Below are positions 1-64,000 of a stretch of DNA of 64,000 nt, piece after piece. The notes beneath the pieces were generated by a model. The model ran no database searches and had not been told where the DNA came from. It worked only from the letters and a program-made list of their open reading frames with translations. The stretch's first letter is position 1. The number at the start of each line of letters is the position of its first letter. The DNA is from Microcaldota archaeon. GTDB taxonomy: Archaea > Micrarchaeota > Micrarchaeia > Micrarchaeales > CABMGC01. The stretch is taken from positions 1-64,000 of the forward strand of contig DAHXNY010000003.1 of the NCBI GenBank assembly GCA_027365175.1, read 5' to 3'. The position numbers and the translations under genes were made by a program.

Positions 1-286
1 ACTTGATTCACTGAAGATTAATAAGTTTTCGTTGCGGTGAGTTAAAGAAAGAAATATATATCTGCCAGCATATATGTGTAAATGGTGGATAGAATGGAGG
101 TAACTAGATCTTTTCGAAATAAAAGTACAGTACCTGCTGGTATCGCAAGCCTTTTAAGAAAAGAATACAGTTTTGGTAGGTTTATAGATGGCAGCAATAC
201 AGATGGAGTATCTGTAGATGATTGGCACAAAAGCCAGCCTGGCCGTATTGATAGTGACAGAGAGCGCATTACTATAAAAAACGAAA

Positions 287-706
287 ATGATGGTACTAGG
301 ACTCATGTATATGAAGATCACAGTTCTAGGACGTGGGACAGTAACCATAACGAAACTCAGTGATTACACGGTTGTCAGATCCAAACGCAATAATAATCAC
401 AGTTATCTGAGCAATTGGTATCATGAGACCATAACTGAGAAAGAATACAATGATATACTAGGAAGGATAATGAAGCTCCCTGAGGATAAGATAGACGAGT
501 TATGGTTCCGTGTAGGGTATATCCACAGCAATAAAGGCGAGAATAAAGCGATAAAACCAAGCGATGTGAAGAGGATAAAGGAATCTGAGGACGCTGCACG
601 CTCTTTCTTTGTTCCGCTCTTTGAGGAAACGCATATATACAGGATAAAGACATTCCTTGATGAAGTTGAGATTGAATGCGGGATCCAGAAGGCGTCTTTT
701 AGGTAA
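287..706 (+). CDS. hypothetical protein
   Basis: 139-aa ORF, no recognised motif; the N-terminal part overlaps another ORF so the start is uncertain. Confidence 0.4.
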   Translation: MMVLGLMYMKITVLGRGTVTITKLSDYTVVRSKRNNNHSYLSNWYHETITEKEYNDILGRIMKLPEDKIDELWFRVGYIHSNKGENKAIKPSDVKRIKESEDAARSFFVPLFEETHIYRIKTFLDEVEIECGIQKASFR

Positions 707-761
707 AAATGCATATGCGCAATCAATTTATATCCTATTGCAGATTTATTAGTGTGGTAAT

Positions 762-1217
762 ATGGTTGAAGCTAATTCAAAGGCTCCTGACTTTAAGCTG
801 ATGGGCTCTGACGGAAAAGAGCATGCCCTTGCGGATTTCAAGGGAAAGTATCTGGTGCTTTATTTTTATCCGAAGGATGATACGCCTGGATGCACAATAG
901 AGGCAAAGGGATTCAACAAGAAGCTTGCAGACATAAAGAAGAAAGGGGCGGTGATAGTTGGGGTGAGCAAGGATGACCTCAAGTCTCATGATAAGTTCTG
1001 CAATAAGTACAACCTGCAGTTCCTGCTTCTTTCAGACCCTGAGTCAAAGGCGATAAAGGCCTATGGGGCTTATGGCGACAGGGGGATCTTCGGAATGGGT
1101 ACCCTGAGGAACACCTACATAATAGACAAGGCCGGCAAGGTTGCAAAGGTCTTTGAGAAGGTGAACCCGAAAGGGCATGAAGAGGAGATACTTGAGGCAC
1201 TGTCCTCATTGGATTGA
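762..1217 (+). CDS. bcp: thioredoxin-dependent peroxiredoxin (Bcp/PrxQ family)
   Basis: AhpC/TSA motif FYPKDDTPGCTIEAKGF and full-length fold pattern. Confidence 0.93.
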   Translation: MVEANSKAPDFKLMGSDGKEHALADFKGKYLVLYFYPKDDTPGCTIEAKGFNKKLADIKKKGAVIVGVSKDDLKSHDKFCNKYNLQFLLLSDPESKAIKAYGAYGDRGIFGMGTLRNTYIIDKAGKVAKVFEKVNPKGHEEEILEALSSLD

Positions 1218-3757
1218 AAGGACAGTGTATTGTTATGGGCGTTCAAAGCAGTTATAGGTTGGGAAGAGCAGTCGTGCCTGAGTTGTATAAGCTCAGGGTA
1301 GACGCAGACATGAAGAGGTTCACTTTCTCCGGGGAAGAGTCCATATCTGCAAAGGTGACTGAGAAGAGCGATAGAATAGTTATGAATTCCTACAAGCTGA
1401 AGATAAAGGAGGCTTATGTTTTAAGCAGGAATTCAAAGATAGGGGCAAAACCTATAACGGATGACAAAAAACAGAGGCTCACGCTCGTACTTGAAAAAAG
1501 CGTTATCGGAAAGGTTGACATATATATTAGGTTTGAAGGCAAGGCCGGAGAAAGGATGGCAGGATTATACAGAAGCGAGTACATAGAAGGTGGGAGGAAG
1601 GTAAACATTCTTACCACACAGTTTGAGTCGCTTTATGCCAGGCAGGCATTCCCGTGCTTTGACGAGCCTGAGCTGAAGGCGGCATTTGAGCTCACATTGA
1701 GCGCAGACAAGGAATACAGCCTTGTATCAAACATGCCTGCAAAAAGCACAGCTGTCTCAAAAAACAGGAGGGTCTCGGAATTCATGAGAACGCCGGTAAT
1801 GTCGACTTATCTTTTGTATATGGGAGTGCTGAAACACGCAATGCTGAGTAAAAAATACAGAGGTATTGAGGTAAGGGCCCTTGCAGCACAATCCAAAAGG
1901 GAATATCTAAAACTGCCACTCGAATATACGGTTAAGCTGCTGAAGTTTTACGAAGATTATTTTGGGATAAGATACCCGCTGCCAAAGCTGGATGTTATAG
2001 CGATACCTGATTTTGCAGCATCTGCTATGGAGAATTGGGGAGCCATAACGTTCAGGGAAAGCACTCTTCTTGTCAAGGACAATAGCACAGTGCAGGACAA
2101 GCAGTATGCGGCAATGGTGATAGCGCATGAGCTTGCGCACCAGTGGTTTGGAGACCTTGTGACCATGCAGTGGTGGAATGACATATGGTTGAATGAGAGC
2201 TTTGCAGAGTTCATGGCATATAAGGCAACCGCCGAAGTGTTCCCCGAATTCCATATGGACATAGCTTTCCTGCTGAAGACAATAGATATAGGGTTTTCTG
2301 CGGATGAGGTAAAGAGCACACATCCGATAGAGGCGGAGGTAAAGGATCCTATGGATATGGACAGGGCATTTGACGATGTGAGCTACAGGAAGGGGGGAAG
2401 CGTGCTCAGCATGATTGAAGATTATGTTGGTAAGGCGACCTTTAGGAAGGGGCTTCATGCGTACCTGAAGAGGCACATGTATTCCAATACAGTAAGGGAT
2501 GACCTGTGGAATGCGATAGAATCTGTTGCAGGGAGCAAATTGCAGGTGAAGAAGGTTGCAAATGCGTGGATAACGCAGAAGGGGTATCCTTACATAAGAG
2601 TTGAAGATGATTTTAGAATCAGTCAGGCCAGGTTTATATTTGGCAGGCTGCGGAATAGCGATAAGACAGTGTGGCCGATACCGATAACTTATGCTTCTGG
2701 TTCTGGAAAGAATTACAGGATGCTTTTTGATAAAAGAAGCGGAAGGGTAAAGAATGTGGGCGGCTGGATGAAACTGAATTACGGGCAGAAGGGATTCTAC
2801 AGGACATTCTATGATAAAAAAGACCTGATGAAGCTGGGCCATTTGGTCAAAGATGGAAGGCTTGGCTGGAATGACGGATGGGGAATAGTCAACGACCTGT
2901 TCATACTTGCAAGAGCAGGGAACATAAAAATTGCAGAATATCTGGAATTTGTAGAGCTTTTCAGGAAGAGATGCGAATACCCAATGGCAAGCACCATAAT
3001 GGCACACCTTAGATGGATGTATGACACGCTGCCGGAAAATCATCCTTTGAGGAGCAGGATAAACTTAGTGTGCATAGATTATGCCCAGTATCATCTGAAG
3101 AAGCTGGGCTGGACTCCTAAGAATGGGGAGAGCAGCATAGACACCCAGATGCGGGCCGTATCGATCGGCATGGCAGGAGTCTCAGGAGACAAGGATACTG
3201 CAGCAAAGGCAGGGAAGCTATTCGATAATTTCAAGGATAGAGGAATTGAGATAGATCCTAGTATTAGGAGCACAGTTCTCTGGATAGTTGCAAGGAACGG
3301 CAATGCAAAGCTCTATGAATGGTTCAAGAGCAAATATGTCAAGGAAACGGACCCTGCAAGGAAATACAAAGAATACATGTACGATCTTGGAGACTTTAGA
3401 AATGAGAGCATACTTAAAAATGCCCTGGACTTCAGTATGAGCAGCTATGTGCGTGACCAAGATAAATGGGTCATACCAAAATTTGTTTCCAGCAATCCGG
3501 TTGGCAGATCATTGATATTTGACTGGACCAAGAAAAACTGGCATGTAATACTGGAAAAATTTGAGATAGGTAACGGACACATGGCTTCCAGATACATAGA
3601 AAACCTTTCCTTCATATCCGATTCCGTGACTAAGGACAAAATACAAAAATTCTTTACAAAGAAGGAAAACTTCCGAAAGGATATCAAGCCAACACTTGAT
3701 AAAACCATGGAAAAAATAGACATGAACATCAGGTTCCTCAATGCAAACAGGAAGTAG
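1214..3757 (+). CDS. M1 family zinc aminopeptidase
   Basis: GAMEN-like SAMENWG and HELAHQWFGDLVTMQWWNDIWLNESFAEF zinc motif; overlaps the bcp stop; the true start may be slightly downstream (MGVQSSYRLG). Confidence 0.95.
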   Translation: MKGQCIVMGVQSSYRLGRAVVPELYKLRVDADMKRFTFSGEESISAKVTEKSDRIVMNSYKLKIKEAYVLSRNSKIGAKPITDDKKQRLTLVLEKSVIGKVDIYIRFEGKAGERMAGLYRSEYIEGGRKVNILTTQFESLYARQAFPCFDEPELKAAFELTLSADKEYSLVSNMPAKSTAVSKNRRVSEFMRTPVMSTYLLYMGVLKHAMLSKKYRGIEVRALAAQSKREYLKLPLEYTVKLLKFYEDYFGIRYPLPKLDVIAIPDFAASAMENWGAITFRESTLLVKDNSTVQDKQYAAMVIAHELAHQWFGDLVTMQWWNDIWLNESFAEFMAYKATAEVFPEFHMDIAFLLKTIDIGFSADEVKSTHPIEAEVKDPMDMDRAFDDVSYRKGGSVLSMIEDYVGKATFRKGLHAYLKRHMYSNTVRDDLWNAIESVAGSKLQVKKVANAWITQKGYPYIRVEDDFRISQARFIFGRLRNSDKTVWPIPITYASGSGKNYRMLFDKRSGRVKNVGGWMKLNYGQKGFYRTFYDKKDLMKLGHLVKDGRLGWNDGWGIVNDLFILARAGNIKIAEYLEFVELFRKRCEYPMASTIMAHLRWMYDTLPENHPLRSRINLVCIDYAQYHLKKLGWTPKNGESSIDTQMRAVSIGMAGVSGDKDTAAKAGKLFDNFKDRGIEIDPSIRSTVLWIVARNGNAKLYEWFKSKYVKETDPARKYKEYMYDLGDFRNESILKNALDFSMSSYVRDQDKWVIPKFVSSNPVGRSLIFDWTKKNWHVILEKFEIGNGHMASRYIENLSFISDSVTKDKIQKFFTKKENFRKDIKPTLDKTMEKIDMNIRFLNANRK

Positions 3758-3805
3758 CACAGCCATAAGCAGATGTTTATCTGGCATCGTAGAAATATAG
3801 GGTGT

Positions 3806-4345
3806 CTATATTTTTTGGGCTATGATCTCGGCGATGAAGTGCCTGTGAGGTCCAAGATTGTCATGCTGTTCCAAATCAGAAAGGTACTCGTTATAAACCA
3901 GGATTTCCCAGTCTTTATAGTAATTTCTCAATTCGTTTTTCTCGAATAGGTAATCAAAATTCCTATCCGGATTTTCCTTTGTAAACACACTTATAACATT
4001 CAGTCCGCTTGTTTTGGTATGCTCTTTCATATTGTCTATTACCTTTTTGGGATTTTTGATGAAATGCAGAACCGAGGTTGAGACTATGACATCGTAGCTC
4101 CAGGTTATGTCGTAATCCTCTATATTCGCCTTCTCAATGTTTGCTGCAATTCCTAGATCCAGGGCTTTTTGTTTGAAGGTGTTTATTTGATTGTCATTAT
4201 TGTCCACACAGGTAACCTTGAAACCCGAGGCTGCAAGAAAAAGTGCGTTTCTGCCCCAGCCTGCTCCAAGATCCAGAACAGTACCGGCATTTTTGTAGAG
4301 CAGGATATTTCCAACGATCTTATTCGGTATTGGGGCGCCGGTCAT
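3806..4345 (-). CDS. SAM-dependent methyltransferase (TehB-like class I)
   Basis: VLDLGAGWGRNALFLAASGFKVTCVDNN motif I/II. Confidence 0.85.
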   Translation of the reverse strand: MTGAPIPNKIVGNILLYKNAGTVLDLGAGWGRNALFLAASGFKVTCVDNNDNQINTFKQKALDLGIAANIEKANIEDYDITWSYDVIVSTSVLHFIKNPKKVIDNMKEHTKTSGLNVISVFTKENPDRNFDYLFEKNELRNYYKDWEILVYNEYLSDLEQHDNLGPHRHFIAEIIAQKI

Positions 4346-4917
4346 CTTCTCATCGACATTTCAATATCGGGTTTGTAGTTAGATGGAGTAGTACAGTTTG
4401 ACGGTATTGAACAGTTTGCAGGTGTTGAACAATTTGAAGGTGTTGAACAGTCTGCTTGCGCTGCTTCCCAGATGGTTTTATTGGGCTCTCCGAACATCCT
4501 TCGGTACCTGAGCATTGTATCTGCACCGATCGCATCAGTTTCGTGCTTAGTCTCTTTTGTAGATGGAGCGTGATCTAAAAATCTCCCAACTACTTCATCG
4601 CAGAACTTCCGATATTCTACGGTGTCCAGCATAAATAGATGCCAGTACATGTCCACAGGTCTGGATGGTGCTACGGGTTTCGAAGGATCTATCAAGATTA
4701 AAGTCACTAGTTTCTTGAATTCTGTTTCTAGTTCTTTTGAAATGCCGTTTGCATTTTCCCCTAGAGTTGATCTTATATACAATACTTGTTCAGGCATATC
4801 CAGAACCGTATTATATTCTTGACCAAATTTAGCTGTTATTTTGGATAGATTATAACTGTTTAGTCTTTCTACCCTGCCAATACTCTCTTTATTTCCCATT
4901 AACTGTTTCGTTTCCAC
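4342..4917 (-). CDS. GRDP-like domain protein with C-terminal Cys hexapeptide repeats
   Basis: VDMYWHLFMLDTVEYRKFCDEVVGRFLDHAP resembles glycine-rich-domain-protein-like (GRDP) families; tail CSTPSNCSTPANCSIPSNCTTPSN. Confidence 0.6.
   Translation of the reverse strand: METKQLMGNKESIGRVERLNSYNLSKITAKFGQEYNTVLDMPEQVLYIRSTLGENANGISKELETEFKKLVTLILIDPSKPVAPSRPVDMYWHLFMLDTVEYRKFCDEVVGRFLDHAPSTKETKHETDAIGADTMLRYRRMFGEPNKTIWEAAQADCSTPSNCSTPANCSIPSNCTTPSNYKPDIEMSMRR
4378..4449 (-). repeat. 4 x 18-bp in-frame tandem repeat encoding C[ST][TI]P[SA]N
   Basis: direct reading; period 18 bp. Confidence 0.9.
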
Positions 4918-5052
4918 TCTTCCACCAGTACTTTTTATCAGCCAGGATTAATATGAATTTCGGTCGTCAAGGATTAAGCAGTTATTATTGTGCCTTTTGT
5001 CTTTCTGTCATCATCTGTCGCCAAAACTTGATCGGGCACATTTTATTCGCTG

Positions 5053-5784
5053 TCATCCCCACATCTCTGCCCTTATCTCCCTGTCATTCATCCCCATTGC
5101 CACCAAGTCGTCCTTCAGCGCCTTTACGAATTCCGGAGGCCCGCAGATGTACGCGACGCGGTCCATAAAATCGGGAACTGCTTTCTTTATCATCTCGCCG
5201 TTGACCCTGCCGGTCTGCCCGGTCCAGCCATCGCCTTCGGCTGGCCTTGTCACAGTTACAAGGGCCTTTAGCTCCATGTCAGCGCTGAATTTATCCAGCT
5301 CCTGCTTCTCTATTATGTCATATGGGTACTTTACGCTGTATATCATTGAGCAGTCAAGCTTCTTGCCCATAGCTTCTGCTTGCCTTAGCATCGAGAAGAA
5401 CGGGGCGACACCTGTGCCTCCTGCGAGGAAGAGGAACTTCGTACCTGCATTTATGTCGAACTGGAACTGCCCGTATGGAGCCGATATGTAATATGTGTCG
5501 TTAACCTTTGCATTTGCAAGCTTTGATGTCAATTGTCCGTTTATCATGGCTATGAAGAACTCAAAGTAATCTGACGGAGGTGCGTTTGCTATCGAGAATG
5601 CCCTGCTTATCGACTTTCCGGTCTCAGGATCCTTATATGTAAGCATTGCGAACATGCCAGGTATGAAGTGGACGTTCGTCTTCTCCTTGGATTCGAACCT
5701 GAATGTCGTAACATCCCTTGTGGATTTCTCTATGCTCGTGAGGGCATAGGGCTTGTTTATCACGACTGGCTTTAGCACTACCAT
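5053..5784 (-). CDS. FAD/NAD(P)-binding oxidoreductase (ferredoxin reductase-like)
   Basis: SRAFSIANAP flavin motif, LAGGTGVAPFFSMLR, YICGPPEFV. Confidence 0.9.
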   Translation of the reverse strand: MVVLKPVVINKPYALTSIEKSTRDVTTFRFESKEKTNVHFIPGMFAMLTYKDPETGKSISRAFSIANAPPSDYFEFFIAMINGQLTSKLANAKVNDTYYISAPYGQFQFDINAGTKFLFLAGGTGVAPFFSMLRQAEAMGKKLDCSMIYSVKYPYDIIEKQELDKFSADMELKALVTVTRPAEGDGWTGQTGRVNGEMIKKAVPDFMDRVAYICGPPEFVKALKDDLVAMGMNDREIRAEMWG

Positions 5785-5806
5785 AATTTCACGCTAAAAA
5801 ATAAAA

Positions 5807-6148
5807 TCAGGACCTTGAGTTCGTTATGGACTCGATTACCTTCTCGAACTTCTCTATGGACTTTATCATCTCCTTGAGTTTTGGGTTTATATTGTATCCG
5901 AGGTCGTATCCTCTTTCGGTCCTTATGTGCGTAGGCTGCAGCACATTGAGATCCATAGACAGGCTCCTTAGTGTTATTATAAGCGTCTTTCTTGTAAACT
6001 TCTTCCCAAGAAGAACGTACAGCTCCCTTGTCGTCCTTGGAGATTTGACTAAAAGCAGTTTCAGCACGGCATAATTGGGCTTTGACATAAGCTTTCTTAT
6101 TGCCCATATGCTGTCGTTATCTCGCTCTCTCTTTGGCATAAATATCAC
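5807..6148 (-). CDS. winged-helix transcriptional regulator
   Basis: KLLLVKSPRTTRELYVLLGKKFTRKTLIITLRSL wHTH-like. Confidence 0.65.
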   Translation of the reverse strand: MIFMPKRERDNDSIWAIRKLMSKPNYAVLKLLLVKSPRTTRELYVLLGKKFTRKTLIITLRSLSMDLNVLQPTHIRTERGYDLGYNINPKLKEMIKSIEKFEKVIESITNSRS

Positions 6149-6286
6149 CTATCCTATGGGTAATCTCGGATAAATTATATAAATACATACGAACATCAAC
6201 GGTTCTATAATTAGATGCTTGATTTTCCAATTTCTTTTATTCAAGTATAGAAACATATATTAAGGTAAAAGTATGTTATATCGCAT

Positions 6287-7060
6287 ATGGAGGCTTTGAA
6301 AAGGATAATGAGGATGGAAGCGGTGCGGAGCGGGTTGTTGGAACGCTTGGATATCGGCATGGTTCGCTTAGATGCTGCTCTTTTCGCCGATAGAAGGGTG
6401 CATTCGGCTATGGAGATCACAGATGAAGTGGGTAAACTGCTTTTGATGGCTTTCCTTTCCGGTTCTAACATCGCTGTTGAGAGCGTTGCCGGCTTTGACC
6501 AGCTCGCCATCATAGGAAGCGTTGCAGGGTGCGCGCCTAGATTCTCAAAGATCGCCATAGTATGCAAGGGGACCGGCAGGCGCGATAGAAGCATGTTTAT
6601 CAGGAGGTGCGTTGAGGGCAAGCATGATGTTGCCTTTGTTGATGAGGGCATTGCAAAGGCATACGGTGCAGATATTCTTGTCTGCCCACGCCCTGATGTC
6701 AACTACAGAAGGATAATGAACTTCTGCAGAAATAGGAGCAGCTACATAGCTGCGCTTGACATGGGGCTCGACCGGCTTCTTAGGAGAGGCAGCGTAGAGG
6801 GCATAAACTCGATAGACCTGCTGCTTACCCCGATTGGCTCCGGATTTGTAATGCAGGAGCTGAGATGGCTCAGCAGGAATGAAACAGAGCAGGGCAAAGA
6901 GATACATGGAGAGGACCTGCTTGGGAAGAAGAGAATAGGTACGAATAGTGGCCTTGAGTGCAGGCCAGAGGATACAAAATACGCATACAGATATTCAAAG
7001 ATTATCGGAGAAGGGACGGATACCGCATGGAGCATGGTACTTCAGAGCGAAGCCCGATAG
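6287..7060 (+). CDS. conserved hypothetical protein
   Basis: 257-aa ORF; no confident family. Confidence 0.6.
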   Translation: MEALKRIMRMEAVRSGLLERLDIGMVRLDAALFADRRVHSAMEITDEVGKLLLMAFLSGSNIAVESVAGFDQLAIIGSVAGCAPRFSKIAIVCKGTGRRDRSMFIRRCVEGKHDVAFVDEGIAKAYGADILVCPRPDVNYRRIMNFCRNRSSYIAALDMGLDRLLRRGSVEGINSIDLLLTPIGSGFVMQELRWLSRNETEQGKEIHGEDLLGKKRIGTNSGLECRPEDTKYAYRYSKIIGEGTDTAWSMVLQSEAR

Positions 7061-7105
7061 GGCATATATAAAAACCCTTGTCTTCCATAAATATAACTGA
7101 GTTAT

Positions 7106-7456
7106 ATGGAAGGGATTCATGTTGATTATGAGAAGGCAGACAAAGAGATAATACCTGCTGCAAGGCTCTTCATAGCCACGGTGCTTAAGAAAAGGTATAA
7201 CATGACGGAGCAGGACATAGCTGACAGGCTGGGAGTCGCACAGGCGGCTGTGAGCAAGTATCTGAACGGCAAGAGCTCGAGAAGGATATCTGAGATAAAG
7301 GAGACGATAATGAAGGATGAGAGGTTCAACTATTACATAGAGATGATACATGAGAAGAAGGAGCACTATGTTGAGCTGTGCATCTGCACAATATGCAGGG
7401 CGCTCACTAACACGGAGTGCAGGTACTCATATGCGGACAATGTTGCGAAGGGCTGA
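7106..7456 (+). CDS. XRE/HTH transcriptional regulator with C-terminal Cys cluster, first gene of suf operon
   Basis: MTEQDIADRLGVAQAAVSKYLNGKSS HTH; ELCICTICRALTNTEC Cys motif; ends 2 nt before the sufB start. Confidence 0.85.
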   Translation: MEGIHVDYEKADKEIIPAARLFIATVLKKRYNMTEQDIADRLGVAQAAVSKYLNGKSSRRISEIKETIMKDERFNYYIEMIHEKKEHYVELCICTICRALTNTECRYSYADNVAKG

Positions 7457-7458
7457 AT

Positions 7459-10044
7459 ATGTCGAATGAAGGTTTGGAAGAGATAGTAGAGAAGCTTGAT
7501 TATAACGAAGCCTACGGATTCAGCGAAAAGAACGTACAGTACGAGGATTTTGAGAAGGGCTTATCCGAGAGCGTGGTTCGTAAGATATCAGAGCTGAAGG
7601 GAGAGCCTGAGTGGATGCTCCAGAAGAGGCTCACTGGTTATAAGATATTCGAGTCCAAGCCCATGCCAACGTGGGGGGCGGACTTGAGCAAGATAGACTT
7701 CAGCGATTTCTACTACTATGTAAAACCGAAGGGCAAGGAGTCCAACAAGTGGGAGGACGTCCCTGAGGACATAAAGAACACGTTCGACAAGCTCGGTGTG
7801 CCTGAAGCTGAGAGGAGGTTCTTTTCAGGGGCAGAGGCGCAGTTCGACAGCGGAGTCGTCTACTCACACATAAACGAGGAGCTTGACAAGCTCGGCATAA
7901 TATTTACTGATACGGACAATGCGGTAAAGAAGTACCCCGAGCTTATGCAGAAGTACTTCGGGACCATAATACCCCCTACTGACAACAAGTTTGCAGCGCT
8001 GAACACGGCGACATGGTCCGGGGGCACATTCATATACGTGCCGAAAGGAGTGAAGGTGCCGATGCCTTTGAACGCGTATTTCAGGATAAACGCGCAGAAA
8101 TCGGGGCAGTTCGAGCGCACCTTGATAATAGCTGATGAAGGCGCAGACGTGACGTACATAGAGGGCTGTTTTGTTGCAGGCACCAGAATCACTACAAGCA
8201 ATGGGCCTGCCAGGATAGAGGACATAAAGGTAGGAGATACTGTCCTTACACACGATGGCACCTGCAAGAGGGTGTACCACACCCAGGTAAGGCCGCATAC
8301 AGGAGAGATGTACACTATAAGATATTTCGGAGATTCAACACGTGAGATAAAAGCCACTGATGAGCATCCTTTCCTTATTTCGAAGAGAGCGAAGAGCGAA
8401 TACAAGAATGCTGATTGGAAGACAGAATGGATACAGGCAAAGGATCTTAAAAAGTATGATTATGTGGCAATGCCCATAGACAGGCAGGTAGTATCCAATG
8501 AAAGAAAGACCTTTGCCATAATCGCTAAGAGGAGTGGTGGGTCTGTGAAGACAGATCTGGAGTTACACACGGACAAGGATTTCTTCAGACTGGTCGGTTA
8601 CTATCTATCTGAAGGAAGCGTGATGAGCGGGCATCATGTCTCTTTTACATTCAATAAGAATGAAACGGAATTGGTACAGGACACGGCATCGTTGCTTGAA
8701 AGATACTTCGGTAAGAAACCGATAATCCAAAAGGAGGATAAGAACGGCATAAGCATAATGCTGTGTTCCACTATAGCTGCAAGGTTCTTTACTGAACAGT
8801 TCGGGCGTGGAGCCGGAGTTAAGAGCCTGCCGAAATGGGCAATGCTTGAGGATCCGGTAAAACAGGCTGAGATCATAAAGGGCTTCTGGCGTGGAGATGG
8901 CAGCTTTATGTATAAGCAGTATTCCTGGGGCACAAAGAGAATGTTCCGCATGAATACAATATCCGAGAGGCTGGCTGAACAGCTTAGAGATATGCTCTTA
9001 AGATGCAACATATTCGGTTCTGTTAATAAGGCAGTGAGGCCTGGGAACAGGCATACCATGCATGTTGTTTATGTAGGAGGAGAGTATTTGCAGGAGTTCG
9101 CCTCCTTGGTAGGATTCAAGACGCTTGTAAAGGCAGGGACAAGCAGGTACGAATATCTGCAGATGCTGAACATGCTGGGAGAGCAGAAATTGGTTTCCTA
9201 CGCAAAGATAACCGATAAATATGCATTTGTACCGATAAAAAGCATAGAGCATGAGCAAGTGACTAACGTACCTGTTTATAATTTCAGTGTGGAGGAGAAT
9301 GAAAGTTATGTTGCAGAGAACGTCGCTGTGCACAACTGTACAGCCCCGGTATATGCTGTGGACTCGCTGCACTCCGCAGTGGTGGAGATGGTTGCGATGG
9401 AAGGAGCGCACATAAGGTATGTGACAATACAGAACTGGTCCAAGAACGTCTATAACCTCGTTACGCAGAGAGCGCATGCTGAGAAGGATGCCAGAGTGGA
9501 ATGGATCGACGCGAATATAGGGAGCAAGGTGAACATGAAGTATCCGTCGATATTCCTGCGCGGAGATGGAGCGAAGGGCGAAGTACTCTCCATAGCTATC
9601 GCAGGAGAGGGGCAGATACAGGATTCGGGAGGCAAGATAATCCACATAGCTCCCAATACGACCTCTAAGATAATATCGAAGAGCGTTTCGAAGGGAAGCG
9701 GAGTGAGCACCTTCAGAGGGCAGATACGCGTTACCAAGAGCGCTGCGAATGTGAAGTCACACGTTTCATGCGATGCGCTGCTTCTTGATTCCGATGCAAA
9801 GACAAATACCTTCCCTTACAACAATATAGAGAGAAATGACGCGATGATAAGCCATGAGGCAAAGGTGGGCAAGATAAGCAATGATGAGATATTCTACTTG
9901 ATGTCAAGGGGCATAAGCGAGGATGATGCAGTAGCGATGATAGTGCTCGGCTTCCTTGACGATCTTACAAAGGTCCTCCCTATGGAGTACTCGCTTGAAC
10001 TGAAGAGACTGATAAAGTTGGACACGAGCAAGGGAGTAGGCTGA
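7459..10044 (+). CDS. sufB: Fe-S cluster assembly protein SufB, intein-containing precursor
   Basis: SufB exteins (TWSGGTFIYVPKGVKVPMPLNAYFRIN, TAPVYAVDSLHSAVVEM) interrupted by an intein; start at MSNEGLEE. Confidence 0.95.
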   Translation: MSNEGLEEIVEKLDYNEAYGFSEKNVQYEDFEKGLSESVVRKISELKGEPEWMLQKRLTGYKIFESKPMPTWGADLSKIDFSDFYYYVKPKGKESNKWEDVPEDIKNTFDKLGVPEAERRFFSGAEAQFDSGVVYSHINEELDKLGIIFTDTDNAVKKYPELMQKYFGTIIPPTDNKFAALNTATWSGGTFIYVPKGVKVPMPLNAYFRINAQKSGQFERTLIIADEGADVTYIEGCFVAGTRITTSNGPARIEDIKVGDTVLTHDGTCKRVYHTQVRPHTGEMYTIRYFGDSTREIKATDEHPFLISKRAKSEYKNADWKTEWIQAKDLKKYDYVAMPIDRQVVSNERKTFAIIAKRSGGSVKTDLELHTDKDFFRLVGYYLSEGSVMSGHHVSFTFNKNETELVQDTASLLERYFGKKPIIQKEDKNGISIMLCSTIAARFFTEQFGRGAGVKSLPKWAMLEDPVKQAEIIKGFWRGDGSFMYKQYSWGTKRMFRMNTISERLAEQLRDMLLRCNIFGSVNKAVRPGNRHTMHVVYVGGEYLQEFASLVGFKTLVKAGTSRYEYLQMLNMLGEQKLVSYAKITDKYAFVPIKSIEHEQVTNVPVYNFSVEENESYVAENVAVHNCTAPVYAVDSLHSAVVEMVAMEGAHIRYVTIQNWSKNVYNLVTQRAHAEKDARVEWIDANIGSKVNMKYPSIFLRGDGAKGEVLSIAIAGEGQIQDSGGKIIHIAPNTTSKIISKSVSKGSGVSTFRGQIRVTKSAANVKSHVSCDALLLDSDAKTNTFPYNNIERNDAMISHEAKVGKISNDEIFYLMSRGISEDDAVAMIVLGFLDDLTKVLPMEYSLELKRLIKLDTSKGVG
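8167..9336 (+). mobile_element. SufB intein (390 aa) with LAGLIDADG/DOD-type homing endonuclease domain
   Basis: Block A CFVAGTRITTSNGPARIEDIKVGD, block B-like EHPFLIS, DOD motifs LVGYYLSEGS and IIKGFWRGDGSF, block F/G VPVYNFSVEENESYVAENVAVHN^C. Confidence 0.95.
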
Positions 10045-10102
10045 AGGTGTTTTTCTGGATTACAATGAGTTTGCAAAAAATGCGCATAGTTATTACGCCA
10101 GG

Positions 10103-11272
10103 ATGCCGGACGAGGTTAATGAGCTTTACAGCAGGAACAGCATAAAGCTCGAATATCCGAAGAGTATCACACGTGGTTCTTCTGTGATGGAGCGCGCTGC
10201 CGAGATTGAGAAGCAGCTCGATTCAAGGTTTGATGTCATAGTCTCTGATACCGAGGTGAAGAATACAGGTAAATTCGTAAAGGTGTTCTCTGCCGATGAG
10301 CTTCCCGATGACATAATTGGAAGGAAGATCACGGATGGGAGCGAAGACAAAATATCCGCCTACATAAATGCGAATTCCATGCGCATAATAAACATAGACA
10401 TACCAGACAATGAAAACGCCAAGATAGGGATCATGGCGATAAATTCCGGACACATGCCCTTCCAGGTGCTTGTCAGGTGCGGAGCTGGGTCCAAGCTGAA
10501 CCTCTTTGAATACTACTGCTCTGCAAAGCAGGACAGCTATTTTGTGGCACCGCTCCATGAATTCAGCATAGCAAGCAATGCGCATGCGGAGTTCAGCCTT
10601 GTGAACAACAAGGCGAGCGGCTCCTGCATGATGGGTTTTGCAAAGGCAGAGGTCTACGGGGGAGCGGAGCTGAAGGCGAACTTCGTCTATAGCGGTTCAT
10701 CGGTTACAAAGATGAAGTGCGAATTCTATGCCAATGAAGAAGGAGGCAGGATAGATGCCAAGGAGATAGTTGTAGGTGCAGCGGACCAGAAATTTGATAT
10801 TAATACATTCATTACAAATGCCAGGCCGAATACATATGCAAGGCTTGAGAGCGGAGCGGTGCTCGACGGCAGCTCGCTGTGCATGCTGAAGGGCTATGCG
10901 AAGGTGGAGAAGTTTGCAAAGGGGGCAATTTCAAGAATAGAAGAGCATGGGATACTGCTGAGCGAAGCCGCGCATATAGATGCGCTGCCGGATATGGCAA
11001 TAGACTACAGCGACGGCGTATCGGCAACGCACTCTGCTGCAACAGCCCCCATAGACAGGGATGCCCTGTTCTACATAATGTCCAGGGGGATAGACAGCGT
11101 TGAAAGCAGGAGGCTCTTCGTAGGAGCATTCATGTCTAAATACCTTTCAGGCATAACAAATCCATTGGCAAGGGAGCTTGCTACATCGCTGCTGCTTGAG
11201 AAGGCTGAGAGCGGATCTTTCGGAGAGATTCCAGGAATAAGCATGAAGAACGTATGGAACGCGAATTGGTGA
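10103..11272 (+). CDS. sufD: SufB/SufD family Fe-S assembly protein SufD
   Basis: SufBD core (SHxA..TAPID.DALFYIMSRGI), operon position; start uncertain, see findings. Confidence 0.88.
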   Translation: MPDEVNELYSRNSIKLEYPKSITRGSSVMERAAEIEKQLDSRFDVIVSDTEVKNTGKFVKVFSADELPDDIIGRKITDGSEDKISAYINANSMRIINIDIPDNENAKIGIMAINSGHMPFQVLVRCGAGSKLNLFEYYCSAKQDSYFVAPLHEFSIASNAHAEFSLVNNKASGSCMMGFAKAEVYGGAELKANFVYSGSSVTKMKCEFYANEEGGRIDAKEIVVGAADQKFDINTFITNARPNTYARLESGAVLDGSSLCMLKGYAKVEKFAKGAISRIEEHGILLSEAAHIDALPDMAIDYSDGVSATHSAATAPIDRDALFYIMSRGIDSVESRRLFVGAFMSKYLSGITNPLARELATSLLLEKAESGSFGEIPGISMKNVWNANW

Positions 11273-11276
11273 GAGT

Positions 11277-12008
11277 ATGAGACTTGAGATAAAAGATGTT
11301 TGTATAGAGATTGGCGGCAAGAAGGTAGTCAACGGCACGGATTTGAATGTCAATAGCGGAGAGCTGCACGTGCTGATGGGGCCCAATGGCTGCGGGAAGT
11401 CCAGCCTTGCGAAGGGCGTAATGGGGCATCCTGATTACAGGATAAAGAGCGGAAAGGTCCTTGTTGATGGGAAGGAGATAAATGAACTGCCTGCGAATGA
11501 ACGTGCGAAGTTAGGGCTCTTCCTGCAGTTCCAGGAGCCTGTAGAGATAGAGGGGCTTGGAATACTCAACTTCCTGAATGCCGCAAGGAACTCAATGAAG
11601 AGGGATACGAAGAGCGTTCGCGAGTTCATGAACGAGGTTAAGGAACGCTCGTCCGGGCTGAAGCTAAAGGAGGAGCTTGTGGGCAGATCTCTCAACACCG
11701 GCTTCTCTGGAGGGGAGAAGAAGAAGGTGGAGATATTGCAGATGCAGATACTCAAGCCAGGGATAGCGATACTTGACGAGCCTGACTCCGGCCTTGACAT
11801 CGATGCTGTGAAGATTGTTGCGGAGAACATAAGCAAGTTCATGAAGGAGACAGGCGCAGGAATTATCCTGATAACGCACTACAGCAGGATACTGCAGTAC
11901 CTCGAACCGGACCAGATACATATAATGAAGGACGGAAAGGTAATAATGGAGGGAGGAAAGGAGCTTGTGCAGAAGATAGAGAAGGAAGGGTACGAGAATG
12001 GTGTGTAA
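11277..12008 (+). CDS. sufC: Fe-S assembly ATPase SufC
   Basis: Walker A GPNGCGKSS, signature FSGGEKKKVEILQM, LDEPDSGLDID. Confidence 0.96.
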   Translation: MRLEIKDVCIEIGGKKVVNGTDLNVNSGELHVLMGPNGCGKSSLAKGVMGHPDYRIKSGKVLVDGKEINELPANERAKLGLFLQFQEPVEIEGLGILNFLNAARNSMKRDTKSVREFMNEVKERSSGLKLKEELVGRSLNTGFSGGEKKKVEILQMQILKPGIAILDEPDSGLDIDAVKIVAENISKFMKETGAGIILITHYSRILQYLEPDQIHIMKDGKVIMEGGKELVQKIEKEGYENGV

Positions 12009-13247
12009 ATGCTCGATTCTAACAAGATAATAGGGGATTTTCCGATACTCTCACGGGAAAGAGACGGCAAGAGATTCGTCTATCTGGACAGTGCTTCCAC
12101 ATCGCAGAAGCCGCAGCAGGTAATAGACAAGATAGACGAATACTACACCGAGTACAACTCCAATATACACCGTGGAATCTATAGGATATCGGTAAGGGCC
12201 ACGGATGAATACATACGCTCCAAGGAGCTTGCCGCGAAGCTGATAAACGCAGACTCTTACAGGAGCATAGTCTATACCAGGAACACGACAGAATCGATAA
12301 ATCTTCTTGCGCTCTCATGGGCGGGAAGGAAGCTCAGAGGCGGAGACGGAATACTGCTCACGGAGATGGAGCACCACAGCAATATAGTGCCATGGCAGAT
12401 GCTTAAGGATAGGAAGAATACAGTAATTGATTACATAGCCCTTGATGAGAAGAAAAGGCTCATAGACATGGAGGATTTTGAGATGAAGCTTGAGGCGAAG
12501 CCCAAGATAGTCTCTTTCACCGCTGCGTCCAACGTGCTTGGGACTATAACCGAGATGGAGAAGATGACCAAGATGGCGCATGACGCAGGGGCCCTGGTGA
12601 TAATAGACGGGGCGCAGGCAGTGCCGCACATGCCAATTGACGTGAAGAGGATAGACTGCGACTTCATGGCCTTCTCAAGCCACAAGATGCTCGGCCCTGC
12701 AGGAATAGGGGTCCTTTACGGCAAAGAGGAGCTTCTTGAAGAGATGGAGCCGCTTCTGGGAGGAGGGGACATGATAAAGAGCGTTGATTTTGACTCTTGC
12801 ACATATAATGAGCTCCCGTGGAAGTTCGAATCTGGAACCTCAAACATAGAGGGAGGGATAGGGTTCGGAGCTGCGATAGAGTACCTTAACGGGATGGGCA
12901 TGCAGAATGTAAGGGAGCATGAGAAGGAGCTGACAGCATATGCGATAAAGAGGCTCAGGGAGGTCGGAGTCATGGTTTACGGCCCTCTTGATGACCAGAT
13001 AGACAGAAGAGGCGGAGCGGTATCGTTCAAGGTGAGCGGTGCGCACCCTCATGATGTCGCACAGATATTCGACAGTGAGAACATAGCCATAAGGGCAGGG
13101 CACCATTGTGCAATGCCTCTCGTGAACCAGGTGCTTAACGAGGATTCTGTTTCAAGGATGAGCTTCTACATCTACAATAAGAGAGAGGATGTTGATGCTG
13201 CGATAGATGCGCTGGCAAAGGTCAAGAAGGTCCTGAAGATACATTAG
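12009..13247 (+). CDS. sufS: cysteine desulfurase SufS
   Basis: class V aminotransferase; AFSSHKMLGPAGIGVLYG PLP-Lys motif, RAGHHCAMPL. Confidence 0.95.
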   Translation: MLDSNKIIGDFPILSRERDGKRFVYLDSASTSQKPQQVIDKIDEYYTEYNSNIHRGIYRISVRATDEYIRSKELAAKLINADSYRSIVYTRNTTESINLLALSWAGRKLRGGDGILLTEMEHHSNIVPWQMLKDRKNTVIDYIALDEKKRLIDMEDFEMKLEAKPKIVSFTAASNVLGTITEMEKMTKMAHDAGALVIIDGAQAVPHMPIDVKRIDCDFMAFSSHKMLGPAGIGVLYGKEELLEEMEPLLGGGDMIKSVDFDSCTYNELPWKFESGTSNIEGGIGFGAAIEYLNGMGMQNVREHEKELTAYAIKRLREVGVMVYGPLDDQIDRRGGAVSFKVSGAHPHDVAQIFDSENIAIRAGHHCAMPLVNQVLNEDSVSRMSFYIYNKREDVDAAIDALAKVKKVLKIH

Positions 13248-13915
13248 CCTTTCTTCTTCAGCGCAAGTGCGACGATATCCTCGAAAAAGATGTGGGCCTT
13301 TTCCGAATCCGCAATTCTGAAGCCATTCGCGTCTATGAAATCATGCAGAGCCTTGCTGTCTGCCAGTGAGCTCTCGACCGTTATTATTGTGCCGTTAGTC
13401 TTGAGATGCTCTGCAGCCTGCCCTATGAAGAGCTTTGTCAATTCTATGCCTGTGGGTCCGCCGCTCCACCAATTCTTTCCCGATCTTACTTCATCGTCGT
13501 CCGGCAGATAAGGAGGATTGAATATTATTATGTCGAAATCTCCTTCTATGCTGTCGAAAAGATTGCTCTTGATGAATTCGCATTTATCTTCCACGGAGTT
13601 TAATCCTGCGTTCTCCCTTGCACATTCAAGGGCTTCTTCCGATATGTCTGACATTATGACGTGAGAGCTTCGTTTATCCATAGCAGCTATTATCCCCAGA
13701 GCTCCTGTTCCGGTGCCTATTTCCACTACGGTTAGCTCCTCGCCCTGCATATTCCTCAGAAGCATCTCTGCGGCAAGAAGAGTATCTTCTGCAGGCGCGT
13801 ATACACCGGTTCCTGCCTCTATCTTAGCTCCTTTTACTTCATGCATCGGTTGCACCTTCTCTTGCAGGAAAAGCATTTCATTTGGCAGCTGCTTTTTCAG
13901 CCGCAGGGACCTCAA
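13244..13915 (-). CDS. HemK/PrmC-like N5-glutamine methyltransferase
   Basis: VVEIGTGTGALGI and FNPPYLPDDDEV (NPPY). Confidence 0.88.
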   Translation of the reverse strand: MRSLRLKKQLPNEMLFLQEKVQPMHEVKGAKIEAGTGVYAPAEDTLLAAEMLLRNMQGEELTVVEIGTGTGALGIIAAMDKRSSHVIMSDISEEALECARENAGLNSVEDKCEFIKSNLFDSIEGDFDIIIFNPPYLPDDDEVRSGKNWWSGGPTGIELTKLFIGQAAEHLKTNGTIITVESSLADSKALHDFIDANGFRIADSEKAHIFFEDIVALALKKKG

Positions 13916-15164
13916 GTATCGGCTTGTATGAGATGAATACTCCTGCTGTGAATATCAAATTCGTTAGCAGTATTACCATGAAGATGGAATCCGTGAAACC
14001 TTGCACATATACTCCTGAAGTAAGTATGTATATGGCAATTAGGGCTGGTGACAGGCCTCTTGCAATATTGAAGTATGCCACGCCGCGTTCTATCTTCTGG
14101 GTCTCAGGATCTTTGGAGAATACTTTAGAGAGCACAGGCATGGCTATTATCCTTGCAAGGATTACAAGCGCGGTTACTGCGATGCCCAGCCCTATTATGT
14201 TGAATGTCACATGTGAGAGGTTGAACAGCAGGCCTATATAGACAAAGAAGAAGGTGCTTACGAAGAAGACTATCTCACGCTGATACTCCCTCGTATGGTC
14301 CACATAGTCATTGACAGAGAAGTACTTCTGGACAAAGGTCTCCTCCTCCCCCTCCTTGGCTTTGGTTATGGAGCCGATGTTGGCGAATATTATCCCGAAT
14401 ACGAATACTGCTATTGCGGTATTAAGTCCGAGTTGTGCAGAAATGCCATACGTTGCTATTACCATGGCTATCGTAAGCATCCAGCTGTAGTTCTTGCTGG
14501 CTTCCATGAATCTGTTAAGTATGTAGAGCCAGAATAAAGCTGAAACGACTCCCAGGGATGCTGCCCCCATTAGCTGGTAGAATATGGTAGGGCCGATGGC
14601 AACGGCTATTGCAGATTGAGCGTTTGGAATCACATATATGCTTATCAGCACCAATGGCACTACAAGCTGTAGTATATCGGAGAACACCCCTTCGTATACT
14701 ATGAAGGTGCGCAGGTTCTCAGGAGCTTTCATATTCTTCGCAAGCGTAGGCGCCGTTATTGAGCTTGGTCCCGATATGGCAAAGCTGAATATGAGTGCAA
14801 CTGGCCATGACCATCCCATTATATAGTATACAAATAAGCCTACTGCCGCCCCTATTATTATCTGCGTGAGCAGGATGAACTGGGTTGACGCCAATATGAC
14901 CTTGCTGAGGGTCTTTATTCGCATGTTCATCCCTATCTCAAAAAGGATGAACGCTATTGCTATTGCCGTTATGTATGGGTTCAGTTCGGTTATTATGCTG
15001 CTTGACCCTACATTTACAAGGTTAAATACGGGACCCATGAGCAGCCCTATTATCATTAAGGGAAGCACGCTGGTTATCTTTATCTTGTCAAAAAGCGCAT
15101 TTATGGCAAACCCTAAGAAGGATATGCCTGCTATGAATATGAACGCCAAGCCTATTGAAAACAT
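13878..15164 (-). CDS. cation:proton antiporter (CPA2/Kef-like)
   Basis: about 12 hydrophobic segments, FAISGPSSITAPTLAKNM. Confidence 0.87.
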   Translation of the reverse strand: MFSIGLAFIFIAGISFLGFAINALFDKIKITSVLPLMIIGLLMGPVFNLVNVGSSSIITELNPYITAIAIAFILFEIGMNMRIKTLSKVILASTQFILLTQIIIGAAVGLFVYYIMGWSWPVALIFSFAISGPSSITAPTLAKNMKAPENLRTFIVYEGVFSDILQLVVPLVLISIYVIPNAQSAIAVAIGPTIFYQLMGAASLGVVSALFWLYILNRFMEASKNYSWMLTIAMVIATYGISAQLGLNTAIAVFVFGIIFANIGSITKAKEGEEETFVQKYFSVNDYVDHTREYQREIVFFVSTFFFVYIGLLFNLSHVTFNIIGLGIAVTALVILARIIAMPVLSKVFSKDPETQKIERGVAYFNIARGLSPALIAIYILTSGVYVQGFTDSIFMVILLTNLIFTAGVFISYKPILEVPAAEKAAAK

Positions 15165-15312
15165 GATAATCGTGAGATTCTGTTATGGCTATATACCGAA
15201 CCTAACTAATAAATAGTTTATCTATCTTCCTTTCGTGGTTTGGCCTACTCCGGCATAACAGCAACGTTTTAATATCTTGACAGTACCATTTAGTACGAGT
15301 AAAGGTGCAGAT

Positions 15313-16077
15313 ATGTCTATTAGTAAGATTGGAATTGTGTTGAGCCTTGCAGTTTTTGCAATGGTTATGTTGCCATTCGTAGTCCATGCAGGTATTGTAA
15401 ATGGCGGGACGTCCACTACCAGCACGACAAGCATAGCATCTACTTCAACTGCTCCAAGCACTTCCACTTCAACAAGCACATCTACTTCCACTTCGTCAAC
15501 TTCTTCAAGCACTTCCACTTCAACAAGCACATCTACTTCCACTTCGTCAACTTCTTCAAGCACTTCCACTTCAACAAGCACGTCCACTTCCACTTCCATT
15601 TCAACGTCATCGACATCTTCTAGTACATCGACATCTTCATCCACGTCCCTTTCAACTACCGCACCTACAACAACAGTGCAGCAGTGCAACATAACTGAGA
15701 ACGACACTCAGCACCATGCATACGGATGGGGCTGGGGCTACTGGAATAGCAGTGCATCATATAACAATAACGACGCAGGCAATTACTCAGTATGGAATGG
15801 CGCATGGAAGGGCTTCATGGGCAATGACTTCACATTGTTCGGTCCTTCAATAGGGTATATGTATTACAATAACAACTTCAATGGCTTCCCGTGGAACCAG
15901 AATCATAATGGCTCTGGAAAAGACCACAATAACTGCGACAGTAACGGAGATTCTCATGGCGATGTGGAAGCAAGCAGCCATAGCAAGCATTGGAACGGAA
16001 CTGGAGGCAACGGAGATGATCAAAATAACAACAGTGGCTGCTGCGGAGGAAATAAGTCAAACGGACAGGACAATTAA
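15313..16077 (+). CDS. secreted Ser/Thr-repeat (mucin-like) protein with Asn/Gly-rich C-terminus
   Basis: signal peptide MSISKIGIVLSLAVFAMVMLPFVVHA, STST tract, many N-x-S/T sites. Confidence 0.75.
   Translation: MSISKIGIVLSLAVFAMVMLPFVVHAGIVNGGTSTTSTTSIASTSTAPSTSTSTSTSTSTSSTSSSTSTSTSTSTSTSSTSSSTSTSTSTSTSTSISTSSTSSSTSTSSSTSLSTTAPTTTVQQCNITENDTQHHAYGWGWGYWNSSASYNNNDAGNYSVWNGAWKGFMGNDFTLFGPSIGYMYYNNNFNGFPWNQNHNGSGKDHNNCDSNGDSHGDVEASSHSKHWNGTGGNGDDQNNNSGCCGGNKSNGQDN
15455..15590 (+). repeat. 51-bp tandem repeat (about 2.7 copies) in Ser/Thr-rich protein gene
   Basis: caagcacttccacttcaacaagcac... begins at 15455, 15506 and 15557. Confidence 0.92.
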
Positions 16078-16091
16078 GATAAGCATATCCT

Positions 16092-16125
16092 AATAGCAGT
16101 TATTGCTGCTATTTACTTTTTCTTT
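16092..16125 (+). terminator. hairpin plus T-rich tail downstream of Ser/Thr-repeat gene
   Basis: AATAGCAG-TTATTG-CTGCTATT followed by ACTTTTTCTTTC. Confidence 0.55.
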
Positions 16126-16191
16126 CTATCCGCTCACAGTATTAGTAGTTGCAGGACAGATATAAACTGTGTAAAAGTAGCCTGTTTCTTT

Positions 16192-16989
16192 TCATTTGCC
16201 GTCTTTTGCGCCCCACCAGGCGATCTTCTCGAAGAAGCCTCTTCTCTTGGTCTTTCCAGCACTGTTATCCGTGTCGCCTGCCTTAAGGCCGTAGACTCTT
16301 GCAATCTGGTCTATAGCAGCAGCGAATGGCGAGCCCCTGTCTATCAGGTAGACAGGCTTTTGCTTTGACAGGCTTTCAGGGACTATCTTGTCCTCAGGTA
16401 TAGAGACGAATGCAACATCGCCGAACATCTTTTCGGTATCCTCCTTGCTCATTTCAAATTTGCTGTACCCGGATCTGTTAATGACAAGCCTGCGCGATAC
16501 CTTGAGCTTCTCGCAGTAGGCCGCAAGCTTTGCGCTGCTTGCGATTGATGGAGAGTCTGGAGTAGAGACTATTATCACATCGTTAAGGTATCTTGCTATT
16601 GCGCTTGGGAACATTCCTGGCTTGGTATCCAGTATTATGAAATCGTAAGGCTGCTTTACAAGCTGCGAGTAGAACTTTACAAGCTGTTCTGGCTTGAAGG
16701 TCATCGATTCATCAGCGGGAGAGCCGAGTATTATCGCAAGGTCTATGTTCTGATATACGAAAAGCGAGTTCTCTATCTCTGCCTTTCCTGTTACTATCTC
16801 CTTGAAGCCGTTGCCGACTCCCTGGATTCCCAGATGCTCCATTATGCTAAATGAGTCAACGTCGGTGTCAACGAGCAGAACCTTATAATCCTGATATATC
16901 AGTGCGGATGCGAGGTTTATCGCAACTGTAGTCTTCCCAACTCCACCTTTCTGCGATGCTACCATTATCACGAATGGTTTCTTATCCAT
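16192..16989 (-). CDS. ParA/MinD family ATPase
   Basis: deviant Walker A ASQKGGVGKTTVAINLA. Confidence 0.92.
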   Translation of the reverse strand: MDKKPFVIMVASQKGGVGKTTVAINLASALIYQDYKVLLVDTDVDSFSIMEHLGIQGVGNGFKEIVTGKAEIENSLFVYQNIDLAIILGSPADESMTFKPEQLVKFYSQLVKQPYDFIILDTKPGMFPSAIARYLNDVIIVSTPDSPSIASSAKLAAYCEKLKVSRRLVINRSGYSKFEMSKEDTEKMFGDVAFVSIPEDKIVPESLSKQKPVYLIDRGSPFAAAIDQIARVYGLKAGDTDNSAGKTKRRGFFEKIAWWGAKDGK

Positions 16990-17095
16990 ATAACCAGTAT
17001 TAAATTTCTGAGAAACATTATAAACATATGCGTATGTTTTCAGACGAAGGATAACAAATAATAATCTGCGCCAGTATTGTAAATCCGATGGTTAC

Positions 17096-17629
17096 ATGAA
17101 GATAGTAGTGGCTTCTGCGAACACGGTAAAGGTATCTGCCGTCAGGGAGGCTCTTGGCGAGTATCCTGTGTTGAAAGAGGCCGATGTGGAAGGAATTGCC
17201 GTGGATACAGGGGTTTCAGAGCAGCCCAAATCATTGGAAGAGACGGTGCAGGGAGCTGTGAATAGGGCTGAAGCGGCATTCAAGGATTGCGATTACAGCA
17301 TAGGGATAGAGTCAGGGCTCATGAAGGTGCCGCATACGAAGAGCGGGAGCATGGACTTCTGCGCGTGCTCAGTATATGACGGGAAGAATCATAGCCTTGG
17401 ACTTTCATGTGCATTTGAGTTTCCTAAGAAGGTAACAGATATGATAAATGAGCTTGGAATAACTGCAAACGATGCCTTTTACAAGGCAGGCCTTACCGGC
17501 AATAAGAAGCTGGGATCTGCCGAGGGTGCGATAGGCCTGTTGACAAAGGGCAGAGTCACCAGGAAGGATTATACGAAGCAGGCGGTGCATATGGCCCTTG
17601 TACATCTGGAGAACAAGGAGCTCTACTGA
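17096..17629 (+). CDS. inosine/xanthosine triphosphatase (YjjX/NTPase family)
   Basis: VVASANTVKVSAVREAL...SIGIESGL...SAEGAIGLLTKGRVTR. Confidence 0.88.
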   Translation: MKIVVASANTVKVSAVREALGEYPVLKEADVEGIAVDTGVSEQPKSLEETVQGAVNRAEAAFKDCDYSIGIESGLMKVPHTKSGSMDFCACSVYDGKNHSLGLSCAFEFPKKVTDMINELGITANDAFYKAGLTGNKKLGSAEGAIGLLTKGRVTRKDYTKQAVHMALVHLENKELY

Positions 17630-17680
17630 GTGCATCGCATTTATTAAGCAGTTTGGATCGTATTATCTTGCGTGCTTATC

Positions 17681-18304
17681 ATGAAGGTATTTTTAGTAAG
17701 GCATGGCCACAGCAGGCTGAATGGAAAGGGAATACACCAGCCACCGGATACCAAGCTCTCTGAGACAGGCATTAAACAGGCAGAGGCAATAGCTGAGAGG
17801 TTTGTTGGCGTAAAAGTAGACATAGTACTCTCAAGCAAATATGAGCGTGCGGCGCATACTGCAAGGATAATATCAAAAAGGATAGACAGGCCAATCGTTT
17901 ATACAAACCTTCTGAACGAATTCAAGAATCCTTCTGAAGTTGAGGGAAAGAAGAATGATTCTGCTTACTGCCTGAGGGTGAAGAAGGCGGTGATGGAGCA
18001 TGCATACGATCCCAGATGGCACTACTCTGATGAAGAGAACATATTTGACAGGATAGCCAGAGGCAAGAAGGTAGTCAGGTATATGGAGAGCAGGAAGGAG
18101 GAGCATGTGCTGGTGTGCACCCATAGCGGCCTTATAAGAATGATACTCGCAGTAGGACTTTTCGGAGACTCCCTTAATCCGGAGAGCTTCGATAAGGTGA
18201 TGAGGTTCATGCGCACCGAGAATACAGGCATCACGGAATGCGACGTACAGCCTGGAGACAGATGGCGGCTCATTACCTTCAATGACTTCGTCCATCTAAA
18301 ATGA
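17681..18304 (+). CDS. histidine phosphatase superfamily protein
   Basis: FLVRHGHSRLNGKG (RHG) and VCTHSGLIRMIL. Confidence 0.88.
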   Translation: MKVFLVRHGHSRLNGKGIHQPPDTKLSETGIKQAEAIAERFVGVKVDIVLSSKYERAAHTARIISKRIDRPIVYTNLLNEFKNPSEVEGKKNDSAYCLRVKKAVMEHAYDPRWHYSDEENIFDRIARGKKVVRYMESRKEEHVLVCTHSGLIRMILAVGLFGDSLNPESFDKVMRFMRTENTGITECDVQPGDRWRLITFNDFVHLK

Positions 18305-18342
18305 TTTTAATTGTTTCCGGTTAGAGTTATCCGGAGATTTGA

Positions 18343-18663
18343 TTGGTGGACCTGAATAGGGAGAAGCTTAAAAGCCTTGAAAAGGCGGAATTCTACAAGC
18401 GCATGCTTGACAGGCTTGCATATGTGTCGCTTTTTGCAGATGTATCAATAGCAGTAGCGACACTGGTGTCTTTGCAGGCGTACTCTTCGAATATAAGTTA
18501 TATTATAAGATGGCTGAATTATGGCCTTACGCTCATAGTGATAATGACAGTAGTGGTCTTTGTTATATTCGTCTTTGCTTCCAACTACCACAAACGCATA
18601 ATACGCCTTATACAGGGTACCGGACACTATGCAGTATCTTCCATGAAGATGAAGAGGAAGTAG
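18343..18663 (+). CDS. small membrane protein
   Basis: two hydrophobic segments; TTG or GTG start. Confidence 0.55.
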   Translation: MVDLNREKLKSLEKAEFYKRMLDRLAYVSLFADVSIAVATLVSLQAYSSNISYIIRWLNYGLTLIVIMTVVVFVIFVFASNYHKRIIRLIQGTGHYAVSSMKMKRK

Positions 18664-18667
18664 CGCT

Positions 18668-19276
18668 TTACTTCATGCCGAACTCCTTCTTTATCTTCCC
18701 GACTTTCGGCCTGATGACCAGCATGCAATAAGGCTGAAGAGGATTAAGCTTGTAATAGTCCTTGTGATAGTCCTCTGCAGGATAGAACTTCTCCAGCTTC
18801 CTCACCTCCGTCACTATCTTTTTCTCATGCTTCTTCTGCTCCTCCTTGATGCACCTGTCTATCACAGACTTCTGCCCTGCGTCACTGTAGAATATGGCAG
18901 ACCTGTACTGCGATCCCGAATCCGCACCCTGCTTGTCCTTTGATGTCGGATCGTGCATCTTGAAGAATATTTCCAGAATGGTGTCGAGCTTTGTCTTTGC
19001 CGTGTCATAAACTATCTTTGCAACCTCTATGTGGCCCGTATGTCCGTAGCATACCTGCTCGTATGTTGGGTTCTCGGTTGTGCCTCCGGCATATCCTACC
19101 GTTATGCTCTTTATCCCAGGAAACATCTTGAATACCGCTTCTGTGCACCAGAAGCAGCCCGCCCCAAGTACTATTGATTCATTGCCCGATGCCATCTTAT
19201 CCTTTAGAATATCCGCATCTTCCTTATTAAGAATGAGTGTTGCGCCTGCAGTCTTACTGCGGAGGTTCCTGGGCAT
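18668..19276 (-). CDS. msrA: peptide methionine sulfoxide reductase MsrA
   Basis: GAGCFWCTEAVF, YAGGTTENPTYEQV. Confidence 0.96.
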   Translation of the reverse strand: MPRNLRSKTAGATLILNKEDADILKDKMASGNESIVLGAGCFWCTEAVFKMFPGIKSITVGYAGGTTENPTYEQVCYGHTGHIEVAKIVYDTAKTKLDTILEIFFKMHDPTSKDKQGADSGSQYRSAIFYSDAGQKSVIDRCIKEEQKKHEKKIVTEVRKLEKFYPAEDYHKDYYKLNPLQPYCMLVIRPKVGKIKKEFGMK

Positions 19277-20768
19277 ACCTTTCTTCAGTAGGGCTCTTCG
19301 GGGCCGGATTGCGGTGAAGGCCGCCGTGCCTGTCCTCTTTGCCTCTTGCGTAGGAGATTACTCCTGCAATCGCAAGCAGGATTATCATGGCTATGAATGA
19401 GAAATGCATCCCTGTAACGAAAGAGTTCGCCACCGCCCCAGATATTGTAGATGTTCCTACGAATATCTCGAATGCCTGGGCCTGCGGTATGGAAAATGCG
19501 GCAACGACGAATACCACTATGAAACTGCCCATCATGCCCATTGTGGAGAAGAGCCTTGATAGTCCGGATGCAATGCCAAGCCTGCTCTGCTCAGCATGAG
19601 ACATTACTGCGCTGCTGTTTGCAGGCCAGAACATCGCACCGCCTATGCCCATGATTAGCGATCCCAGTATTATCACATATATCGGTGATGATAGATTCAG
19701 GAACAGGTAGACGGCCACTCCGATAAGCTGCAATGTTATGCCTGCAGTTGCCACAACCCGTGCACCTTTCTTGTCTGATACTCTGCCCATATATGGGGCT
19801 ATTATGCCGCTTATCACATATCCAGGAACCAGAAGCAATGAGGCATAGAACGGGCTGAAGCCGCGTACCCCCTGCATGTACATTATAAGCATGAATATGA
19901 CGCCGAGGAACCCAAGGCCCTGGAGAAGCGCGGCGAAGATGGAATTCTTGAATACCTTGTTATCGAACATGTCAAACGGTATCGTAGGGCTTTCGGCGTG
20001 CTTTTCTATGAAGTAGAATGCTATTAGCAGCAGGATGCCGATGGCTACCGAGACTATGTTTAGCAGGCTGGTCCCTGTTGAAGCGAAGCCTATGCCTCCG
20101 TAAAGAAGGAGCGAGAGTGCGGCTGCAAGGGCGACCATCCCCTTGATGTCGAGTTTTGCCATGTACGTTTGCTTGTCATGGATGTACTTTACAGCAAGCG
20201 CCAATGCTACAATCCCTATCGGCACGTTTATGAAGAATATATACTGCCAGCCTACAAAGGTTGTTATGATTCCGCCGAGGACTATGCCGAGTATGGCGCC
20301 GACGTTATATGCCATTGCCGTGAACCCGAACGCCCTGCCGATCCTGTTCCTTTCAAATGTATCGGCTATTATCGCCCCGCTGGTTGCTGAGACCATGGCT
20401 CCGCCAAGTCCCTGCATCGCCCTGAATGCTATCAGGAGCACGTCGGTCGGGGCTATTCCGCAGAGGAATGACGCCATGGTGAAGATTACCAATCCTGCAA
20501 TGAATATCTTGCTTCTTCCATATATGTCGCCGACCTTGCCGAACTGCGTAGTCGCAACCGCTCCGAGAAGCATGTAGATGAGTATGACCCAGATTATCGT
20601 AGCCAGATTAGAGTGAAGTGACGACACTATTGCGGGGAATGCAAGAAGGACTATCGTAGAGTCTATTGAGAACATGAGCACGGATACGAGTATCACTGCA
20701 AGGATTATGTTTTCATGCACGGGTTTTCTTTCAGCCATATCTATCATCGTAGAGAATCTCGCATGCAA
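19254..20768 (-). CDS. MFS drug transporter (DHA2/EmrB-QacA-like)
   Basis: about 14 hydrophobic segments, MFS motifs GKVGDIYGRSKIF and DKKGAR. Confidence 0.92.
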   Translation of the reverse strand: MHARFSTMIDMAERKPVHENIILAVILVSVLMFSIDSTIVLLAFPAIVSSLHSNLATIIWVILIYMLLGAVATTQFGKVGDIYGRSKIFIAGLVIFTMASFLCGIAPTDVLLIAFRAMQGLGGAMVSATSGAIIADTFERNRIGRAFGFTAMAYNVGAILGIVLGGIITTFVGWQYIFFINVPIGIVALALAVKYIHDKQTYMAKLDIKGMVALAAALSLLLYGGIGFASTGTSLLNIVSVAIGILLLIAFYFIEKHAESPTIPFDMFDNKVFKNSIFAALLQGLGFLGVIFMLIMYMQGVRGFSPFYASLLLVPGYVISGIIAPYMGRVSDKKGARVVATAGITLQLIGVAVYLFLNLSSPIYVIILGSLIMGIGGAMFWPANSSAVMSHAEQSRLGIASGLSRLFSTMGMMGSFIVVFVVAAFSIPQAQAFEIFVGTSTISGAVANSFVTGMHFSFIAMIILLAIAGVISYARGKEDRHGGLHRNPAPKSPTEERYAQEPPQ

Positions 20769-20827
20769 TGCTTAGGGAAAGCACATGCATAGGACACCCT
20801 ACGTCATGCTCGTGATAACTATTTAAA

Positions 20828-21208
20828 CTATCTGCCTTTCTTTTCCTTTGAATCAGGCACGAACTTCATGGAAATGGAATTTACGCAGTACCTGGTGTTT
20901 CTTTTGGTAAGTTCCTCGCCGATGAAAACATGGCCGAGATGCGCACCGCACCTCGCGCACTCTATCTCCGTCCTGGTCCCATCGGGATCTGGCAGCCTCT
21001 TTACAGAACCTTGTATCTCCTTGTCGAAGCTCGGCCAGCCGCAGTGGGCGTCGAACTTGTCTTCGGACCTGTACAAAGGCGCTTCGCAGCGTTTGCATAT
21101 GTATGTCCCTTTTCCTGAAAACTGGTCATACTCACCTGAGAATGGGCGTTCGGTGCTTTTATGCACTATTACCTTCTCTTCATCCTTTGTGAGCTTGTTG
21201 AGTTTCAT
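20828..21208 (-). CDS. msrB: peptide methionine sulfoxide reductase MsrB
   Basis: CKRCEAPLY, GWPSF, RYCVNSISMKF. Confidence 0.97.
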   Translation of the reverse strand: MKLNKLTKDEEKVIVHKSTERPFSGEYDQFSGKGTYICKRCEAPLYRSEDKFDAHCGWPSFDKEIQGSVKRLPDPDGTRTEIECARCGAHLGHVFIGEELTKRNTRYCVNSISMKFVPDSKEKKGR

Positions 21209-21732
21209 CTTGCATTCGCCTTTGGTTTTACCTGTATATTGCTTTCCTTGACATTGTTATTTTCGTCAAAAAGAAAAGACGCTGTTATGTAATTGCCTTT
21301 CAGTGCGTCTTCCAGCCAGTACTTATCATCGGACCACATACCTTCTAAAGGGAGATCCTTGGGACCGAACCACTTGGGCATCATCTCTTCGCTTTCCTTA
21401 GGTTCACCTTCCCATGAATCGGCTATGAATACGTGTACTTCTTGGTTTAAATTATGGTTCTCCTCTCCGTTGAAATAAAACCTTATCACGCCAGTCTTCC
21501 TAAATGACTTAAGCTCAACTCCTATCTCCTCTTTCGTTTCCCTCAATAATGCATCCTCAACAGATTCTCCTTCGGCAAGCTTGCCGCCTACTCCATTCCA
21601 CTTCCCTGCTCCGAAGCCTCGCTTTTTCATTGCTATGAGCACCATCCCATTTTTGTCAATAAGATAGCATAGTGTTACTTTCCGAATGTGTGGATACGCC
21701 ACCTCGTAATCGGAGAGTTTGTTCAGTTCCAT
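21205..21732 (-). CDS. Nudix hydrolase, MTH1-like oxidised purine NTPase
   Basis: Nudix box GGKLAEGESVEDALLRETKEEIGVE; MTH1-like MWSDDKYW. Confidence 0.92.
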   Translation of the reverse strand: MELNKLSDYEVAYPHIRKVTLCYLIDKNGMVLIAMKKRGFGAGKWNGVGGKLAEGESVEDALLRETKEEIGVELKSFRKTGVIRFYFNGEENHNLNQEVHVFIADSWEGEPKESEEMMPKWFGPKDLPLEGMWSDDKYWLEDALKGNYITASFLFDENNNVKESNIQVKPKANAR

Positions 21733-21747
21733 ATAGATCCCTATAGA

Positions 21748-21882
21748 TCATGAGGGAGTCGCATGGTTGCACTTTGAGCAGTACTGCTCCTCTCTCTTTG
21801 TAGTAGAATTATACTCCGTTGCGCGCCATATATCCTTGCAGTAGCAACTGCATCCTATCATGGTTTGACAGACTTTGCACAT
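21748..21882 (-). CDS. Cys-rich microprotein (44 aa), possible zinc-binding
   Basis: MCKVCQTMIGCSCYCKDIWRATEYNSTTKREEQYCSKCNHATPS*, below the ORF track size cut-off. Confidence 0.55.
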   Translation of the reverse strand: MCKVCQTMIGCSCYCKDIWRATEYNSTTKREEQYCSKCNHATPS

Positions 21883-21955
21883 TAGATCGCCTCTAATATT
21901 ATACGCAACGTTTTAATAAAATTCCCTGTATAAAGCAATACGTCAGAGTGATATT

Positions 21956-23269
21956 GTGCTTAGAGTAGAGTATATAAAGGACATGAAGCTGGAGCACGGA
22001 AGCAAGGCGAGGATAGGCGGAAGGATAGTCAAGATAAACGACCTCAAGAGCGCCAAGTTCATATGGGTCAGGGACATAACAGGTTCTGCCCAGGTAACGA
22101 TATTGAAGAACAGCATGGAGCCTGAACTGCTTAAGACTGCGGAGCAGCTCATGCCTAATGATTTTGTAATAGTAGAGGGCACCGTTCCTAAGGAGATAAA
22201 GACATCTTTGGGAAGGGAGCTTCTTCCTACAAAGATAGAGATAGTTAGCAAGACCAGCGGGCCTTCCCCGATAGACATTGAAGGAGTTAATGAGAGCAGC
22301 GTTGACAAGAGGCTGAGTTGGCGCGCGCTTGATTTGAGGAACCAGAAGAACACGGCCGTCTTTCTTGTGCAGTCAAAGCTTATGGAAGGCATGCAGAGGT
22401 ATCTTTATTCGCAGAAGTTCATGCAGACCTTCACGCCTAGCCTGATGGGCGTTTCTTCGGAAGGCGGTTCTGAAGTGTTCCAGCTAAAGCACTTCGGCAA
22501 GAATGCATATCTGAGGCAGGATCCGCAGCTGCACAGGCAGCTACTCATGGTCGCAGGCTTCGAGCGGGTCTATGAAATAGGGCCTAGCTGGCGTGCCGAG
22601 CTGAGCAATACTCCGATGCACCTTACTGAGCATAGGACATGCGCGGCAGAGATGTCGTATATAGAGAGCGAGAAGGACATTATTGAGTTGGAAGAAGGCC
22701 TGATAAAGAGCGCCATGAAGACAGTTTTAGACGAATGCACTGAGGAGCTGGCCCTGTTTGAAGCTGATATACGCATACCTGAGCACTTCCCGGTTCTGGA
22801 ATTCCCAGGAGTCTATGATGTTCTTGAGGAGCTGGGCTTCAAACCTAAGAGAGGAGAGGAAGACTACAACAAGCAAGGGGAGGCTGCTCTTGGAAGGTAT
22901 GTCAAGGAGAAGTACAACTCGGATTTCTTCTTCGTAAACAGGTTCCCTTATGCTATAAAACCATTCTACGTAATGCGCTTTGACGATGAGCCGCAGTGGG
23001 CCAGGAGCGTGGACCTCATGTACAAAGGGCTTGAGATAAGCAGCGGAGGGCAGAGAGAGCACAGGTATGACAAGATAATAGAGCAGGCAAAGGGCAAAGG
23101 CCTAAACATAGACAACTTAAAGTGGTTCAGCGAATTCTTCAAATACGGAGCTCCGCCGCACGGCGGCTTCAGTATAGGCATAGAGAGGCTGACGATGAAG
23201 ATACTTGGCATACAGAACATACGCGAGGCTGCACTCTTCCCAAGGACCCCAGACCTTCTGATACCATAA
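21956..23269 (+). CDS. aspS: aspartyl-tRNA synthetase (archaeal type)
   Basis: OB fold plus class II motifs YEIGPSWRAELSNT, GGFSIGIERL. Confidence 0.94.
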   Translation: MLRVEYIKDMKLEHGSKARIGGRIVKINDLKSAKFIWVRDITGSAQVTILKNSMEPELLKTAEQLMPNDFVIVEGTVPKEIKTSLGRELLPTKIEIVSKTSGPSPIDIEGVNESSVDKRLSWRALDLRNQKNTAVFLVQSKLMEGMQRYLYSQKFMQTFTPSLMGVSSEGGSEVFQLKHFGKNAYLRQDPQLHRQLLMVAGFERVYEIGPSWRAELSNTPMHLTEHRTCAAEMSYIESEKDIIELEEGLIKSAMKTVLDECTEELALFEADIRIPEHFPVLEFPGVYDVLEELGFKPKRGEEDYNKQGEAALGRYVKEKYNSDFFFVNRFPYAIKPFYVMRFDDEPQWARSVDLMYKGLEISSGGQREHRYDKIIEQAKGKGLNIDNLKWFSEFFKYGAPPHGGFSIGIERLTMKILGIQNIREAALFPRTPDLLIP

Positions 23270-23312
23270 GTTAGCAGGCAACCGATAACTAATTATATCT
23301 TTTTTATAATAA

Positions 23313-23582
23313 AATATTATAACAGGCTATCGTATTTCTAACATAAATATAGAGGTAAGAGGATATGTTGAAAAGGTCATAGACCAATTCCTCGGCAAAA
23401 GCATAGCGCCTGGCATAGTCTTCCATGCTGCCAACAATGCGATAGTGATCATGGCGCTGACCGGGAATTTCATTATCCCAGGAGCGGTCTTCGTGGTAGT
23501 GGTCTTTGCAGTATATCTCGGACTGGCAAGCGAGAAAGTCAAGCAGCCACACGTTGCCGGCATTGATTACATGTTCAGGTGA
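23313..23582 (+). pseudogene. C-terminal remnant of CPBP/CAAX-type membrane protease
   Basis: open frame ...VEKVIDQFLGKSIAPGIVFHAANNAIVIM...; H-x3-N motif; no start codon before the conserved part, upstream TAA at 23310. Confidence 0.5.
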
Positions 23583-23586
23583 AACT

Positions 23587-23766
23587 ATGAAAAACGAAAA
23601 CGGAATGCTGCCCTGCGGTTGTAGGGTATCGGAAGGAAAGTTTATTATCGGTCATAACTGCAAGGCCAATAACTGCCGGGAATGCCTAGCCATGCCCACT
23701 ATTCATCCATTCGGCAGGGGCAGGTACGCAGAGATGAAGCTCAAGGACATGGGTGATGACCTATGA
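23587..23766 (+). CDS. small Cys-rich protein (59 aa)
   Basis: MKNENGMLPCGCRVSEGKFIIGHNCKANNCRECLAMP. Confidence 0.5.
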   Translation: MKNENGMLPCGCRVSEGKFIIGHNCKANNCRECLAMPTIHPFGRGRYAEMKLKDMGDDL

Positions 23767-23867
23767 TCACGATAACTCCGGCATCCATACTCGCCAATCC
23801 AGGCGTGTATCTGATCGTTGCGCTGTTCTTTAAAAGCAGGGAAGATGTTTATGACTACCTAAGATAA
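23763..23867 (+). CDS. 34-aa ORF overlapping previous by ATGA
   Basis: MITITPASILANPGVYLIVALFFKSREDVYDYLR*. Confidence 0.3.
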   Translation: MITITPASILANPGVYLIVALFFKSREDVYDYLR

Positions 23868-24081
23868 TCCATCTTTTGGATAGATCATGAACTTCAAACA
23901 TATGGATGTAATTCAGTTTATTGCTAGAGGATATGGTGGGTGAAAAAATACCTGATAAATCTGAATTGGTATTTAAGGGCAGCAATTTTTCCGTTTTACA
24001 GCAGTATACCCTGAATACCATTCTGGCATAGGCAGATTTATATTATTTAGAGTATACATATGGTGGGGATAGGGTGAACAG

Positions 24082-24933
24082 ATGCCAGAAGATACACACA
24101 CGGTCACGTATGATGCTAAGGATATAGAGACCGCAATAAACGAAGCAGTACAATTTTTGCCTAAGAACTTTGCTCCGATGCATGAGCACAGCAAAAGGTG
24201 CTACAGAGTATTGCAGCACATACTTTATGATGATGAGTATACGGTGCTGGAAGCAAAGCAGAGCCTTGTCAAGTCGCTCGCTCCGATAAGGATAGTCGCT
24301 ACCAACAAGCGAATAATACTTGTCAATCCGTCTTTCTCATCCTTATGGCTCGGTTATAACATATTCACTCCTACCAGATACGAGGTTATCCCATACGGCA
24401 ATATAGCGAATATAACCCTGCTTGCAGGCGTTTCGTTCTCAAGCATCTCGGTATACCTTACTACAGGATCTTCAAACTGGGACGGCAGCATAGAGGGGCT
24501 TAAGACCAAGGATGCGAAGGCGATGTTCATATTCATGGAGAAGGTGACCGAATCGCTGAGAAAGCAGGCCAACAGCCATGCACCAACTGCCCAGAAAAGT
24601 TCAAAGAAGAAAAGGAATGAGCTTGACCTCAAGAGATCCATGGAAATGGTAAGGAACAGGGATGCGAAGTTCGTCTGGCTCGGTGCGCATCCTCTGGACT
24701 ATGTTGCAGGCATTCTTGAAGTTGACAAGAGCAATGTTATGAGGGCAGATGCTGGGGAGATAGAGAAAATAGGCAAGGCTGCAGCTGGAAAACTTGAGGG
24801 GCACATATTCGTATGCTATAACGGCGCTTTCTCATCTTCGGTATCGGATTACATGTGGGAAAAGCACGGAATCAACACATACGTGCTTCACGGCGGCATA
24901 GAAGAGCACAAGACAGCAGGAAAGAGCACATGA
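24082..24933 (+). CDS. bacterial-type PH domain plus rhodanese-like domain protein
   Basis: KSLAPIRIVATNKRIILVNPS...YEVIPYGNIANITL (PH-like) and GHIFVCYNGAFSSSVSDYMWEKHGINTYVLHGGIEE (rhodanese-like). Confidence 0.65.
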   Translation: MPEDTHTVTYDAKDIETAINEAVQFLPKNFAPMHEHSKRCYRVLQHILYDDEYTVLEAKQSLVKSLAPIRIVATNKRIILVNPSFSSLWLGYNIFTPTRYEVIPYGNIANITLLAGVSFSSISVYLTTGSSNWDGSIEGLKTKDAKAMFIFMEKVTESLRKQANSHAPTAQKSSKKKRNELDLKRSMEMVRNRDAKFVWLGAHPLDYVAGILEVDKSNVMRADAGEIEKIGKAAAGKLEGHIFVCYNGAFSSSVSDYMWEKHGINTYVLHGGIEEHKTAGKST

Positions 24934-25017
24934 ATAAATATGTAGATAAAGGCGTGGCATCCGACAAAGGACGCATGGTCTTTAGGGCGTGGCATTGCAT
25001 ATTAATATCAGATGTAA

Positions 25018-25338
25018 ATGGAGATGGAAAGAAACGGCAATACTATAATCATGAAGGGCAAAGAACTTGACAGTTTAGATAGATTAGTGCTAGATTTTGT
25101 AAAGCTAATGCCATTCGACTATGTGATAATAAGTGGCTATGCTGCAATACCTAAAGAAGTAAGAAAATTCTGCATAGAAGTAGAAAATGAATCGCACATG
25201 ACACAAGCACTTCAGGACTTAAAAAGAGATGGTTATAACGATGGAATAAGATCAGATGCGATGAGTTATGCAAGGGGCTTCTCGTGGGCCAAAACTGCCT
25301 TTAGAACTGCTGAGCTTTATAAACTCCATAATTGTTAA
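25018..25338 (+). pseudogene. possible chimeric remnant ORF (nucleotidyltransferase-like N-terminus, GT4-like C-terminus)
   Basis: DYVIISGYAAI followed by MSYARGFSWAKTAFRTAELYK. Confidence 0.35.
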
Positions 25339-25399
25339 GCTAGAAGTTCAACTACCGCCACGATGACAAGTCAAATTCTACGACGACAAAAAAGAGCCA

Positions 25400-25471
25400 A
25401 GCCCTGAGAGGGAATTGAACCCCCGACTTCTTGTTTACAAGACAAGCGCTCTACCACTGAGCTACCAGGGC
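25400..25471 (-). tRNA. tRNA-Thr (anticodon TGT)
   Basis: cloverleaf: acceptor GCCCTGG/TCAGGGC, anticodon stem CTTGT/ACAAG with loop CTTGTAA, T-arm GGGGGTTCAATTCCCTC. Confidence 0.92.
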
Positions 25472-25532
25472 ATAATAAGGCTTTTGCTTTGTGTTAGACT
25501 ACCACGATTAGAAGATATAAAAAACTGTCTGC

Positions 25533-25838
25533 TCAGTCGCTTAGGAGTATGTCCTTGAAGGATCTGATGAAATACGCCTTTGCCCTCTTTACCTCATCCT
25601 TGCCGTCTTTTGTCAGCACGTATTTTATTATCTTTCCGTCCTTCTTCCCCTCTATGAGGCCGTTGTTCTTTAGCTCCTTCAGAGCAGGATATATGGTGCC
25701 TGCCTTTGGCTTTGCCCCCCTTCTTTTCTCTATCTCTTCTGCCAGCTCCTCCCCATGCATGCTCTTCTTTGAAAGCAGCCACAGTATCTGAAACGAGAGC
25801 ATTCCGCGCATGTCGCAGGTTCCGCATGTTTTCTTCAT
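25533..25838 (-). CDS. PadR family transcriptional regulator
   Basis: MLSFQILWLLSKKSMHGEELAEEIEKRRGAKPKAGTIYPALKELKNNGLIEG. Confidence 0.9.
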   Translation of the reverse strand: MKKTCGTCDMRGMLSFQILWLLSKKSMHGEELAEEIEKRRGAKPKAGTIYPALKELKNNGLIEGKKDGKIIKYVLTKDGKDEVKRAKAYFIRSFKDILLSD

Positions 25839-25851
25839 TTTACTCGCAGTA

Positions 25852-25901
25852 TATAGGATAACCGATATATTTAAATACTATCTTTTATATGATATCCTAT
25901 A
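25852..25901. promoter_or_regulatory. divergent promoter with perfect 9-bp inverted repeat, PadR operator candidate
   Basis: TATAGGATA (25852-25860) and TATCCTATA (25893-25901) flanking TATA-like ATATATTTAAATA. Confidence 0.6.
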
Positions 25902-25911
25902 GGTGAGATGA

Positions 25912-26076
25912 ATGTGCGAATGTGGATCCGAATGCGGATGCGGAGGAGGCCGTGGAATGAGAGGCTTCCTTACCAAGGAGGAAAGGATAGAGATTCTGAG
26001 CGAGTACAAGGAGCAGCTCGAAAAGGAGGCAAAGGGTGTAGACGAAAGGATAAAGGAGCTTAAGAAAAATGCCTGA
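25912..26076 (+). CDS. Cys-rich/coiled-coil microprotein (54 aa), DUF5320-like
   Basis: MCECGSECGCGGGRGMRGFLTKEERIEILSEYKEQLEKEAKGVDERIKELKKNA*. Confidence 0.65.
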   Translation: MCECGSECGCGGGRGMRGFLTKEERIEILSEYKEQLEKEAKGVDERIKELKKNA

Positions 26077-26234
26077 TTTCCTGATCAGTTAATCTATAAT
26101 CGTGATTTGTTTCTTTTAGTTCCACGTTGTAGGATATTTCTTTTATTTCCCTTGTTTACCTTATTTCTTTTGTTTCCCTTATCTTTTATTTTTAATTTCT
26201 TTTATCTTCTGCCAGGTTTATAGCGCGTGAGGGT

Positions 26235-26675
26235 TCACATGCTCCTGTCTGCGAAGAACTTCTTGCTGCTCTTTGTCCTTAATCCTTTTACTATGTGGTC
26301 GAAGGCCTTTTCAGGATCAGATTCCATTCCGCAGGTATAGAGGTCAAGAGTCGCATAGTTGTACTCCTTCCATATATGGAGCGCAACGTGGCTCTCTGTT
26401 ATGAGTGCTATTACGCTTATGCCGCCTTTCTTGCCTCCGAAGGACCATGCCTTCACCTCTACCAGGGTCATGCCCGCCATGTTTATCGCATCGGTTACCA
26501 GCTTCTTCAGGTACTCCATGTCATCCATGCGCTTCATGTCCAGGTCATACAGGTTACCGTAGAAGTGCTTGCCGATTATCTTGTCTTCTACCTTTATTTC
26601 ATCTTTCTCAGGAAGAGTTGAGCCGACAACCTTTGTTATCGTCTTGGTCTTTGCTTTTTCCAGATCGCCATTCAT
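26235..26675 (-). CDS. S-adenosylmethionine/arginine decarboxylase proenzyme (archaeal)
   Basis: [45 protein letters not shown], pyruvoyl cleavage ES. Confidence 0.92.
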
Positions 26676-26810
26676 CTTTATCGATTGCCTTGTTTTATTC
26701 TTGATTAAACCGTTTGATTAATTGAATGCTGATAATGGGTATAGAAACATATTTAAATATAATTATCAGGAGCCTTTCTATTAATACGTATTTTTGTTGA
26801 AAGGATATCC

Positions 26811-28928
26811 ATGAAGATAATTGAGCTGCAGGGGAAGCTCCCTGAAGAGGTCCTTGAGTCGTTTAGGAAGCGGGGGATAGCTGAGCTTACCCCTCCGCAG
26901 GCGCTGGCAGTAGAGTATGGACTTCTTGAAGGAAAGGACTTCGTGGTAGCTGCGCCTACGGCAAGCGGCAAGACGCTGATAGCTGAGATGGCAATGCTCA
27001 GGAGCGTGATGCGCGGGAGGAAGAAGGCGATATATGTGGCGCCCATGCGAGCGCTTGTGAGCGAGAAGTACCATGAGTTCAAGGAGGCGTATCCTGGAAT
27101 AAAGGTTGCCATGTCCATAGGCGACCTGGATTCGCTTGACAGCTGGCTTCACGAGTATCAGATAATATTGGCTTCCACGGAAAAGCTCGACAGCCTGATA
27201 AGGCACGGGGCGGAGTGGCTTGACACTGTAGGCTGCATAGTCTTTGACGAGGTGCATATGCTTGATGATTCTACAAGGGGGCCTACGCTGGAGATCCTTA
27301 TGACAAGGCTGAAGAGAGTTGCAAAGGATTCGCAGATAGTGGCGCTGAGTGCGACTGTGGGGAATGCCAGGGAGCTCGCGGAGTGGCTCGGGAGCGAGCT
27401 GATAGAGAGCGATTACAGGCCTGTAGAGCTCAGGAAGGGCATAGAGCAGAACGGAACCATCTATTATGCTGATGGGGAAGAGGCGGTTGATAACGGCAGC
27501 AAGCTTGCCGAGATAAGGATAGCTGCGAATACCTTTGGTATGCATAAGCAGATACTCCTCTTCTACAGCACAAAGAGGAATACAGAGGCTGGTGCGGAGA
27601 GACTCTCCCTTCTCACTTCATCTGTGCTCAGCCAGGAGGAGAAGCTTAAGCTCAGCGAGGTCTCTGCGCGCATATTAGGGGCTCTTGGAAGGCCTACGAC
27701 GCAGTGCGAGAAGCTCGCAAGGTTCGTTGAGAAAGGAGTTGCCTTCCATCATAGCGGGCTGGTGAACGAGCAGAGGCACGCCGTTGAGGAAGCATTCAAG
27801 GAAGGGCTGATAAAGGCGATATGCTCCACCACCACTCTGGGCATGGGAGTAAACCTTCCCGCACATACAGTAGTTGTAAGAGATACCGTAAGATACGATG
27901 CGGAATATGGAAGCGTGCGCATGGGCGTCAATGTCGTAACGCAGTTGTTCGGCAGAGCGGGCCGCCCGAAGTATGACAGGATGGGCAGAGCCCTGCTCAT
28001 AGCTAAATCCAAGGAGGATATGCGCAGCTTGTACGAGAGATACATTGACGGGGAATTGGAGCCGGTGGAATCGAAGCTTGGGATGGAGAGCGTTCTGAGG
28101 ACGCACCTTCTCTCCTTCATAGCGACTAAATTCCTCACAAGCAAAGAGTCGATATCTGATTTCATGGCAGGCACCTTCTACGGCTACCAGTATGCGGACA
28201 TGAATGACCTGAACAGGATAATAGGCAGGGTTCTGAAGGAGCTGCAGGAGTGGAACTTCATAGAGAGCTATGGGAGCTTGTACAGGGCGACGAAAGTAGG
28301 CGAGCGCGTAAGCGAGCTGTACATAGATCCTATGTCTGGCAAGTGGATGATTGACTCACTACCTAAGGCAAAGGACAGCATATCCATATTATTCATGATC
28401 TCCAATACGATAGAGATGCGGCCTTATGTCAAGATAGTTGAGGAGGCGGAGGAACGGTTCTTCGGTTACCAGCAGATGATAGAGAGCGAAGGAGGATACA
28501 TACTCTCCGAGGACATAGGCTATTATGATCCGCTTAAGCCTTTTTCGACGTCGATAATGCTGAACGACTGGATAAGCGAGAAGCATGAACAGGAGATAAC
28601 GCAGAAGTACGGGACGACTCCCGGGGCCCTTTATACAAAGATAAACAATGCGGACTGGCTGCTATACTCAGCGTCTGAACTGGGAAAGCTTCTCAAGGTG
28701 AGCTCCAGGAAGCTGACAGAGGTGAGGGTGAGGATGAGGTATGGAATAAAGGAGGAGTTGATGGACCTCGTAAGGCTTGAGGGAATAGGAAGGGTCAGGG
28801 CGCGTCTTCTGTTCATGAATGGAATTCCAGACGTTAAAAGCCTCAGGAAAGCTGGCGCGAAGGAGAAGGTGGAGAGGCTTCTTGGCAGGGAAATCGCAAA
28901 AAGAGTGTACGAACAGCTCAGCGAGTAG
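26811..28928 (+). CDS. Hel308/Ski2-like DNA helicase
   Basis: Walker A APTASGKTLIAEMAML, DEVH, GRAGRPKYD. Confidence 0.93.
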   Translation: MKIIELQGKLPEEVLESFRKRGIAELTPPQALAVEYGLLEGKDFVVAAPTASGKTLIAEMAMLRSVMRGRKKAIYVAPMRALVSEKYHEFKEAYPGIKVAMSIGDLDSLDSWLHEYQIILASTEKLDSLIRHGAEWLDTVGCIVFDEVHMLDDSTRGPTLEILMTRLKRVAKDSQIVALSATVGNARELAEWLGSELIESDYRPVELRKGIEQNGTIYYADGEEAVDNGSKLAEIRIAANTFGMHKQILLFYSTKRNTEAGAERLSLLTSSVLSQEEKLKLSEVSARILGALGRPTTQCEKLARFVEKGVAFHHSGLVNEQRHAVEEAFKEGLIKAICSTTTLGMGVNLPAHTVVVRDTVRYDAEYGSVRMGVNVVTQLFGRAGRPKYDRMGRALLIAKSKEDMRSLYERYIDGELEPVESKLGMESVLRTHLLSFIATKFLTSKESISDFMAGTFYGYQYADMNDLNRIIGRVLKELQEWNFIESYGSLYRATKVGERVSELYIDPMSGKWMIDSLPKAKDSISILFMISNTIEMRPYVKIVEEAEERFFGYQQMIESEGGYILSEDIGYYDPLKPFSTSIMLNDWISEKHEQEITQKYGTTPGALYTKINNADWLLYSASELGKLLKVSSRKLTEVRVRMRYGIKEELMDLVRLEGIGRVRARLLFMNGIPDVKSLRKAGAKEKVERLLGREIAKRVYEQLSE

Positions 28929-29026
28929 CGAATTTCCTCGTGTAATTCCGCTAATGGGATTTATAGAAAGCTTAATAAAAATGAGCAAGTATTATTAGTT
29001 CAGTTTTAAGGCGACTGGTGAAAAAA

Positions 29027-29395
29027 ATGGGAGTTTTTGATAAGCTGGGCCAGACATTCGGCTCACAGAGCAAGGACATGGATCTCGGAGACTACATGAG
29101 CGCTGTAGAGATGGAAGATGTAGACGTAATGCACGAACCTGCAGATATGTACATCAAGCCTGTATCTATATCAAGCGAGGATGAAGTCAAGTCTGTTGAG
29201 GACGAAGTTTCCAAGAAGAACATAATACTTCTGGATATAACGGAGCTTAACAAGCGACCTACGACAAGGAGCAATGTAATATCAGAGCTGAAGAGATTCA
29301 CTGCAAAGATAAACGGGGACATAGGGCAGATAGACCAGACAAGGATACTGCTGACCCCTGCAAAGATAAAGATAATAAAGAGAAAGAAGCAGTAA
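29027..29395 (+). CDS. sepF: archaeal SepF-like cell division protein
   Basis: DMYIKPVSISSEDEVKSVEDEVSKKNIILLDITELNKRP...DIGQIDQTRILLTPAKIKI. Confidence 0.85.
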   Translation: MGVFDKLGQTFGSQSKDMDLGDYMSAVEMEDVDVMHEPADMYIKPVSISSEDEVKSVEDEVSKKNIILLDITELNKRPTTRSNVISELKRFTAKINGDIGQIDQTRILLTPAKIKIIKRKKQ

Positions 29396-30085
29396 TCACT
29401 TCTTCAGGGCGGTTATAAGCGCGTGCACCTCAGTGCCGCTTGGCTGCGAAGCGCGTACCATTCTCCGGAATACTGCGCTCACAGCCTTTTTGTTTCTTAT
29501 CCTTTTCTTTTCAAGAGAGCTATCGAAGATTCTGAACAGGTACTCCAGCTCCTTCTTCTCCACCTTCCTGTTTGATATGTCCCTGTACAAGGGGACGAAG
29601 TCCTGTTTTGTGAACTCATAGAGTATCAGGGCAAGGGCGTGAGAGATGTTTAGCACAGGATATCTCTTAGAAGTGCCTATGTACATCACCATGTCGCATC
29701 CTTCCACCTCCTCTGCGCTTAGCCCGGTGTCATCCCTCCCTATCAGCACGCCTATTACCGCTTTTTCATCGAGCTTCTTCAGCTTTGCAGCGGAGTCCTG
29801 AAGGAGAAGGATGCGCTTGAAGGTGCGGTTTGCCTTCTCCCATATCCCTGTCGTCCCTATCACCAGGGAGCACTCCTTTGTAGCCTCTTCTATGCTATCG
29901 TATACCTTTGCATTCTTCAGCAGATGGCTTGCGTGCTTTGAGAACATTATCGCCTTGCTTCCCGTAATCTTTGCCCTTGGCTTTACGAAGTATAGCTTGT
30001 TTATCCCGAAGTTCATCGACACTCTTGCTATATAACCGATGTTTATCTGGTACTTCGGCTCTACGAGTATTATCTTGAAGCGCAT
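29396..30085 (-). CDS. TrmJ/SpoU family RNA methyltransferase
   Basis: MRFKIILVEPKYQINIGYIARVSMNFG, LIGRDDTGLSAEEVEGCD, LNISHALALILYE; start corrected from the ORF track. Confidence 0.9.
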   Translation of the reverse strand: MRFKIILVEPKYQINIGYIARVSMNFGINKLYFVKPRAKITGSKAIMFSKHASHLLKNAKVYDSIEEATKECSLVIGTTGIWEKANRTFKRILLLQDSAAKLKKLDEKAVIGVLIGRDDTGLSAEEVEGCDMVMYIGTSKRYPVLNISHALALILYEFTKQDFVPLYRDISNRKVEKKELEYLFRIFDSSLEKKRIRNKKAVSAVFRRMVRASQPSGTEVHALITALKK

Positions 30086-30090
30086 CTTTA

Positions 30091-30858
30091 TCAGTGGATT
30101 AGGATTATACTTAGTATGGCAAGGACGCCTATGGAGTTGACAAGGATATGGGCGAGCATGCTCGGATACAATGAATCGGATTCGCTGAACACATATCCTG
30201 CAATCAGTCCGAAGAGCGTCGCAGCCACTACCTCTATTGCAAAGGTTGAGTCGTAGCTCGCATGAAGCAGCCCGAAGACCACTGCACTTGCCACTATGCC
30301 TGCCCATACGGGTCTGTAGCTCCTTTTAAGCAGTGATGAGCCTATGGCCCCTGTGCCTATGTTTATCCTTTTTATGAGGAAGCCCCTGAAGAATATCTCC
30401 TCGTTTATAGGCTCTATGACTGCGACGAATATGTAGAACCATAACGGAGCTCCTGTGAAGAGCACGCCGGTGTTTGTGTTTATGGCGGTATTCAGGAAGT
30501 TACCAAAGGCGCCTACCGCAACCTCAAGCATAAGTATTATGATGAATAATAGCATTCCTATCCACAGCACATTTACTGATATCCTGTCCTTTGACAGTCC
30601 CAGGAAGCCCAGCGTCTCCTTCAGGCTCTCCCTCTTGTAGAGCTTCCCGTATAGGAATACGGCTACAGACAGGGATAGCAATGAGGCCACTTCAAGGATA
30701 AATGTCAGGGTATTGTTTGATATCAGGCCGACCGAGTATGCACCGTATGAGATAAGGCTGAGCACGCTGATGGATACGATATACAGCGCAAAATATATTG
30801 CTATTGAGAAGATAGAACGTCCTGATTCCTGCCGCAGGTTATATCCCAAAAGGCGCAC
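30091..30858 (-). CDS. CPBP family intramembrane metalloprotease
   Basis: EPINEEIFFRGFL, VVFGLLHASYD, multiple TM. Confidence 0.9.
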   Translation of the reverse strand: MRLLGYNLRQESGRSIFSIAIYFALYIVSISVLSLISYGAYSVGLISNNTLTFILEVASLLSLSVAVFLYGKLYKRESLKETLGFLGLSKDRISVNVLWIGMLLFIIILMLEVAVGAFGNFLNTAINTNTGVLFTGAPLWFYIFVAVIEPINEEIFFRGFLIKRINIGTGAIGSSLLKRSYRPVWAGIVASAVVFGLLHASYDSTFAIEVVAATLFGLIAGYVFSESDSLYPSMLAHILVNSIGVLAILSIILIH

Positions 30859-30996
30859 CTATTTGCCCTTGAACTCGGTGTATCTGCACTTGCCGCACGC
30901 ATATCTGTCCTTGTGGTCGGCCATGCGGGCACCGCACTTGGGGCAGTACTTCGCCCCCGGTTTGTATACAGCTGCCTTCTTTCCCTCTTTTGCCAT
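30859..30996 (-). CDS. rps27ae: ribosomal protein S27ae (eS31)
   Basis: [45 protein letters not shown], 45 aa, not in ORF track. Confidence 0.93.
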
Positions 30997-31012
30997 GTTA
31001 ATCATCTAAAAA

Positions 31013-31366
31013 TCATTCAGCCCCTTCTGCCTTTTCAGCAGGCTTGGCTTCTTCTGCCGCTTCCTGCTTTGCAGGCGCTGCTCCTTTTGCAAGTGCCTCC
31101 TTCTTCTTTGCAGAGAGCTTGAATGCCCCTCTCTTCTTTGCCTCAGGAGTAAGGTATGCATATGCGGTTATTGTGCATCTCTTCTGTCCGTAATCCTGGT
31201 CGACGCTCACTATCTCTACCATCTCAGGATCAAGATTCTTCTTCTTGCATAGCTCCTCCTTGACCTGCTGCCGTGTGGGCGTTTTGTCCTTGAAGGTTGC
31301 TTCTGCCTTTATCTCATTCCTTTCAAACAGCTTGTTTTCGTGCTCTTTCTCTATTTTCAATTCCAT
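31013..31366 (-). CDS. rps24e: ribosomal protein S24e
   Basis: family-typical core KTPTRQQVKEELCKKK...YGQKRCTITAYAYLTPEAK. Confidence 0.92.
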   Translation of the reverse strand: MELKIEKEHENKLFERNEIKAEATFKDKTPTRQQVKEELCKKKNLDPEMVEIVSVDQDYGQKRCTITAYAYLTPEAKKRGAFKLSAKKKEALAKGAAPAKQEAAEEAKPAEKAEGAE

Positions 31367-31771
31367 CTAACCGCCCATTACTCTTGATATAGCTCTTCTT
31401 CCTGACGCTTCCATTATCTCTATCTCCGCCCCTGCCTTGACGCTGCCCTTCATGTCCTCAGGTATCGGCAGGTCGAAGGTCTCATAGCTCTCCAGGTCCA
31501 TAACCTGCGCAGTTGTGTCTGTAACTGATACAATCTGTCCTTTCTTCTTTGTTATTACAGGTACCTCTATGTCTCCGGAGCTCGGCTTCAGAAGGGTCTT
31601 CTTCTGCCCATCGAAGATGCCTATGCCCGTTATTCGCATCTTTGCAGCTCCGTGCTTTCCAGGTGCAGAGGTCTCTATGTCTACCACCCTGCACGCTATA
31701 CCGTCTATCATGACGAAGCGACCTATCTTTAGGTCCTTCATAGTTCCATAAGTTATTTCGTCTGTCACCAA
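31367..31771 (-). CDS. eif5a: translation initiation factor aIF5A
   Basis: hypusine loop SAPGKHGAAKMR; TTG (31771) or GTG (31768) start. Confidence 0.95.
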   Translation of the reverse strand: MVTDEITYGTMKDLKIGRFVMIDGIACRVVDIETSAPGKHGAAKMRITGIGIFDGQKKTLLKPSSGDIEVPVITKKKGQIVSVTDTTAQVMDLESYETFDLPIPEDMKGSVKAGAEIEIMEASGRRAISRVMGG

Positions 31772-31852
31772 ACCAGCTTCTCAAAAGTTTTACTGATAAA
31801 ACAAGTAAACCTGTTTTCCATAGGAGTATTAACTAAGAAAAATTTATAAATA
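31727..31852. repeat. 126-bp perfect direct repeat, copy 1 (aIF5A 5' end plus promoter)
   Basis: base-by-base identical to 34951-35076. Confidence 0.97.
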
Positions 31853-31942
31853 GGGATACATGAACGCATGTGAGAGCCAGAAACTTATAAGTATCATGTA
31901 AAACAATTATGTAATGCAGATTTAATAACCAAGTATGATAAA

Positions 31943-32653
31943 ATGACAAAGTATAAAACAGGAGAAGTTCTTGGAATAATTCCTACGCGAGGAGGTTCTA
32001 AAGGGTTGGAAAACAAGAATGTCAGATTTCTAGACGGAAAACCGTTAATAGCTTATACTATCGAAGCGGCTCGGGATTGCAAGGATATTGCAAAATTGGT
32101 CGTATCTACAGATAACAATACGATAGAGGAAGTTTCAAAGAAATATAATGTTGATGTATTTAGACATCCTCATGAGTTATCGTTAGATGGCAAGCCCACA
32201 TTTCCTGTTATACAATATGTTGTAAAGAATTTAGTTGAGTCCGGAGAAAAGTTTGAACTTGTAGCTGTCATGCGTGCAACTACTCCTCTTAGGACATCTG
32301 AAGATATATCCAAGGCAATAACATTGCTTCGCAAAACTGGAGCAGATTCTGTAGTAAGCGTGGTTGCCGACCCAACTGCACATCCTATAAGACTTAAAAA
32401 CCTTGATAGAGATTTAAGAGTATCATCGTTACAGAGTGGTGAAGAGGATTCTCCGATAATCCGTCAGAATCTCCCAGTAGTTTATAGACGTAATGGGGGA
32501 GTTTATGTAACAAGAGTTTCCATTATTTTAAATGGCAGTTTATTTGGCAAAGACTCTAGAGGATATGTAATGCCTAAAGAGAGATCGGTTAATATTAATG
32601 ATGAGGTAGATTTTGTATTAGCTGATGCGTTGTTGAAATCGCATCACAAATAA
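31943..32653 (+). CDS. acylneuraminate (CMP-sugar) cytidylyltransferase family protein
   Basis: GIIPTRGGSKGLENKNVRFLDGKPLIAYTIEAA; MRATTPLRTSEDI. Confidence 0.92.
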   Translation: MTKYKTGEVLGIIPTRGGSKGLENKNVRFLDGKPLIAYTIEAARDCKDIAKLVVSTDNNTIEEVSKKYNVDVFRHPHELSLDGKPTFPVIQYVVKNLVESGEKFELVAVMRATTPLRTSEDISKAITLLRKTGADSVVSVVADPTAHPIRLKNLDRDLRVSSLQSGEEDSPIIRQNLPVVYRRNGGVYVTRVSIILNGSLFGKDSRGYVMPKERSVNINDEVDFVLADALLKSHHK

Positions 32654-32682
32654 GTTAATATTAGTAAAGCATAGGCAGCAAC

Positions 32683-33267
32683 ATGGTAGTAAAAATATTA
32701 TTGCTTGATATTGGAGGGATTTTCTTTTACCCGAATTGGCGAATAAAAGGCATAAGAGAAGTTAGCGATAAGCTGCATGTTGGCTTAAATGATTTCAAAG
32801 CAGCTTTGGACGCGTATAAAAAACCTTTTTATACAGGAAATATGACCGAGGATATATATTGGACAAACATACTTGAAAGGCTAAATGTCTACAGTGTGAA
32901 GCCAGATGACCTTGTGAATTTATATAGAGATTATGTAAAACCAATTCCGGAAGCTATAAACCTGCTGCCCAAATTGTCTTCGAGATACAAATTGATATCT
33001 TTTAATAATTCCTCGAGAGAATGGATGGATTATAGAATAAATGTTGCTTCTTTGGATAAATATTTTTCAGAGTTTTTCACGTCAGGATATCTTGGCTATA
33101 CAAAATCAGATAACAGGATGTATGAAAAGGCTATACTATCTTATAATAAAGATGAATTATTTTATTTGGATGATAATGAAGAGTATATATCAAAAGCAAA
33201 AACAATATGCGGAATAAATGGTAAAGTGTATTTGAATAACACTGATCTCCTGCAATTAATAGCGTAA
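32683..33267 (+). CDS. HAD superfamily hydrolase
   Basis: LLLDIGGIFFYPNW, SFNNSS, FYLDDNEEYISKAK. Confidence 0.82.
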   Translation: MVVKILLLDIGGIFFYPNWRIKGIREVSDKLHVGLNDFKAALDAYKKPFYTGNMTEDIYWTNILERLNVYSVKPDDLVNLYRDYVKPIPEAINLLPKLSSRYKLISFNNSSREWMDYRINVASLDKYFSEFFTSGYLGYTKSDNRMYEKAILSYNKDELFYLDDNEEYISKAKTICGINGKVYLNNTDLLQLIA

Positions 33268-34785
33268 AACTGGTGGAAATGGGGGTCTTCTTGAATTGCC
33301 TTTTACTGATAGTTCATTGACAATTTGTGCAGATATGCCAGGTGTGCGGAAAGCAGTAAAGAATCCGTTTGCCACATCAGGCGAAAGTTCCAGAGAATGA
33401 AATAGTACTGATGCCCCGAAGTCAGTATTTGCACCTAAGCTTGGTCTTGTTTTTCTTATGGCTTTTGCATATTCAATTAGTCTATGTATAGTTTCATATT
33501 TTTCTGGAAATCCATCCATACTGGCTTTTATATATAAATCTACTCGTGGGTCTTTGCCTAACAGTCGGGTAGGATTTTCTGGATTAGTTTTGTGAATTCC
33601 ATGTCCAAAACCATAAATTACTTTGCCGGGTTTAACTAAATTTCTGATGTATGCTTCTCTGTCACTTTTCCTTTCCATTGTCAGATATTCTTTCGTTTGT
33701 TTCATACATTCGGTTACTGCTCCAGCGTGGAGTTTGCCACTCCGTATATTAAAACTGGCGATAAGGGCTCTTGGGAAGGTAGTTCTCACTGATGAAGCTA
33801 ATTGTGCAGTCAATTCTCCAGAATTTAGACCATGTGTTGAGTGTGCTAATGCTACTTTCCTAACTGCAGAAAGTTGCCTCTCTGTAACTTTCTTACCTGC
33901 TTGATGAAGAAACATCTTAATTGGATCGATAGTTTCGTTCAGGTTCACTAGTTTAGATGGATTGTTAAAATATGCTACTGTTGAAATGATGAAGCCCGTA
34001 AAATAATACGCGTCCATTATGACCTTTCTTCTACTTAGTAAGTTTTCTCCAGCAATTGCATTGGTGTTATATTCATATTTACTGAGACTCTCATACTTGT
34101 TTAAAATTTGTCTATTTAAAAGCTGTTGTGTAATAAGATCTACAATCTCCCAATTTTCTTGCTTTGCACGAGAGATTAGTTCCCTTTCTCTTTCTTCTAA
34201 AATTGCCCCTCGCTGGAAAGAAACTTCTGCATCGGATTTAAACCTCTCGTCTTTTTCTAAGAAGAGCTTCAGAGTAGCAGAAAAATAATTATTTTGGCTT
34301 GAAAATCTCTTTAATGACATTCCTGCGATTGTTATGCGTCCATCTAGTATATGTGATTGTCCTGAATGTGGATAACTCGGCGATCTGAATTTAAAGATTT
34401 TTAATACGTCATTAACACCGTCTCTTGCAGAACTTACCTCATTGATAACTGATGCGAAGACGTGTTCTTTTCCTAACTCGTTAAGCCTTGCGTTTATGGG
34501 TTTTAGAAGCGCCGTAGTTCTTTCTGAAAATACTTTGAGAGAGTGATTGCTGTTAAATAAGTTTATAAAGTCCGTTTTTAACTTAGCCATTTTTGGATCT
34601 GACAGTACCCCGGTGTCATTTAATTTTGAGGCAATATTATTATAGGAATTTAAAACTACATGCTTCCAGATTATCTCCTCTGGATCATGGTAGACATCAG
34701 GCTTTCTTTGCAAAGCTAAAAAAGGCTGTGCTCCTGTAGAATTTTCTGAGTTATTAGTTTTTATCCGACATATTTTGTTTCGCAT
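33256..34785 (-). CDS. citrate synthase-like protein with N-terminal extension
   Basis: C-terminal citrate synthase motifs SGKLHAGA, GFGHGIHKTNP...DPRVD, GANTDFGAS. Confidence 0.87.
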   Translation of the reverse strand: MRNKICRIKTNNSENSTGAQPFLALQRKPDVYHDPEEIIWKHVVLNSYNNIASKLNDTGVLSDPKMAKLKTDFINLFNSNHSLKVFSERTTALLKPINARLNELGKEHVFASVINEVSSARDGVNDVLKIFKFRSPSYPHSGQSHILDGRITIAGMSLKRFSSQNNYFSATLKLFLEKDERFKSDAEVSFQRGAILEERERELISRAKQENWEIVDLITQQLLNRQILNKYESLSKYEYNTNAIAGENLLSRRKVIMDAYYFTGFIISTVAYFNNPSKLVNLNETIDPIKMFLHQAGKKVTERQLSAVRKVALAHSTHGLNSGELTAQLASSVRTTFPRALIASFNIRSGKLHAGAVTECMKQTKEYLTMERKSDREAYIRNLVKPGKVIYGFGHGIHKTNPENPTRLLGKDPRVDLYIKASMDGFPEKYETIHRLIEYAKAIRKTRPSLGANTDFGASVLFHSLELSPDVANGFFTAFRTPGISAQIVNELSVKGNSRRPPFPPVLRY

Positions 34786-34926
34786 TTTAACAATTATAGT
34801 AACTTGTAGAGAAATATAAGACCTTGCCGCAAGATTTATAAATACGAATTGTGTCTCTGATCTTCAGTATCGTTTGTTAATGCACTTAGAATAAAGTATA
34901 AAGAGACGCTAATAACAGCAGAACTA

Positions 34927-34995
34927 TATTAAACAAACTAATCGGCCTACCTTTAGGTCCTTCATAGTTCCATAAGTTATTTCGTCTGTCACCAA
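34927..34995 (-). pseudogene. truncated aIF5A 5' fragment
   Basis: encodes MVTDEITYGTMKDLKVGRLVCLI* against MVTDEITYGTMKDLKIGRFVMIDG in the intact gene. Confidence 0.75.
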
Positions 34996-35076
34996 ACCAG
35001 CTTCTCAAAAGTTTTACTGATAAAACAAGTAAACCTGTTTTCCATAGGAGTATTAACTAAGAAAAATTTATAAATA
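34951..35076. repeat. 126-bp perfect direct repeat, copy 2 (duplicated aIF5A 5' end plus promoter)
   Basis: identical to 31727-31852. Confidence 0.97.
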
Positions 35077-35080
35077 CAGT

Positions 35081-35105
35081 TAACAGGCCCTATCTGGGCC
35101 TGTTA
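35081..35105 (-). terminator. hairpin downstream of ftsZ
   Basis: TAACAGGCCC-TATCT-GGGCCTGTTA, perfect 10-bp arms. Confidence 0.6.
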
Positions 35106-35123
35106 CGTTAAAATTAAATAATT

Positions 35124-36155
35124 TCAGTAGATGCTCTGGAGCGCCTCTAAGCGCATAGGCATAGCATTTGCATTGCTCTTGCGTTCGCCGAACTTCGCCT
35201 TCACTCCTGTAATTATTGACATTACCCTTATCTCCTCTCCGAGCTCAGGAAGCATCCTTGCGCCGAAGATGACGTTCGCATCTCCTGCAACGCCTTCTGT
35301 AACGCCGTTTGCTATCTCCGTAGCCTCGCTTATGGTCAGGTTTGCACCTCCGGTTATCTGTATGAGCGCTCCCTTTGCACCTTCATTCTCCACTGATAGC
35401 AGAGGATGTGCAAGAGTTGACTTTACAGCCTGTTCGACTCTGCCAGGGCCCTTTCCTGAGCCGAGGCTTATCACTGCCGTGCCTGTGTTCCTGACAACCG
35501 TGTTCAGATCTGCGAAGTCCAGGTTTATCAGGCTTGGGAAGTATATCGTGTCAGATATTCCCTTTACGGCATTGCCGGTTATATTGTCAACAAACTCGAA
35601 GGCCTTGTCCATAGGAAGGTTTGGCACATATGATAGGAGCTTGTCGTTCTCCACCACTATCGTGCAGTCCGCTTCCTTGTTCAGCCTGTCTATGCCCCAC
35701 TCTGCCTTTACCTTTCTGCTTCTCTCAAGTGCAAATGGGTATGTCACAGTTGCTATCACTGTTGCGCCGCACTCTCTTGCTATGTGAGCCACTATTGGAG
35801 CTGAACCTGTTCCTGTTCCTCCTCCCATGCCAGCAGCTACGAAGACCAGGCTGTAGCCGTCTAGGGCCTGCCTTATCTCCTCCTTGCTTACCTCTGCGCA
35901 TTTCTCAGCAACTTCTGGGAAACCTCCGGCTCCGAGTCCATTGGTTATGCTCTTTCCTATGAGCAGCTTCTTGTCGGCCTTGATTATGTTCAGATGTGCT
36001 ATATCCGTGTTTATGGCAATCTTGTCGGCGCTCTGCATGCCGTATCTTGATAGTCTGTTTACAAGGTTGCTACCCTGCCCACCGCAGCCTACTACCGCTA
36101 TCTTCGGTTTATAGGCATCATAGTCGAACTGCTCGTTTCCCATTCTTGCACCCAC
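35124..36155 (-). CDS. ftsZ: cell division protein FtsZ (paralog A)
   Basis: tubulin signature [17 protein letters not shown]. Confidence 0.96.
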   Translation of the reverse strand: MGARMGNEQFDYDAYKPKIAVVGCGGQGSNLVNRLSRYGMQSADKIAINTDIAHLNIIKADKKLLIGKSITNGLGAGGFPEVAEKCAEVSKEEIRQALDGYSLVFVAAGMGGGTGTGSAPIVAHIARECGATVIATVTYPFALERSRKVKAEWGIDRLNKEADCTIVVENDKLLSYVPNLPMDKAFEFVDNITGNAVKGISDTIYFPSLINLDFADLNTVVRNTGTAVISLGSGKGPGRVEQAVKSTLAHPLLSVENEGAKGALIQITGGANLTISEATEIANGVTEGVAGDANVIFGARMLPELGEEIRVMSIITGVKAKFGERKSNANAMPMRLEALQSIY

Positions 36156-36177
36156 TTATAATAAATATAAAGGGATC

Positions 36178-37227
36178 TCAAATGAGATCCAAGTCATACT
36201 TTGCAGGCTTTTCGTCGCTGTTGAACTTCCCGGCTATGCTTGCGCCCTTTACTCCTGTGACTATTGCCACTATCTCTATCTGGCCCTCGTAGCCTGGGAT
36301 TATTCTTGCGCCCCACTTTATGTTTGCCTTAGGGTCCATGCGCTCCGTGATTATTTCACCTGCGTGTATTGCGTCTCCGAGGCTCAGGTCCGATGCTCCT
36401 GATATGTGTATCAGTGCCCCCTTTGCATTCTCGAAGTCAACATCAAGCAGCTTGTTCTTTATCACGGCCTCTGCAGCTGCGGTAACCTTCTCGTTGCCCT
36501 TTCCTACCCCTACGGATATGAATCCAACGTCTCCGCTGCCCATGATTGACCTTACATCAGCAAAGTCTATGTTGATCAGGCTCGGCTGGGTTATCGTCCA
36601 TACGAGTCCTCCTATGGCCTTTGCCAGTATGTCATCTGCTACTGCAAATGCCTCATTCATTGGCAGGTTAGGAACCAGCTTCACCAGCCTGTTGTTGTCC
36701 AGGATTATGACGCTGTCGCTGAACTTCCTCAGCTTCTGAATACCCTCTTCTGCCTTTACCTTCCTTACCCTCTCAAGATCAAATGGGTATGTTACCATCG
36801 CGACTACTATAGCACCCTGTTCCTTTGCTATCTGAGCCACTACCGGCATCGCACCTGTTCCCGTTCCTCCTCCCATACCTGCGCACAGGAAGACCAGTTG
36901 TGCACCGTTTATTACCTCTTCTATTGCCTGCCTGTCAGCCTCTGCTGCCTTTGCTCCGACTTCAGGAGTTCCTCCGGCTCCGAGACCTCTTGTCAGGCTC
37001 TTTCCGATGAGGACCTTCTTTATCCGGTCATCAAGCATCTTGAAGTGCTGAACGTCCGTGTTAATTGCTACAAGGTCTGTGCCCTTAACACCGCTCTTCA
37101 GCAGTCTTTGTGCTGTGTTGTTGCCACCCCCGCCCACTCCTATGGTTACTATCTTTATCTGGGGTGTAGAGTTACTGTCCATCTCCTCGCTTTTATTCGC
37201 AAGAAACTCGCTAGAGAAATCTACCAT
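36178..37227 (-). CDS. ftsZ: cell division protein FtsZ (paralog B)
   Basis: [30 protein letters not shown]. Confidence 0.96.
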
Positions 37228-37432
37228 GCGATCGCCAGTTTATATAAACTACTAAATACGTTTAAATGTCTTTTGTATGGGAGTCAGTAATGGAACGGCT
37301 TATACTTTGATAAAAATCATATACTTAAATAAATTATTATTAGTGGAAGATAAGGATTTTTACGCAGAATCCGTACCGTAATGGGAATGAAAAACAAATT
37401 TTACCGACGTTAATTGCAATTTGGGATTAGTA

Positions 37433-39193
37433 TCAGGCTGATAGCTTGGACTTCCGCTGTATGCCGAACATCTCTATTACCTCTTCTGTCGTCGTGGCAT
37501 CGGAAGCGCTCTTGTCCTGCCTTATCCCATCGCTCACGAGCCTTGGGAATCTCAGGGCATATCCTATTCCGTCCTTTACCCCGCAGGTGTGCATGTTCGA
37601 CCTTGTTATCTCGTCTGCCCTTACAGTTACTACGTACTTCGGCTCGACCCAGAAGTCAGGCTCCACCACAGCGTTTACCCTTGCAGGCCTGTGCTTTGTC
37701 TTTATCTCATCAAGATCCTTCTTCAGCGATTTCATCTGCACCTCGCTGAATCCTGTGCCTATTCGCGTTATGGTTTCAAAGGCATCCTCTTTGTCATTGT
37801 AAACGCCTGCTAGGAGACCGCCGAATTTGAACTCGGCGCGCAGCCCTTTTCCTAGGAAGTATCCCAGTATCACGAGGTCAAGCGTGTCTGACAGTTCTCC
37901 CTTGTAGCTCCTCTTCAGCTTTATCCAGGAGAACTTCCTCGCGCCTGCCACATAGCTTGAGCCGAGGTCCTTTGCCATTATGCCCTCGAGACCGTCCTCT
38001 ATTACCGTATTGAAGTACTTGTCTATCGTCTTGGGATCGTCAGTGACTATCCTGTCGGAGAGTCGTATCATGCGCCTTTTCTTCAGCACGGATTCAAGCA
38101 GGTTCCTCCTCTCCGAGTAGGGCTTTGCCATCGTATCCCTGCCGTTAAGATACATTATGTCGAATGAGAAGAGGGTCAGGGGCATCTCCTTTGACATCTC
38201 CTCTACTCCATGCTTCCTCTTCCTCTGTATGGTCTCCTGGAAAGGGAGGAACTGGTCCGTGGCTTCGTTGTATCCTATTGCCTCTCCCTCTATTATTGCA
38301 GAGTCTGCCGATATCTCATCGAGTGCGGCGTCGACTATTTCCGGGAACATGGGAGTAAGCACCTCCAGGTTCCTCGAGTATATCTCAACCTTCTTCCTCT
38401 TCCTATCCACATGTATCTGCTGCCTTAATCCGTCGTACTTTGATTCTATGGCGCACCTTCCATGGGTCTTTTCCAGTATCTGCTCCGCAGTAGGAAGCCT
38501 CTCGGCAAGTGCGGGCCTTATAGGACTGAAGAGCTGCACCTCTATGCGCTCTATCCCTTTTATCCCATTCTCGGCCATGATCTCACCTATCCTCCCGAGG
38601 TCGCTGCAGATGTTGTATGCGTTCTCCAGCACAGGCTTTGACTCCCTGCTTCCGGTGAATGCCTTGGAAAGCGCTTCGAGAATGGTTGCATCGCCAAGGC
38701 CCAGCCTGAGCCTTCCGAGGGCGAATCTGGTAACGTATCTTGCTTCGAGAGGAGAGGAGGCTGAAAGAATCTCCATCAGCATCTTTATCTTCGTGTCCTG
38801 GCTGCCCTGCCCTCCGGTCTTCGCTATCTTGTGCATCGATTCGAAGACATCGTTTACTGTAAAGGACTTGGAACTTATCCTCTTCAGCTTTGACTTAGAA
38901 CAGAAATCCTCTGCCACTGCCCCAAGGTCTCCTGATTTCTTGTATGCCTGTATGACGGAATCTTTTGAATAGCCGGTAGCTGCAGCTATGGCCTGCTCGG
39001 CGAAGCTCTCAGCCAGCCCTATCACTACGCCCTCGAATGAAGGACTGAGAACTCCCTGCGTTATGTATATCAGGTGCCGAATCTCTCCGGGGGAGGATTT
39101 TGACAAAAGCTCCGAGAGCGTGTCTATCATCTCCAGCCTTGAGCTTGTGCCCTCGAGCTTCTCGTAATAAGCGGCAGTGTCCTTGAACAGCAT
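37433..39193 (-). CDS. lig: ATP-dependent DNA ligase (archaeal LigB type)
   Basis: adenylation motif AIESKYDGLRQQIHV, EGEAIGYN, EGIMAKDLGSSYVAGARKFSWIKLKR; start corrected to MLFKDTAAYY. Confidence 0.95.
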   Translation of the reverse strand: MLFKDTAAYYEKLEGTSSRLEMIDTLSELLSKSSPGEIRHLIYITQGVLSPSFEGVVIGLAESFAEQAIAAATGYSKDSVIQAYKKSGDLGAVAEDFCSKSKLKRISSKSFTVNDVFESMHKIAKTGGQGSQDTKIKMLMEILSASSPLEARYVTRFALGRLRLGLGDATILEALSKAFTGSRESKPVLENAYNICSDLGRIGEIMAENGIKGIERIEVQLFSPIRPALAERLPTAEQILEKTHGRCAIESKYDGLRQQIHVDRKRKKVEIYSRNLEVLTPMFPEIVDAALDEISADSAIIEGEAIGYNEATDQFLPFQETIQRKRKHGVEEMSKEMPLTLFSFDIMYLNGRDTMAKPYSERRNLLESVLKKRRMIRLSDRIVTDDPKTIDKYFNTVIEDGLEGIMAKDLGSSYVAGARKFSWIKLKRSYKGELSDTLDLVILGYFLGKGLRAEFKFGGLLAGVYNDKEDAFETITRIGTGFSEVQMKSLKKDLDEIKTKHRPARVNAVVEPDFWVEPKYVVTVRADEITRSNMHTCGVKDGIGYALRFPRLVSDGIRQDKSASDATTTEEVIEMFGIQRKSKLSA

Positions 39194-39250
39194 CTTAACC
39201 AATATCAAATCTGTTCTTATGTTTATATAGTTTCTCTGAAATACCATAAT

Positions 39251-39511
39251 ATGGCAAAGGAACCGTGCGAACATTTTGTTGGCATTGACAAAGATATAAA
39301 GGCAAAGAGTGAAGTCTGCGAGGAGTGCATAAAGGAGGGGACGCACTGGGTACAGCTTCGTGTCTGTTTGGTCTGCGGCCATGTAGGATGCTGTGATTCA
39401 TCCGTAGGAAGGCATGCGACAAAGCACTTCCAGGAAACAGGTCACGCTGCGATGGCGGCGCATCCCGGCAGAGAGTGGAGATGGTGCTACGTGCACAAGG
39501 ATTATTACTGA
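39251..39511 (+). CDS. UBP-type zinc finger protein
   Basis: CEHF...CEEC...WVQLRVCLVCGHVGCCDSSVGRHATKHFQETGHAAM. Confidence 0.93.
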   Translation: MAKEPCEHFVGIDKDIKAKSEVCEECIKEGTHWVQLRVCLVCGHVGCCDSSVGRHATKHFQETGHAAMAAHPGREWRWCYVHKDYY

Positions 39512-39596
39512 TGCATGCCACGTAATTTCATTATGTAGACATATGGGATAGCCAATGCTGTTTTGCTAGTTTATTGAAGCTGTTAGCCATTTTGGC

Positions 39597-40739
39597 TTAC
39601 TCTTCGTTTATTATCTCATATATCTTATTGGCGAAGAAGCCCATGTTGCGCTCCTTCTTCTCTGGCACAAGTATGCCCTGCTTGACAAGCCTGTCCACTG
39701 CGCGTTTTGCAGTAGGGTATGTCGCGTTGATCGCATTCCTTGCATCTGCTATGGTTATGAATGGGTTCTTGAAGAGCTCATTCAGCACTATTCTTGATGA
39801 CTCTGAGGATTTTGAAGGGCCGAGCTTTTTCATGCACGCTTCCCTGTACTCGGAGAGCTTTGAAGCGGTGCGCACGGCCTTCTTGGCCTGGAAGTGCATA
39901 GCCTTAAGGAAGAACTTTATCCATGCCAGATAGTCGCCTGTCTTGCTTACGTGCAGTATCGTGTCGTAGTAGGATGCCCTGTCCCTCTCGAAGTACTCGC
40001 TCATGCATAGGCTGGGAAGCGAGAGGAGCCTGCTCTTCTGCAGATACACGGATATGAGCGCTCTTCCGGTCCTTCCGTTTGCATGCTCGAAGGGCCTTAT
40101 GGCCTCGAACTGGTAGTGCATAATTGCTATCTGGACTATCGGATGCACCGACTCATACTCCTGCATATAGTAAAGCGCGTTCTCCAGCAATGGCACTATT
40201 CTCTCCGGAGGCGGGGGCACGTATCTTGCTATAGCGGCCGGGGTATCTGGAGAACCAAGCCAGTTCTGCCTATTCCTTATTATCATATCCTTTTCATTTG
40301 TGCTGCCCGTAAGTGCCTTGTGGGCTCCGATTACCGTATTCATGCTTATGTCCCCGCGGCTTATCGCCGGTATGCAGCTCCTCAGAGCCTCTATATGGCC
40401 AATGGCCTCTTTTGCAGCCTTGGGATCCTTTATCGAGCGTTTTCCCCGCTCATACCTGAAGATATTGTCCAGGGTCTCCCGGTTTCCATGCAGCCTTGCA
40501 TTCTCCAGCGCCTCCTTTCTTGTCTGCAGTTCTGCAAATTCCGGGAATTCAGAGGATATTGCCTCGAGCTTCCCCAACTCGAAGCTTGTCTTTGCCAGAA
40601 GAGTTGTCGCCTCATCGTCAAATTTGATCTGCACAGGGAGCAGCCTCGGTACAAAGGCGTAGTAGTTGTTGTGTGCATTCTGTACGAATATGAGCTCTCC
40701 TGCCATACCATTGAAATCGCTGGGATTCACCACAGGCAC
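39597..40739 (-). CDS. Fic-family protein with degenerate catalytic motif, C-terminal winged helix
   Basis: FEAIRPFEHANGRTGRALISVYLQK and RKEALENARLHGNRETLDNIF. Confidence 0.88.
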   Translation of the reverse strand: MPVVNPSDFNGMAGELIFVQNAHNNYYAFVPRLLPVQIKFDDEATTLLAKTSFELGKLEAISSEFPEFAELQTRKEALENARLHGNRETLDNIFRYERGKRSIKDPKAAKEAIGHIEALRSCIPAISRGDISMNTVIGAHKALTGSTNEKDMIIRNRQNWLGSPDTPAAIARYVPPPPERIVPLLENALYYMQEYESVHPIVQIAIMHYQFEAIRPFEHANGRTGRALISVYLQKSRLLSLPSLCMSEYFERDRASYYDTILHVSKTGDYLAWIKFFLKAMHFQAKKAVRTASKLSEYREACMKKLGPSKSSESSRIVLNELFKNPFITIADARNAINATYPTAKRAVDRLVKQGILVPEKKERNMGFFANKIYEIINEE

Positions 40740-41154
40740 CGATTATTATATTAAAAGAATATATTTAAACCTTTACTAAATCAATATTTATCACAATATT
40801 AATCTGCAATAACGTATTGGAACTAAATATAAACACAATAAACATACTATAACTGACTACATACGATTATTATAGATAAATTAAGTTTTTATTAAATTAA
40901 TCTCATTTATAATTAATATAATGTAATTTTATTTGTTTTTACCCGCTTTTGTAGATTTTTTACTTAATATATTATAAATATATTGAAGATAATCGCATAT
41001 ATCACATTATTTCGATCTGAAGAAGCAGTGTTTCAATTGTTCGAATATAATTAAAGAAATATTGTTTATAATTAATATAAATTAATAATCAACATTTGAT
41101 TGATATTTTGATAGTTTATGTTAAATTATATGTGTATTAATTTAATATTACTCT

Positions 41155-41275
41155 GATACGCAGCTCGCACCTGGCTGTGTGGGACATGAGGTCTCTGGTG
41201 CGAATTAGGTGACATCCTCCCACCCCTGAAGGGAGCCATCTAAAGAGGGTGTGGGATTTCCCGCTCACGTTGTTA
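41155..41275 (+). ncRNA. structured GC-rich island, IS200/IS605 right-end / omegaRNA-like remnant candidate (strand inferred)
   Basis: stems TCGCACC(41165-71)/GGTGCGA(41197-203) and TCCCACCCC(41218-26)/GGGTGTGGGA(41247-56), then TTTCCCGCTCACG. Confidence 0.45.
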
Positions 41276-41474
41276 ATAGCAAATATATTAATTATATTGC
41301 TGATTTTTGTAGATATATAGCACTTTTTGATTTATTATATTAAATAATTAATCATTATATTTAATACAAACAATGAATCTAATTGAATTGCAGAGAACAT
41401 AGAAGCAGGAGACATAAACGTAAAGATATAGCATTGGGATTGGCAGTTTAGGATGGCTTATGAAGCGCGCCTGA

Positions 41475-43862
41475 TCAGACAATCCCTGTGTTTATGCTTA
41501 TGTTCATCTCAGTAGTGGCTCCTGAAGAGACGTTTACTGATTTTGGAATGTTGCGCAGACAGCTTATGTAGTGGCAATTGAGCATGCTTACCGAGTAAGA
41601 ACCCGCAGCCACCTGCTGTGAGTATGTACCATTTGCGCCAAGGGGGATTGTGTAATTGTAGGCGTTGTTAGTTGATATGAGTTCCAGTTTGAGATTTGAA
41701 TAGAGTGTATTAAGGTCTATACTGCCTGCACAGGTATTGCTGATAGATTCTACAGGGCATAATGGGCCTATCACCACCCTGCCCTGAATTATCCCGAAGC
41801 CGGTCTGATTCTGCGGAATTGTAGTCACAGTAGTCGTAGTAGATGTCAACGTATCGTTTATGCTGCTGTTAGACTGTTCGGTTGTATTCCGGGATACCGA
41901 GTATGTGGTCTTTATTGACAGCTGCCCGTAATACTGATAGCCAGGGGCCTTTATAGTGAGGACCGCAGCTCTTATCTTCTGGCCTGCCGTGCATACGAAG
42001 CAGTGTATGCTTCCTGAAGAGCAGACAGGGCACCTCCCAGGAATATACTCCATCACATATGCCGTCCCTAGGAGAGTAAATCCGGGAGTAAGTATGCTTA
42101 TGTTCTTAAGCTGATAAGCAGAATAGTAATCGTTATACGAACCTGAGAGCAACGGCAGGGTGTAGTTAGCAGTTCCGTTTATCGTTGATGTAAAGCCCTG
42201 CAAAGAGATATTGTATGAGGAATTGCCTGCTAGCACCTGCTCGTTCACCATGCTCACTCCGACAAGCTTTGAGGTATAGTTGCTTATGCTGCCTTCATCA
42301 GAAGCAGTGTAATTCGCATTTGCAATTCCTGAATGCTGCTGTCCGGCACCGTTCACCTTTATGCTGTAATTCTGGCTAGGTATGAGAAGTATCCTTGTTA
42401 CCCCTCTGAAGAATGGCAGTGAATCTGCCGCATATGGCAGTGGGCCTATCCCAAGAGTGCCGTTGAAGCGGAGGTCTGCTGAAGCGCCGGGCTTGACAGA
42501 CAGGCCTGTGAAGCTTCTGCACCCTATGAATGCACCAATCTCATCGCCGTGGGACTCTTCGCAGTTTGGCACATAATTGAATATCGGGAGTGAGAGTGTC
42601 CCGTTGTCAAGCACGATGAAATTAAGGTAATTGTTGAACTTGTTGACAAATGCTCCGGCAGCATTTGCTTCAAGCTCGCTCTGGTTCCTGGATTCTGCGT
42701 TTGCAGATATTGATATCGCACTCTTGCCTATGCACATTATCCCGACGCATGTTTTTGCTGTTGTTCCTGCATTAGAATTATCAGATATGGCTGATGTATA
42801 GCCCTGATAGCCAAGCCTTATCTCTTCCATTAAGCCATTAAGCTGCATATTTGTCAGATTGACAGTAGTGTTGCCGGTGTTCTTTACCTCTATAGACATC
42901 ATGGTCAAATTGCCTGAAGAGGCCAGAGTGGCATTAGTTATTATTATGCTGCTGTTTGATCTTATCCTGCGGACTGTGTCAGGGCTTATCCTTTCTACGT
43001 AGCCTATGCTCCTGGTGCTTGCCGCTTCTGATCTGCCTATGAATATGGCCTTGACATTGGGAACCATCACGAATATACTCTCATTGTTCTGCGAATATAT
43101 ACTGACTATTGTAGGGTTCATGTTTATCAGGGCACCTCCTATAGAGGAGTTGGAGCTTGAGTTTAGCTGCGCTTCCACGTAGCCCTGAGGCACAGTCACG
43201 TTGTATGTGGTGTTATCTATAGTTATGTTTGCAGCTGTTATGTTGAGCCTTAGGGCCTTTATCATACTGTAGTTCTTCACATTCAGGACGGCTATTGTCT
43301 TTGTAACATTGGTCAGGTTGAGAAGGTCGGCAGTGCCACTGGCGTTGAAGTACTCGAATGCAGAGGAATTTGCATAGAATAGGCCTAATGAAGAGTATCT
43401 TATCGTCAGTGATGAGGTTCCTGGAGGCACAAGAGGAGGATCCGTAAGCTGCACTACGAAGTTGCCCTGCAGGGAGGAGTTTGAATACTGCGAATTGAAT
43501 GAAGGAGGAGTTGTAGAGTAGTTTCCTGGATAGACTGGCGCCCTGCCATTGAATAGAAATATGCCAATAGCTGCTATCGCTATTATTACAAGTATGCCTA
43601 CTGCGAAAGCCCTTACCTTTGCAACATTGTAACCGTTGTCCTCAAGGCGCTTTTCGAATCCATTGTTGTATTCGTAGTACTTCCACTTCCTGCTATAAGG
43701 ATTCTCTATCTCCTTTATGGCGCCTATCTTCAGGAGCTCTTTTATGTGCTGGTTTGTAGTAGACTGGCCCAGACCCAGCTTTTCGGATATCTGAGTCATT
43801 GTCATAGGCTTCTCTTTTACCAGTCCTATTATCTTCTTCTTGCTTTCAAAGAGCTTGCTCAT
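41475..43862 (-). CDS. membrane-anchored wHTH protein with large extracellular domain
   Basis: N-terminal wHTH KPMTMTQISEKLGLGQSTTNQHIKELLKIGAIKE, TM VRAFAVGILVIIAIAAIGIFLF, then ~680 aa rich in N-x-S/T. Confidence 0.8.
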   Translation of the reverse strand: MSKLFESKKKIIGLVKEKPMTMTQISEKLGLGQSTTNQHIKELLKIGAIKEIENPYSRKWKYYEYNNGFEKRLEDNGYNVAKVRAFAVGILVIIAIAAIGIFLFNGRAPVYPGNYSTTPPSFNSQYSNSSLQGNFVVQLTDPPLVPPGTSSLTIRYSSLGLFYANSSAFEYFNASGTADLLNLTNVTKTIAVLNVKNYSMIKALRLNITAANITIDNTTYNVTVPQGYVEAQLNSSSNSSIGGALINMNPTIVSIYSQNNESIFVMVPNVKAIFIGRSEAASTRSIGYVERISPDTVRRIRSNSSIIITNATLASSGNLTMMSIEVKNTGNTTVNLTNMQLNGLMEEIRLGYQGYTSAISDNSNAGTTAKTCVGIMCIGKSAISISANAESRNQSELEANAAGAFVNKFNNYLNFIVLDNGTLSLPIFNYVPNCEESHGDEIGAFIGCRSFTGLSVKPGASADLRFNGTLGIGPLPYAADSLPFFRGVTRILLIPSQNYSIKVNGAGQQHSGIANANYTASDEGSISNYTSKLVGVSMVNEQVLAGNSSYNISLQGFTSTINGTANYTLPLLSGSYNDYYSAYQLKNISILTPGFTLLGTAYVMEYIPGRCPVCSSGSIHCFVCTAGQKIRAAVLTIKAPGYQYYGQLSIKTTYSVSRNTTEQSNSSINDTLTSTTTTVTTIPQNQTGFGIIQGRVVIGPLCPVESISNTCAGSIDLNTLYSNLKLELISTNNAYNYTIPLGANGTYSQQVAAGSYSVSMLNCHYISCLRNIPKSVNVSSGATTEMNISINTGIV

Positions 43863-43988
43863 ACCATAACACAGTAATAACATATGCAGTAAGAATTAAT
43901 AAACCTGAAGAATTGCATCGGTTTTGTTGCGGTTTTACCTCAGCATAGGTAAAAACCGTAGCTTTGCAAATGGTATGTAATCCGTTAG

Positions 43989-44741
43989 CTACCTGTTTTC
44001 CGAGTGCTTGTCCGTAACCTCCTTGTATGAATCATGCGTGCCTATGTCATACCAGAAATCATCATACACCACGGCGTGCACCTCGTTCTTGTTCTTTACG
44101 AGCCACTGCATGAAGTATCCTGGAGAGTCAGGGTTGTTCTTGTTTGCTATATACTCGTCGAACTTCTCCAGGTGCTCCTTAGGTATAGCATATATGCACG
44201 TGCTTATCAGTGTAGATTTAGGATTCTGCGGTTTCTCCTCGAATTCTTTTATCATGCTCCCTTCAAGGCTTACGACTCCGAAGCGTTTTGCCTCATCAAG
44301 GCTCTTTATATTGTGCAGCGCTGTTACTATCTTCCTGCCGCTCTTGGACTTTGCCAGGAGTTTTGAAAGGTCAAAATTGTGGAAGTTGTCCCCTGCCACT
44401 ATCAGCAGGTCGTCTTTCAGCCCGAGCGTCTTTATAGTGTAATCTATGCCCTTTACTGCCCCGAACTTCTCGCCCTCATGCATCGTAGGTTCAACAACGA
44501 GATCTATATGCACATTCTTTACCGCCTTCCTGTGGTCTATCCAGTACCTGAACTGCTTCTCGAACTTCTTGTTTGTAGAGACTATTATCCTGTCGAAATT
44601 GCCAGGGATGAGGCCGTCAAGTATGTAATCTATCATCAGTTTGTCTCCTATAGGGAGCAGAGGCTTTGGTATGTATGTAGTTATTGGTTCAAGCCTTTTT
44701 GCATAGCCTCCGCAGAGTATCAACGCATCTATGATAAACAC
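43989..44741 (-). CDS. sugar-phosphate nucleotidyltransferase
   Basis: ALILCGGYAKRLEPITTYIPKPLLPIGDKLMIDYIL. Confidence 0.92.
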   Translation of the reverse strand: MFIIDALILCGGYAKRLEPITTYIPKPLLPIGDKLMIDYILDGLIPGNFDRIIVSTNKKFEKQFRYWIDHRKAVKNVHIDLVVEPTMHEGEKFGAVKGIDYTIKTLGLKDDLLIVAGDNFHNFDLSKLLAKSKSGRKIVTALHNIKSLDEAKRFGVVSLEGSMIKEFEEKPQNPKSTLISTCIYAIPKEHLEKFDEYIANKNNPDSPGYFMQWLVKNKNEVHAVVYDDFWYDIGTHDSYKEVTDKHSENR

Positions 44742-44922
44742 CGATAAATTGTTATGTTTCTTAATGACTTAGAGAAGCCTTAAGTGAATCTAAAATACTA
44801 TGGCTTCATATTTAAACCTTGCTGAATCATTGTAAATCCTTTAATTGCAGCTGATACCGGCCATGCTGACAGAGAGTAAGACTTTGCCGAGTCCGTGCAA
44901 TAATAAGAATTAACGTCGTTTA

Positions 44923-45555
44923 TCACTGGCGTTCAGCATGCTCAAGCAGCGCCCTGTATGCAGGGAATTCTTTGGCCGCCTGGGTTTGGTTCTTCCAGAT
45001 TTGCGAGTCGTACTCCTGCCTTGCAGCCATTACTATCTCTTTTGGTATGGGAATTGCCGCTGCGGCTGAGCCGACAGACTGGTTCTGATATACGCTTGCA
45101 ACCCTGGCATCGTCTGCAGGCCTATCTCCAGAGCTTACGATCAGGCGGCAGTCGTAAAATACTACGCTGCCGACTAACAGGCGCACAGGAGCTTCACCTT
45201 TAGCAATATTTGCGGCTGCATTTGGAGAAACAAAGAGACGGTCATGCCAGTCTGCATGCGATCTGTTTTGTAATTTTGTAAATGTTCCATCTGCATTATT
45301 TGCGAAATATCCGGAAATCGGCGGCACCCCTTCGAATGTGCGTCCTTTGTAAGCCTGCCCTTCTGGAACTCTGGGCGCAAGTTCCTTGTTTTGTACGCTT
45401 ATCCAGTAATAATCAGGCGGAAGCGCCGCGACATGTGATAATGATGCATATGCCCTGTCCTGTCCCAATTTGACACCGGCCTTGGCAACATTACCCTTTC
45501 CTACCTCAACTTCGACTGTATTGGTGTGTTCCTTCGCGTTGGTTCTAAATGCCAT
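44923..45555 (-). CDS. hypothetical protein
   Basis: 210-aa ORF starting MAFRTNAKEHTN. Confidence 0.6.
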   Translation of the reverse strand: MAFRTNAKEHTNTVEVEVGKGNVAKAGVKLGQDRAYASLSHVAALPPDYYWISVQNKELAPRVPEGQAYKGRTFEGVPPISGYFANNADGTFTKLQNRSHADWHDRLFVSPNAAANIAKGEAPVRLLVGSVVFYDCRLIVSSGDRPADDARVASVYQNQSVGSAAAAIPIPKEIVMAARQEYDSQIWKNQTQAAKEFPAYRALLEHAERQ

Positions 45556-45806
45556 AAAATACACAAGAGGATTGTGTTTGGACTCATATATAAGCATTTA
45601 GCAGGTCTTTTTATGCTGTTTCCTTTTAATAGTCCAAAACATTTCATTTGTGTTGTATTGTCTATACCAATAAACAACATTCGACTAAGAAAATAGATAG
45701 ATTTAAAAATGAAAAAATAATTACATTATAGTGTGATAAAACGGCAAAGGTTACTGTAAAGAGAGTAGAGACGCTTGATGGCATAGGAAAGGAGCTTAAA
45801 AAGGCG

Positions 45807-46724
45807 ATGGCAGAGTCCCTTGGGAGAGAGGCTCCTTTGATAATATACCACCCTTCGAGGCTCTCTAATGCTGAAGAGTTTAGGGCATTGTTCACCGTAT
45901 CTAGCGGGCAGGCCGTAGAGCATGACATAAGGACCGGCAAGGACGGTTACTCGGTTCAGCAGGGCATGTTTACGGATAGGCTGCATGCCTGGAATATCCT
46001 GCCGGTAAGCAGCCTTGGAGGATTAGAGAGTGTGCTAGGAACCACAAGAGCAGTAGAAATAGTCGGGATTGCAAAGAGGAGAGACAGGAGCGGAAAGCCG
46101 TTTACAATGGATACCGTAAAGGATAATCTCTTCGTAAAGGATTTGACAGTTGAGGAGCTGCAGGTATTGGGAAGGGCAGGAGGAGAGGAGATACTTGCAC
46201 TGGGAGAGTTTCTCGACCTTTACAAGCATGCATCTAATAGCAAGGTCAAACCTGGAAGACTTTGCATAGACATAAAGGATGGCGACAGGGATTTGCACGG
46301 AAGCCTGAAACTTGCCGTGAATGCAACAAAAGCAGTATTTGAAGAGCTAAAGGCAAGAAGACTTGAGAGATCCGCATATATGATAATGCAGTACAGCATA
46401 GATGCGTTCAAAGCTTCGAAGAAGATAGTTGAAGATAATGCGATATCCGCATGCGTGCTGCCAAGCAGCATGATAAGCAGAGGCGGAGAGCAGAAGTTTA
46501 GAGATTATGCAAATAAGGCCATTGATGCGGCAGGAGCAGATTGGGTCGTATGCAGGATAGGTGATCTGCACTTGATAAAAGACCTCTTGAGATCTGAAGA
46601 TAATATAGGACATGAACCTAATATTATGGTTTATGCACCTCCGAAGGAGAGTTCTGATATAAAACTACTTATACGGACTCTCAAGGATTATCCGAGCATA
46701 AAAGCCATACAGATAGACGCATGA
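45807..46724 (+). CDS. glycerophosphodiester phosphodiesterase-like protein
   Basis: AVEHDIRTGKDGYSVQQGMFTDRL and LCIDIKDGDRD; coding-like frame extends upstream of the ATG. Confidence 0.55.
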   Translation: MAESLGREAPLIIYHPSRLSNAEEFRALFTVSSGQAVEHDIRTGKDGYSVQQGMFTDRLHAWNILPVSSLGGLESVLGTTRAVEIVGIAKRRDRSGKPFTMDTVKDNLFVKDLTVEELQVLGRAGGEEILALGEFLDLYKHASNSKVKPGRLCIDIKDGDRDLHGSLKLAVNATKAVFEELKARRLERSAYMIMQYSIDAFKASKKIVEDNAISACVLPSSMISRGGEQKFRDYANKAIDAAGADWVVCRIGDLHLIKDLLRSEDNIGHEPNIMVYAPPKESSDIKLLIRTLKDYPSIKAIQIDA

Positions 46725-46776
46725 GATGGTGAGTATAGGATAGTTTAAATATCCTGCAGCGCATATATATTGGGGT

Positions 46777-47364
46777 TTGATGGGGACAGTTACAGTAACG
46801 CCTGACAGTAGTAAAAGCAGGTATTCGATATGGCTAATGCCTGCTGAAGAGAGCGTATTTGATGAATTGCAGCATACCATAAATGAAATAAGCAATAGGT
46901 ATTCCACTCCTTCTTTTGAACCGCATATTACCTTAATGGCAGGGATTTCAGGGATTGAGGATAGCGTCATTGAAAATGCGCATTATCTTGCAAGCAGAAT
47001 TGACAGATGCACGGTTGCACTGGGGAGCATAGGCAGATCGAGGGAGTACTTCAGGTCACTGTTCATAAGAGTACAGAAGAGTATGGAGATGGAGAGGGCT
47101 GCAGATCTTGCTAAAGAAGTATTTGAAAGGTATTACACACGAGAGTATACGCCTCATCTTAGTTTCATGTATGCAGACATGCAGGATGGTCAGAAGGATA
47201 AGATAATAGAAGAGTATGGGCTTGTTCCACTGGTCAGAAGGCTGCGTGCATTCACGATAGGAAAATTGGGCCTTTATTACACATACGGCAGGGCTGATGG
47301 GTGGCAGAAAGTAAGGGAGTTCAGGCTTATGAATCCCGTTAAAGAAGCACGTTCAGTTCTCTGA
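46777..47364 (+). CDS. 2H phosphoesterase (cyclic phosphodiesterase / 2'-5' RNA ligase-like)
   Basis: FEPHITLMAG and YTPHLSFMYAD HxT/HxS motifs. Confidence 0.82.
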   Translation: MMGTVTVTPDSSKSRYSIWLMPAEESVFDELQHTINEISNRYSTPSFEPHITLMAGISGIEDSVIENAHYLASRIDRCTVALGSIGRSREYFRSLFIRVQKSMEMERAADLAKEVFERYYTREYTPHLSFMYADMQDGQKDKIIEEYGLVPLVRRLRAFTIGKLGLYYTYGRADGWQKVREFRLMNPVKEARSVL

Positions 47365-47464
47365 TTGTTCCGATTCTGGTTTTTAGCATTAGCCTTTCCC
47401 TGAGCATAATTACTTCACGCTATTCCTCAAAAACAATATAAAACTCTGGTACTAATTCTTACTG

Positions 47465-48556
47465 GTGCTTGTGTTGAAAAGGGAGGTATTCAGTGGAAGC
47501 GTAACATACATGCAGGTAATGGATGAAAACGGTGTTATTGACAAGGAGCTTATGCCCAATTATGTCGATGACAATAAGATACTGGAGATGCTCAGGTACA
47601 TGGTTCTTGCACGCGAGATAGACGCAAAGGCGCTATCTTTGCAGAGGCAGGGACGTGCAGTAACATATGCACCACTTCTTGGAGAAGAAGCGACGCAGGT
47701 AGGAGCGGCAATGGCACTTAGGAAGGATGATTATTTTGTACCTAACTTCAGGCAGCACGCAGTATATCTTGTTCGGGGACTGCCGCTAGAGCTCTTCTTC
47801 ATGTACTGGAGAGGTTATGAAGAGGCGCAGAAGATACCTGAAAATGTGAAGGGGCTTCCGATAATTATCCCGGTATCTACGCAGATGTCGCATGCAGTAG
47901 GTGTAGCATACGCACAGAAGTATAAGAAGACAGGAGCTGCGGTGATAGCTTTTGTCGGAGATGGAGGAACGTCGGAAGGGGATTTCTATGAGGCGATCAA
48001 CTTTGCAGGGGCATGGAACATCCCGCTTATTACAATAATAGAGAATAATGCATGGGCGATATCCGAGCCTACAAAGAAGCAGACAGCTGCGGCCACTCTT
48101 GCGCAGAAGGGCATAGCTGCCGGAATTCAGAGGATAATACAGGTGGATGGAAACGATGTCGTTGCGGTTTACAAGGCTGTCAGGGAAGCGATAGAGGCAT
48201 CTGCCGATGGCCCTGCGGTGATAGAGGCCCTGACTTACAGGATGGGCATGCATACGACTGCAGATGACCCTACAAAATACAGGACTGACGATGAACTTGA
48301 AAAATGGAAGGCGAGGGACCCCATACTGAGGGTGAAGAGGTACCTGGCTGCAAAGAATCTTTGGAGCGATGAGATTGAGGCGAAGTTCATTGAGGAGAAT
48401 ATGACTAAGATAGATGACGCTATTGAAAAGGCAGAGAGCTTTGTTCCTGATCCGAAGAGCATGTTCGAAAGCGTATACAGTTTCATGCCGGACGTACTTC
48501 AGGAGGAGATGGACGAAGCCGTTAAGGAGAACTTCTGGCAGGGTGATTCAGAATGA
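47465..48556 (+). CDS. pdhA: pyruvate/2-oxoacid dehydrogenase E1 alpha
   Basis: TPP motif GDGGTSEGDFYEAINFAGAWNIPLITIIENNAWAIS. Confidence 0.95.
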   Translation: MLVLKREVFSGSVTYMQVMDENGVIDKELMPNYVDDNKILEMLRYMVLAREIDAKALSLQRQGRAVTYAPLLGEEATQVGAAMALRKDDYFVPNFRQHAVYLVRGLPLELFFMYWRGYEEAQKIPENVKGLPIIIPVSTQMSHAVGVAYAQKYKKTGAAVIAFVGDGGTSEGDFYEAINFAGAWNIPLITIIENNAWAISEPTKKQTAAATLAQKGIAAGIQRIIQVDGNDVVAVYKAVREAIEASADGPAVIEALTYRMGMHTTADDPTKYRTDDELEKWKARDPILRVKRYLAAKNLWSDEIEAKFIEENMTKIDDAIEKAESFVPDPKSMFESVYSFMPDVLQEEMDEAVKENFWQGDSE

Positions 48557-49518
48557 TGGCAAACATGGTTACAGCGTTGAACGGTGCTCTCAGCCACATA
48601 CTTGAGAATGACAAGAATGCAGTGGTGCTGGGAGAGGATGTCGGGAAGGATGGAGGTGTATTCAGGGTTACTGATGGACTCGCTAAAAAATTCGGGGATG
48701 ACAGAGTGATAGATACGCCTTTGGCAGAGTCTGGAATAATAGGCACTTCGATAGGAATGGCCATATCGGGAATGCGCCCTATTCCGGAGATACAGTTTGC
48801 AGGCTTCATGTTCCTCGGGTTCAGCCAGTTGGTCAACCATGCTGCAAGGTACAGGAGCAGGACAAGAGGCTCATTCAAGGTTCCGATGATAGTAAGGACT
48901 CCGGTAAGCGGAGGGGTGAGAACGCTGGAGCACCACTCTGAAAGCCCTGAAGCATATTATTCGCATATGGGAGGCTTGATAGTGGTAGAGCCTTCAGGAC
49001 CTTATGATGCAAAAGGGCTGATGATAAATGCCTCTAAGCTGGATGATCCCATAGTCTTCCTTGAGCCTACTAAGCTCTACAGACTCTTCAAGGAGGAGGT
49101 TCCTGATGAGCCTTATGAGGTGGAGATAGGAAAGGCAAATGTCCTGAGAGAAGGAAATGGGCTCAGCATAATAACCTATGGCACCATGGTGCCCGTAGTC
49201 AAGAGCGTTGTGGAGAAGAGGGGCGTGGACGCTGAGATAATAGACCTAAGGACGATAAACCCGCTTGATGAGAGGTGCATAATAGACAGTGTGAAGAAGA
49301 CAGGAAGGGCGCTCATAGTGCATGAAGCTTCACTGAGCTTCGGGGTTGGTGCAGAGGTATCCGCAAGGATAGCGGAGAAGGCAATATTCGACCTAAAGGC
49401 CCCGATAATAAGGGTGGCGTCGCACTCCCTGCCTTACCCGTTCCCGGGATATGAGAAGTATTACATACCAAATGAGCTTAAGGTATCAAAGGCTATAGAT
49501 AAGATAATGTCGGTGTAG
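48553..49518 (+). CDS. pdhB: pyruvate/2-oxoacid dehydrogenase E1 beta
   Basis: LGEDVGKDGGVFRVTDGL; ATGA overlap with E1 alpha. Confidence 0.95.
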   Translation: MMANMVTALNGALSHILENDKNAVVLGEDVGKDGGVFRVTDGLAKKFGDDRVIDTPLAESGIIGTSIGMAISGMRPIPEIQFAGFMFLGFSQLVNHAARYRSRTRGSFKVPMIVRTPVSGGVRTLEHHSESPEAYYSHMGGLIVVEPSGPYDAKGLMINASKLDDPIVFLEPTKLYRLFKEEVPDEPYEVEIGKANVLREGNGLSIITYGTMVPVVKSVVEKRGVDAEIIDLRTINPLDERCIIDSVKKTGRALIVHEASLSFGVGAEVSARIAEKAIFDLKAPIIRVASHSLPYPFPGYEKYYIPNELKVSKAIDKIMSV

Positions 49519-49520
49519 AA

Positions 49521-50765
49521 GTGAAAGAGATAAAATTCGTTGATGTTGGAGAGGGCATAACCGAAGGCCATCTGCAGAAGTGGATGGTGAAGGACGGAGA
49601 CAGTGTGAAGGAGGATCAGGCGGTTGCGCAGGTAGAGACAGATAAAGCAATAGTCAACATACCTGCACCGATATCTGGGATCATAAAACTGGTTGCTAAG
49701 GAGAATACCGATGTAAAGGTAGGAGATACATTAGCTACCGTGGGAGATGGAACACAGGATACAGAACCGAAAAAGGCTGCGCCTGAAGCTGAAAAGAGCG
49801 TTCAGCATTCTCCTCCTGCAGCACAAACTGCTGCGCATGTTGCTGCTGCGCCTGATACAAAGGCAGTAGGTGAGACCAAGGAGATACTTACTACTCCTTA
49901 TGTGAGGAAGCTTGCTCGTGACCTTGGAATAGACCTGTCAACGGTCACAGGCACCGGCCCGCAGGGAAGGATTCTGGAGAATGATGTTAAGACGTTTGCA
50001 AACAACGGAGCCGTTCCGAAGAAGCTTGTCCCTAAGTTCTCTGAAGTGCTCGAAGAGAAGCATGGCGAAGAGATTGAAAGAGTGCCGATGTCACAGTTGA
50101 GGAAGACGATTGCAAAGAATATGGAGCTTTCATGGACGATTCCTAGAGCGGTGCATATGGATATTGCAGACGCAGGGCATCTTTTCGAGATAGTTAAAAG
50201 AGAGAAGGAGAACGCTGAAAAGGCAGGTTTCAAGCTGACCTTCCTCCCATTCATGATAAAGGCAGCGGTAGAGGCTCTTAAGGAGAATCCAAGATTCAAT
50301 TCAAGCTATGACCATGACAGGCAGGAGGTAATAGTAAAGAGGTATTACAATGTAGGGCTCGCTGCGGAGTCTCCTGATGGATTGAAGGTGGTTGTAATAA
50401 AGAATGCAGACAGGAAGAGCATATCTGAGATAGCTAAGGAGATAATGGTGCTTCACAAAAAGGTGCTTGATAATACCATATCATTGGAAGAGATGCATGA
50501 TGGCACCTTCACAATAACCAATATAGGAAGCCTTGGAGGAGGATATCTCTCCGTTCCGATGATAAATTACCCCGAGGTCGCAATACTCGGAGTGCACATG
50601 ATAAAGGAGGTGCCGGTAGTGCAGGACGGCAAGATAGTTATAGGAAGGCAGCTGCCTTTCTCTCTGGTCTTCGACCATAGGGTGGTAGACGGGGCTGAAG
50701 CTGTGAAGTTCGGAAATGCCTTTAAGAGATATATAGAGGATCCTGAATTCCTCGAGATGCTGTAA
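49521..50765 (+). CDS. pdhC: dihydrolipoamide acyltransferase E2
   Basis: lipoyl motif VETDKAIVNIPAP, E3-binding domain, catalytic LVFDHRVVDGAEA. Confidence 0.96.
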   Translation: MKEIKFVDVGEGITEGHLQKWMVKDGDSVKEDQAVAQVETDKAIVNIPAPISGIIKLVAKENTDVKVGDTLATVGDGTQDTEPKKAAPEAEKSVQHSPPAAQTAAHVAAAPDTKAVGETKEILTTPYVRKLARDLGIDLSTVTGTGPQGRILENDVKTFANNGAVPKKLVPKFSEVLEEKHGEEIERVPMSQLRKTIAKNMELSWTIPRAVHMDIADAGHLFEIVKREKENAEKAGFKLTFLPFMIKAAVEALKENPRFNSSYDHDRQEVIVKRYYNVGLAAESPDGLKVVVIKNADRKSISEIAKEIMVLHKKVLDNTISLEEMHDGTFTITNIGSLGGGYLSVPMINYPEVAILGVHMIKEVPVVQDGKIVIGRQLPFSLVFDHRVVDGAEAVKFGNAFKRYIEDPEFLEML

Positions 50766-50766
50766 T

Positions 50767-52131
50767 ATGGTAATGGGCTCTCTCCCTGAAGAGATTGACG
50801 TCGCAGTCATCGGAGGAGGAGTAGGAGGATACGTAGCAGCCATAAGAGCTGCAGAGCTTGGAAAAAGCGTAACCATAGTAGAGAGGGATAAACTTGGAGG
50901 CCACTGCCTCAACTACGCATGCATACCGTCAAAGACACTCATACATATATCCGATCTGTTGTATTCTGCAACTCATTCAGAGAACATGGGGATATCCGGA
51001 TCCCTGAATATAGATGCAAAGAAGATGCATGACTGGAGGATAGGAGTCTCTCAGAAGCTCGAGAAAGGAGTTGAGAGCCTGTGTGATTCAAACGGCATAG
51101 AGAGGGTTAAGGGAGAGGCCACCTTCCTCAACTCAAGCACATTGCAGCTTACAAACGGAACCTCCCTCGATTTCAAGAAAGCCATAATAGCAACCGGATC
51201 CGTGCCTTCGGAACTTAAGGGATTCGGCTTCAACGGCAGCAGCATTATCGACTACAAGCAGGCACTCTCCCTTGATTACATACCGAAGAGTATTGCGATA
51301 ATAGGAGCAGGATATGTCTCCGTGGAGATAGCCGGCATGTTTGCAAAGCTGGGTTCACAGGTTCATGTGATAGCCCGCTCAGGAATATTGTCCAAGTTTG
51401 ATCCTGATGCGACAGCATTGGTCGGTAGAAAGCTTGAGGCTCTTGGAGTGAAGATATATGCAGGAGCTGCTCCTGGACAGTATGATGGAAAAGGATTGAA
51501 GCTTTCTGACGGCACTTCGGTAGAAGCGGATATTGTAGTGGTTGCCATAGGGCTTGCCCCATACACAAAAGGGCTAGGGCTTGAAAATACAAAGGTCAAG
51601 ACGGATGATAGGGGCTTTGTTGTTGTTGACAGTTCATTGCAGACGACAGACAGCAATATACTTGCTGTAGGTGATGTCGTAGGGGAGCCTATGCTCGCAC
51701 ACAAGGCGATAAGGCAGGGGGTGGTGGCTGGAGAGAAGGCTTCGGGCCTTAACTCAGGCTTTGACAATATCGTCATACCTGCAGTCATATTCTCTGATCC
51801 TGAAGTTGCGCTGGCAGGAACTTTGAATGCGAAGAATGTGAAGAAGTTCCCTATGAGCGCTGTCGGAAGAGGGATTGCGCTTGACAGGAAGGAGGGCTTT
51901 GTGAAGATAGCATACGATGATGATAATATAGTAAAGGGAGTGGAGATAGTTGGCCAGGATGCGAACGCTATGATAGCCGAGGCAGCTCTCGCGATAGAGA
52001 TGGGAGCCACTCTGGAAGACATTGCAGATACGATACACCCGCACCCTACATTCTCTGAGGCGGTGCAGGAAGCTGCGGAAGCTGCCCTGGGCAGGCCTTT
52101 GCACTTCTATTATGGAAAGGGGACAAAATGA
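50767..52131 (+). CDS. lpdA: dihydrolipoyl dehydrogenase E3
   Basis: GGHCLNYACIPSKT redox disulfide, HPHPTFSEAVQEA. Confidence 0.96.
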   Translation: MVMGSLPEEIDVAVIGGGVGGYVAAIRAAELGKSVTIVERDKLGGHCLNYACIPSKTLIHISDLLYSATHSENMGISGSLNIDAKKMHDWRIGVSQKLEKGVESLCDSNGIERVKGEATFLNSSTLQLTNGTSLDFKKAIIATGSVPSELKGFGFNGSSIIDYKQALSLDYIPKSIAIIGAGYVSVEIAGMFAKLGSQVHVIARSGILSKFDPDATALVGRKLEALGVKIYAGAAPGQYDGKGLKLSDGTSVEADIVVVAIGLAPYTKGLGLENTKVKTDDRGFVVVDSSLQTTDSNILAVGDVVGEPMLAHKAIRQGVVAGEKASGLNSGFDNIVIPAVIFSDPEVALAGTLNAKNVKKFPMSAVGRGIALDRKEGFVKIAYDDDNIVKGVEIVGQDANAMIAEAALAIEMGATLEDIADTIHPHPTFSEAVQEAAEAALGRPLHFYYGKGTK

Positions 52132-52907
52132 AGATAACGATAATCTGCAAGAAGTATTACAAGGAGATACAGGAGCTGGAGAAGGCTTTTGAGATGACAA
52201 GGAGCGGGGACATATGCATAGCCATAGGAGGCGACGGCACCTTCGTAAAGGCTGCCAGGGAATTTGACGGCCCGATACTTGCAATAAGAGGAAATGAGAG
52301 CAACAGCGCAGGATATTATTCGGATATAAGCATAAAGGACATTTCGCTGGTTGTGAAGAAGCTGAAGAAGAGGCAGTACACGATAGAGAATCTCGGGAAC
52401 AAGATAGAGCTGTCTTTCAAGGGCAAGAAGTACTATGCTGTTAATGAGGTGCTGCTGCACAATTGGCGCGAAGAGGTATACTTCAGCGTTTACTACAAGG
52501 ATGACCATAAGGAGAAGGCGATATACCCTTACGTAATGGCAGGGGACGGAATGCTGGTAACGAGTGAGGTAGGCTCTACCGCATACAACAGGTCAGCAGG
52601 AGGGCCGGTCATACTCTCGCCCAAGCTCCTCTGTGCCACCTTCCTGAATGTCGACGGGCCTTACACCAATTCGATAATAGTAAGCCCTGACAAGAAGATA
52701 GGTGCGCGGATAGAGAAATACAGGGGAGTGCTGCGCTATGACGGAATAGATGCAGGCAGCATAAAGAAGGGCGAGAGCTTTGAGGTGTCCTTATCTAAAA
52801 AGGAATTACGGGTAGTAAGACTTGATGGAGTAAGGGAGGATATAGCTGTGAAGCTTGCACGTATAATAAAGGGCAAGATGAGGAAGCCCGAAGGCATAGA
52901 GTACTGA
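52128..52907 (+). CDS. nadK: NAD(+) kinase
   Basis: IAIGGDGTFVKAAR; TSEVGSTAYNRSAGGPV. Confidence 0.93.
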   Translation: MKITIICKKYYKEIQELEKAFEMTRSGDICIAIGGDGTFVKAAREFDGPILAIRGNESNSAGYYSDISIKDISLVVKKLKKRQYTIENLGNKIELSFKGKKYYAVNEVLLHNWREEVYFSVYYKDDHKEKAIYPYVMAGDGMLVTSEVGSTAYNRSAGGPVILSPKLLCATFLNVDGPYTNSIIVSPDKKIGARIEKYRGVLRYDGIDAGSIKKGESFEVSLSKKELRVVRLDGVREDIAVKLARIIKGKMRKPEGIEY

Positions 52908-52913
52908 TACCTG

Positions 52914-53795
52914 TCACTGCTTTTTCTGGAAGAACGCGTGCTCCAGCGCCCTGAAGGTCAGCTTTGCGGCAAGGAAGTTCGGCGCTATCATCCCAGGTAT
53001 GGGCGCAAGCTCGCATACGTCCATGCCAAGAAGGTTCTTCTCTGCAAGAATGCCCTTTAGCACCATGTCTATCTGTGCAAAACGCATCCCGTTAGGTTCA
53101 GGAGTGCCGACGCTCGGCATCTCACCGCTGTCCAGCACATCCAAGTCTATGGTTATGTAGACATTTTGCTTTGTGCGCTTCTTTATTATCTGCGCAATCT
53201 CATTTGCAGGCAGGCTCTGCATGTCCCTCATGTAAAGTATGTCATCCGAGTACTTCTTTGCGCTCTCTATGTCAATGCTCCTGACTCCGGCGCTGTAGCA
53301 GCTTTCGCAGACATCCCTCGCGCGTGCCATTATGCACGCGTGGGAGTACCTGCTGCCCATATACTCGTCTCTGTAATCGGAATGGGCATCGAAGTGGATT
53401 ACGCTGAACTCCTTATTGCGCTTTGCAACAGCTCTTATGGAGCCTACTGCTATCGAATGTTCTCCGCCTATGAGAAGGGGCATCTTCTTCGCATCAAGTA
53501 TGAGATCGGCCTCTCTTTCTATCCAGTTTATCGTCTCTTCGGGAGAGCCTACGCTCGGCTGCATCTCATCTGTCGTATATATGCCTATCTCAGTTATCTC
53601 CTTCTTGTATTCCTCATCGTAGAGCTCCAGGTTCCTGCTCGCATCTATTATGGCATGCGGACCGTCCCTTGCGCCTGATTTGTATGATGTAGTAGAATCA
53701 TATGGCACCGGAAGTACTACGACCTTTGCGCTTCCGTAATCCTGGTCCTCTATCCCGAACAGGTTATACGGAGGAAGTTGATGCAGCAGTTTCAT
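52914..53795 (-). CDS. speB: agmatinase / ureohydrolase
   Basis: GGEHSIAVG, HFDAHSDYR, TIDLDVLD. Confidence 0.95.
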   Translation of the reverse strand: MKLLHQLPPYNLFGIEDQDYGSAKVVVLPVPYDSTTSYKSGARDGPHAIIDASRNLELYDEEYKKEITEIGIYTTDEMQPSVGSPEETINWIEREADLILDAKKMPLLIGGEHSIAVGSIRAVAKRNKEFSVIHFDAHSDYRDEYMGSRYSHACIMARARDVCESCYSAGVRSIDIESAKKYSDDILYMRDMQSLPANEIAQIIKKRTKQNVYITIDLDVLDSGEMPSVGTPEPNGMRFAQIDMVLKGILAEKNLLGMDVCELAPIPGMIAPNFLAAKLTFRALEHAFFQKKQ

Positions 53796-53812
53796 TTTAT
53801 CACATTATTTTA

Positions 53813-54223
53813 TTATAACTCCTTTGTGCTTCTGTCTATCTGTTTATTCTCGTACTTGAAGAGAGCTTCCTTTATCGCTTTTAATGATAACGTGGCACAG
53901 TGCATTCTTACAGGCCCGGGATCGAGGTTTATTATCTCTATGAGGCTCTTTTTGCCCATGGACTCTATCTCCTGCACGCTCTTGCCCTTCAGCTTTTCCA
54001 TGAGTATGTTTGCTGAGCCCATCGAGATGACGCAGCCATCCCCATCATAGGAGACATCCTTGACTATGCCGTTTTCTATCTTAAGGAAGACGGTTATCCT
54101 GTCACCGCATGAGACATTCTCCTCGTGCATCTCTGCATTTGGTTTTTCCATCTTATGCTTATGTTCCTGTGTCTCATAGCTCGAGAGTAGTTCCTCGGCA
54201 TACATGTCTAGATCCATATTCAC
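53813..54223 (-). CDS. Fe-S scaffold IscU/SufU family
   Basis: NVSCGDRITVFLKIENGIVKDVSYDGDGCVISMGSANIL...MHCATLSLKAIKEAL. Confidence 0.93.
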   Translation of the reverse strand: MNMDLDMYAEELLSSYETQEHKHKMEKPNAEMHEENVSCGDRITVFLKIENGIVKDVSYDGDGCVISMGSANILMEKLKGKSVQEIESMGKKSLIEIINLDPGPVRMHCATLSLKAIKEALFKYENKQIDRSTKEL

Positions 54224-54278
54224 ACTTATAGAATAAGCTGTATATAAATGTTAGACTTTAAGAATAATAAACGTTGGC

Positions 54279-54653
54279 ATGGAAGGCAAATTTGTGATAG
54301 TAGACACAAGCTCCATAATATTCGGGCTGTCCAAAAAGCATGATGTCTTCAGCGCGCTTGAAGACAGGTTTCCCAGGCATTCCCTGCTCATATCGCAGGG
54401 CATATTGAATGAGATAAAGGGCATTGCAAGCGGGAATGGAAGATACTCCAAGTATGCAAAGGTTGCGCTTGGAATTGTAAAAAAGAACGGGCATATAGAG
54501 ATTACAGGCAGCAGAAAGTATCCTGATGACTGGATGCTCGACAATGCCTCTGAAGGGGCAGTAATATGCACAAATGATTCCGCTCTTAAGGTGAAACTGA
54601 GGAAAGAAGGCGCCACAGTAGTCAGCATTTCCATAAACGGAGTGCTGAGATGA
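54279..54653 (+). CDS. PIN domain protein (FCF1/VapC-like)
   Basis: FVIVDTSSIIFG; CTNDSALKVKLRKEGATVV. Confidence 0.85.
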   Translation: MEGKFVIVDTSSIIFGLSKKHDVFSALEDRFPRHSLLISQGILNEIKGIASGNGRYSKYAKVALGIVKKNGHIEITGSRKYPDDWMLDNASEGAVICTNDSALKVKLRKEGATVVSISINGVLR

Positions 54654-54886
54654 CAGTTTAGCGCCTTTCAATGTGTTCTCATTGGGATCTCAGGTTTCCG
54701 TCCTTGGCTGCACATGCAGCCTGCCCAGAGTTTCCTTCTTCTACGCAGGCACCTTGGGGTTAGGCATAGGCGCAGGATTATACCCGTTTCGTCTACGGTT
54801 GCAATGGGTTTATATTTTTATTTGTTGCTATCTTTACAGTAATTTTTCTGCTTATCCGTGATTAAGACGATTAAACGAGTGATATA

Positions 54887-55483
54887 GTGTATTATATAGA
54901 CACAATAAAGGATTCAGTGAGCGTATCACCAATATACTTCGGGGAGAATATAGACGAAGGAGTTGAGAAGATACTCAGGACCAAGTATGAGCGAACGCTT
55001 GACAAGGATCTGGGGATAATACTCGCTGTCTTCAATGTAAGGGACATAAGCGACGGCCGCATAATACCGGGAGATCCTTCTACACACCACGACGTCACAT
55101 TTGATATACTGGCATTCAAGCTTGAGGTAGAGGAGGTAGTGGTTGGAGAGGTCTCTGAGCTTGCAGACTTTGGATGCTTTGTAAGGATAGGGCCTATAGA
55201 TGGCCTTGTGCACATGTCGCAGATAACCAGCGACTTCATAAGCTATGACAGGAAGGCAAGCGTCTTTGTTTCTAGGAACACAGGAAAGAGCCTGAAGAAG
55301 GGAGACGTGGTGTTCGGCAAGGTCTCATCAATAAGCCTGAAGAACAGCATAGGAGATGCGAAGATAGCGCTCACGATGCGCCCTGACGGACTTGGGAAGT
55401 ATGAATGGATAAAGGAGCCTAAGAAAGAGCACAAGCCTATGGGAGGCAGGCCAAGAGGCGGCAGGAGGCCCCCTAGGAAGTGA
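54887..55483 (+). CDS. rpoE1: DNA-directed RNA polymerase subunit E' (Rpo7)
   Basis: Rpb7 N-terminal plus S1 domain GEVSELADFGCFVRIGPIDGLVHMSQI. Confidence 0.95.
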   Translation: MYYIDTIKDSVSVSPIYFGENIDEGVEKILRTKYERTLDKDLGIILAVFNVRDISDGRIIPGDPSTHHDVTFDILAFKLEVEEVVVGEVSELADFGCFVRIGPIDGLVHMSQITSDFISYDRKASVFVSRNTGKSLKKGDVVFGKVSSISLKNSIGDAKIALTMRPDGLGKYEWIKEPKKEHKPMGGRPRGGRRPPRK

Positions 55484-55498
55484 TTATAAGGGATATTT

Positions 55499-55687
55499 AT
55501 GGAACTAGCATGCAGAAAGTGCAATCTGATAATATCGCAGGGCAATACCTGCCCGGTATGCAATGCGGCAGAACTTACCTCGAAATGGAGCGGCTACATA
55601 GCTATGCTTAATGTAGAGAAATCGGATGTGGCTAAGAGGATGGAGATAAAGGTAAACGGCTCTTATGCCATAAGCATAAACGGCTGA
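55499..55687 (+). CDS. spt4: RNA polymerase subunit E'' / Spt4
   Basis: CRKCNLII...CPVCNAAELTSKWSGYIAML. Confidence 0.93.
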   Translation: MELACRKCNLIISQGNTCPVCNAAELTSKWSGYIAMLNVEKSDVAKRMEIKVNGSYAISING

Positions 55688-56377
55688 TCATTCCTCCTTC
55701 TTTTCCTCCCTTGCGTATCTCTCTTCTACCGATATGTTCTTCACATCGTCCATGAACCTGAACATGGCGCTAACCATGGCCGACTTGTTTATGAAGTAGT
55801 CTGCATCCTTGTTTACCTTATCGCCGAATACTACCTTTACTGCTGCCCTCTCGCCCTGTGCCTCATCAGGCTTCAGCGCGTACATCTCTGCTATCGCATC
55901 TATTTTCTCCTTCTCAGAATCCAGCTTCTTCACTACAGTAATATCGTATACGAGCCTCTCTCCGGCAAGAGGATGGTTCGCATCGACTACCACTCTCGCT
56001 GAATTGACGCTCTTCACAGTTACTGCTGTGCCATCTATGTTCACGCGCATGCCAGGAACAGGCTCTATGTCCCTCTCCCTGAAATCAGACAGCTTCATGA
56101 CCCTGACCAGATCCTCGCTCCTCTCTCCGAATGCGTCCTTGGGTTCTATCTCCACAGTCTTCTGCTGGCTTATGGCCATACCCTTTACCGCATCCTCTAC
56201 GCCCTTGATTGCGTTGTTCTTGCCTATCACTATCAGCTGCGGGCTGTACCTGCCCTCTTCCTCGAATACGCCTTCTTCCTTTGCTCTCTTCTCCATCGTA
56301 GTATAGACTATGCTCTTGTCAGATGCCCTGCGTGCAGTATAGTCTATAGTTACAAAATCTCCGTTTGTAAACGGCAT
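55688..56377 (-). CDS. FKBP-type peptidyl-prolyl isomerase (SlyD-like)
   Basis: GDFVTIDYTARRASD, KGVEDAVKGM, DANHPLAGERLVYDITV. Confidence 0.93.
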   Translation of the reverse strand: MPFTNGDFVTIDYTARRASDKSIVYTTMEKRAKEEGVFEEEGRYSPQLIVIGKNNAIKGVEDAVKGMAISQQKTVEIEPKDAFGERSEDLVRVMKLSDFRERDIEPVPGMRVNIDGTAVTVKSVNSARVVVDANHPLAGERLVYDITVVKKLDSEKEKIDAIAEMYALKPDEAQGERAAVKVVFGDKVNKDADYFINKSAMVSAMFRFMDDVKNISVEERYAREEKKEE

Positions 56378-56441
56378 AAAATCACACTACTATTATATGG
56401 CTCATATTTAAAAGGTATTGGCATAATATGCAATAGATTAC

Positions 56442-57047
56442 ATGGACAGGAAAAAGATGATTGAATTCATAGGGGCGCTCTTTGTAGCGGCCATATTCTT
56501 GACATCGTATGCCGCCTTCTCCAGCAACAACAGCGCTGCGAATACGGCAAGCACCTCCAGCACGGTTGCCACCTACTATGCAGTGGGCAATACAAACGCA
56601 GCCATAACCGGATACAATAATACGCTTTTTGTGAACGTAAGCTGCAAGGGAGCTCTCCAGAACCAGACTTTTAATAAGATAAATGCGATAGCCACGCAGC
56701 TTGAGAATAACGGCTCTGTGCTTACTTACTCCTCTTCGGGGAGCGGCTTCCAGATAGGTCCGCAGAATATGAATTCAAAGAGCATATACGACTATATGTA
56801 CACGAAGCTCGGCTCCAACAGCACAAACTGCACGGTATTCAGCACGACTGCCACTGTGGAGCTTCCCGGCCTTATACAGATGAGTGTGCAGGGCCAGAGC
56901 ATAGCTGTCAAGGTGCCTTACAGCGTTGCTGTACAGCAGATCAGCCTGGAGCTGAACCAGTCTATGCCTTCTACGCTTCCGCTGAGGGTCGCTGTCCTCA
57001 TAACTGCGAATGGAACCATGTACGGCAATCCTTCGATCAGCAGGTAG
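56442..57047 (+). CDS. membrane-anchored hypothetical protein
   Basis: N-terminal TM, many N-x-S/T sites. Confidence 0.65.
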   Translation: MDRKKMIEFIGALFVAAIFLTSYAAFSSNNSAANTASTSSTVATYYAVGNTNAAITGYNNTLFVNVSCKGALQNQTFNKINAIATQLENNGSVLTYSSSGSGFQIGPQNMNSKSIYDYMYTKLGSNSTNCTVFSTTATVELPGLIQMSVQGQSIAVKVPYSVAVQQISLELNQSMPSTLPLRVAVLITANGTMYGNPSISR

Positions 57048-57051
57048 TAAG

Positions 57052-58761
57052 ATGGATGATTTATCACAGGCCATAAGGAAGTACGCTTTGAAGAATGCGG
57101 CAGAGCATGGAAGCGCCCGTGATTCGGCTGTTCTTGCCAAGGTCCTCTCCCTGGATCCTTCTTTGAAGAAGGATATGAAGGCGCTTGCGACGCAGGTAGC
57201 TTCGGTAGTAAAGGAGATAAACGCCATGGACAAAGGCGCACTGCAGAAAGCCTATTCCGAATATAAAGAGGAGTTTGAGAAGGAGCATTTGGAAAAGGCT
57301 GCAAAGAGCGCATCGCATAATTTTTATGTTGAAGGGGCCGTGGAAGGGAGCTTCAAGACAAGGTTTGCCCCGGAACCCAGCGGCTATATGCACATAGGAC
57401 ATGCGAAAGCTGTCTTCATAGAGACGGAGCTTGCGAGGATATACAGGGGCAGCGTCAGCCTTTATTTCGATGATACAAATCCTGCAAAGGAGAGGCAGGA
57501 GTTTGTAGATGCCTTGAAGAAGGATGCGAAGTGGCTTGGGCTCTCCTTTTCAGATGAGTATTACGCAAGCGACAATATCAGCTATGAATACAAATGTGCG
57601 GAGAAGCTGATAAAGAAAGGCCATGCATACGTCTGCTTCTGCAGTGCTGACACTATCGGAGAGAAGAGGAGCGGAGGCGAGGGATGCGGGCACAGGAACC
57701 AGACCGAGGACGCGAACCTAAGCTTCTGGAAGAACATGATAAACGGAGAATACGGGGAGAACCAGGTATCGCTGAGGTTCAAGGGGGATATGAAGGCGCT
57801 TAACACAGTGATGAGGGATCCCGTATTGTTCAGGATAAAGAAGGATGTGCATTACAGGCAAGGAGACAAGTATGTCGCTTGGCCATCCTACGATTTCAAT
57901 ACTCCGGTAATAGATTCCATCAAGGGAATAACGCATGCCGCAAGGAGCAAGGAGTATGAGTTGAGGGATGAGCTTTACGATAAGCTATTGGACCTTCTTG
58001 AGATGAGGAAACCGAGGATAATAGAGTTCTCAAGGTTCGAGATAGCAAACAATATGACAAGCAAAAGGAATACCAACAAGCTCATAGAGGATGGGCTTGT
58101 CTCAGGATATGATGACCCCAGGCTCGTGACCATCACAGCGTTGAGGAAGAGAGGGGTAAGGCCGGAAGCGATACGCGATTTTGTTCTTAGGTCAGGGATG
58201 GGCAAGTCAGAGAGCAGGTCAAGCATGGAGGAGCTGCTTGCGTTGAACAGAAGGGCAATAGACGAGAGTTCAAAGAGGCTCTTCTTTGTAAGGGAGCCTG
58301 TCAGGCTGGAGGTTGCAGGCATAGATAAGATCGAGGTTAAGCTTCCTCTTCACCCTAGCGCAGAGCTGGGCCACAGGGAGTACAGCTGCAGCGGCGTTTA
58401 TTACATAGACAGGAACGATGCTGACGCTCTTGAAGTTGGCAGCATGGCGAGATTGAAGGGAGCCTTCAACATAAGAGTAATAGAGGCATCAGACAACCTG
58501 TTAAGGGCGGAATACAAAGGTACGGAGAAGATTGACGCGCTTATAATGCAATGGGTTTCCGAGGGCAATTTCGTGCAGGCAAACCTCACATTGATAGGGG
58601 AGCTGCTCAAGGATGACGAGTTCAATAGAAATAGCATGGTGAAGGTTAATGGATACGCGGAGAGCTATGCATCAGGGCTTAAGGACAATGACACGGTGCA
58701 GTTCGAGAGGATAGGCTTCTTCAAGTTCGACGCTAAAGATGGAACCTTCTTTTCCTTGTGA
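57052..58761 (+). CDS. gltX: glutamyl-tRNA synthetase (archaeal)
   Basis: RFAPEPSGYMHIGHAKA HIGH motif, archaeal GluRS layout. Confidence 0.95.
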   Translation: MDDLSQAIRKYALKNAAEHGSARDSAVLAKVLSLDPSLKKDMKALATQVASVVKEINAMDKGALQKAYSEYKEEFEKEHLEKAAKSASHNFYVEGAVEGSFKTRFAPEPSGYMHIGHAKAVFIETELARIYRGSVSLYFDDTNPAKERQEFVDALKKDAKWLGLSFSDEYYASDNISYEYKCAEKLIKKGHAYVCFCSADTIGEKRSGGEGCGHRNQTEDANLSFWKNMINGEYGENQVSLRFKGDMKALNTVMRDPVLFRIKKDVHYRQGDKYVAWPSYDFNTPVIDSIKGITHAARSKEYELRDELYDKLLDLLEMRKPRIIEFSRFEIANNMTSKRNTNKLIEDGLVSGYDDPRLVTITALRKRGVRPEAIRDFVLRSGMGKSESRSSMEELLALNRRAIDESSKRLFFVREPVRLEVAGIDKIEVKLPLHPSAELGHREYSCSGVYYIDRNDADALEVGSMARLKGAFNIRVIEASDNLLRAEYKGTEKIDALIMQWVSEGNFVQANLTLIGELLKDDEFNRNSMVKVNGYAESYASGLKDNDTVQFERIGFFKFDAKDGTFFSL

Positions 58762-58801
58762 TTAAGGAAAAGTTTTTAGTCTTGAATGCATAGGTAATAG
58801 C

Positions 58802-59461
58802 ATGGAGTTTGACAATATAATATGGCTAGGCCATGCCTCTTTCGCCATAAGGGCAGGCAGCAAGCTGGTCTACATAGACCCTTTTAGACTAGGCTCTTTC
58901 AATGAGCGTGCGGATACGATACTTGTCACACACCCGCATTTCGACCACTTCAGCATAGAGGATATAAAGAAGGTGGCGACGGATGAGACTGAGATATTTT
59001 TACCTAATGATTCCGTGCACGAGGTGAAAGTTGGCAAGGTTTCAGGTGTTGAACCTTTAAAGAGCTACTCTTCAAACGGGATAAAGTTCACGACCCTTCC
59101 CGCTTACAATAACCAGAGTGAGCGCCTGCAGTTCCATCCGAGGTCAAACGGGTGGGTGAGCTACATAATCGAGGCTGATGGAATTAAGATATTCCATCCT
59201 GGCGATACCGACCATGTAAAGGAGATGGACGGCATTGATGTCGATGTCGCACTGCTGCCCATAGGAGGCACGTACACGATGGATGTTGACCAGGCAGTAG
59301 AAGCCGCGAAGAGGATAAGGGCAAAAGCGTTCGTACCTATGCACTATAAAGCAGTTCTTGGTAAGGAAAAGGCATCTGAAGCTGAACAGAAATTCCTTAA
59401 GAACGTGAAGGACAGCATGCTGCTGAAAGAAGCTACTGAGCCTTACTACTCCTTCGGCTGA
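58802..59461 (+). CDS. metallo-beta-lactamase fold hydrolase (UlaG-like)
   Basis: TILVTHPHFDHFS, FHPGDTDHVKEM, VPMHYKAV. Confidence 0.93.
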   Translation: MEFDNIIWLGHASFAIRAGSKLVYIDPFRLGSFNERADTILVTHPHFDHFSIEDIKKVATDETEIFLPNDSVHEVKVGKVSGVEPLKSYSSNGIKFTTLPAYNNQSERLQFHPRSNGWVSYIIEADGIKIFHPGDTDHVKEMDGIDVDVALLPIGGTYTMDVDQAVEAAKRIRAKAFVPMHYKAVLGKEKASEAEQKFLKNVKDSMLLKEATEPYYSFG

Positions 59462-60230
59462 GAAGCAGAAGTATCTCCCTTGCAGTCGATAATATCTCTT
59501 CAGGCTTCATTGCGAATAGCCTTGCTTCATTGTTCCCGAGCTTTTCAGACATGTTTGAGGATTCCTCTTTGGTGATCCCTAATGAATGCCTTGAATCTAT
59601 GAATGCATTGCGCAATCTCTTCTTCTTGTGCTGCATAAGCAGATTTATGATGTGTGATTCTTCCTCTGTTATCTCGGTCTTTAATGGTTTTACGTATATT
59701 ACCGCAGAGTCTACTCGCGGTATAGGGCTGAAGTTTCCCTTCTTTACATCCAGGATCTTGGTCACGCGGACGCATAGGTGCGACATTACGCTAAGCCTTG
59801 AGTAATCCTTTGTACCGGGCTGTGCAAGCATATGCCCTACAAACTCTTTCTGCAGGCATAGAATCGCCTGCAGCCTGTTTTCTATAAGGAACTCTATCAC
59901 CTTGCTGGACAGGTTGTAAGGGACATTTGCAATCATTATCTCTATCTTGTATCTTTCCAGCATGTCGTTGCCTAGCTTGAAGAAATCAGCATTGATAAGC
60001 TTAAGGTTCTTGTCTCTCATCGTTGCGTTTAGTATTTTGCATAGGGTTTCGTCCTTTTCCACCGCCAGTACGAACTTTGCCTTCTCGCATAGCTTCTTTG
60101 TCAGTATTCCCCTGCCGGGCCCCAGCTCTATTACATTCTTCCCTTCGGCATGAACTGCCTCTATCTCAGCTATGTGTTCATTAACAAGGAAGACCTGTCC
60201 CAGTTTCTTTTTTGGCCTTGGGTTAAGCAT
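59433..60230 (-). CDS. ksgA: 16S rRNA dimethyladenosine transferase KsgA
   Basis: KKLGQVFLVN, VIELGPGRGILTKKL, MIANVPYNLSSKVI. Confidence 0.95.
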   Translation of the reverse strand: MLNPRPKKKLGQVFLVNEHIAEIEAVHAEGKNVIELGPGRGILTKKLCEKAKFVLAVEKDETLCKILNATMRDKNLKLINADFFKLGNDMLERYKIEIMIANVPYNLSSKVIEFLIENRLQAILCLQKEFVGHMLAQPGTKDYSRLSVMSHLCVRVTKILDVKKGNFSPIPRVDSAVIYVKPLKTEITEEESHIINLLMQHKKKRLRNAFIDSRHSLGITKEESSNMSEKLGNNEARLFAMKPEEILSTAREILLLLSRRSSKAQ

Positions 60231-60294
60231 GAGAAAACCGATTAAAGCAGTAATATAAACTGTTATTATTAATTAATAAGTGTGCGGTAGTCTT

Positions 60295-61626
60295 ATGAAG
60301 GGGCAGTCTGCTATAGAGTTCATATCCGTATACGGGTTTATGCTGATAATAGCGTCGCTTTTCATAGCGCTGGTAGTTCTGTTTGCATTTTCAGCGCAGA
60401 ACTCGATACAGACTTCGCAGTGCAGCGGATTTTCCGGTTTCTACTGCTCAAGTGCACAGGTAGTGTACAATGCAGTGGCTAGAAACTCTCTGGTGTTTTT
60501 GGCTCTTGATACTGAGCAGAGCGCTCCGGTAAATGTCATAGGAATAAATGTGATAATAGATAATGGCACATATGCAGGGACTTGTTTGCCTGCGGTTGCC
60601 GTTCCGACTAGTCCCATAGACTGCATTATCGGGGTGAATAGCATAACAAGGGTAGGGCAGCAGGTAATAGGCTCCTATAGCATAAACGGGCAGTACTGCA
60701 ATTCGCCGTTATATAGAGTTACTGTAGAGAACTGCACATATCAGAATGTTACATATGCAGGTTCGTTCTCGACATTCGTTTCCAATCATCTTAGCCTCGG
60801 ATATGGAAATCCACCTGTAGCCCCAACCGTAGTTGGCGCAGTAAGCGGCAGTTTGTATACCCCGTGGAGTATTGCCATGGCTCCTTCAGGAGCATATGCT
60901 TATGTTCCAGAGACTTTTGGCAGCAGTTCTGGTTACGGCGATATAGCCGTAATAAGTACGTCGACCAATTCAATAACGAACAGATTCGGCGCGGGCTCAT
61001 TTGAATTTCCCATGGATGCACCGATAGCTCCGGCAGGAAGCTATGCATATGTGACAAATGAGGGGTTTACCGGAGTGCCGTATATAGACGCTATCAGCAC
61101 ATCAACCGGATCCGAATTATACCAGATAACATTGACGAACTTATGGCCTCAAAGTTTGGCCTTCTCGCCTTCAGGCTCATATGCATATATGCTTGGAAGT
61201 TCCAATGTGTTGGTGCTCAACCCCTCTACCAGGCAGATAACAGGCTCGATAAACAGCCAGGCGTTTAATACTCCGCTTGCAATAGCGTTCGCCCCTAACG
61301 GCGCGTATGCGTATGTGACAAACTCAGGTGGCAACAACGTACTGGTTATCAACACAGCAACAGGCACCGTATCAAATTCTATAACGTCCGCAACATTCCA
61401 GAATATTGACACGTTGACAGTATCTCCTGACGGCGCATACCTGTATGTAGGTTCATCAAACAAGATATTCATAATAAGCACGGCGACAGGCAAGATAGTG
61501 GATATGTTTACTTCTGGACTAGACAACCCAACGGGCATGGCGTTTACTCCCAGCGGCTCCCTCTTATACGTAGTTAATTATAACTCTGGGAATGTGATAA
61601 TAGTTAACCCTGGGACTTACAAATAG
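60295..61626 (+). CDS. class III signal peptide (pilin-like) protein fused to YVTN-type beta-propeller
   Basis: MKGQSAIEFISVYGFMLIIASLFIALVV; repeated GAYAYVTN...VLVINTATG. Confidence 0.85.
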   Translation: MKGQSAIEFISVYGFMLIIASLFIALVVLFAFSAQNSIQTSQCSGFSGFYCSSAQVVYNAVARNSLVFLALDTEQSAPVNVIGINVIIDNGTYAGTCLPAVAVPTSPIDCIIGVNSITRVGQQVIGSYSINGQYCNSPLYRVTVENCTYQNVTYAGSFSTFVSNHLSLGYGNPPVAPTVVGAVSGSLYTPWSIAMAPSGAYAYVPETFGSSSGYGDIAVISTSTNSITNRFGAGSFEFPMDAPIAPAGSYAYVTNEGFTGVPYIDAISTSTGSELYQITLTNLWPQSLAFSPSGSYAYMLGSSNVLVLNPSTRQITGSINSQAFNTPLAIAFAPNGAYAYVTNSGGNNVLVINTATGTVSNSITSATFQNIDTLTVSPDGAYLYVGSSNKIFIISTATGKIVDMFTSGLDNPTGMAFTPSGSLLYVVNYNSGNVIIVNPGTYK

Positions 61627-61650
61627 GTTCTTGAGCAGAAGATGTGCAGG

Positions 61651-62319
61651 TTATCTCGACATGCTGGAGATTATGCTGCGATAAGTGGATCTTTTCTTTT
61701 CTATGACCTTTATCCTGTTTGTCCTACGGGTTGCGATTCTCTTCAGCTTTACCGCCTTCTTCTTCCTGAAGAACTTCAGTAATCCTGACTCTGTCACCTT
61801 TATCTCGTAATTCACCCTGCTCATGAAGTCAGAGTGCTTCTGAAGCAGTTTGTCATAATAGACTGCCTTCCTGTTTATGTCTGAGGAGAAATTGTCATAG
61901 TATTTTGCTATGGAGCTTACGCTGCGTGACTTGCACGTTAGCCCTATCAGAAGTAGGGTTGCAAGGTCATTGCCAAATATCGAAGAATAACCTACTGCAA
62001 GAGCCTCTATGTGCTTCAGATACTCCTTCGTCTCATTTCTGGACATTGTCTTTGTGTTGGCTATCACATTTGGCATGCAGAATATCTCATAATCATAGTT
62101 GTTCAATACGCCCTTGACATTTGATACGTGAGTGTCGAGCTGATCCTTCGCCTCCTTGTTTTGCTGCCTTCCGGATCCCAGTTCTGTCTCCCACCTTCTC
62201 CTTATTATATCCTTGAGAGCCGCTTTTTCCAAGCTAACTTTCTCCTGAGGCAGATTAATACTAGTTCCCTCTCTTATCGCCAAACAACCACTTGACTCTG
62301 TTCCCTTAAAATGAAACAA
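61651..62319 (-). CDS. hypothetical protein
   Basis: 222-aa ORF, basic C-terminus. Confidence 0.6.
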   Translation of the reverse strand: MFHFKGTESSGCLAIREGTSINLPQEKVSLEKAALKDIIRRRWETELGSGRQQNKEAKDQLDTHVSNVKGVLNNYDYEIFCMPNVIANTKTMSRNETKEYLKHIEALAVGYSSIFGNDLATLLLIGLTCKSRSVSSIAKYYDNFSSDINRKAVYYDKLLQKHSDFMSRVNYEIKVTESGLLKFFRKKKAVKLKRIATRRTNRIKVIEKKRSTYRSIISSMSR

Positions 62320-62356
62320 ACTCTCAAGCTAGTATTTTAAATATATGTGTGGCTGC

Positions 62357-63865
62357 TCAGAATAAGTATATTGCGAATTGCCTGATGAATCTCTTGATTC
62401 CCTGGTAAAATGGATTGGAGTTCCTCTTCACGTCCTTGACCAACGGGCTGTATTTGCGTTTCTCCTCTGCCGAGAGCTGGCCCTCCTTTACTATCTCCTG
62501 CTTCTTGCCATCGACTATCTGAGTCTCGGTCTTTGATATTATCTCTTTCTTCATCATCGCATACCATTCGTCAAGGGAGTTGCCTTTCCTCTTTATCATA
62601 TTGATGAAGTCTGACATATGTATCTTTCTTCTCTTTCCCGTCCTGTCCTCTTCGGCAGCAGGAATCAGCGCTGCCTTGTCGCAGATCTCTTCTATATCCG
62701 CCTGTGAGAAACCCATGGTGGCCCTTGCCAGCCTCCCATAGGACATGTGCCCCAGAGGCATGTTCCTCGTATTATAGATGAATGCGCTCTTCCTTGTCTT
62801 GTAGTCAGGAGGAGGTATGTATATCGATTCGCCGAATCTCTTGCTTCTCTTAAGTGCAGGATCTATGTCCCAAGGCTGGTTTGTTGCGCCTATGACAAAT
62901 ATCCCTTCGGGATTCTTCTCCACTCCATCCATCTCCTGGAGGAACTGGTTTACTGCCATGCGCATGAAGCTCTGGCTCTCCCCTCCGCCGCCTCCTGATC
63001 TCTTTGTTCCAAGGGCATCAAGCTCGTCGAAGAATATGACTACAGGAGTATTTGCCCTGGCCTGCTCGAATATCGCGTGCATGTTCTTTTCTGTGTTGCC
63101 TGCATACATATCGACTATCTCATTTATCGCTGCGATTATGACCTTGGATTTTGTCTCTCCCCCTATTGCATTCACGAAATAAGTTTTCCCGCAACCTGGC
63201 GGACCATAGAATATGACGCCAAGGCCGAGCTTCTTCCCGTAAGCCTTGAGCAGCTCCGGCTTCTTTATCGCAAGCACTATGTTCTCGTATATGAGCTTCT
63301 TCTCCTTCTTCATTCCGACTACGTCGTCGAAGTTTATCTTCGACTCGTGCCACTTGACCTTCTTTATCTGCCCTTCCTCCACTACGGTTGACTTTGAACC
63401 GGTTGAATTGTCTTCCTGCTTCTGGCTGTCATTTACAAGGACCTTGTCCTTCTTACTCTCCAGGGCCTCAAGCCTTGCCCTTGCCTGCTCATAGTCCGGG
63501 TTCCTCGACAGAGCCTTTTCATACCACTCCTTTGCTCCCTGATAATCCTTCTGGTACTCTGCTATTATGCCCATGATGTACGGTGCGTCATGGCTGTCCG
63601 GCTCGAGCTCCAACACCTTCTCGGCATCACGCAGCGCATTTTCGTATTTGTTAAGTATGGCGTATGCAAGGGCCCTGTTGAAGTATGCACTTGCATATTC
63701 AGGATCCTGCTTTATTGCCTTGGAATACAGCTCTATTGCCCCCTCAAACTCGTTGTTCTCGAAAAGAGTGCCGGCCTTTTTGTAAGTCTCCTTGGCTGCA
63801 GTACTTGGCGCATGCTTGCTGCTAGTGGAGGTATCTGTCGCATCACTGGCTGCCATAAATATCAC
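62357..63865 (-). CDS. TPR-AAA+ ATPase fusion (single AAA, Cdc48/Vps4-type)
   Basis: TPR repeats ELYSKAIKQDPEYASAYFNRALAYA..., Walker A GPPGCGKTYFV, Walker B VVIFFDELDALG. Confidence 0.92.
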   Translation of the reverse strand: MIFMAASDATDTSTSSKHAPSTAAKETYKKAGTLFENNEFEGAIELYSKAIKQDPEYASAYFNRALAYAILNKYENALRDAEKVLELEPDSHDAPYIMGIIAEYQKDYQGAKEWYEKALSRNPDYEQARARLEALESKKDKVLVNDSQKQEDNSTGSKSTVVEEGQIKKVKWHESKINFDDVVGMKKEKKLIYENIVLAIKKPELLKAYGKKLGLGVIFYGPPGCGKTYFVNAIGGETKSKVIIAAINEIVDMYAGNTEKNMHAIFEQARANTPVVIFFDELDALGTKRSGGGGGESQSFMRMAVNQFLQEMDGVEKNPEGIFVIGATNQPWDIDPALKRSKRFGESIYIPPPDYKTRKSAFIYNTRNMPLGHMSYGRLARATMGFSQADIEEICDKAALIPAAEEDRTGKRRKIHMSDFINMIKRKGNSLDEWYAMMKKEIISKTETQIVDGKKQEIVKEGQLSAEEKRKYSPLVKDVKRNSNPFYQGIKRFIRQFAIYLF

Positions 63866-63913
63866 TTTAACATATCAGTATCCAGATTTATATTTATTGT
63901 CTATGATGCACAA

Positions 63914-64000
63914 TCATATCCTGTCAAGGAAGAGGTTCAGTTCCTTGTCAACTGCGACTATGCCTGGATTCTCCCTCGGCACGTTCTTCAACGAATGGCT
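63914..64000 (-). CDS. 3' end of a gene extending beyond the window
   Basis: frame SHSLKNVPRENPGIVAVDKELNLFLDRI*. Confidence 0.4.
   Translation of the reverse strand, partial: SHSLKNVPRENPGIVAVDKELNLFLDRI

Follow-up and report, generated by a model that had tools for sequence, protein, structure and literature searches.

A three-gene cassette bracketed by perfect 126-bp copies of the aIF5A 5' end is a lineage-specific insertion between ftsZ2 and aIF5A in a Micrarchaeota archaeon

How did three genes come to lie between ftsZ2 and aIF5A, bracketed by two copies of the promoter and 5' end of aIF5A, and leave that gene whole? The question is raised by the 64,000-nucleotide stretch analyzed here (the window), whose host belongs to Ca. 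Micrarchaeota and whose assembly is designated G000. A direct-repeat search of the window revealed 126 bp that are 100% identical at positions 31727–31852 and 34951–35076, both on the minus strand, within a longer call at 31713–31852 and 34937–35076 (140 bp, 97% identity). No other direct repeat of at least 50 bp at 95% identity or more occurs in the window, the whole assembly holds exactly two copies of the 126 bp, and a perfect match of this length cannot be chance. An earlier reading of the letters without database searches (the sequence-only reading) had reported the same identical pair; its 3224 bp between the copies is in fact the start-to-start spacing, with a unique interior of ~3.1 kb. 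The coordinates also confirm its description of the repeat as the first 15 codons of aIF5A plus the TATA promoter. The proximal copy spans the TATA box, the 5'UTR, and codons 1 to 15 of the intact aIF5A gene (31367–31771, minus strand, Pfam IF5A-like_N; TTG start codon at 31771), and it ends 1 nt past the TATA box, TTTATAAAT (31843–31851). The distal copy opens a truncated aIF5A frame of 23 codons followed by a stop (34924–34995, minus strand). Its continuation through codons 16–20 (34937–34950, minus strand) has diverged by third-position codon changes, and still matches the closest congener at 11 of 14 bp (P ~4e-5). On its other side, the distal copy is 4 nt from the hairpin 3' of ftsZ2 that it had been said to abut (35081–35105, minus strand), a likely terminator by its fold energy (−18 kcal/mol, z −4.5, for 35070–35110), beyond which lies the conserved upstream neighbor ftsZ2 (35124–36155, minus strand).

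The 5'UTR part of the proximal copy contains an imperfect dyad, AAAACAAGTAAACCTGTTTT (31798–31817), a candidate crossover or regulatory site that most of the genus conserves. The dyad is present in G000–G003 and G005 and absent from G004 and other genera; in G005 its loop has changed from UUUA to UUCG, which hints at an RNA hairpin. The predicted 5'UTR hairpin in the repeat is no more stable than shuffled sequence. A search of viral contigs with the 20-bp dyad gave 12 matches, 11 of them near-identical and unrelated to the window, and was dismissed as coincidence.

The junction was then compared with that in relatives, as the sequence-only reading had proposed. All five available congeneric genomes (G001–G005) are collinear with the window to either side of the junction, lack the cassette, and carry a single copy of the repeat, with ftsZ2 and aIF5A only 115–138 bp apart. 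Because all five sites are empty and single-copy, the cassette is a lineage-specific insertion between ftsZ2 and aIF5A, and the ancestral order suggested earlier, ftsZ2–aIF5A, is upheld. These data establish an insertion that duplicated the aIF5A 5' end and left the gene intact, as that reading had also held. The 126-bp block is unchanged (100%) in G002, the closest congener, where the surrounding DNA is ~90% identical to the window, and differs at one position in G001 (99.2%); this comparison identifies the block as a promoter and 5' end under strong conservation in the clade. Two further features concern related genomes. Window positions 41366–41480 mark a site where G001 is longer by ~3.8 kb and G002 by ~0.9 kb; the added DNA is a repeat-rich surface-protein gene, 3.7 kb long in G001, which the window lacks or has only in shortened form. 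In G102 (contig C8, 1812–2345), aIF5A is matched in two partial, overlapping pieces (residues 3–81 and 55–133) separated by a stop, as if the gene had been internally duplicated or rearranged.

The bracketed segment has a GC content of 35.6%, versus 49.2% on either side, and its cargo is absent from the rest of the genus. Searches against Pfam, NCBIfam, and PHROGs identified three cargo genes only and, as previously noted, no recombinase. The first gene (31943–32653, plus strand) encodes a NeuA/PseF-like cytidylyltransferase (CTP_transf_3, scoring under the PseF equivalog cut-off), and the second (32683–33267, plus strand) a HAD-family phosphatase (3cnh, E 5e-14). The third (33256–34785, minus strand) encodes a divergent citrate-synthase-like protein with a long N-terminal extension, in which a motif alignment places His, His, and Asp with the citrate synthase motifs. 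The earlier description of three lower-GC, non-housekeeping genes thus stands as to GC and is corrected as to one gene, which is citrate-synthase-like, if very divergent. The cargo has no match in PHROGs or PADLOC, viral contigs contain no relatives of the citrate-synthase-like protein or the cytidylyltransferase, and the proposed search of phages and plasmids with the whole cassette and its repeat found none. Among 303 genomes of the phylum, only G028, a member of the same family, encodes a protein closely related to the cytidylyltransferase (71% identical; the next are ~29–33% identical). There, the cytidylyltransferase and HAD genes keep the gene order of the window (locus L063, 8780–10200, contig C9), the citrate-synthase-like gene is cut to its last 25 codons, and the set is flanked by a tRNA-Gln gene on one side and a TRAM-proteasome-CPSF cluster on the other. 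Since this relative occupies a different locus and has a lower GC content than its surroundings (38.8 vs 52.0%), the gene set was acquired by two Micrarchaeota genera at two loci. The combination of a nucleotidyltransferase, a phosphatase, and an adjacent relative of condensing enzymes suggests that the products may activate an acidic sugar.

We surveyed the region upstream of aIF5A in ~95 loci from the family and order, defining extra DNA as more than 450 bp. Among loci with ftsZ2 and aIF5A as co-oriented neighbors, extra DNA, up to 3.9 kb, separates the two genes in 26 of 66 (25 of 64 by genome, as G053 and G016 were each counted twice), versus 0 of 59 for ftsZ1–ftsZ2 and 0 of 88 for aIF5A–S24e. 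Part of this contrast is ordinary, because the ftsZ2–aIF5A gap separates two operons and both control junctions lie inside operons. The cargo varies and includes a Fic protein, an IS200/IS605 element, an HD hydrolase, methyltransferases, unknown proteins, and surface proteins with class-III-like signal peptides (recognized by eye); the junction is permissive and receives differing cargo in many related genomes. In G048, the gap holds a complete-looking IS200/IS605 pair, TnpA and TnpB (L142, 1514–3134).

A long-repeat scan over these junction loci identified two more bracketed insertions adjoining aIF5A. In G028, a 90-bp perfect repeat (L064, 6996–7085 and 9052–9141, spacing 2056) lies in the ftsZ2–aIF5A gap, which is short in congeners such as G092, G093, and G100. 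This insertion (L064 6996–9141; contig C21, 30995–33140) encloses a 511-aa protein and a 110-aa membrane protein, neither with a Pfam match, and no third copy of its repeat was found. In G057, from another family of the same order, a 166-bp perfect repeat (L130, 1437–1602 and 6199–6364, spacing 4762) corresponds to the 3' end of the gene that lies upstream of aIF5A and encodes a KH/CPSF-type ribonuclease; the repeat ends 2 nt past the CPSF stop codon. The G057 insertion (L130 1437–6364, contig C1) encloses a methyltransferase, a radical SAM protein, and a Fic protein; in its congener G056, CPSF adjoins aIF5A and the cassette is absent. The repeat ends are sharp in both G057 and G028, and neither cargo includes a recognizable recombinase or integrase. 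The three repeats (90, 126, and 166 bp) are no more similar to one another than shuffled sequences are and share no core, a comparison that is relevant only if all three insertions use one enzyme, and the cargo ends of the three insertions are unrelated. Across ~620 kb sampled from the three genomes with bracketed insertions, no other direct repeat of at least 50 bp at 95% identity or more was found outside aIF5A junctions. A 348-bp, 92% repeat in L141 was set aside, as it sits in paralogous surface-protein genes; a 111-bp repeat in L035 lies far from aIF5A. Given the comparable insertions in two related archaea, new genes appear to accumulate at this position in the chromosome through a duplication process based on short homology.

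The explanation of the insertion that we prefer, with a likelihood somewhat short of even, is that a small circle was inserted by a single, Campbell-type crossover through ~100 bp of gene-end identity, with the enzyme supplied in trans. The horizontally acquired 3.2-kb cassette would have arrived on a circle that included a duplicate of the promoter and 5' end of aIF5A, and one reciprocal crossover within the ~126-bp identical stretch would have placed it in the chromosome. Toward ftsZ2, this would leave a truncated 5' end, and on the opposite side a functional promoter followed by the gene, so that the essential gene stays unbroken. This geometry is supported by the direct repeats, one copy truncated and one functional. 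The diverged 14 bp at codons 16–20 of the distal copy suggest that the cassette brought its own slightly different aIF5A fragment, which also favors the crossover; since different species share the 126-bp block, a donor fragment originating in a close relative would be expected to match. Repeats of 90, 126, and 166 bp with differing cargo and no core are expected if identity, not a motif, is what matters, and their lengths fit an event that needs ~100 bp of identity. Because the cassette has no recombinase, the crossover enzyme would act in trans, either as host homologous recombination or as a low-specificity archaeal tyrosine recombinase of the IntpTN3 kind. IntpTN3, a Thermococcus plasmid integrase, joins arbitrary identical segments of ~100 bp, and its activity has been shown in Thermococcus for inversions and plasmid integration (PMC5495485). 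This activity fits repeats of 90–166 bp and the absent common core; the 126- and 166-bp repeats reach ~100 bp and the 90-bp repeat of G028 falls slightly below. However, a PF00589 profile search identified no such enzyme or other suitable recombinase in the window's assembly. Host homologous recombination has been reported in T. kodakarensis only from 500 bp (PMC5495485), which also counts against the crossover, and a donor diverged in codons 16–20 should differ within the 126 bp as well, barring gene conversion. No free circle was seen in viral contigs or in phage or plasmid collections.

The insertion in G057 is harder to reconcile with a crossover. Its two repeat copies are identical to each other and 68% identical to the congener G056, which is more simply explained if host DNA was duplicated at insertion. 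Foreign DNA may have been caught at a staggered break or stalled replication fork, with 90–170 bp of host sequence duplicated, in the manner of an unusually long target-site duplication; both repeat copies would then be host DNA. We consider this possible but rather unlikely for the cassette. It accounts for repeats that vary in length (90, 126, and 166 bp) and have nothing in common, for the sharp repeat ends in G057 and G028, and for G057, where identity between the copies against a 32% difference from G056 argues for duplicated DNA from the same genome. The distal extension in the window, by contrast, carries 4 or 5 changes in 14–15 bp versus none in 126 bp, which is unexpected for a fresh, exact duplication. 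In addition, the repeat ends coincide with functional boundaries more often than random breaks would produce (1 nt past the TATA box in the window, 2 nt past the CPSF stop codon in G057), and known target-site duplications are far shorter.

Classical site-specific integration is somewhat less probable, and we regard it as unlikely. Here, attP of the element and attB within the 5' end of aIF5A would have been joined by a tyrosine recombinase that either acted in trans or was lost later, and the element's attP would have restored the promoter and first codons. The cassette does have attL/attR-type direct repeats (126 bp, perfect), but repeats alone do not identify an enzyme. Integration at a 5' end with gene restoration is established for the bacterial dusA islands, which, like the cassette, insert at the 5' end of a housekeeping gene, supply a new 5' end, and leave the truncated original on the far side (PMC4482086). 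Those islands use a dedicated integrase and imperfect 21-bp att repeats (PMC4482086), whereas the cassette has aIF5A as its target, a perfect repeat of 126 bp, and no integrase in its cargo; on account of these mismatches in target, integrase, and repeat, the cassette works like the dusA islands but is not a member of that family. Archaeal elements with tyrosine recombinases also have direct repeats proven by empty sites and can use protein genes as targets (PMC6563490). Their att repeats have a median length of 17 bp in Thaumarchaeota and 29–69 bp in crenarchaea, and whenever a thaumarchaeal element sits in a protein gene, it is the 3' end that is used (PMC6563490), in contrast to the 5' end, far longer repeat, and missing mobility gene of the cassette. 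Our literature search found no published report of aIF5A as an integration target. The restored 5' end, the repeat ends at functional borders, the 20-bp dyad as a possible core conserved in most of the genus, a truncated integrase gene elsewhere in the assembly, and the tRNA gene next to the related cassette in G028 would all suit an att system. Against it, the tRNA-Gln end is not repeated around that cassette, only one of the five congeners (G004) has tyrosine recombinase matches, and the missing integrase (in this cassette and its two analogs), the absence of any core common to the three repeats, and the repeat length weaken it further. The only tyrosine recombinase match of the window's assembly lies on another contig (C27; L090, about 1480–2250), is apparently truncated at its N-terminus, and abuts a surface-protein-like gene. 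Of the mechanisms put forward in the sequence-only reading, insertion is therefore confirmed and single-crossover integration of a circle survives as one live option, while a system like that of tRNA-gene attachment sites finds no support: the cassette has no recombinase and shares no core with the analogous insertions, 126 bp is longer than the archaeal att repeats compiled in PMC6563490, and neither cassette nor repeat was found in phages or plasmids. An island in Mia14, an ARMAN-type archaeon, resembles the cassette as a lineage-specific foreign block in a small-genome archaeon, but it measures 36.5 kb, splits its target gene, and encodes a XerD-family integrase (PMC5498576), whereas the cassette measures 3.2 kb, leaves its target intact, and has no integrase.

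It is highly improbable that the assembler threaded between the repeat copies a cassette that exists as a free circle or that comes from another strain with the 126 bp at its own locus: the assembly is fragmented, with many contigs below 1.2 kb, and 126 bp is near a short-read length or large k-mer, but such an artifact would still require a molecule with the cassette and the repeat on both sides, analogous structures occur in the assemblies of G028 and G057, and the ~620 kb sampled showed no such repeat elsewhere. A casposon or other transposon with target-site duplication finds no support, as the cargo has no transposase or casposase and the cassette ends have no long inverted repeat.

DPANN archaea, with their tiny genomes, rely on acquired genes, but little is known of how foreign DNA becomes fixed in them. 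The present locus offers a clean insertion, with the site empty in five relatives, at a junction that repeatedly receives different cargo, and its repeat lengths make specific recombination mechanisms testable. A set of cytidylyltransferase, phosphatase, and citrate-synthase-like genes has been taken up by two Micrarchaeota genera at different loci. As a broader proposal, which we think unlikely, Micrarchaeota may gain genes by recombinase-free, sequence-independent cassette insertion, whereby small DNA molecules bearing ~90–170 bp of a host gene end would cross over there, preferentially near aIF5A, and leave the target intact. If true, this would be a general route of gene uptake in DPANN archaea that needs only short identity.

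What the first reader, a model, noticed from the sequence alone, without database searches (positions are those of the whole stretch)
41155..41275. GC-rich structured island in an AT-rich gap: orphan IS200/IS605 end or omegaRNA-like RNA
Between about 40745 and 41400 the DNA is extremely AT-rich except for this ~120-bp block. It folds as two stems (TCGCACC/GGTGCGA and TCCCAC-CCC/GGG-T-GTGGGA). The string CATCCTCCCACCCCTGAAGGG...GGGATTTCCCGCTCACG is typical of IS605/tnpB right ends, where TnpB guide RNAs originate. No tnpA/tnpB ORF is nearby, so it is either a non-autonomous MITE/PATE remnant or a retained, repurposed RNA.
Basis: partly seen in the sequence, partly recalled or inferred. Interest (0 to 1): 0.7.

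Follow-up and report, generated by a model that had tools for sequence, protein, structure and literature searches.

The report
Collapsed 63-base IS605 transposon end
A 63-base scrap of a jumping gene, in which the two ends of an IS605/TnpB transposon have fused into a single hairpin, sits in an AT-rich spacer of a Micrarchaeota genome; it is an ordinary fossil of a kind already described in salt-loving archaea, here in a new lineage.

Summary
The GC-rich island is real but consists of two unrelated pieces. (1) 41209-41271, read on the minus strand, is a 63-nt "terminal-only" relic of an IS200/IS605-family transposon. Its left-end half is fused to the last ~20 nt of the right end, so one hairpin replaces two. 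It lies directly 3' of TTAAC, the sequence found 5' of nearly every copy. The same left and right ends flank tnpB elsewhere in this genome, and the left end precedes tnpA+tnpB in a related one. Two same-genus genomes have the same AT-rich spacer without the insert. (2) 41155-41208, including the TCGCACC/GGTGCGA stem, is host sequence: it aligns to both relatives, but the stem does not survive there. An omegaRNA reading is not supported: only the last hairpin of the parent's conserved 3' region remains. Shorter 47-nt single-hairpin relatives recur across Micrarchaeota. Chimeric hairpins (4 of 21 against 0 of 53 in intact ends) indicate repeated left-end x right-end recombination. Terminal-only PATEs of 52 bp with the same proposed origin were published for Haloquadratum in 2011, so this is a new member of a known kind.

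The parts
41209..41271 (-). Terminal-only PATE, 63 nt: AACGTGAGCGGGAAATCCCACACCCTCTTTAGATGGCTCCCTTCAGGGGTGGGAGGATGTCAC
   Evidence: Dispersed copies in own genome and relatives; absent from the orthologous spacer of G001 and G002
41272..41276 (-). TTAAC, the conserved sequence 5' of the left end (target / presumed TAM); not duplicated on the right
   Evidence: Present 5' of nearly all listed copies
41234..41271 (-). Left-end (LE) derived part, incl. GTGAGCGGGAAATCCCAC
   Evidence: Matches the LE that precedes tnpB at C22:39356-39417, - strand
41229..41233 (-). CCCTT shared by LE and RE: fusion zone
   Evidence: LE reads CCCTTTAGGGGTGGGATG, RE reads CCCTTCAGGGGTGGGAGGATGTCAC, window reads CCCTTCAGGGGTGGGAGGATGTCAC
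41209..41228 (-). Right-end (RE) derived tail CAGGGGTGGGAGGATGTCAC
   Evidence: Identical to the RE tail after the tnpB stop at C22:38027-38051
41218..41256 (-). Single fused hairpin TCCCAC...GTGGGA
   Evidence: DNA fold -7.7 kcal/mol, z -1.4; covariation in short-hairpin relatives
41155..41208 (.). GC-rich host core of the spacer, with the TCGCACC/GGTGCGA stem; not part of the element
   Evidence: Alignable gap-free in G001 and G002, stem not kept
40745..41400 (.). AT-rich spacer upstream of a Fic-family gene, conserved in the genus; insertion site
   Evidence: 78-79% identity over 406 bp in G001 and G002; partial in G003 and G005

Best explanation
41209-41271 (minus strand) is a terminal-only PATE. 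An IS605-family element that inserts 3' of TTAAC and ends in GTCAC gave rise to it: its left-end and right-end hairpins share a short direct repeat (CCCTTYAGGGGTGGGA), and a deletion between these repeats removed the core with tnpB and left one chimeric hairpin between TTAAC and GTCAC. SHOWN: the fused LE/RE make-up, the parental elements with tnpB in the same genome and tnpA+tnpB elsewhere, the empty site, and recurrent fusions in the family. INFERRED: that the deletion was repeat-mediated, and whether it happened in place (preferred) or before insertion. It probably does nothing now: with one hairpin, no genes and no closely related TnpA found in this genome, it is a fossil.
For: Own-genome repeats. 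LE directly before, and RE directly after, a frameshifted tnpB at C22 (Pfam). Cognate Y1 tnpA plus tnpB behind the same LE in G052, and the same LE with a 96% identical TnpA in G007. TTAAC 5' of nearly all copies. Empty site in G001 and G002. Graded deletion series of about 1.4 kb, 623, 351, 196, 177, 164, 63 and 47 nt. At the loop-closing pair, LE is A..T, C..G or T..A and RE is mostly G..C; minimal copies are LE-type (9), RE-type (7), chimeric LE5'/RE3' (4) or C..G (1); unpaired 4/21 against 0/53 in intact ends, Fisher p 0.005. Published precedent: PMC3119063.
Against: No strain pair was found with a full element and its collapsed form at the same site, so the deletion is not caught in the act. 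The clustered occurrence of 47-nt copies in G026 (8 exact; 10 listed) could also mean that collapsed units move.
Confidence: 0.92

Rival explanations
1. The collapsed single-hairpin element is itself a mobile unit, mobilised in trans by a Y1 TnpA, rather like a REP sequence, and arrived at this site already collapsed.
For: Several collapsed copies at different sites in one genome, all on TTAAC: 8 exact in G026, 10 listed there, three 63-nt copies here. The Haloquadratum authors suspected the same for a 52-bp PATE (PMC3119063).
Against: Collapsed copies within one genome carry different LE/RE crossover points (G026: LE-type, RE-type and chimeric), and the three copies here differ in the 3 nt after TTAAC (AAC, ATT, AAA) and in the CTTCA/CTTTA junction, which favours repeated in-place origin. 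Known Y1 TnpA dimers use two end hairpins (general knowledge). No close TnpA in this genome (best 35% identity).
Confidence: 0.2
2. Retained omegaRNA-like guide RNA: the element is transcribed from its minus strand and guides a TnpB with the host flank CTAATTCGCACC... as guide.
For: It ends in the parental RE terminus with a plausible guide position. One uninterrupted tnpB frame of another type exists in the genome (C23:85133).
Against: Parental elements conserve about 80 nt more upstream, with a second long predicted hairpin, mean identity 0.92-0.96; this is absent here. The tnpB copy with these ends is frameshifted. Rfam silent. The 'guide' side is host sequence and its stem is not conserved.
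Confidence: 0.03
3. The whole 41155-41275 block is one host non-coding RNA gene in the AT-rich spacer.
For: GC-rich island in an AT-rich spacer; the left part is alignable in the genus.
Against: Half of it is an insertion absent in G001 and G002; overall fold no better than shuffles; left stem not kept in relatives.
Confidence: 0.02

Closest known systems
Terminal-only PATEs of Haloquadratum walsbyi (HqIRS46 and ISHwa23 derivatives, 52 bp; PMC3119063)
   Same: IS605-type termini, no inverted terminal repeats, no target duplication, core lost between near-terminal palindromes that act as direct repeats, one palindrome left
   Different: Other lineage (Micrarchaeota), other end sequences, 47 or 63 nt; here chimeric hairpins document several crossover points
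IS200/IS605 family (IS605 with tnpA+tnpB; IS1341-type with tnpB only)
   Same: Subterminal hairpins, fixed 5' target (TTAAC), ends shared with tnpA/tnpB-bearing relatives
   Different: No gene and only one hairpin
PATE-like element of Halanaerobium hydrogeniformans (PMC7290912)
   Same: Ends-only IS605 derivative
   Different: That one keeps the whole right end and part of tnpB; this keeps only the RE tail
REP sequences with RAYT transposases
   Same: Single short hairpin unit, related to Y1 transposases
   Different: From general knowledge only; no RAYT link tested, and the ends are those of an IS605 element

Membership tests
IS605-derived terminal-only PATE | Ends shared with an IS200/IS605 element carrying tnpA and/or tnpB | tested here: met
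IS605-derived terminal-only PATE | No coding capacity, near-terminal palindrome(s), no inverted terminal repeats, no target duplication | tested here: met
   63 nt; one hairpin; TTAAC on the left only
IS605-derived terminal-only PATE | It is an insertion (empty site in relatives) | tested here: met
IS605-derived terminal-only PATE | Core removed between end repeats, leaving one fused palindrome | tested here: met
   Sequence make-up and recurrent chimeric hairpins; the event itself is inferred
IS605-derived terminal-only PATE | Can be mobilised by TnpA in trans | not testable with these tools
   Needs an excision assay
TnpB omegaRNA | Full scaffold of the parental 3' region | tested here: not met
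   Only the last hairpin and terminus remain
TnpB omegaRNA | Adjacent or cognate intact tnpB | tested here: not met
   None in the window; the best copy with these ends in the genome is frameshifted; assembly is 89% complete
TnpB omegaRNA | Transcribed RNA of defined 3' guide | not testable with these tools
   No RNA data
Intact IS605 right end | RE hairpin preceded by GGAAGCCCA and the conserved 3' region | tested here: not met
   Replaced by LE sequence

The most novel reading that the evidence does not exclude
Single-hairpin 47-63 nt units bounded by TTAAC and GTCAC are substrates in their own right for a Micrarchaeota Y1 transposase, so that one hairpin can serve as both left and right end; this would make them among the smallest known transposable units and change the two-hairpin view of IS200/IS605 transposition.
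Probability: 0.15. Interest if true: 0.55.

Novelty: new member of a known kind. Interest (0 to 1): 0.25.

Why it matters
It explains a conspicuous structured island without invoking a new RNA, and it extends terminal-only PATEs from haloarchaea to Micrarchaeota. The family gives a readable record of how TnpB elements die: left and right hairpins recombine, with mapped crossover points, and leave a short scar. Annotators of AT-rich archaeal spacers and omegaRNA searches can be misled by such scars.

Tried and rejected
Rfam at gathering and relaxed thresholds: nothing in the block. Treating 41155-41275 as one RNA: rejected by the fold control and the empty site. Left half as a separate repeat: no match. 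AT-rich spacer as replication origin because it is conserved and AT-rich: the only strong cdc6/orc1 hit is on another contig and GC skew shows no clear switch there; not pursued. Amplification of one collapsed founder: not favoured by differing junctions, not excluded. Own genome's Y1 tnpA genes as cognate: their loci carry none of these ends and are at most 35% identical to the cognate TnpA. Searches were argument errors; one search was a rejected report format.

Full report
WHAT IS THERE. The spacer 40745-41400 lies between a Fic-family gene (39597-40739, minus strand) and an 802-aa gene with an N-terminal winged-helix domain (41475-43883, minus strand). Its GC content is 8-30% except at 41140-41290, where it is 43-58%.

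TWO PIECES. A BLAST of the block against the window's own genome gives nine places, all confined to the right-hand part or its sub-parts apart from the window itself. Across 60 related genomes, 33 have matches, again almost all within the right-hand part. The left part 41145-41213 alone finds nothing convincing in 40 genomes (best 24 nt at E 0.02). Two same-genus genomes, G001 and G002, carry the same spacer: 78-79% identity over 406 bp and about 83% over 553 bp including the start of the Fic gene. The left GC-rich part 41155-41208 aligns there without gaps, but the TCGCACC/GGTGCGA stem is not kept, whereas the right part is missing from both. Joining the flanks of 41209-41271 gives the empty-site alignment. 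So the right part is an insertion and the left part is host sequence.

THE ELEMENT. On the minus strand it reads TTAAC | AACGTGAGCGGGAAATCCCACACCCTCTTTAGATGGCTCCCTTCAGGGGTGGGAGGATGTCAC | CTAATTCGC, i.e. 63 nt, 41271 down to 41209. In the same genome, at C22:38027-39425, a tnpB gene (OrfB_IS605 plus TNB domain, split by a frameshift) is preceded by TTAAC-AAC-GTGAGCGGGAAATCCCACACCCTCTTTAGAGGGCTCCCTTTAGGGGTGGGATGAAAGCGAAC and followed by GGAAGCCCATACCCTTCAGGGGTGGGAGGATGTCAC. The window element is the first sequence up to the second CCCTT and the second sequence from there on. In G052 the same left end precedes a Y1 tnpA, a small membrane-like ORF and tnpB (Pfam Y1_Tnp E 2e-39); G007 carries the same left end next to a TnpA 96% identical over 70 aa. 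This identifies the family as IS605-type of the IS200/IS605 family.

FAMILY AND ORIGIN. Nearly all of 69 listed copies have TTAAC directly 5' of the 3-nt spacer and GTGAG. Element lengths form a series: about 1.4 kb with tnpB, then 623, 351, 196, 177 and 164 nt with two hairpins (counted from GTGAG), then 63 nt (three in this genome) and 47 nt with one hairpin. A scan of one genome per species (84,980 species) found 21 stretches with the 47-nt type, 20 in Micrarchaeota MAGs and one in a contig binned as Marsarchaeota. The hairpin is under structural constraint: for 32 distinct short-hairpin sequences 94% of cells pair, with 31 cells changed on both sides, against 10.5 in shuffles and at most 5 in slid controls (the set mixes LE and collapsed copies, so related sequences inflate the count). 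LE and RE hairpins differ at the loop-closing pair (LE: 11 A..T, 14 C..G, 1 T..A; RE: 24 G..C, 2 C..G, 1 G..T). Collapsed copies are LE-type (9), RE-type (7), C..G (1), or broken in the one sense expected from a crossover inside the loop, LE 5' arm with RE 3' arm (4); unpaired 4 of 21 against 0 of 53, p = 0.005 (exact-pattern set, not corrected for shared ancestry). All three main kinds occur together in genome G026, so fusion has probably happened several times there. In G026 none of the listed long-hairpin elements is collapsed while ten short-hairpin copies are; the short LE is the one more similar to that genome's RE. This fits deletion between direct repeats.

FUNCTION. No evidence for a present function. 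The parental 3' region, where an omegaRNA would lie, is conserved for about 100 nt and predicted to hold two hairpins (14 elements; several are from one genome, G042, so conservation is partly shared ancestry). The window element has only the last hairpin, and its 5' arm comes from LE. No Y1 TnpA close to the cognate one was found in this genome (89% complete; best match 35% identity), and the three Y1 genes present do not carry these ends. The element is most likely an inert scar. It is not a plausible terminator by inspection (no T-run after the hairpin on either strand; not tested experimentally).

LITERATURE. The Haloquadratum walsbyi comparison (PMC3119063, section 30) describes terminal-only 52-bp PATEs from IS605-type transposons by repeat-mediated deletion between near-terminal palindromes, and raises the possibility that such short units are mobilised. 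A PATE-like ends-only element is known in Halanaerobium (PMC7290912). I found no report for Micrarchaeota in the open-access library searched; subscription papers were not searchable. Hence: new member of a known kind.

LIMITS. E-values and identities come from incomplete MAGs. Whether collapse preceded or followed insertion at this site cannot be decided. Statements on TnpA using two hairpins and on TAM/omegaRNA geometry are general knowledge of IS608/ISDra2, not tested here.

Noticed in passing
window 40745-41150 (with 41272-41400): The AT-rich spacer itself is conserved: 78-79% identity over 406 bp in two same-genus genomes and partly in G003 and G005, always upstream of the Fic gene, with AT-rich blocks around small GC-richer cores of diverging sequence. 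Function unknown; cdc6 is on another contig.
   Followed up: partly
L022 1481-2830 (G028) and L036 minus strand from 1481 (G038): An IS110-family element (DEDD_Tnp_IS110 and Transposase_20) sits in the hairpin loop of an end of this IS605 family; in L022 it splits what looks like a collapsed, 63-nt-type copy (RE tail GGTGGGAGGATGTCAC follows), and in G038 a related but broken element starts in the loop of a short-hairpin left end. Comparable to SMR-A elements that target PATE palindromes in Haloquadratum; a bridge RNA aimed at the loop could be sought.
   Followed up: partly
L019, L101, L104-L107 (G026 = LSA5.bin73): A 351-nt two-hairpin PATE present in many copies; its interior carries a TnpB C-terminus-like reading frame in inverted orientation.
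   Followed up: no
L018 2029-2283 (G052): The tnpA+tnpB element carries an extra 84-aa membrane-protein-like ORF between tnpA and tnpB.
   Followed up: no
G000 C29:36070-36199 and C27:1-767: A tnpB 3' end with RE runs off the end of C29, and an LE plus broken tnpB start runs off the start of C27: the two contigs may adjoin across one tnpB element.
   Followed up: no
window 35124-39382: Two adjacent ftsZ-like genes (by eye, not tested) next to an ATP-dependent DNA ligase; ftsZ-like, ligase and Fic order kept in part in G005 and G003.
   Followed up: no
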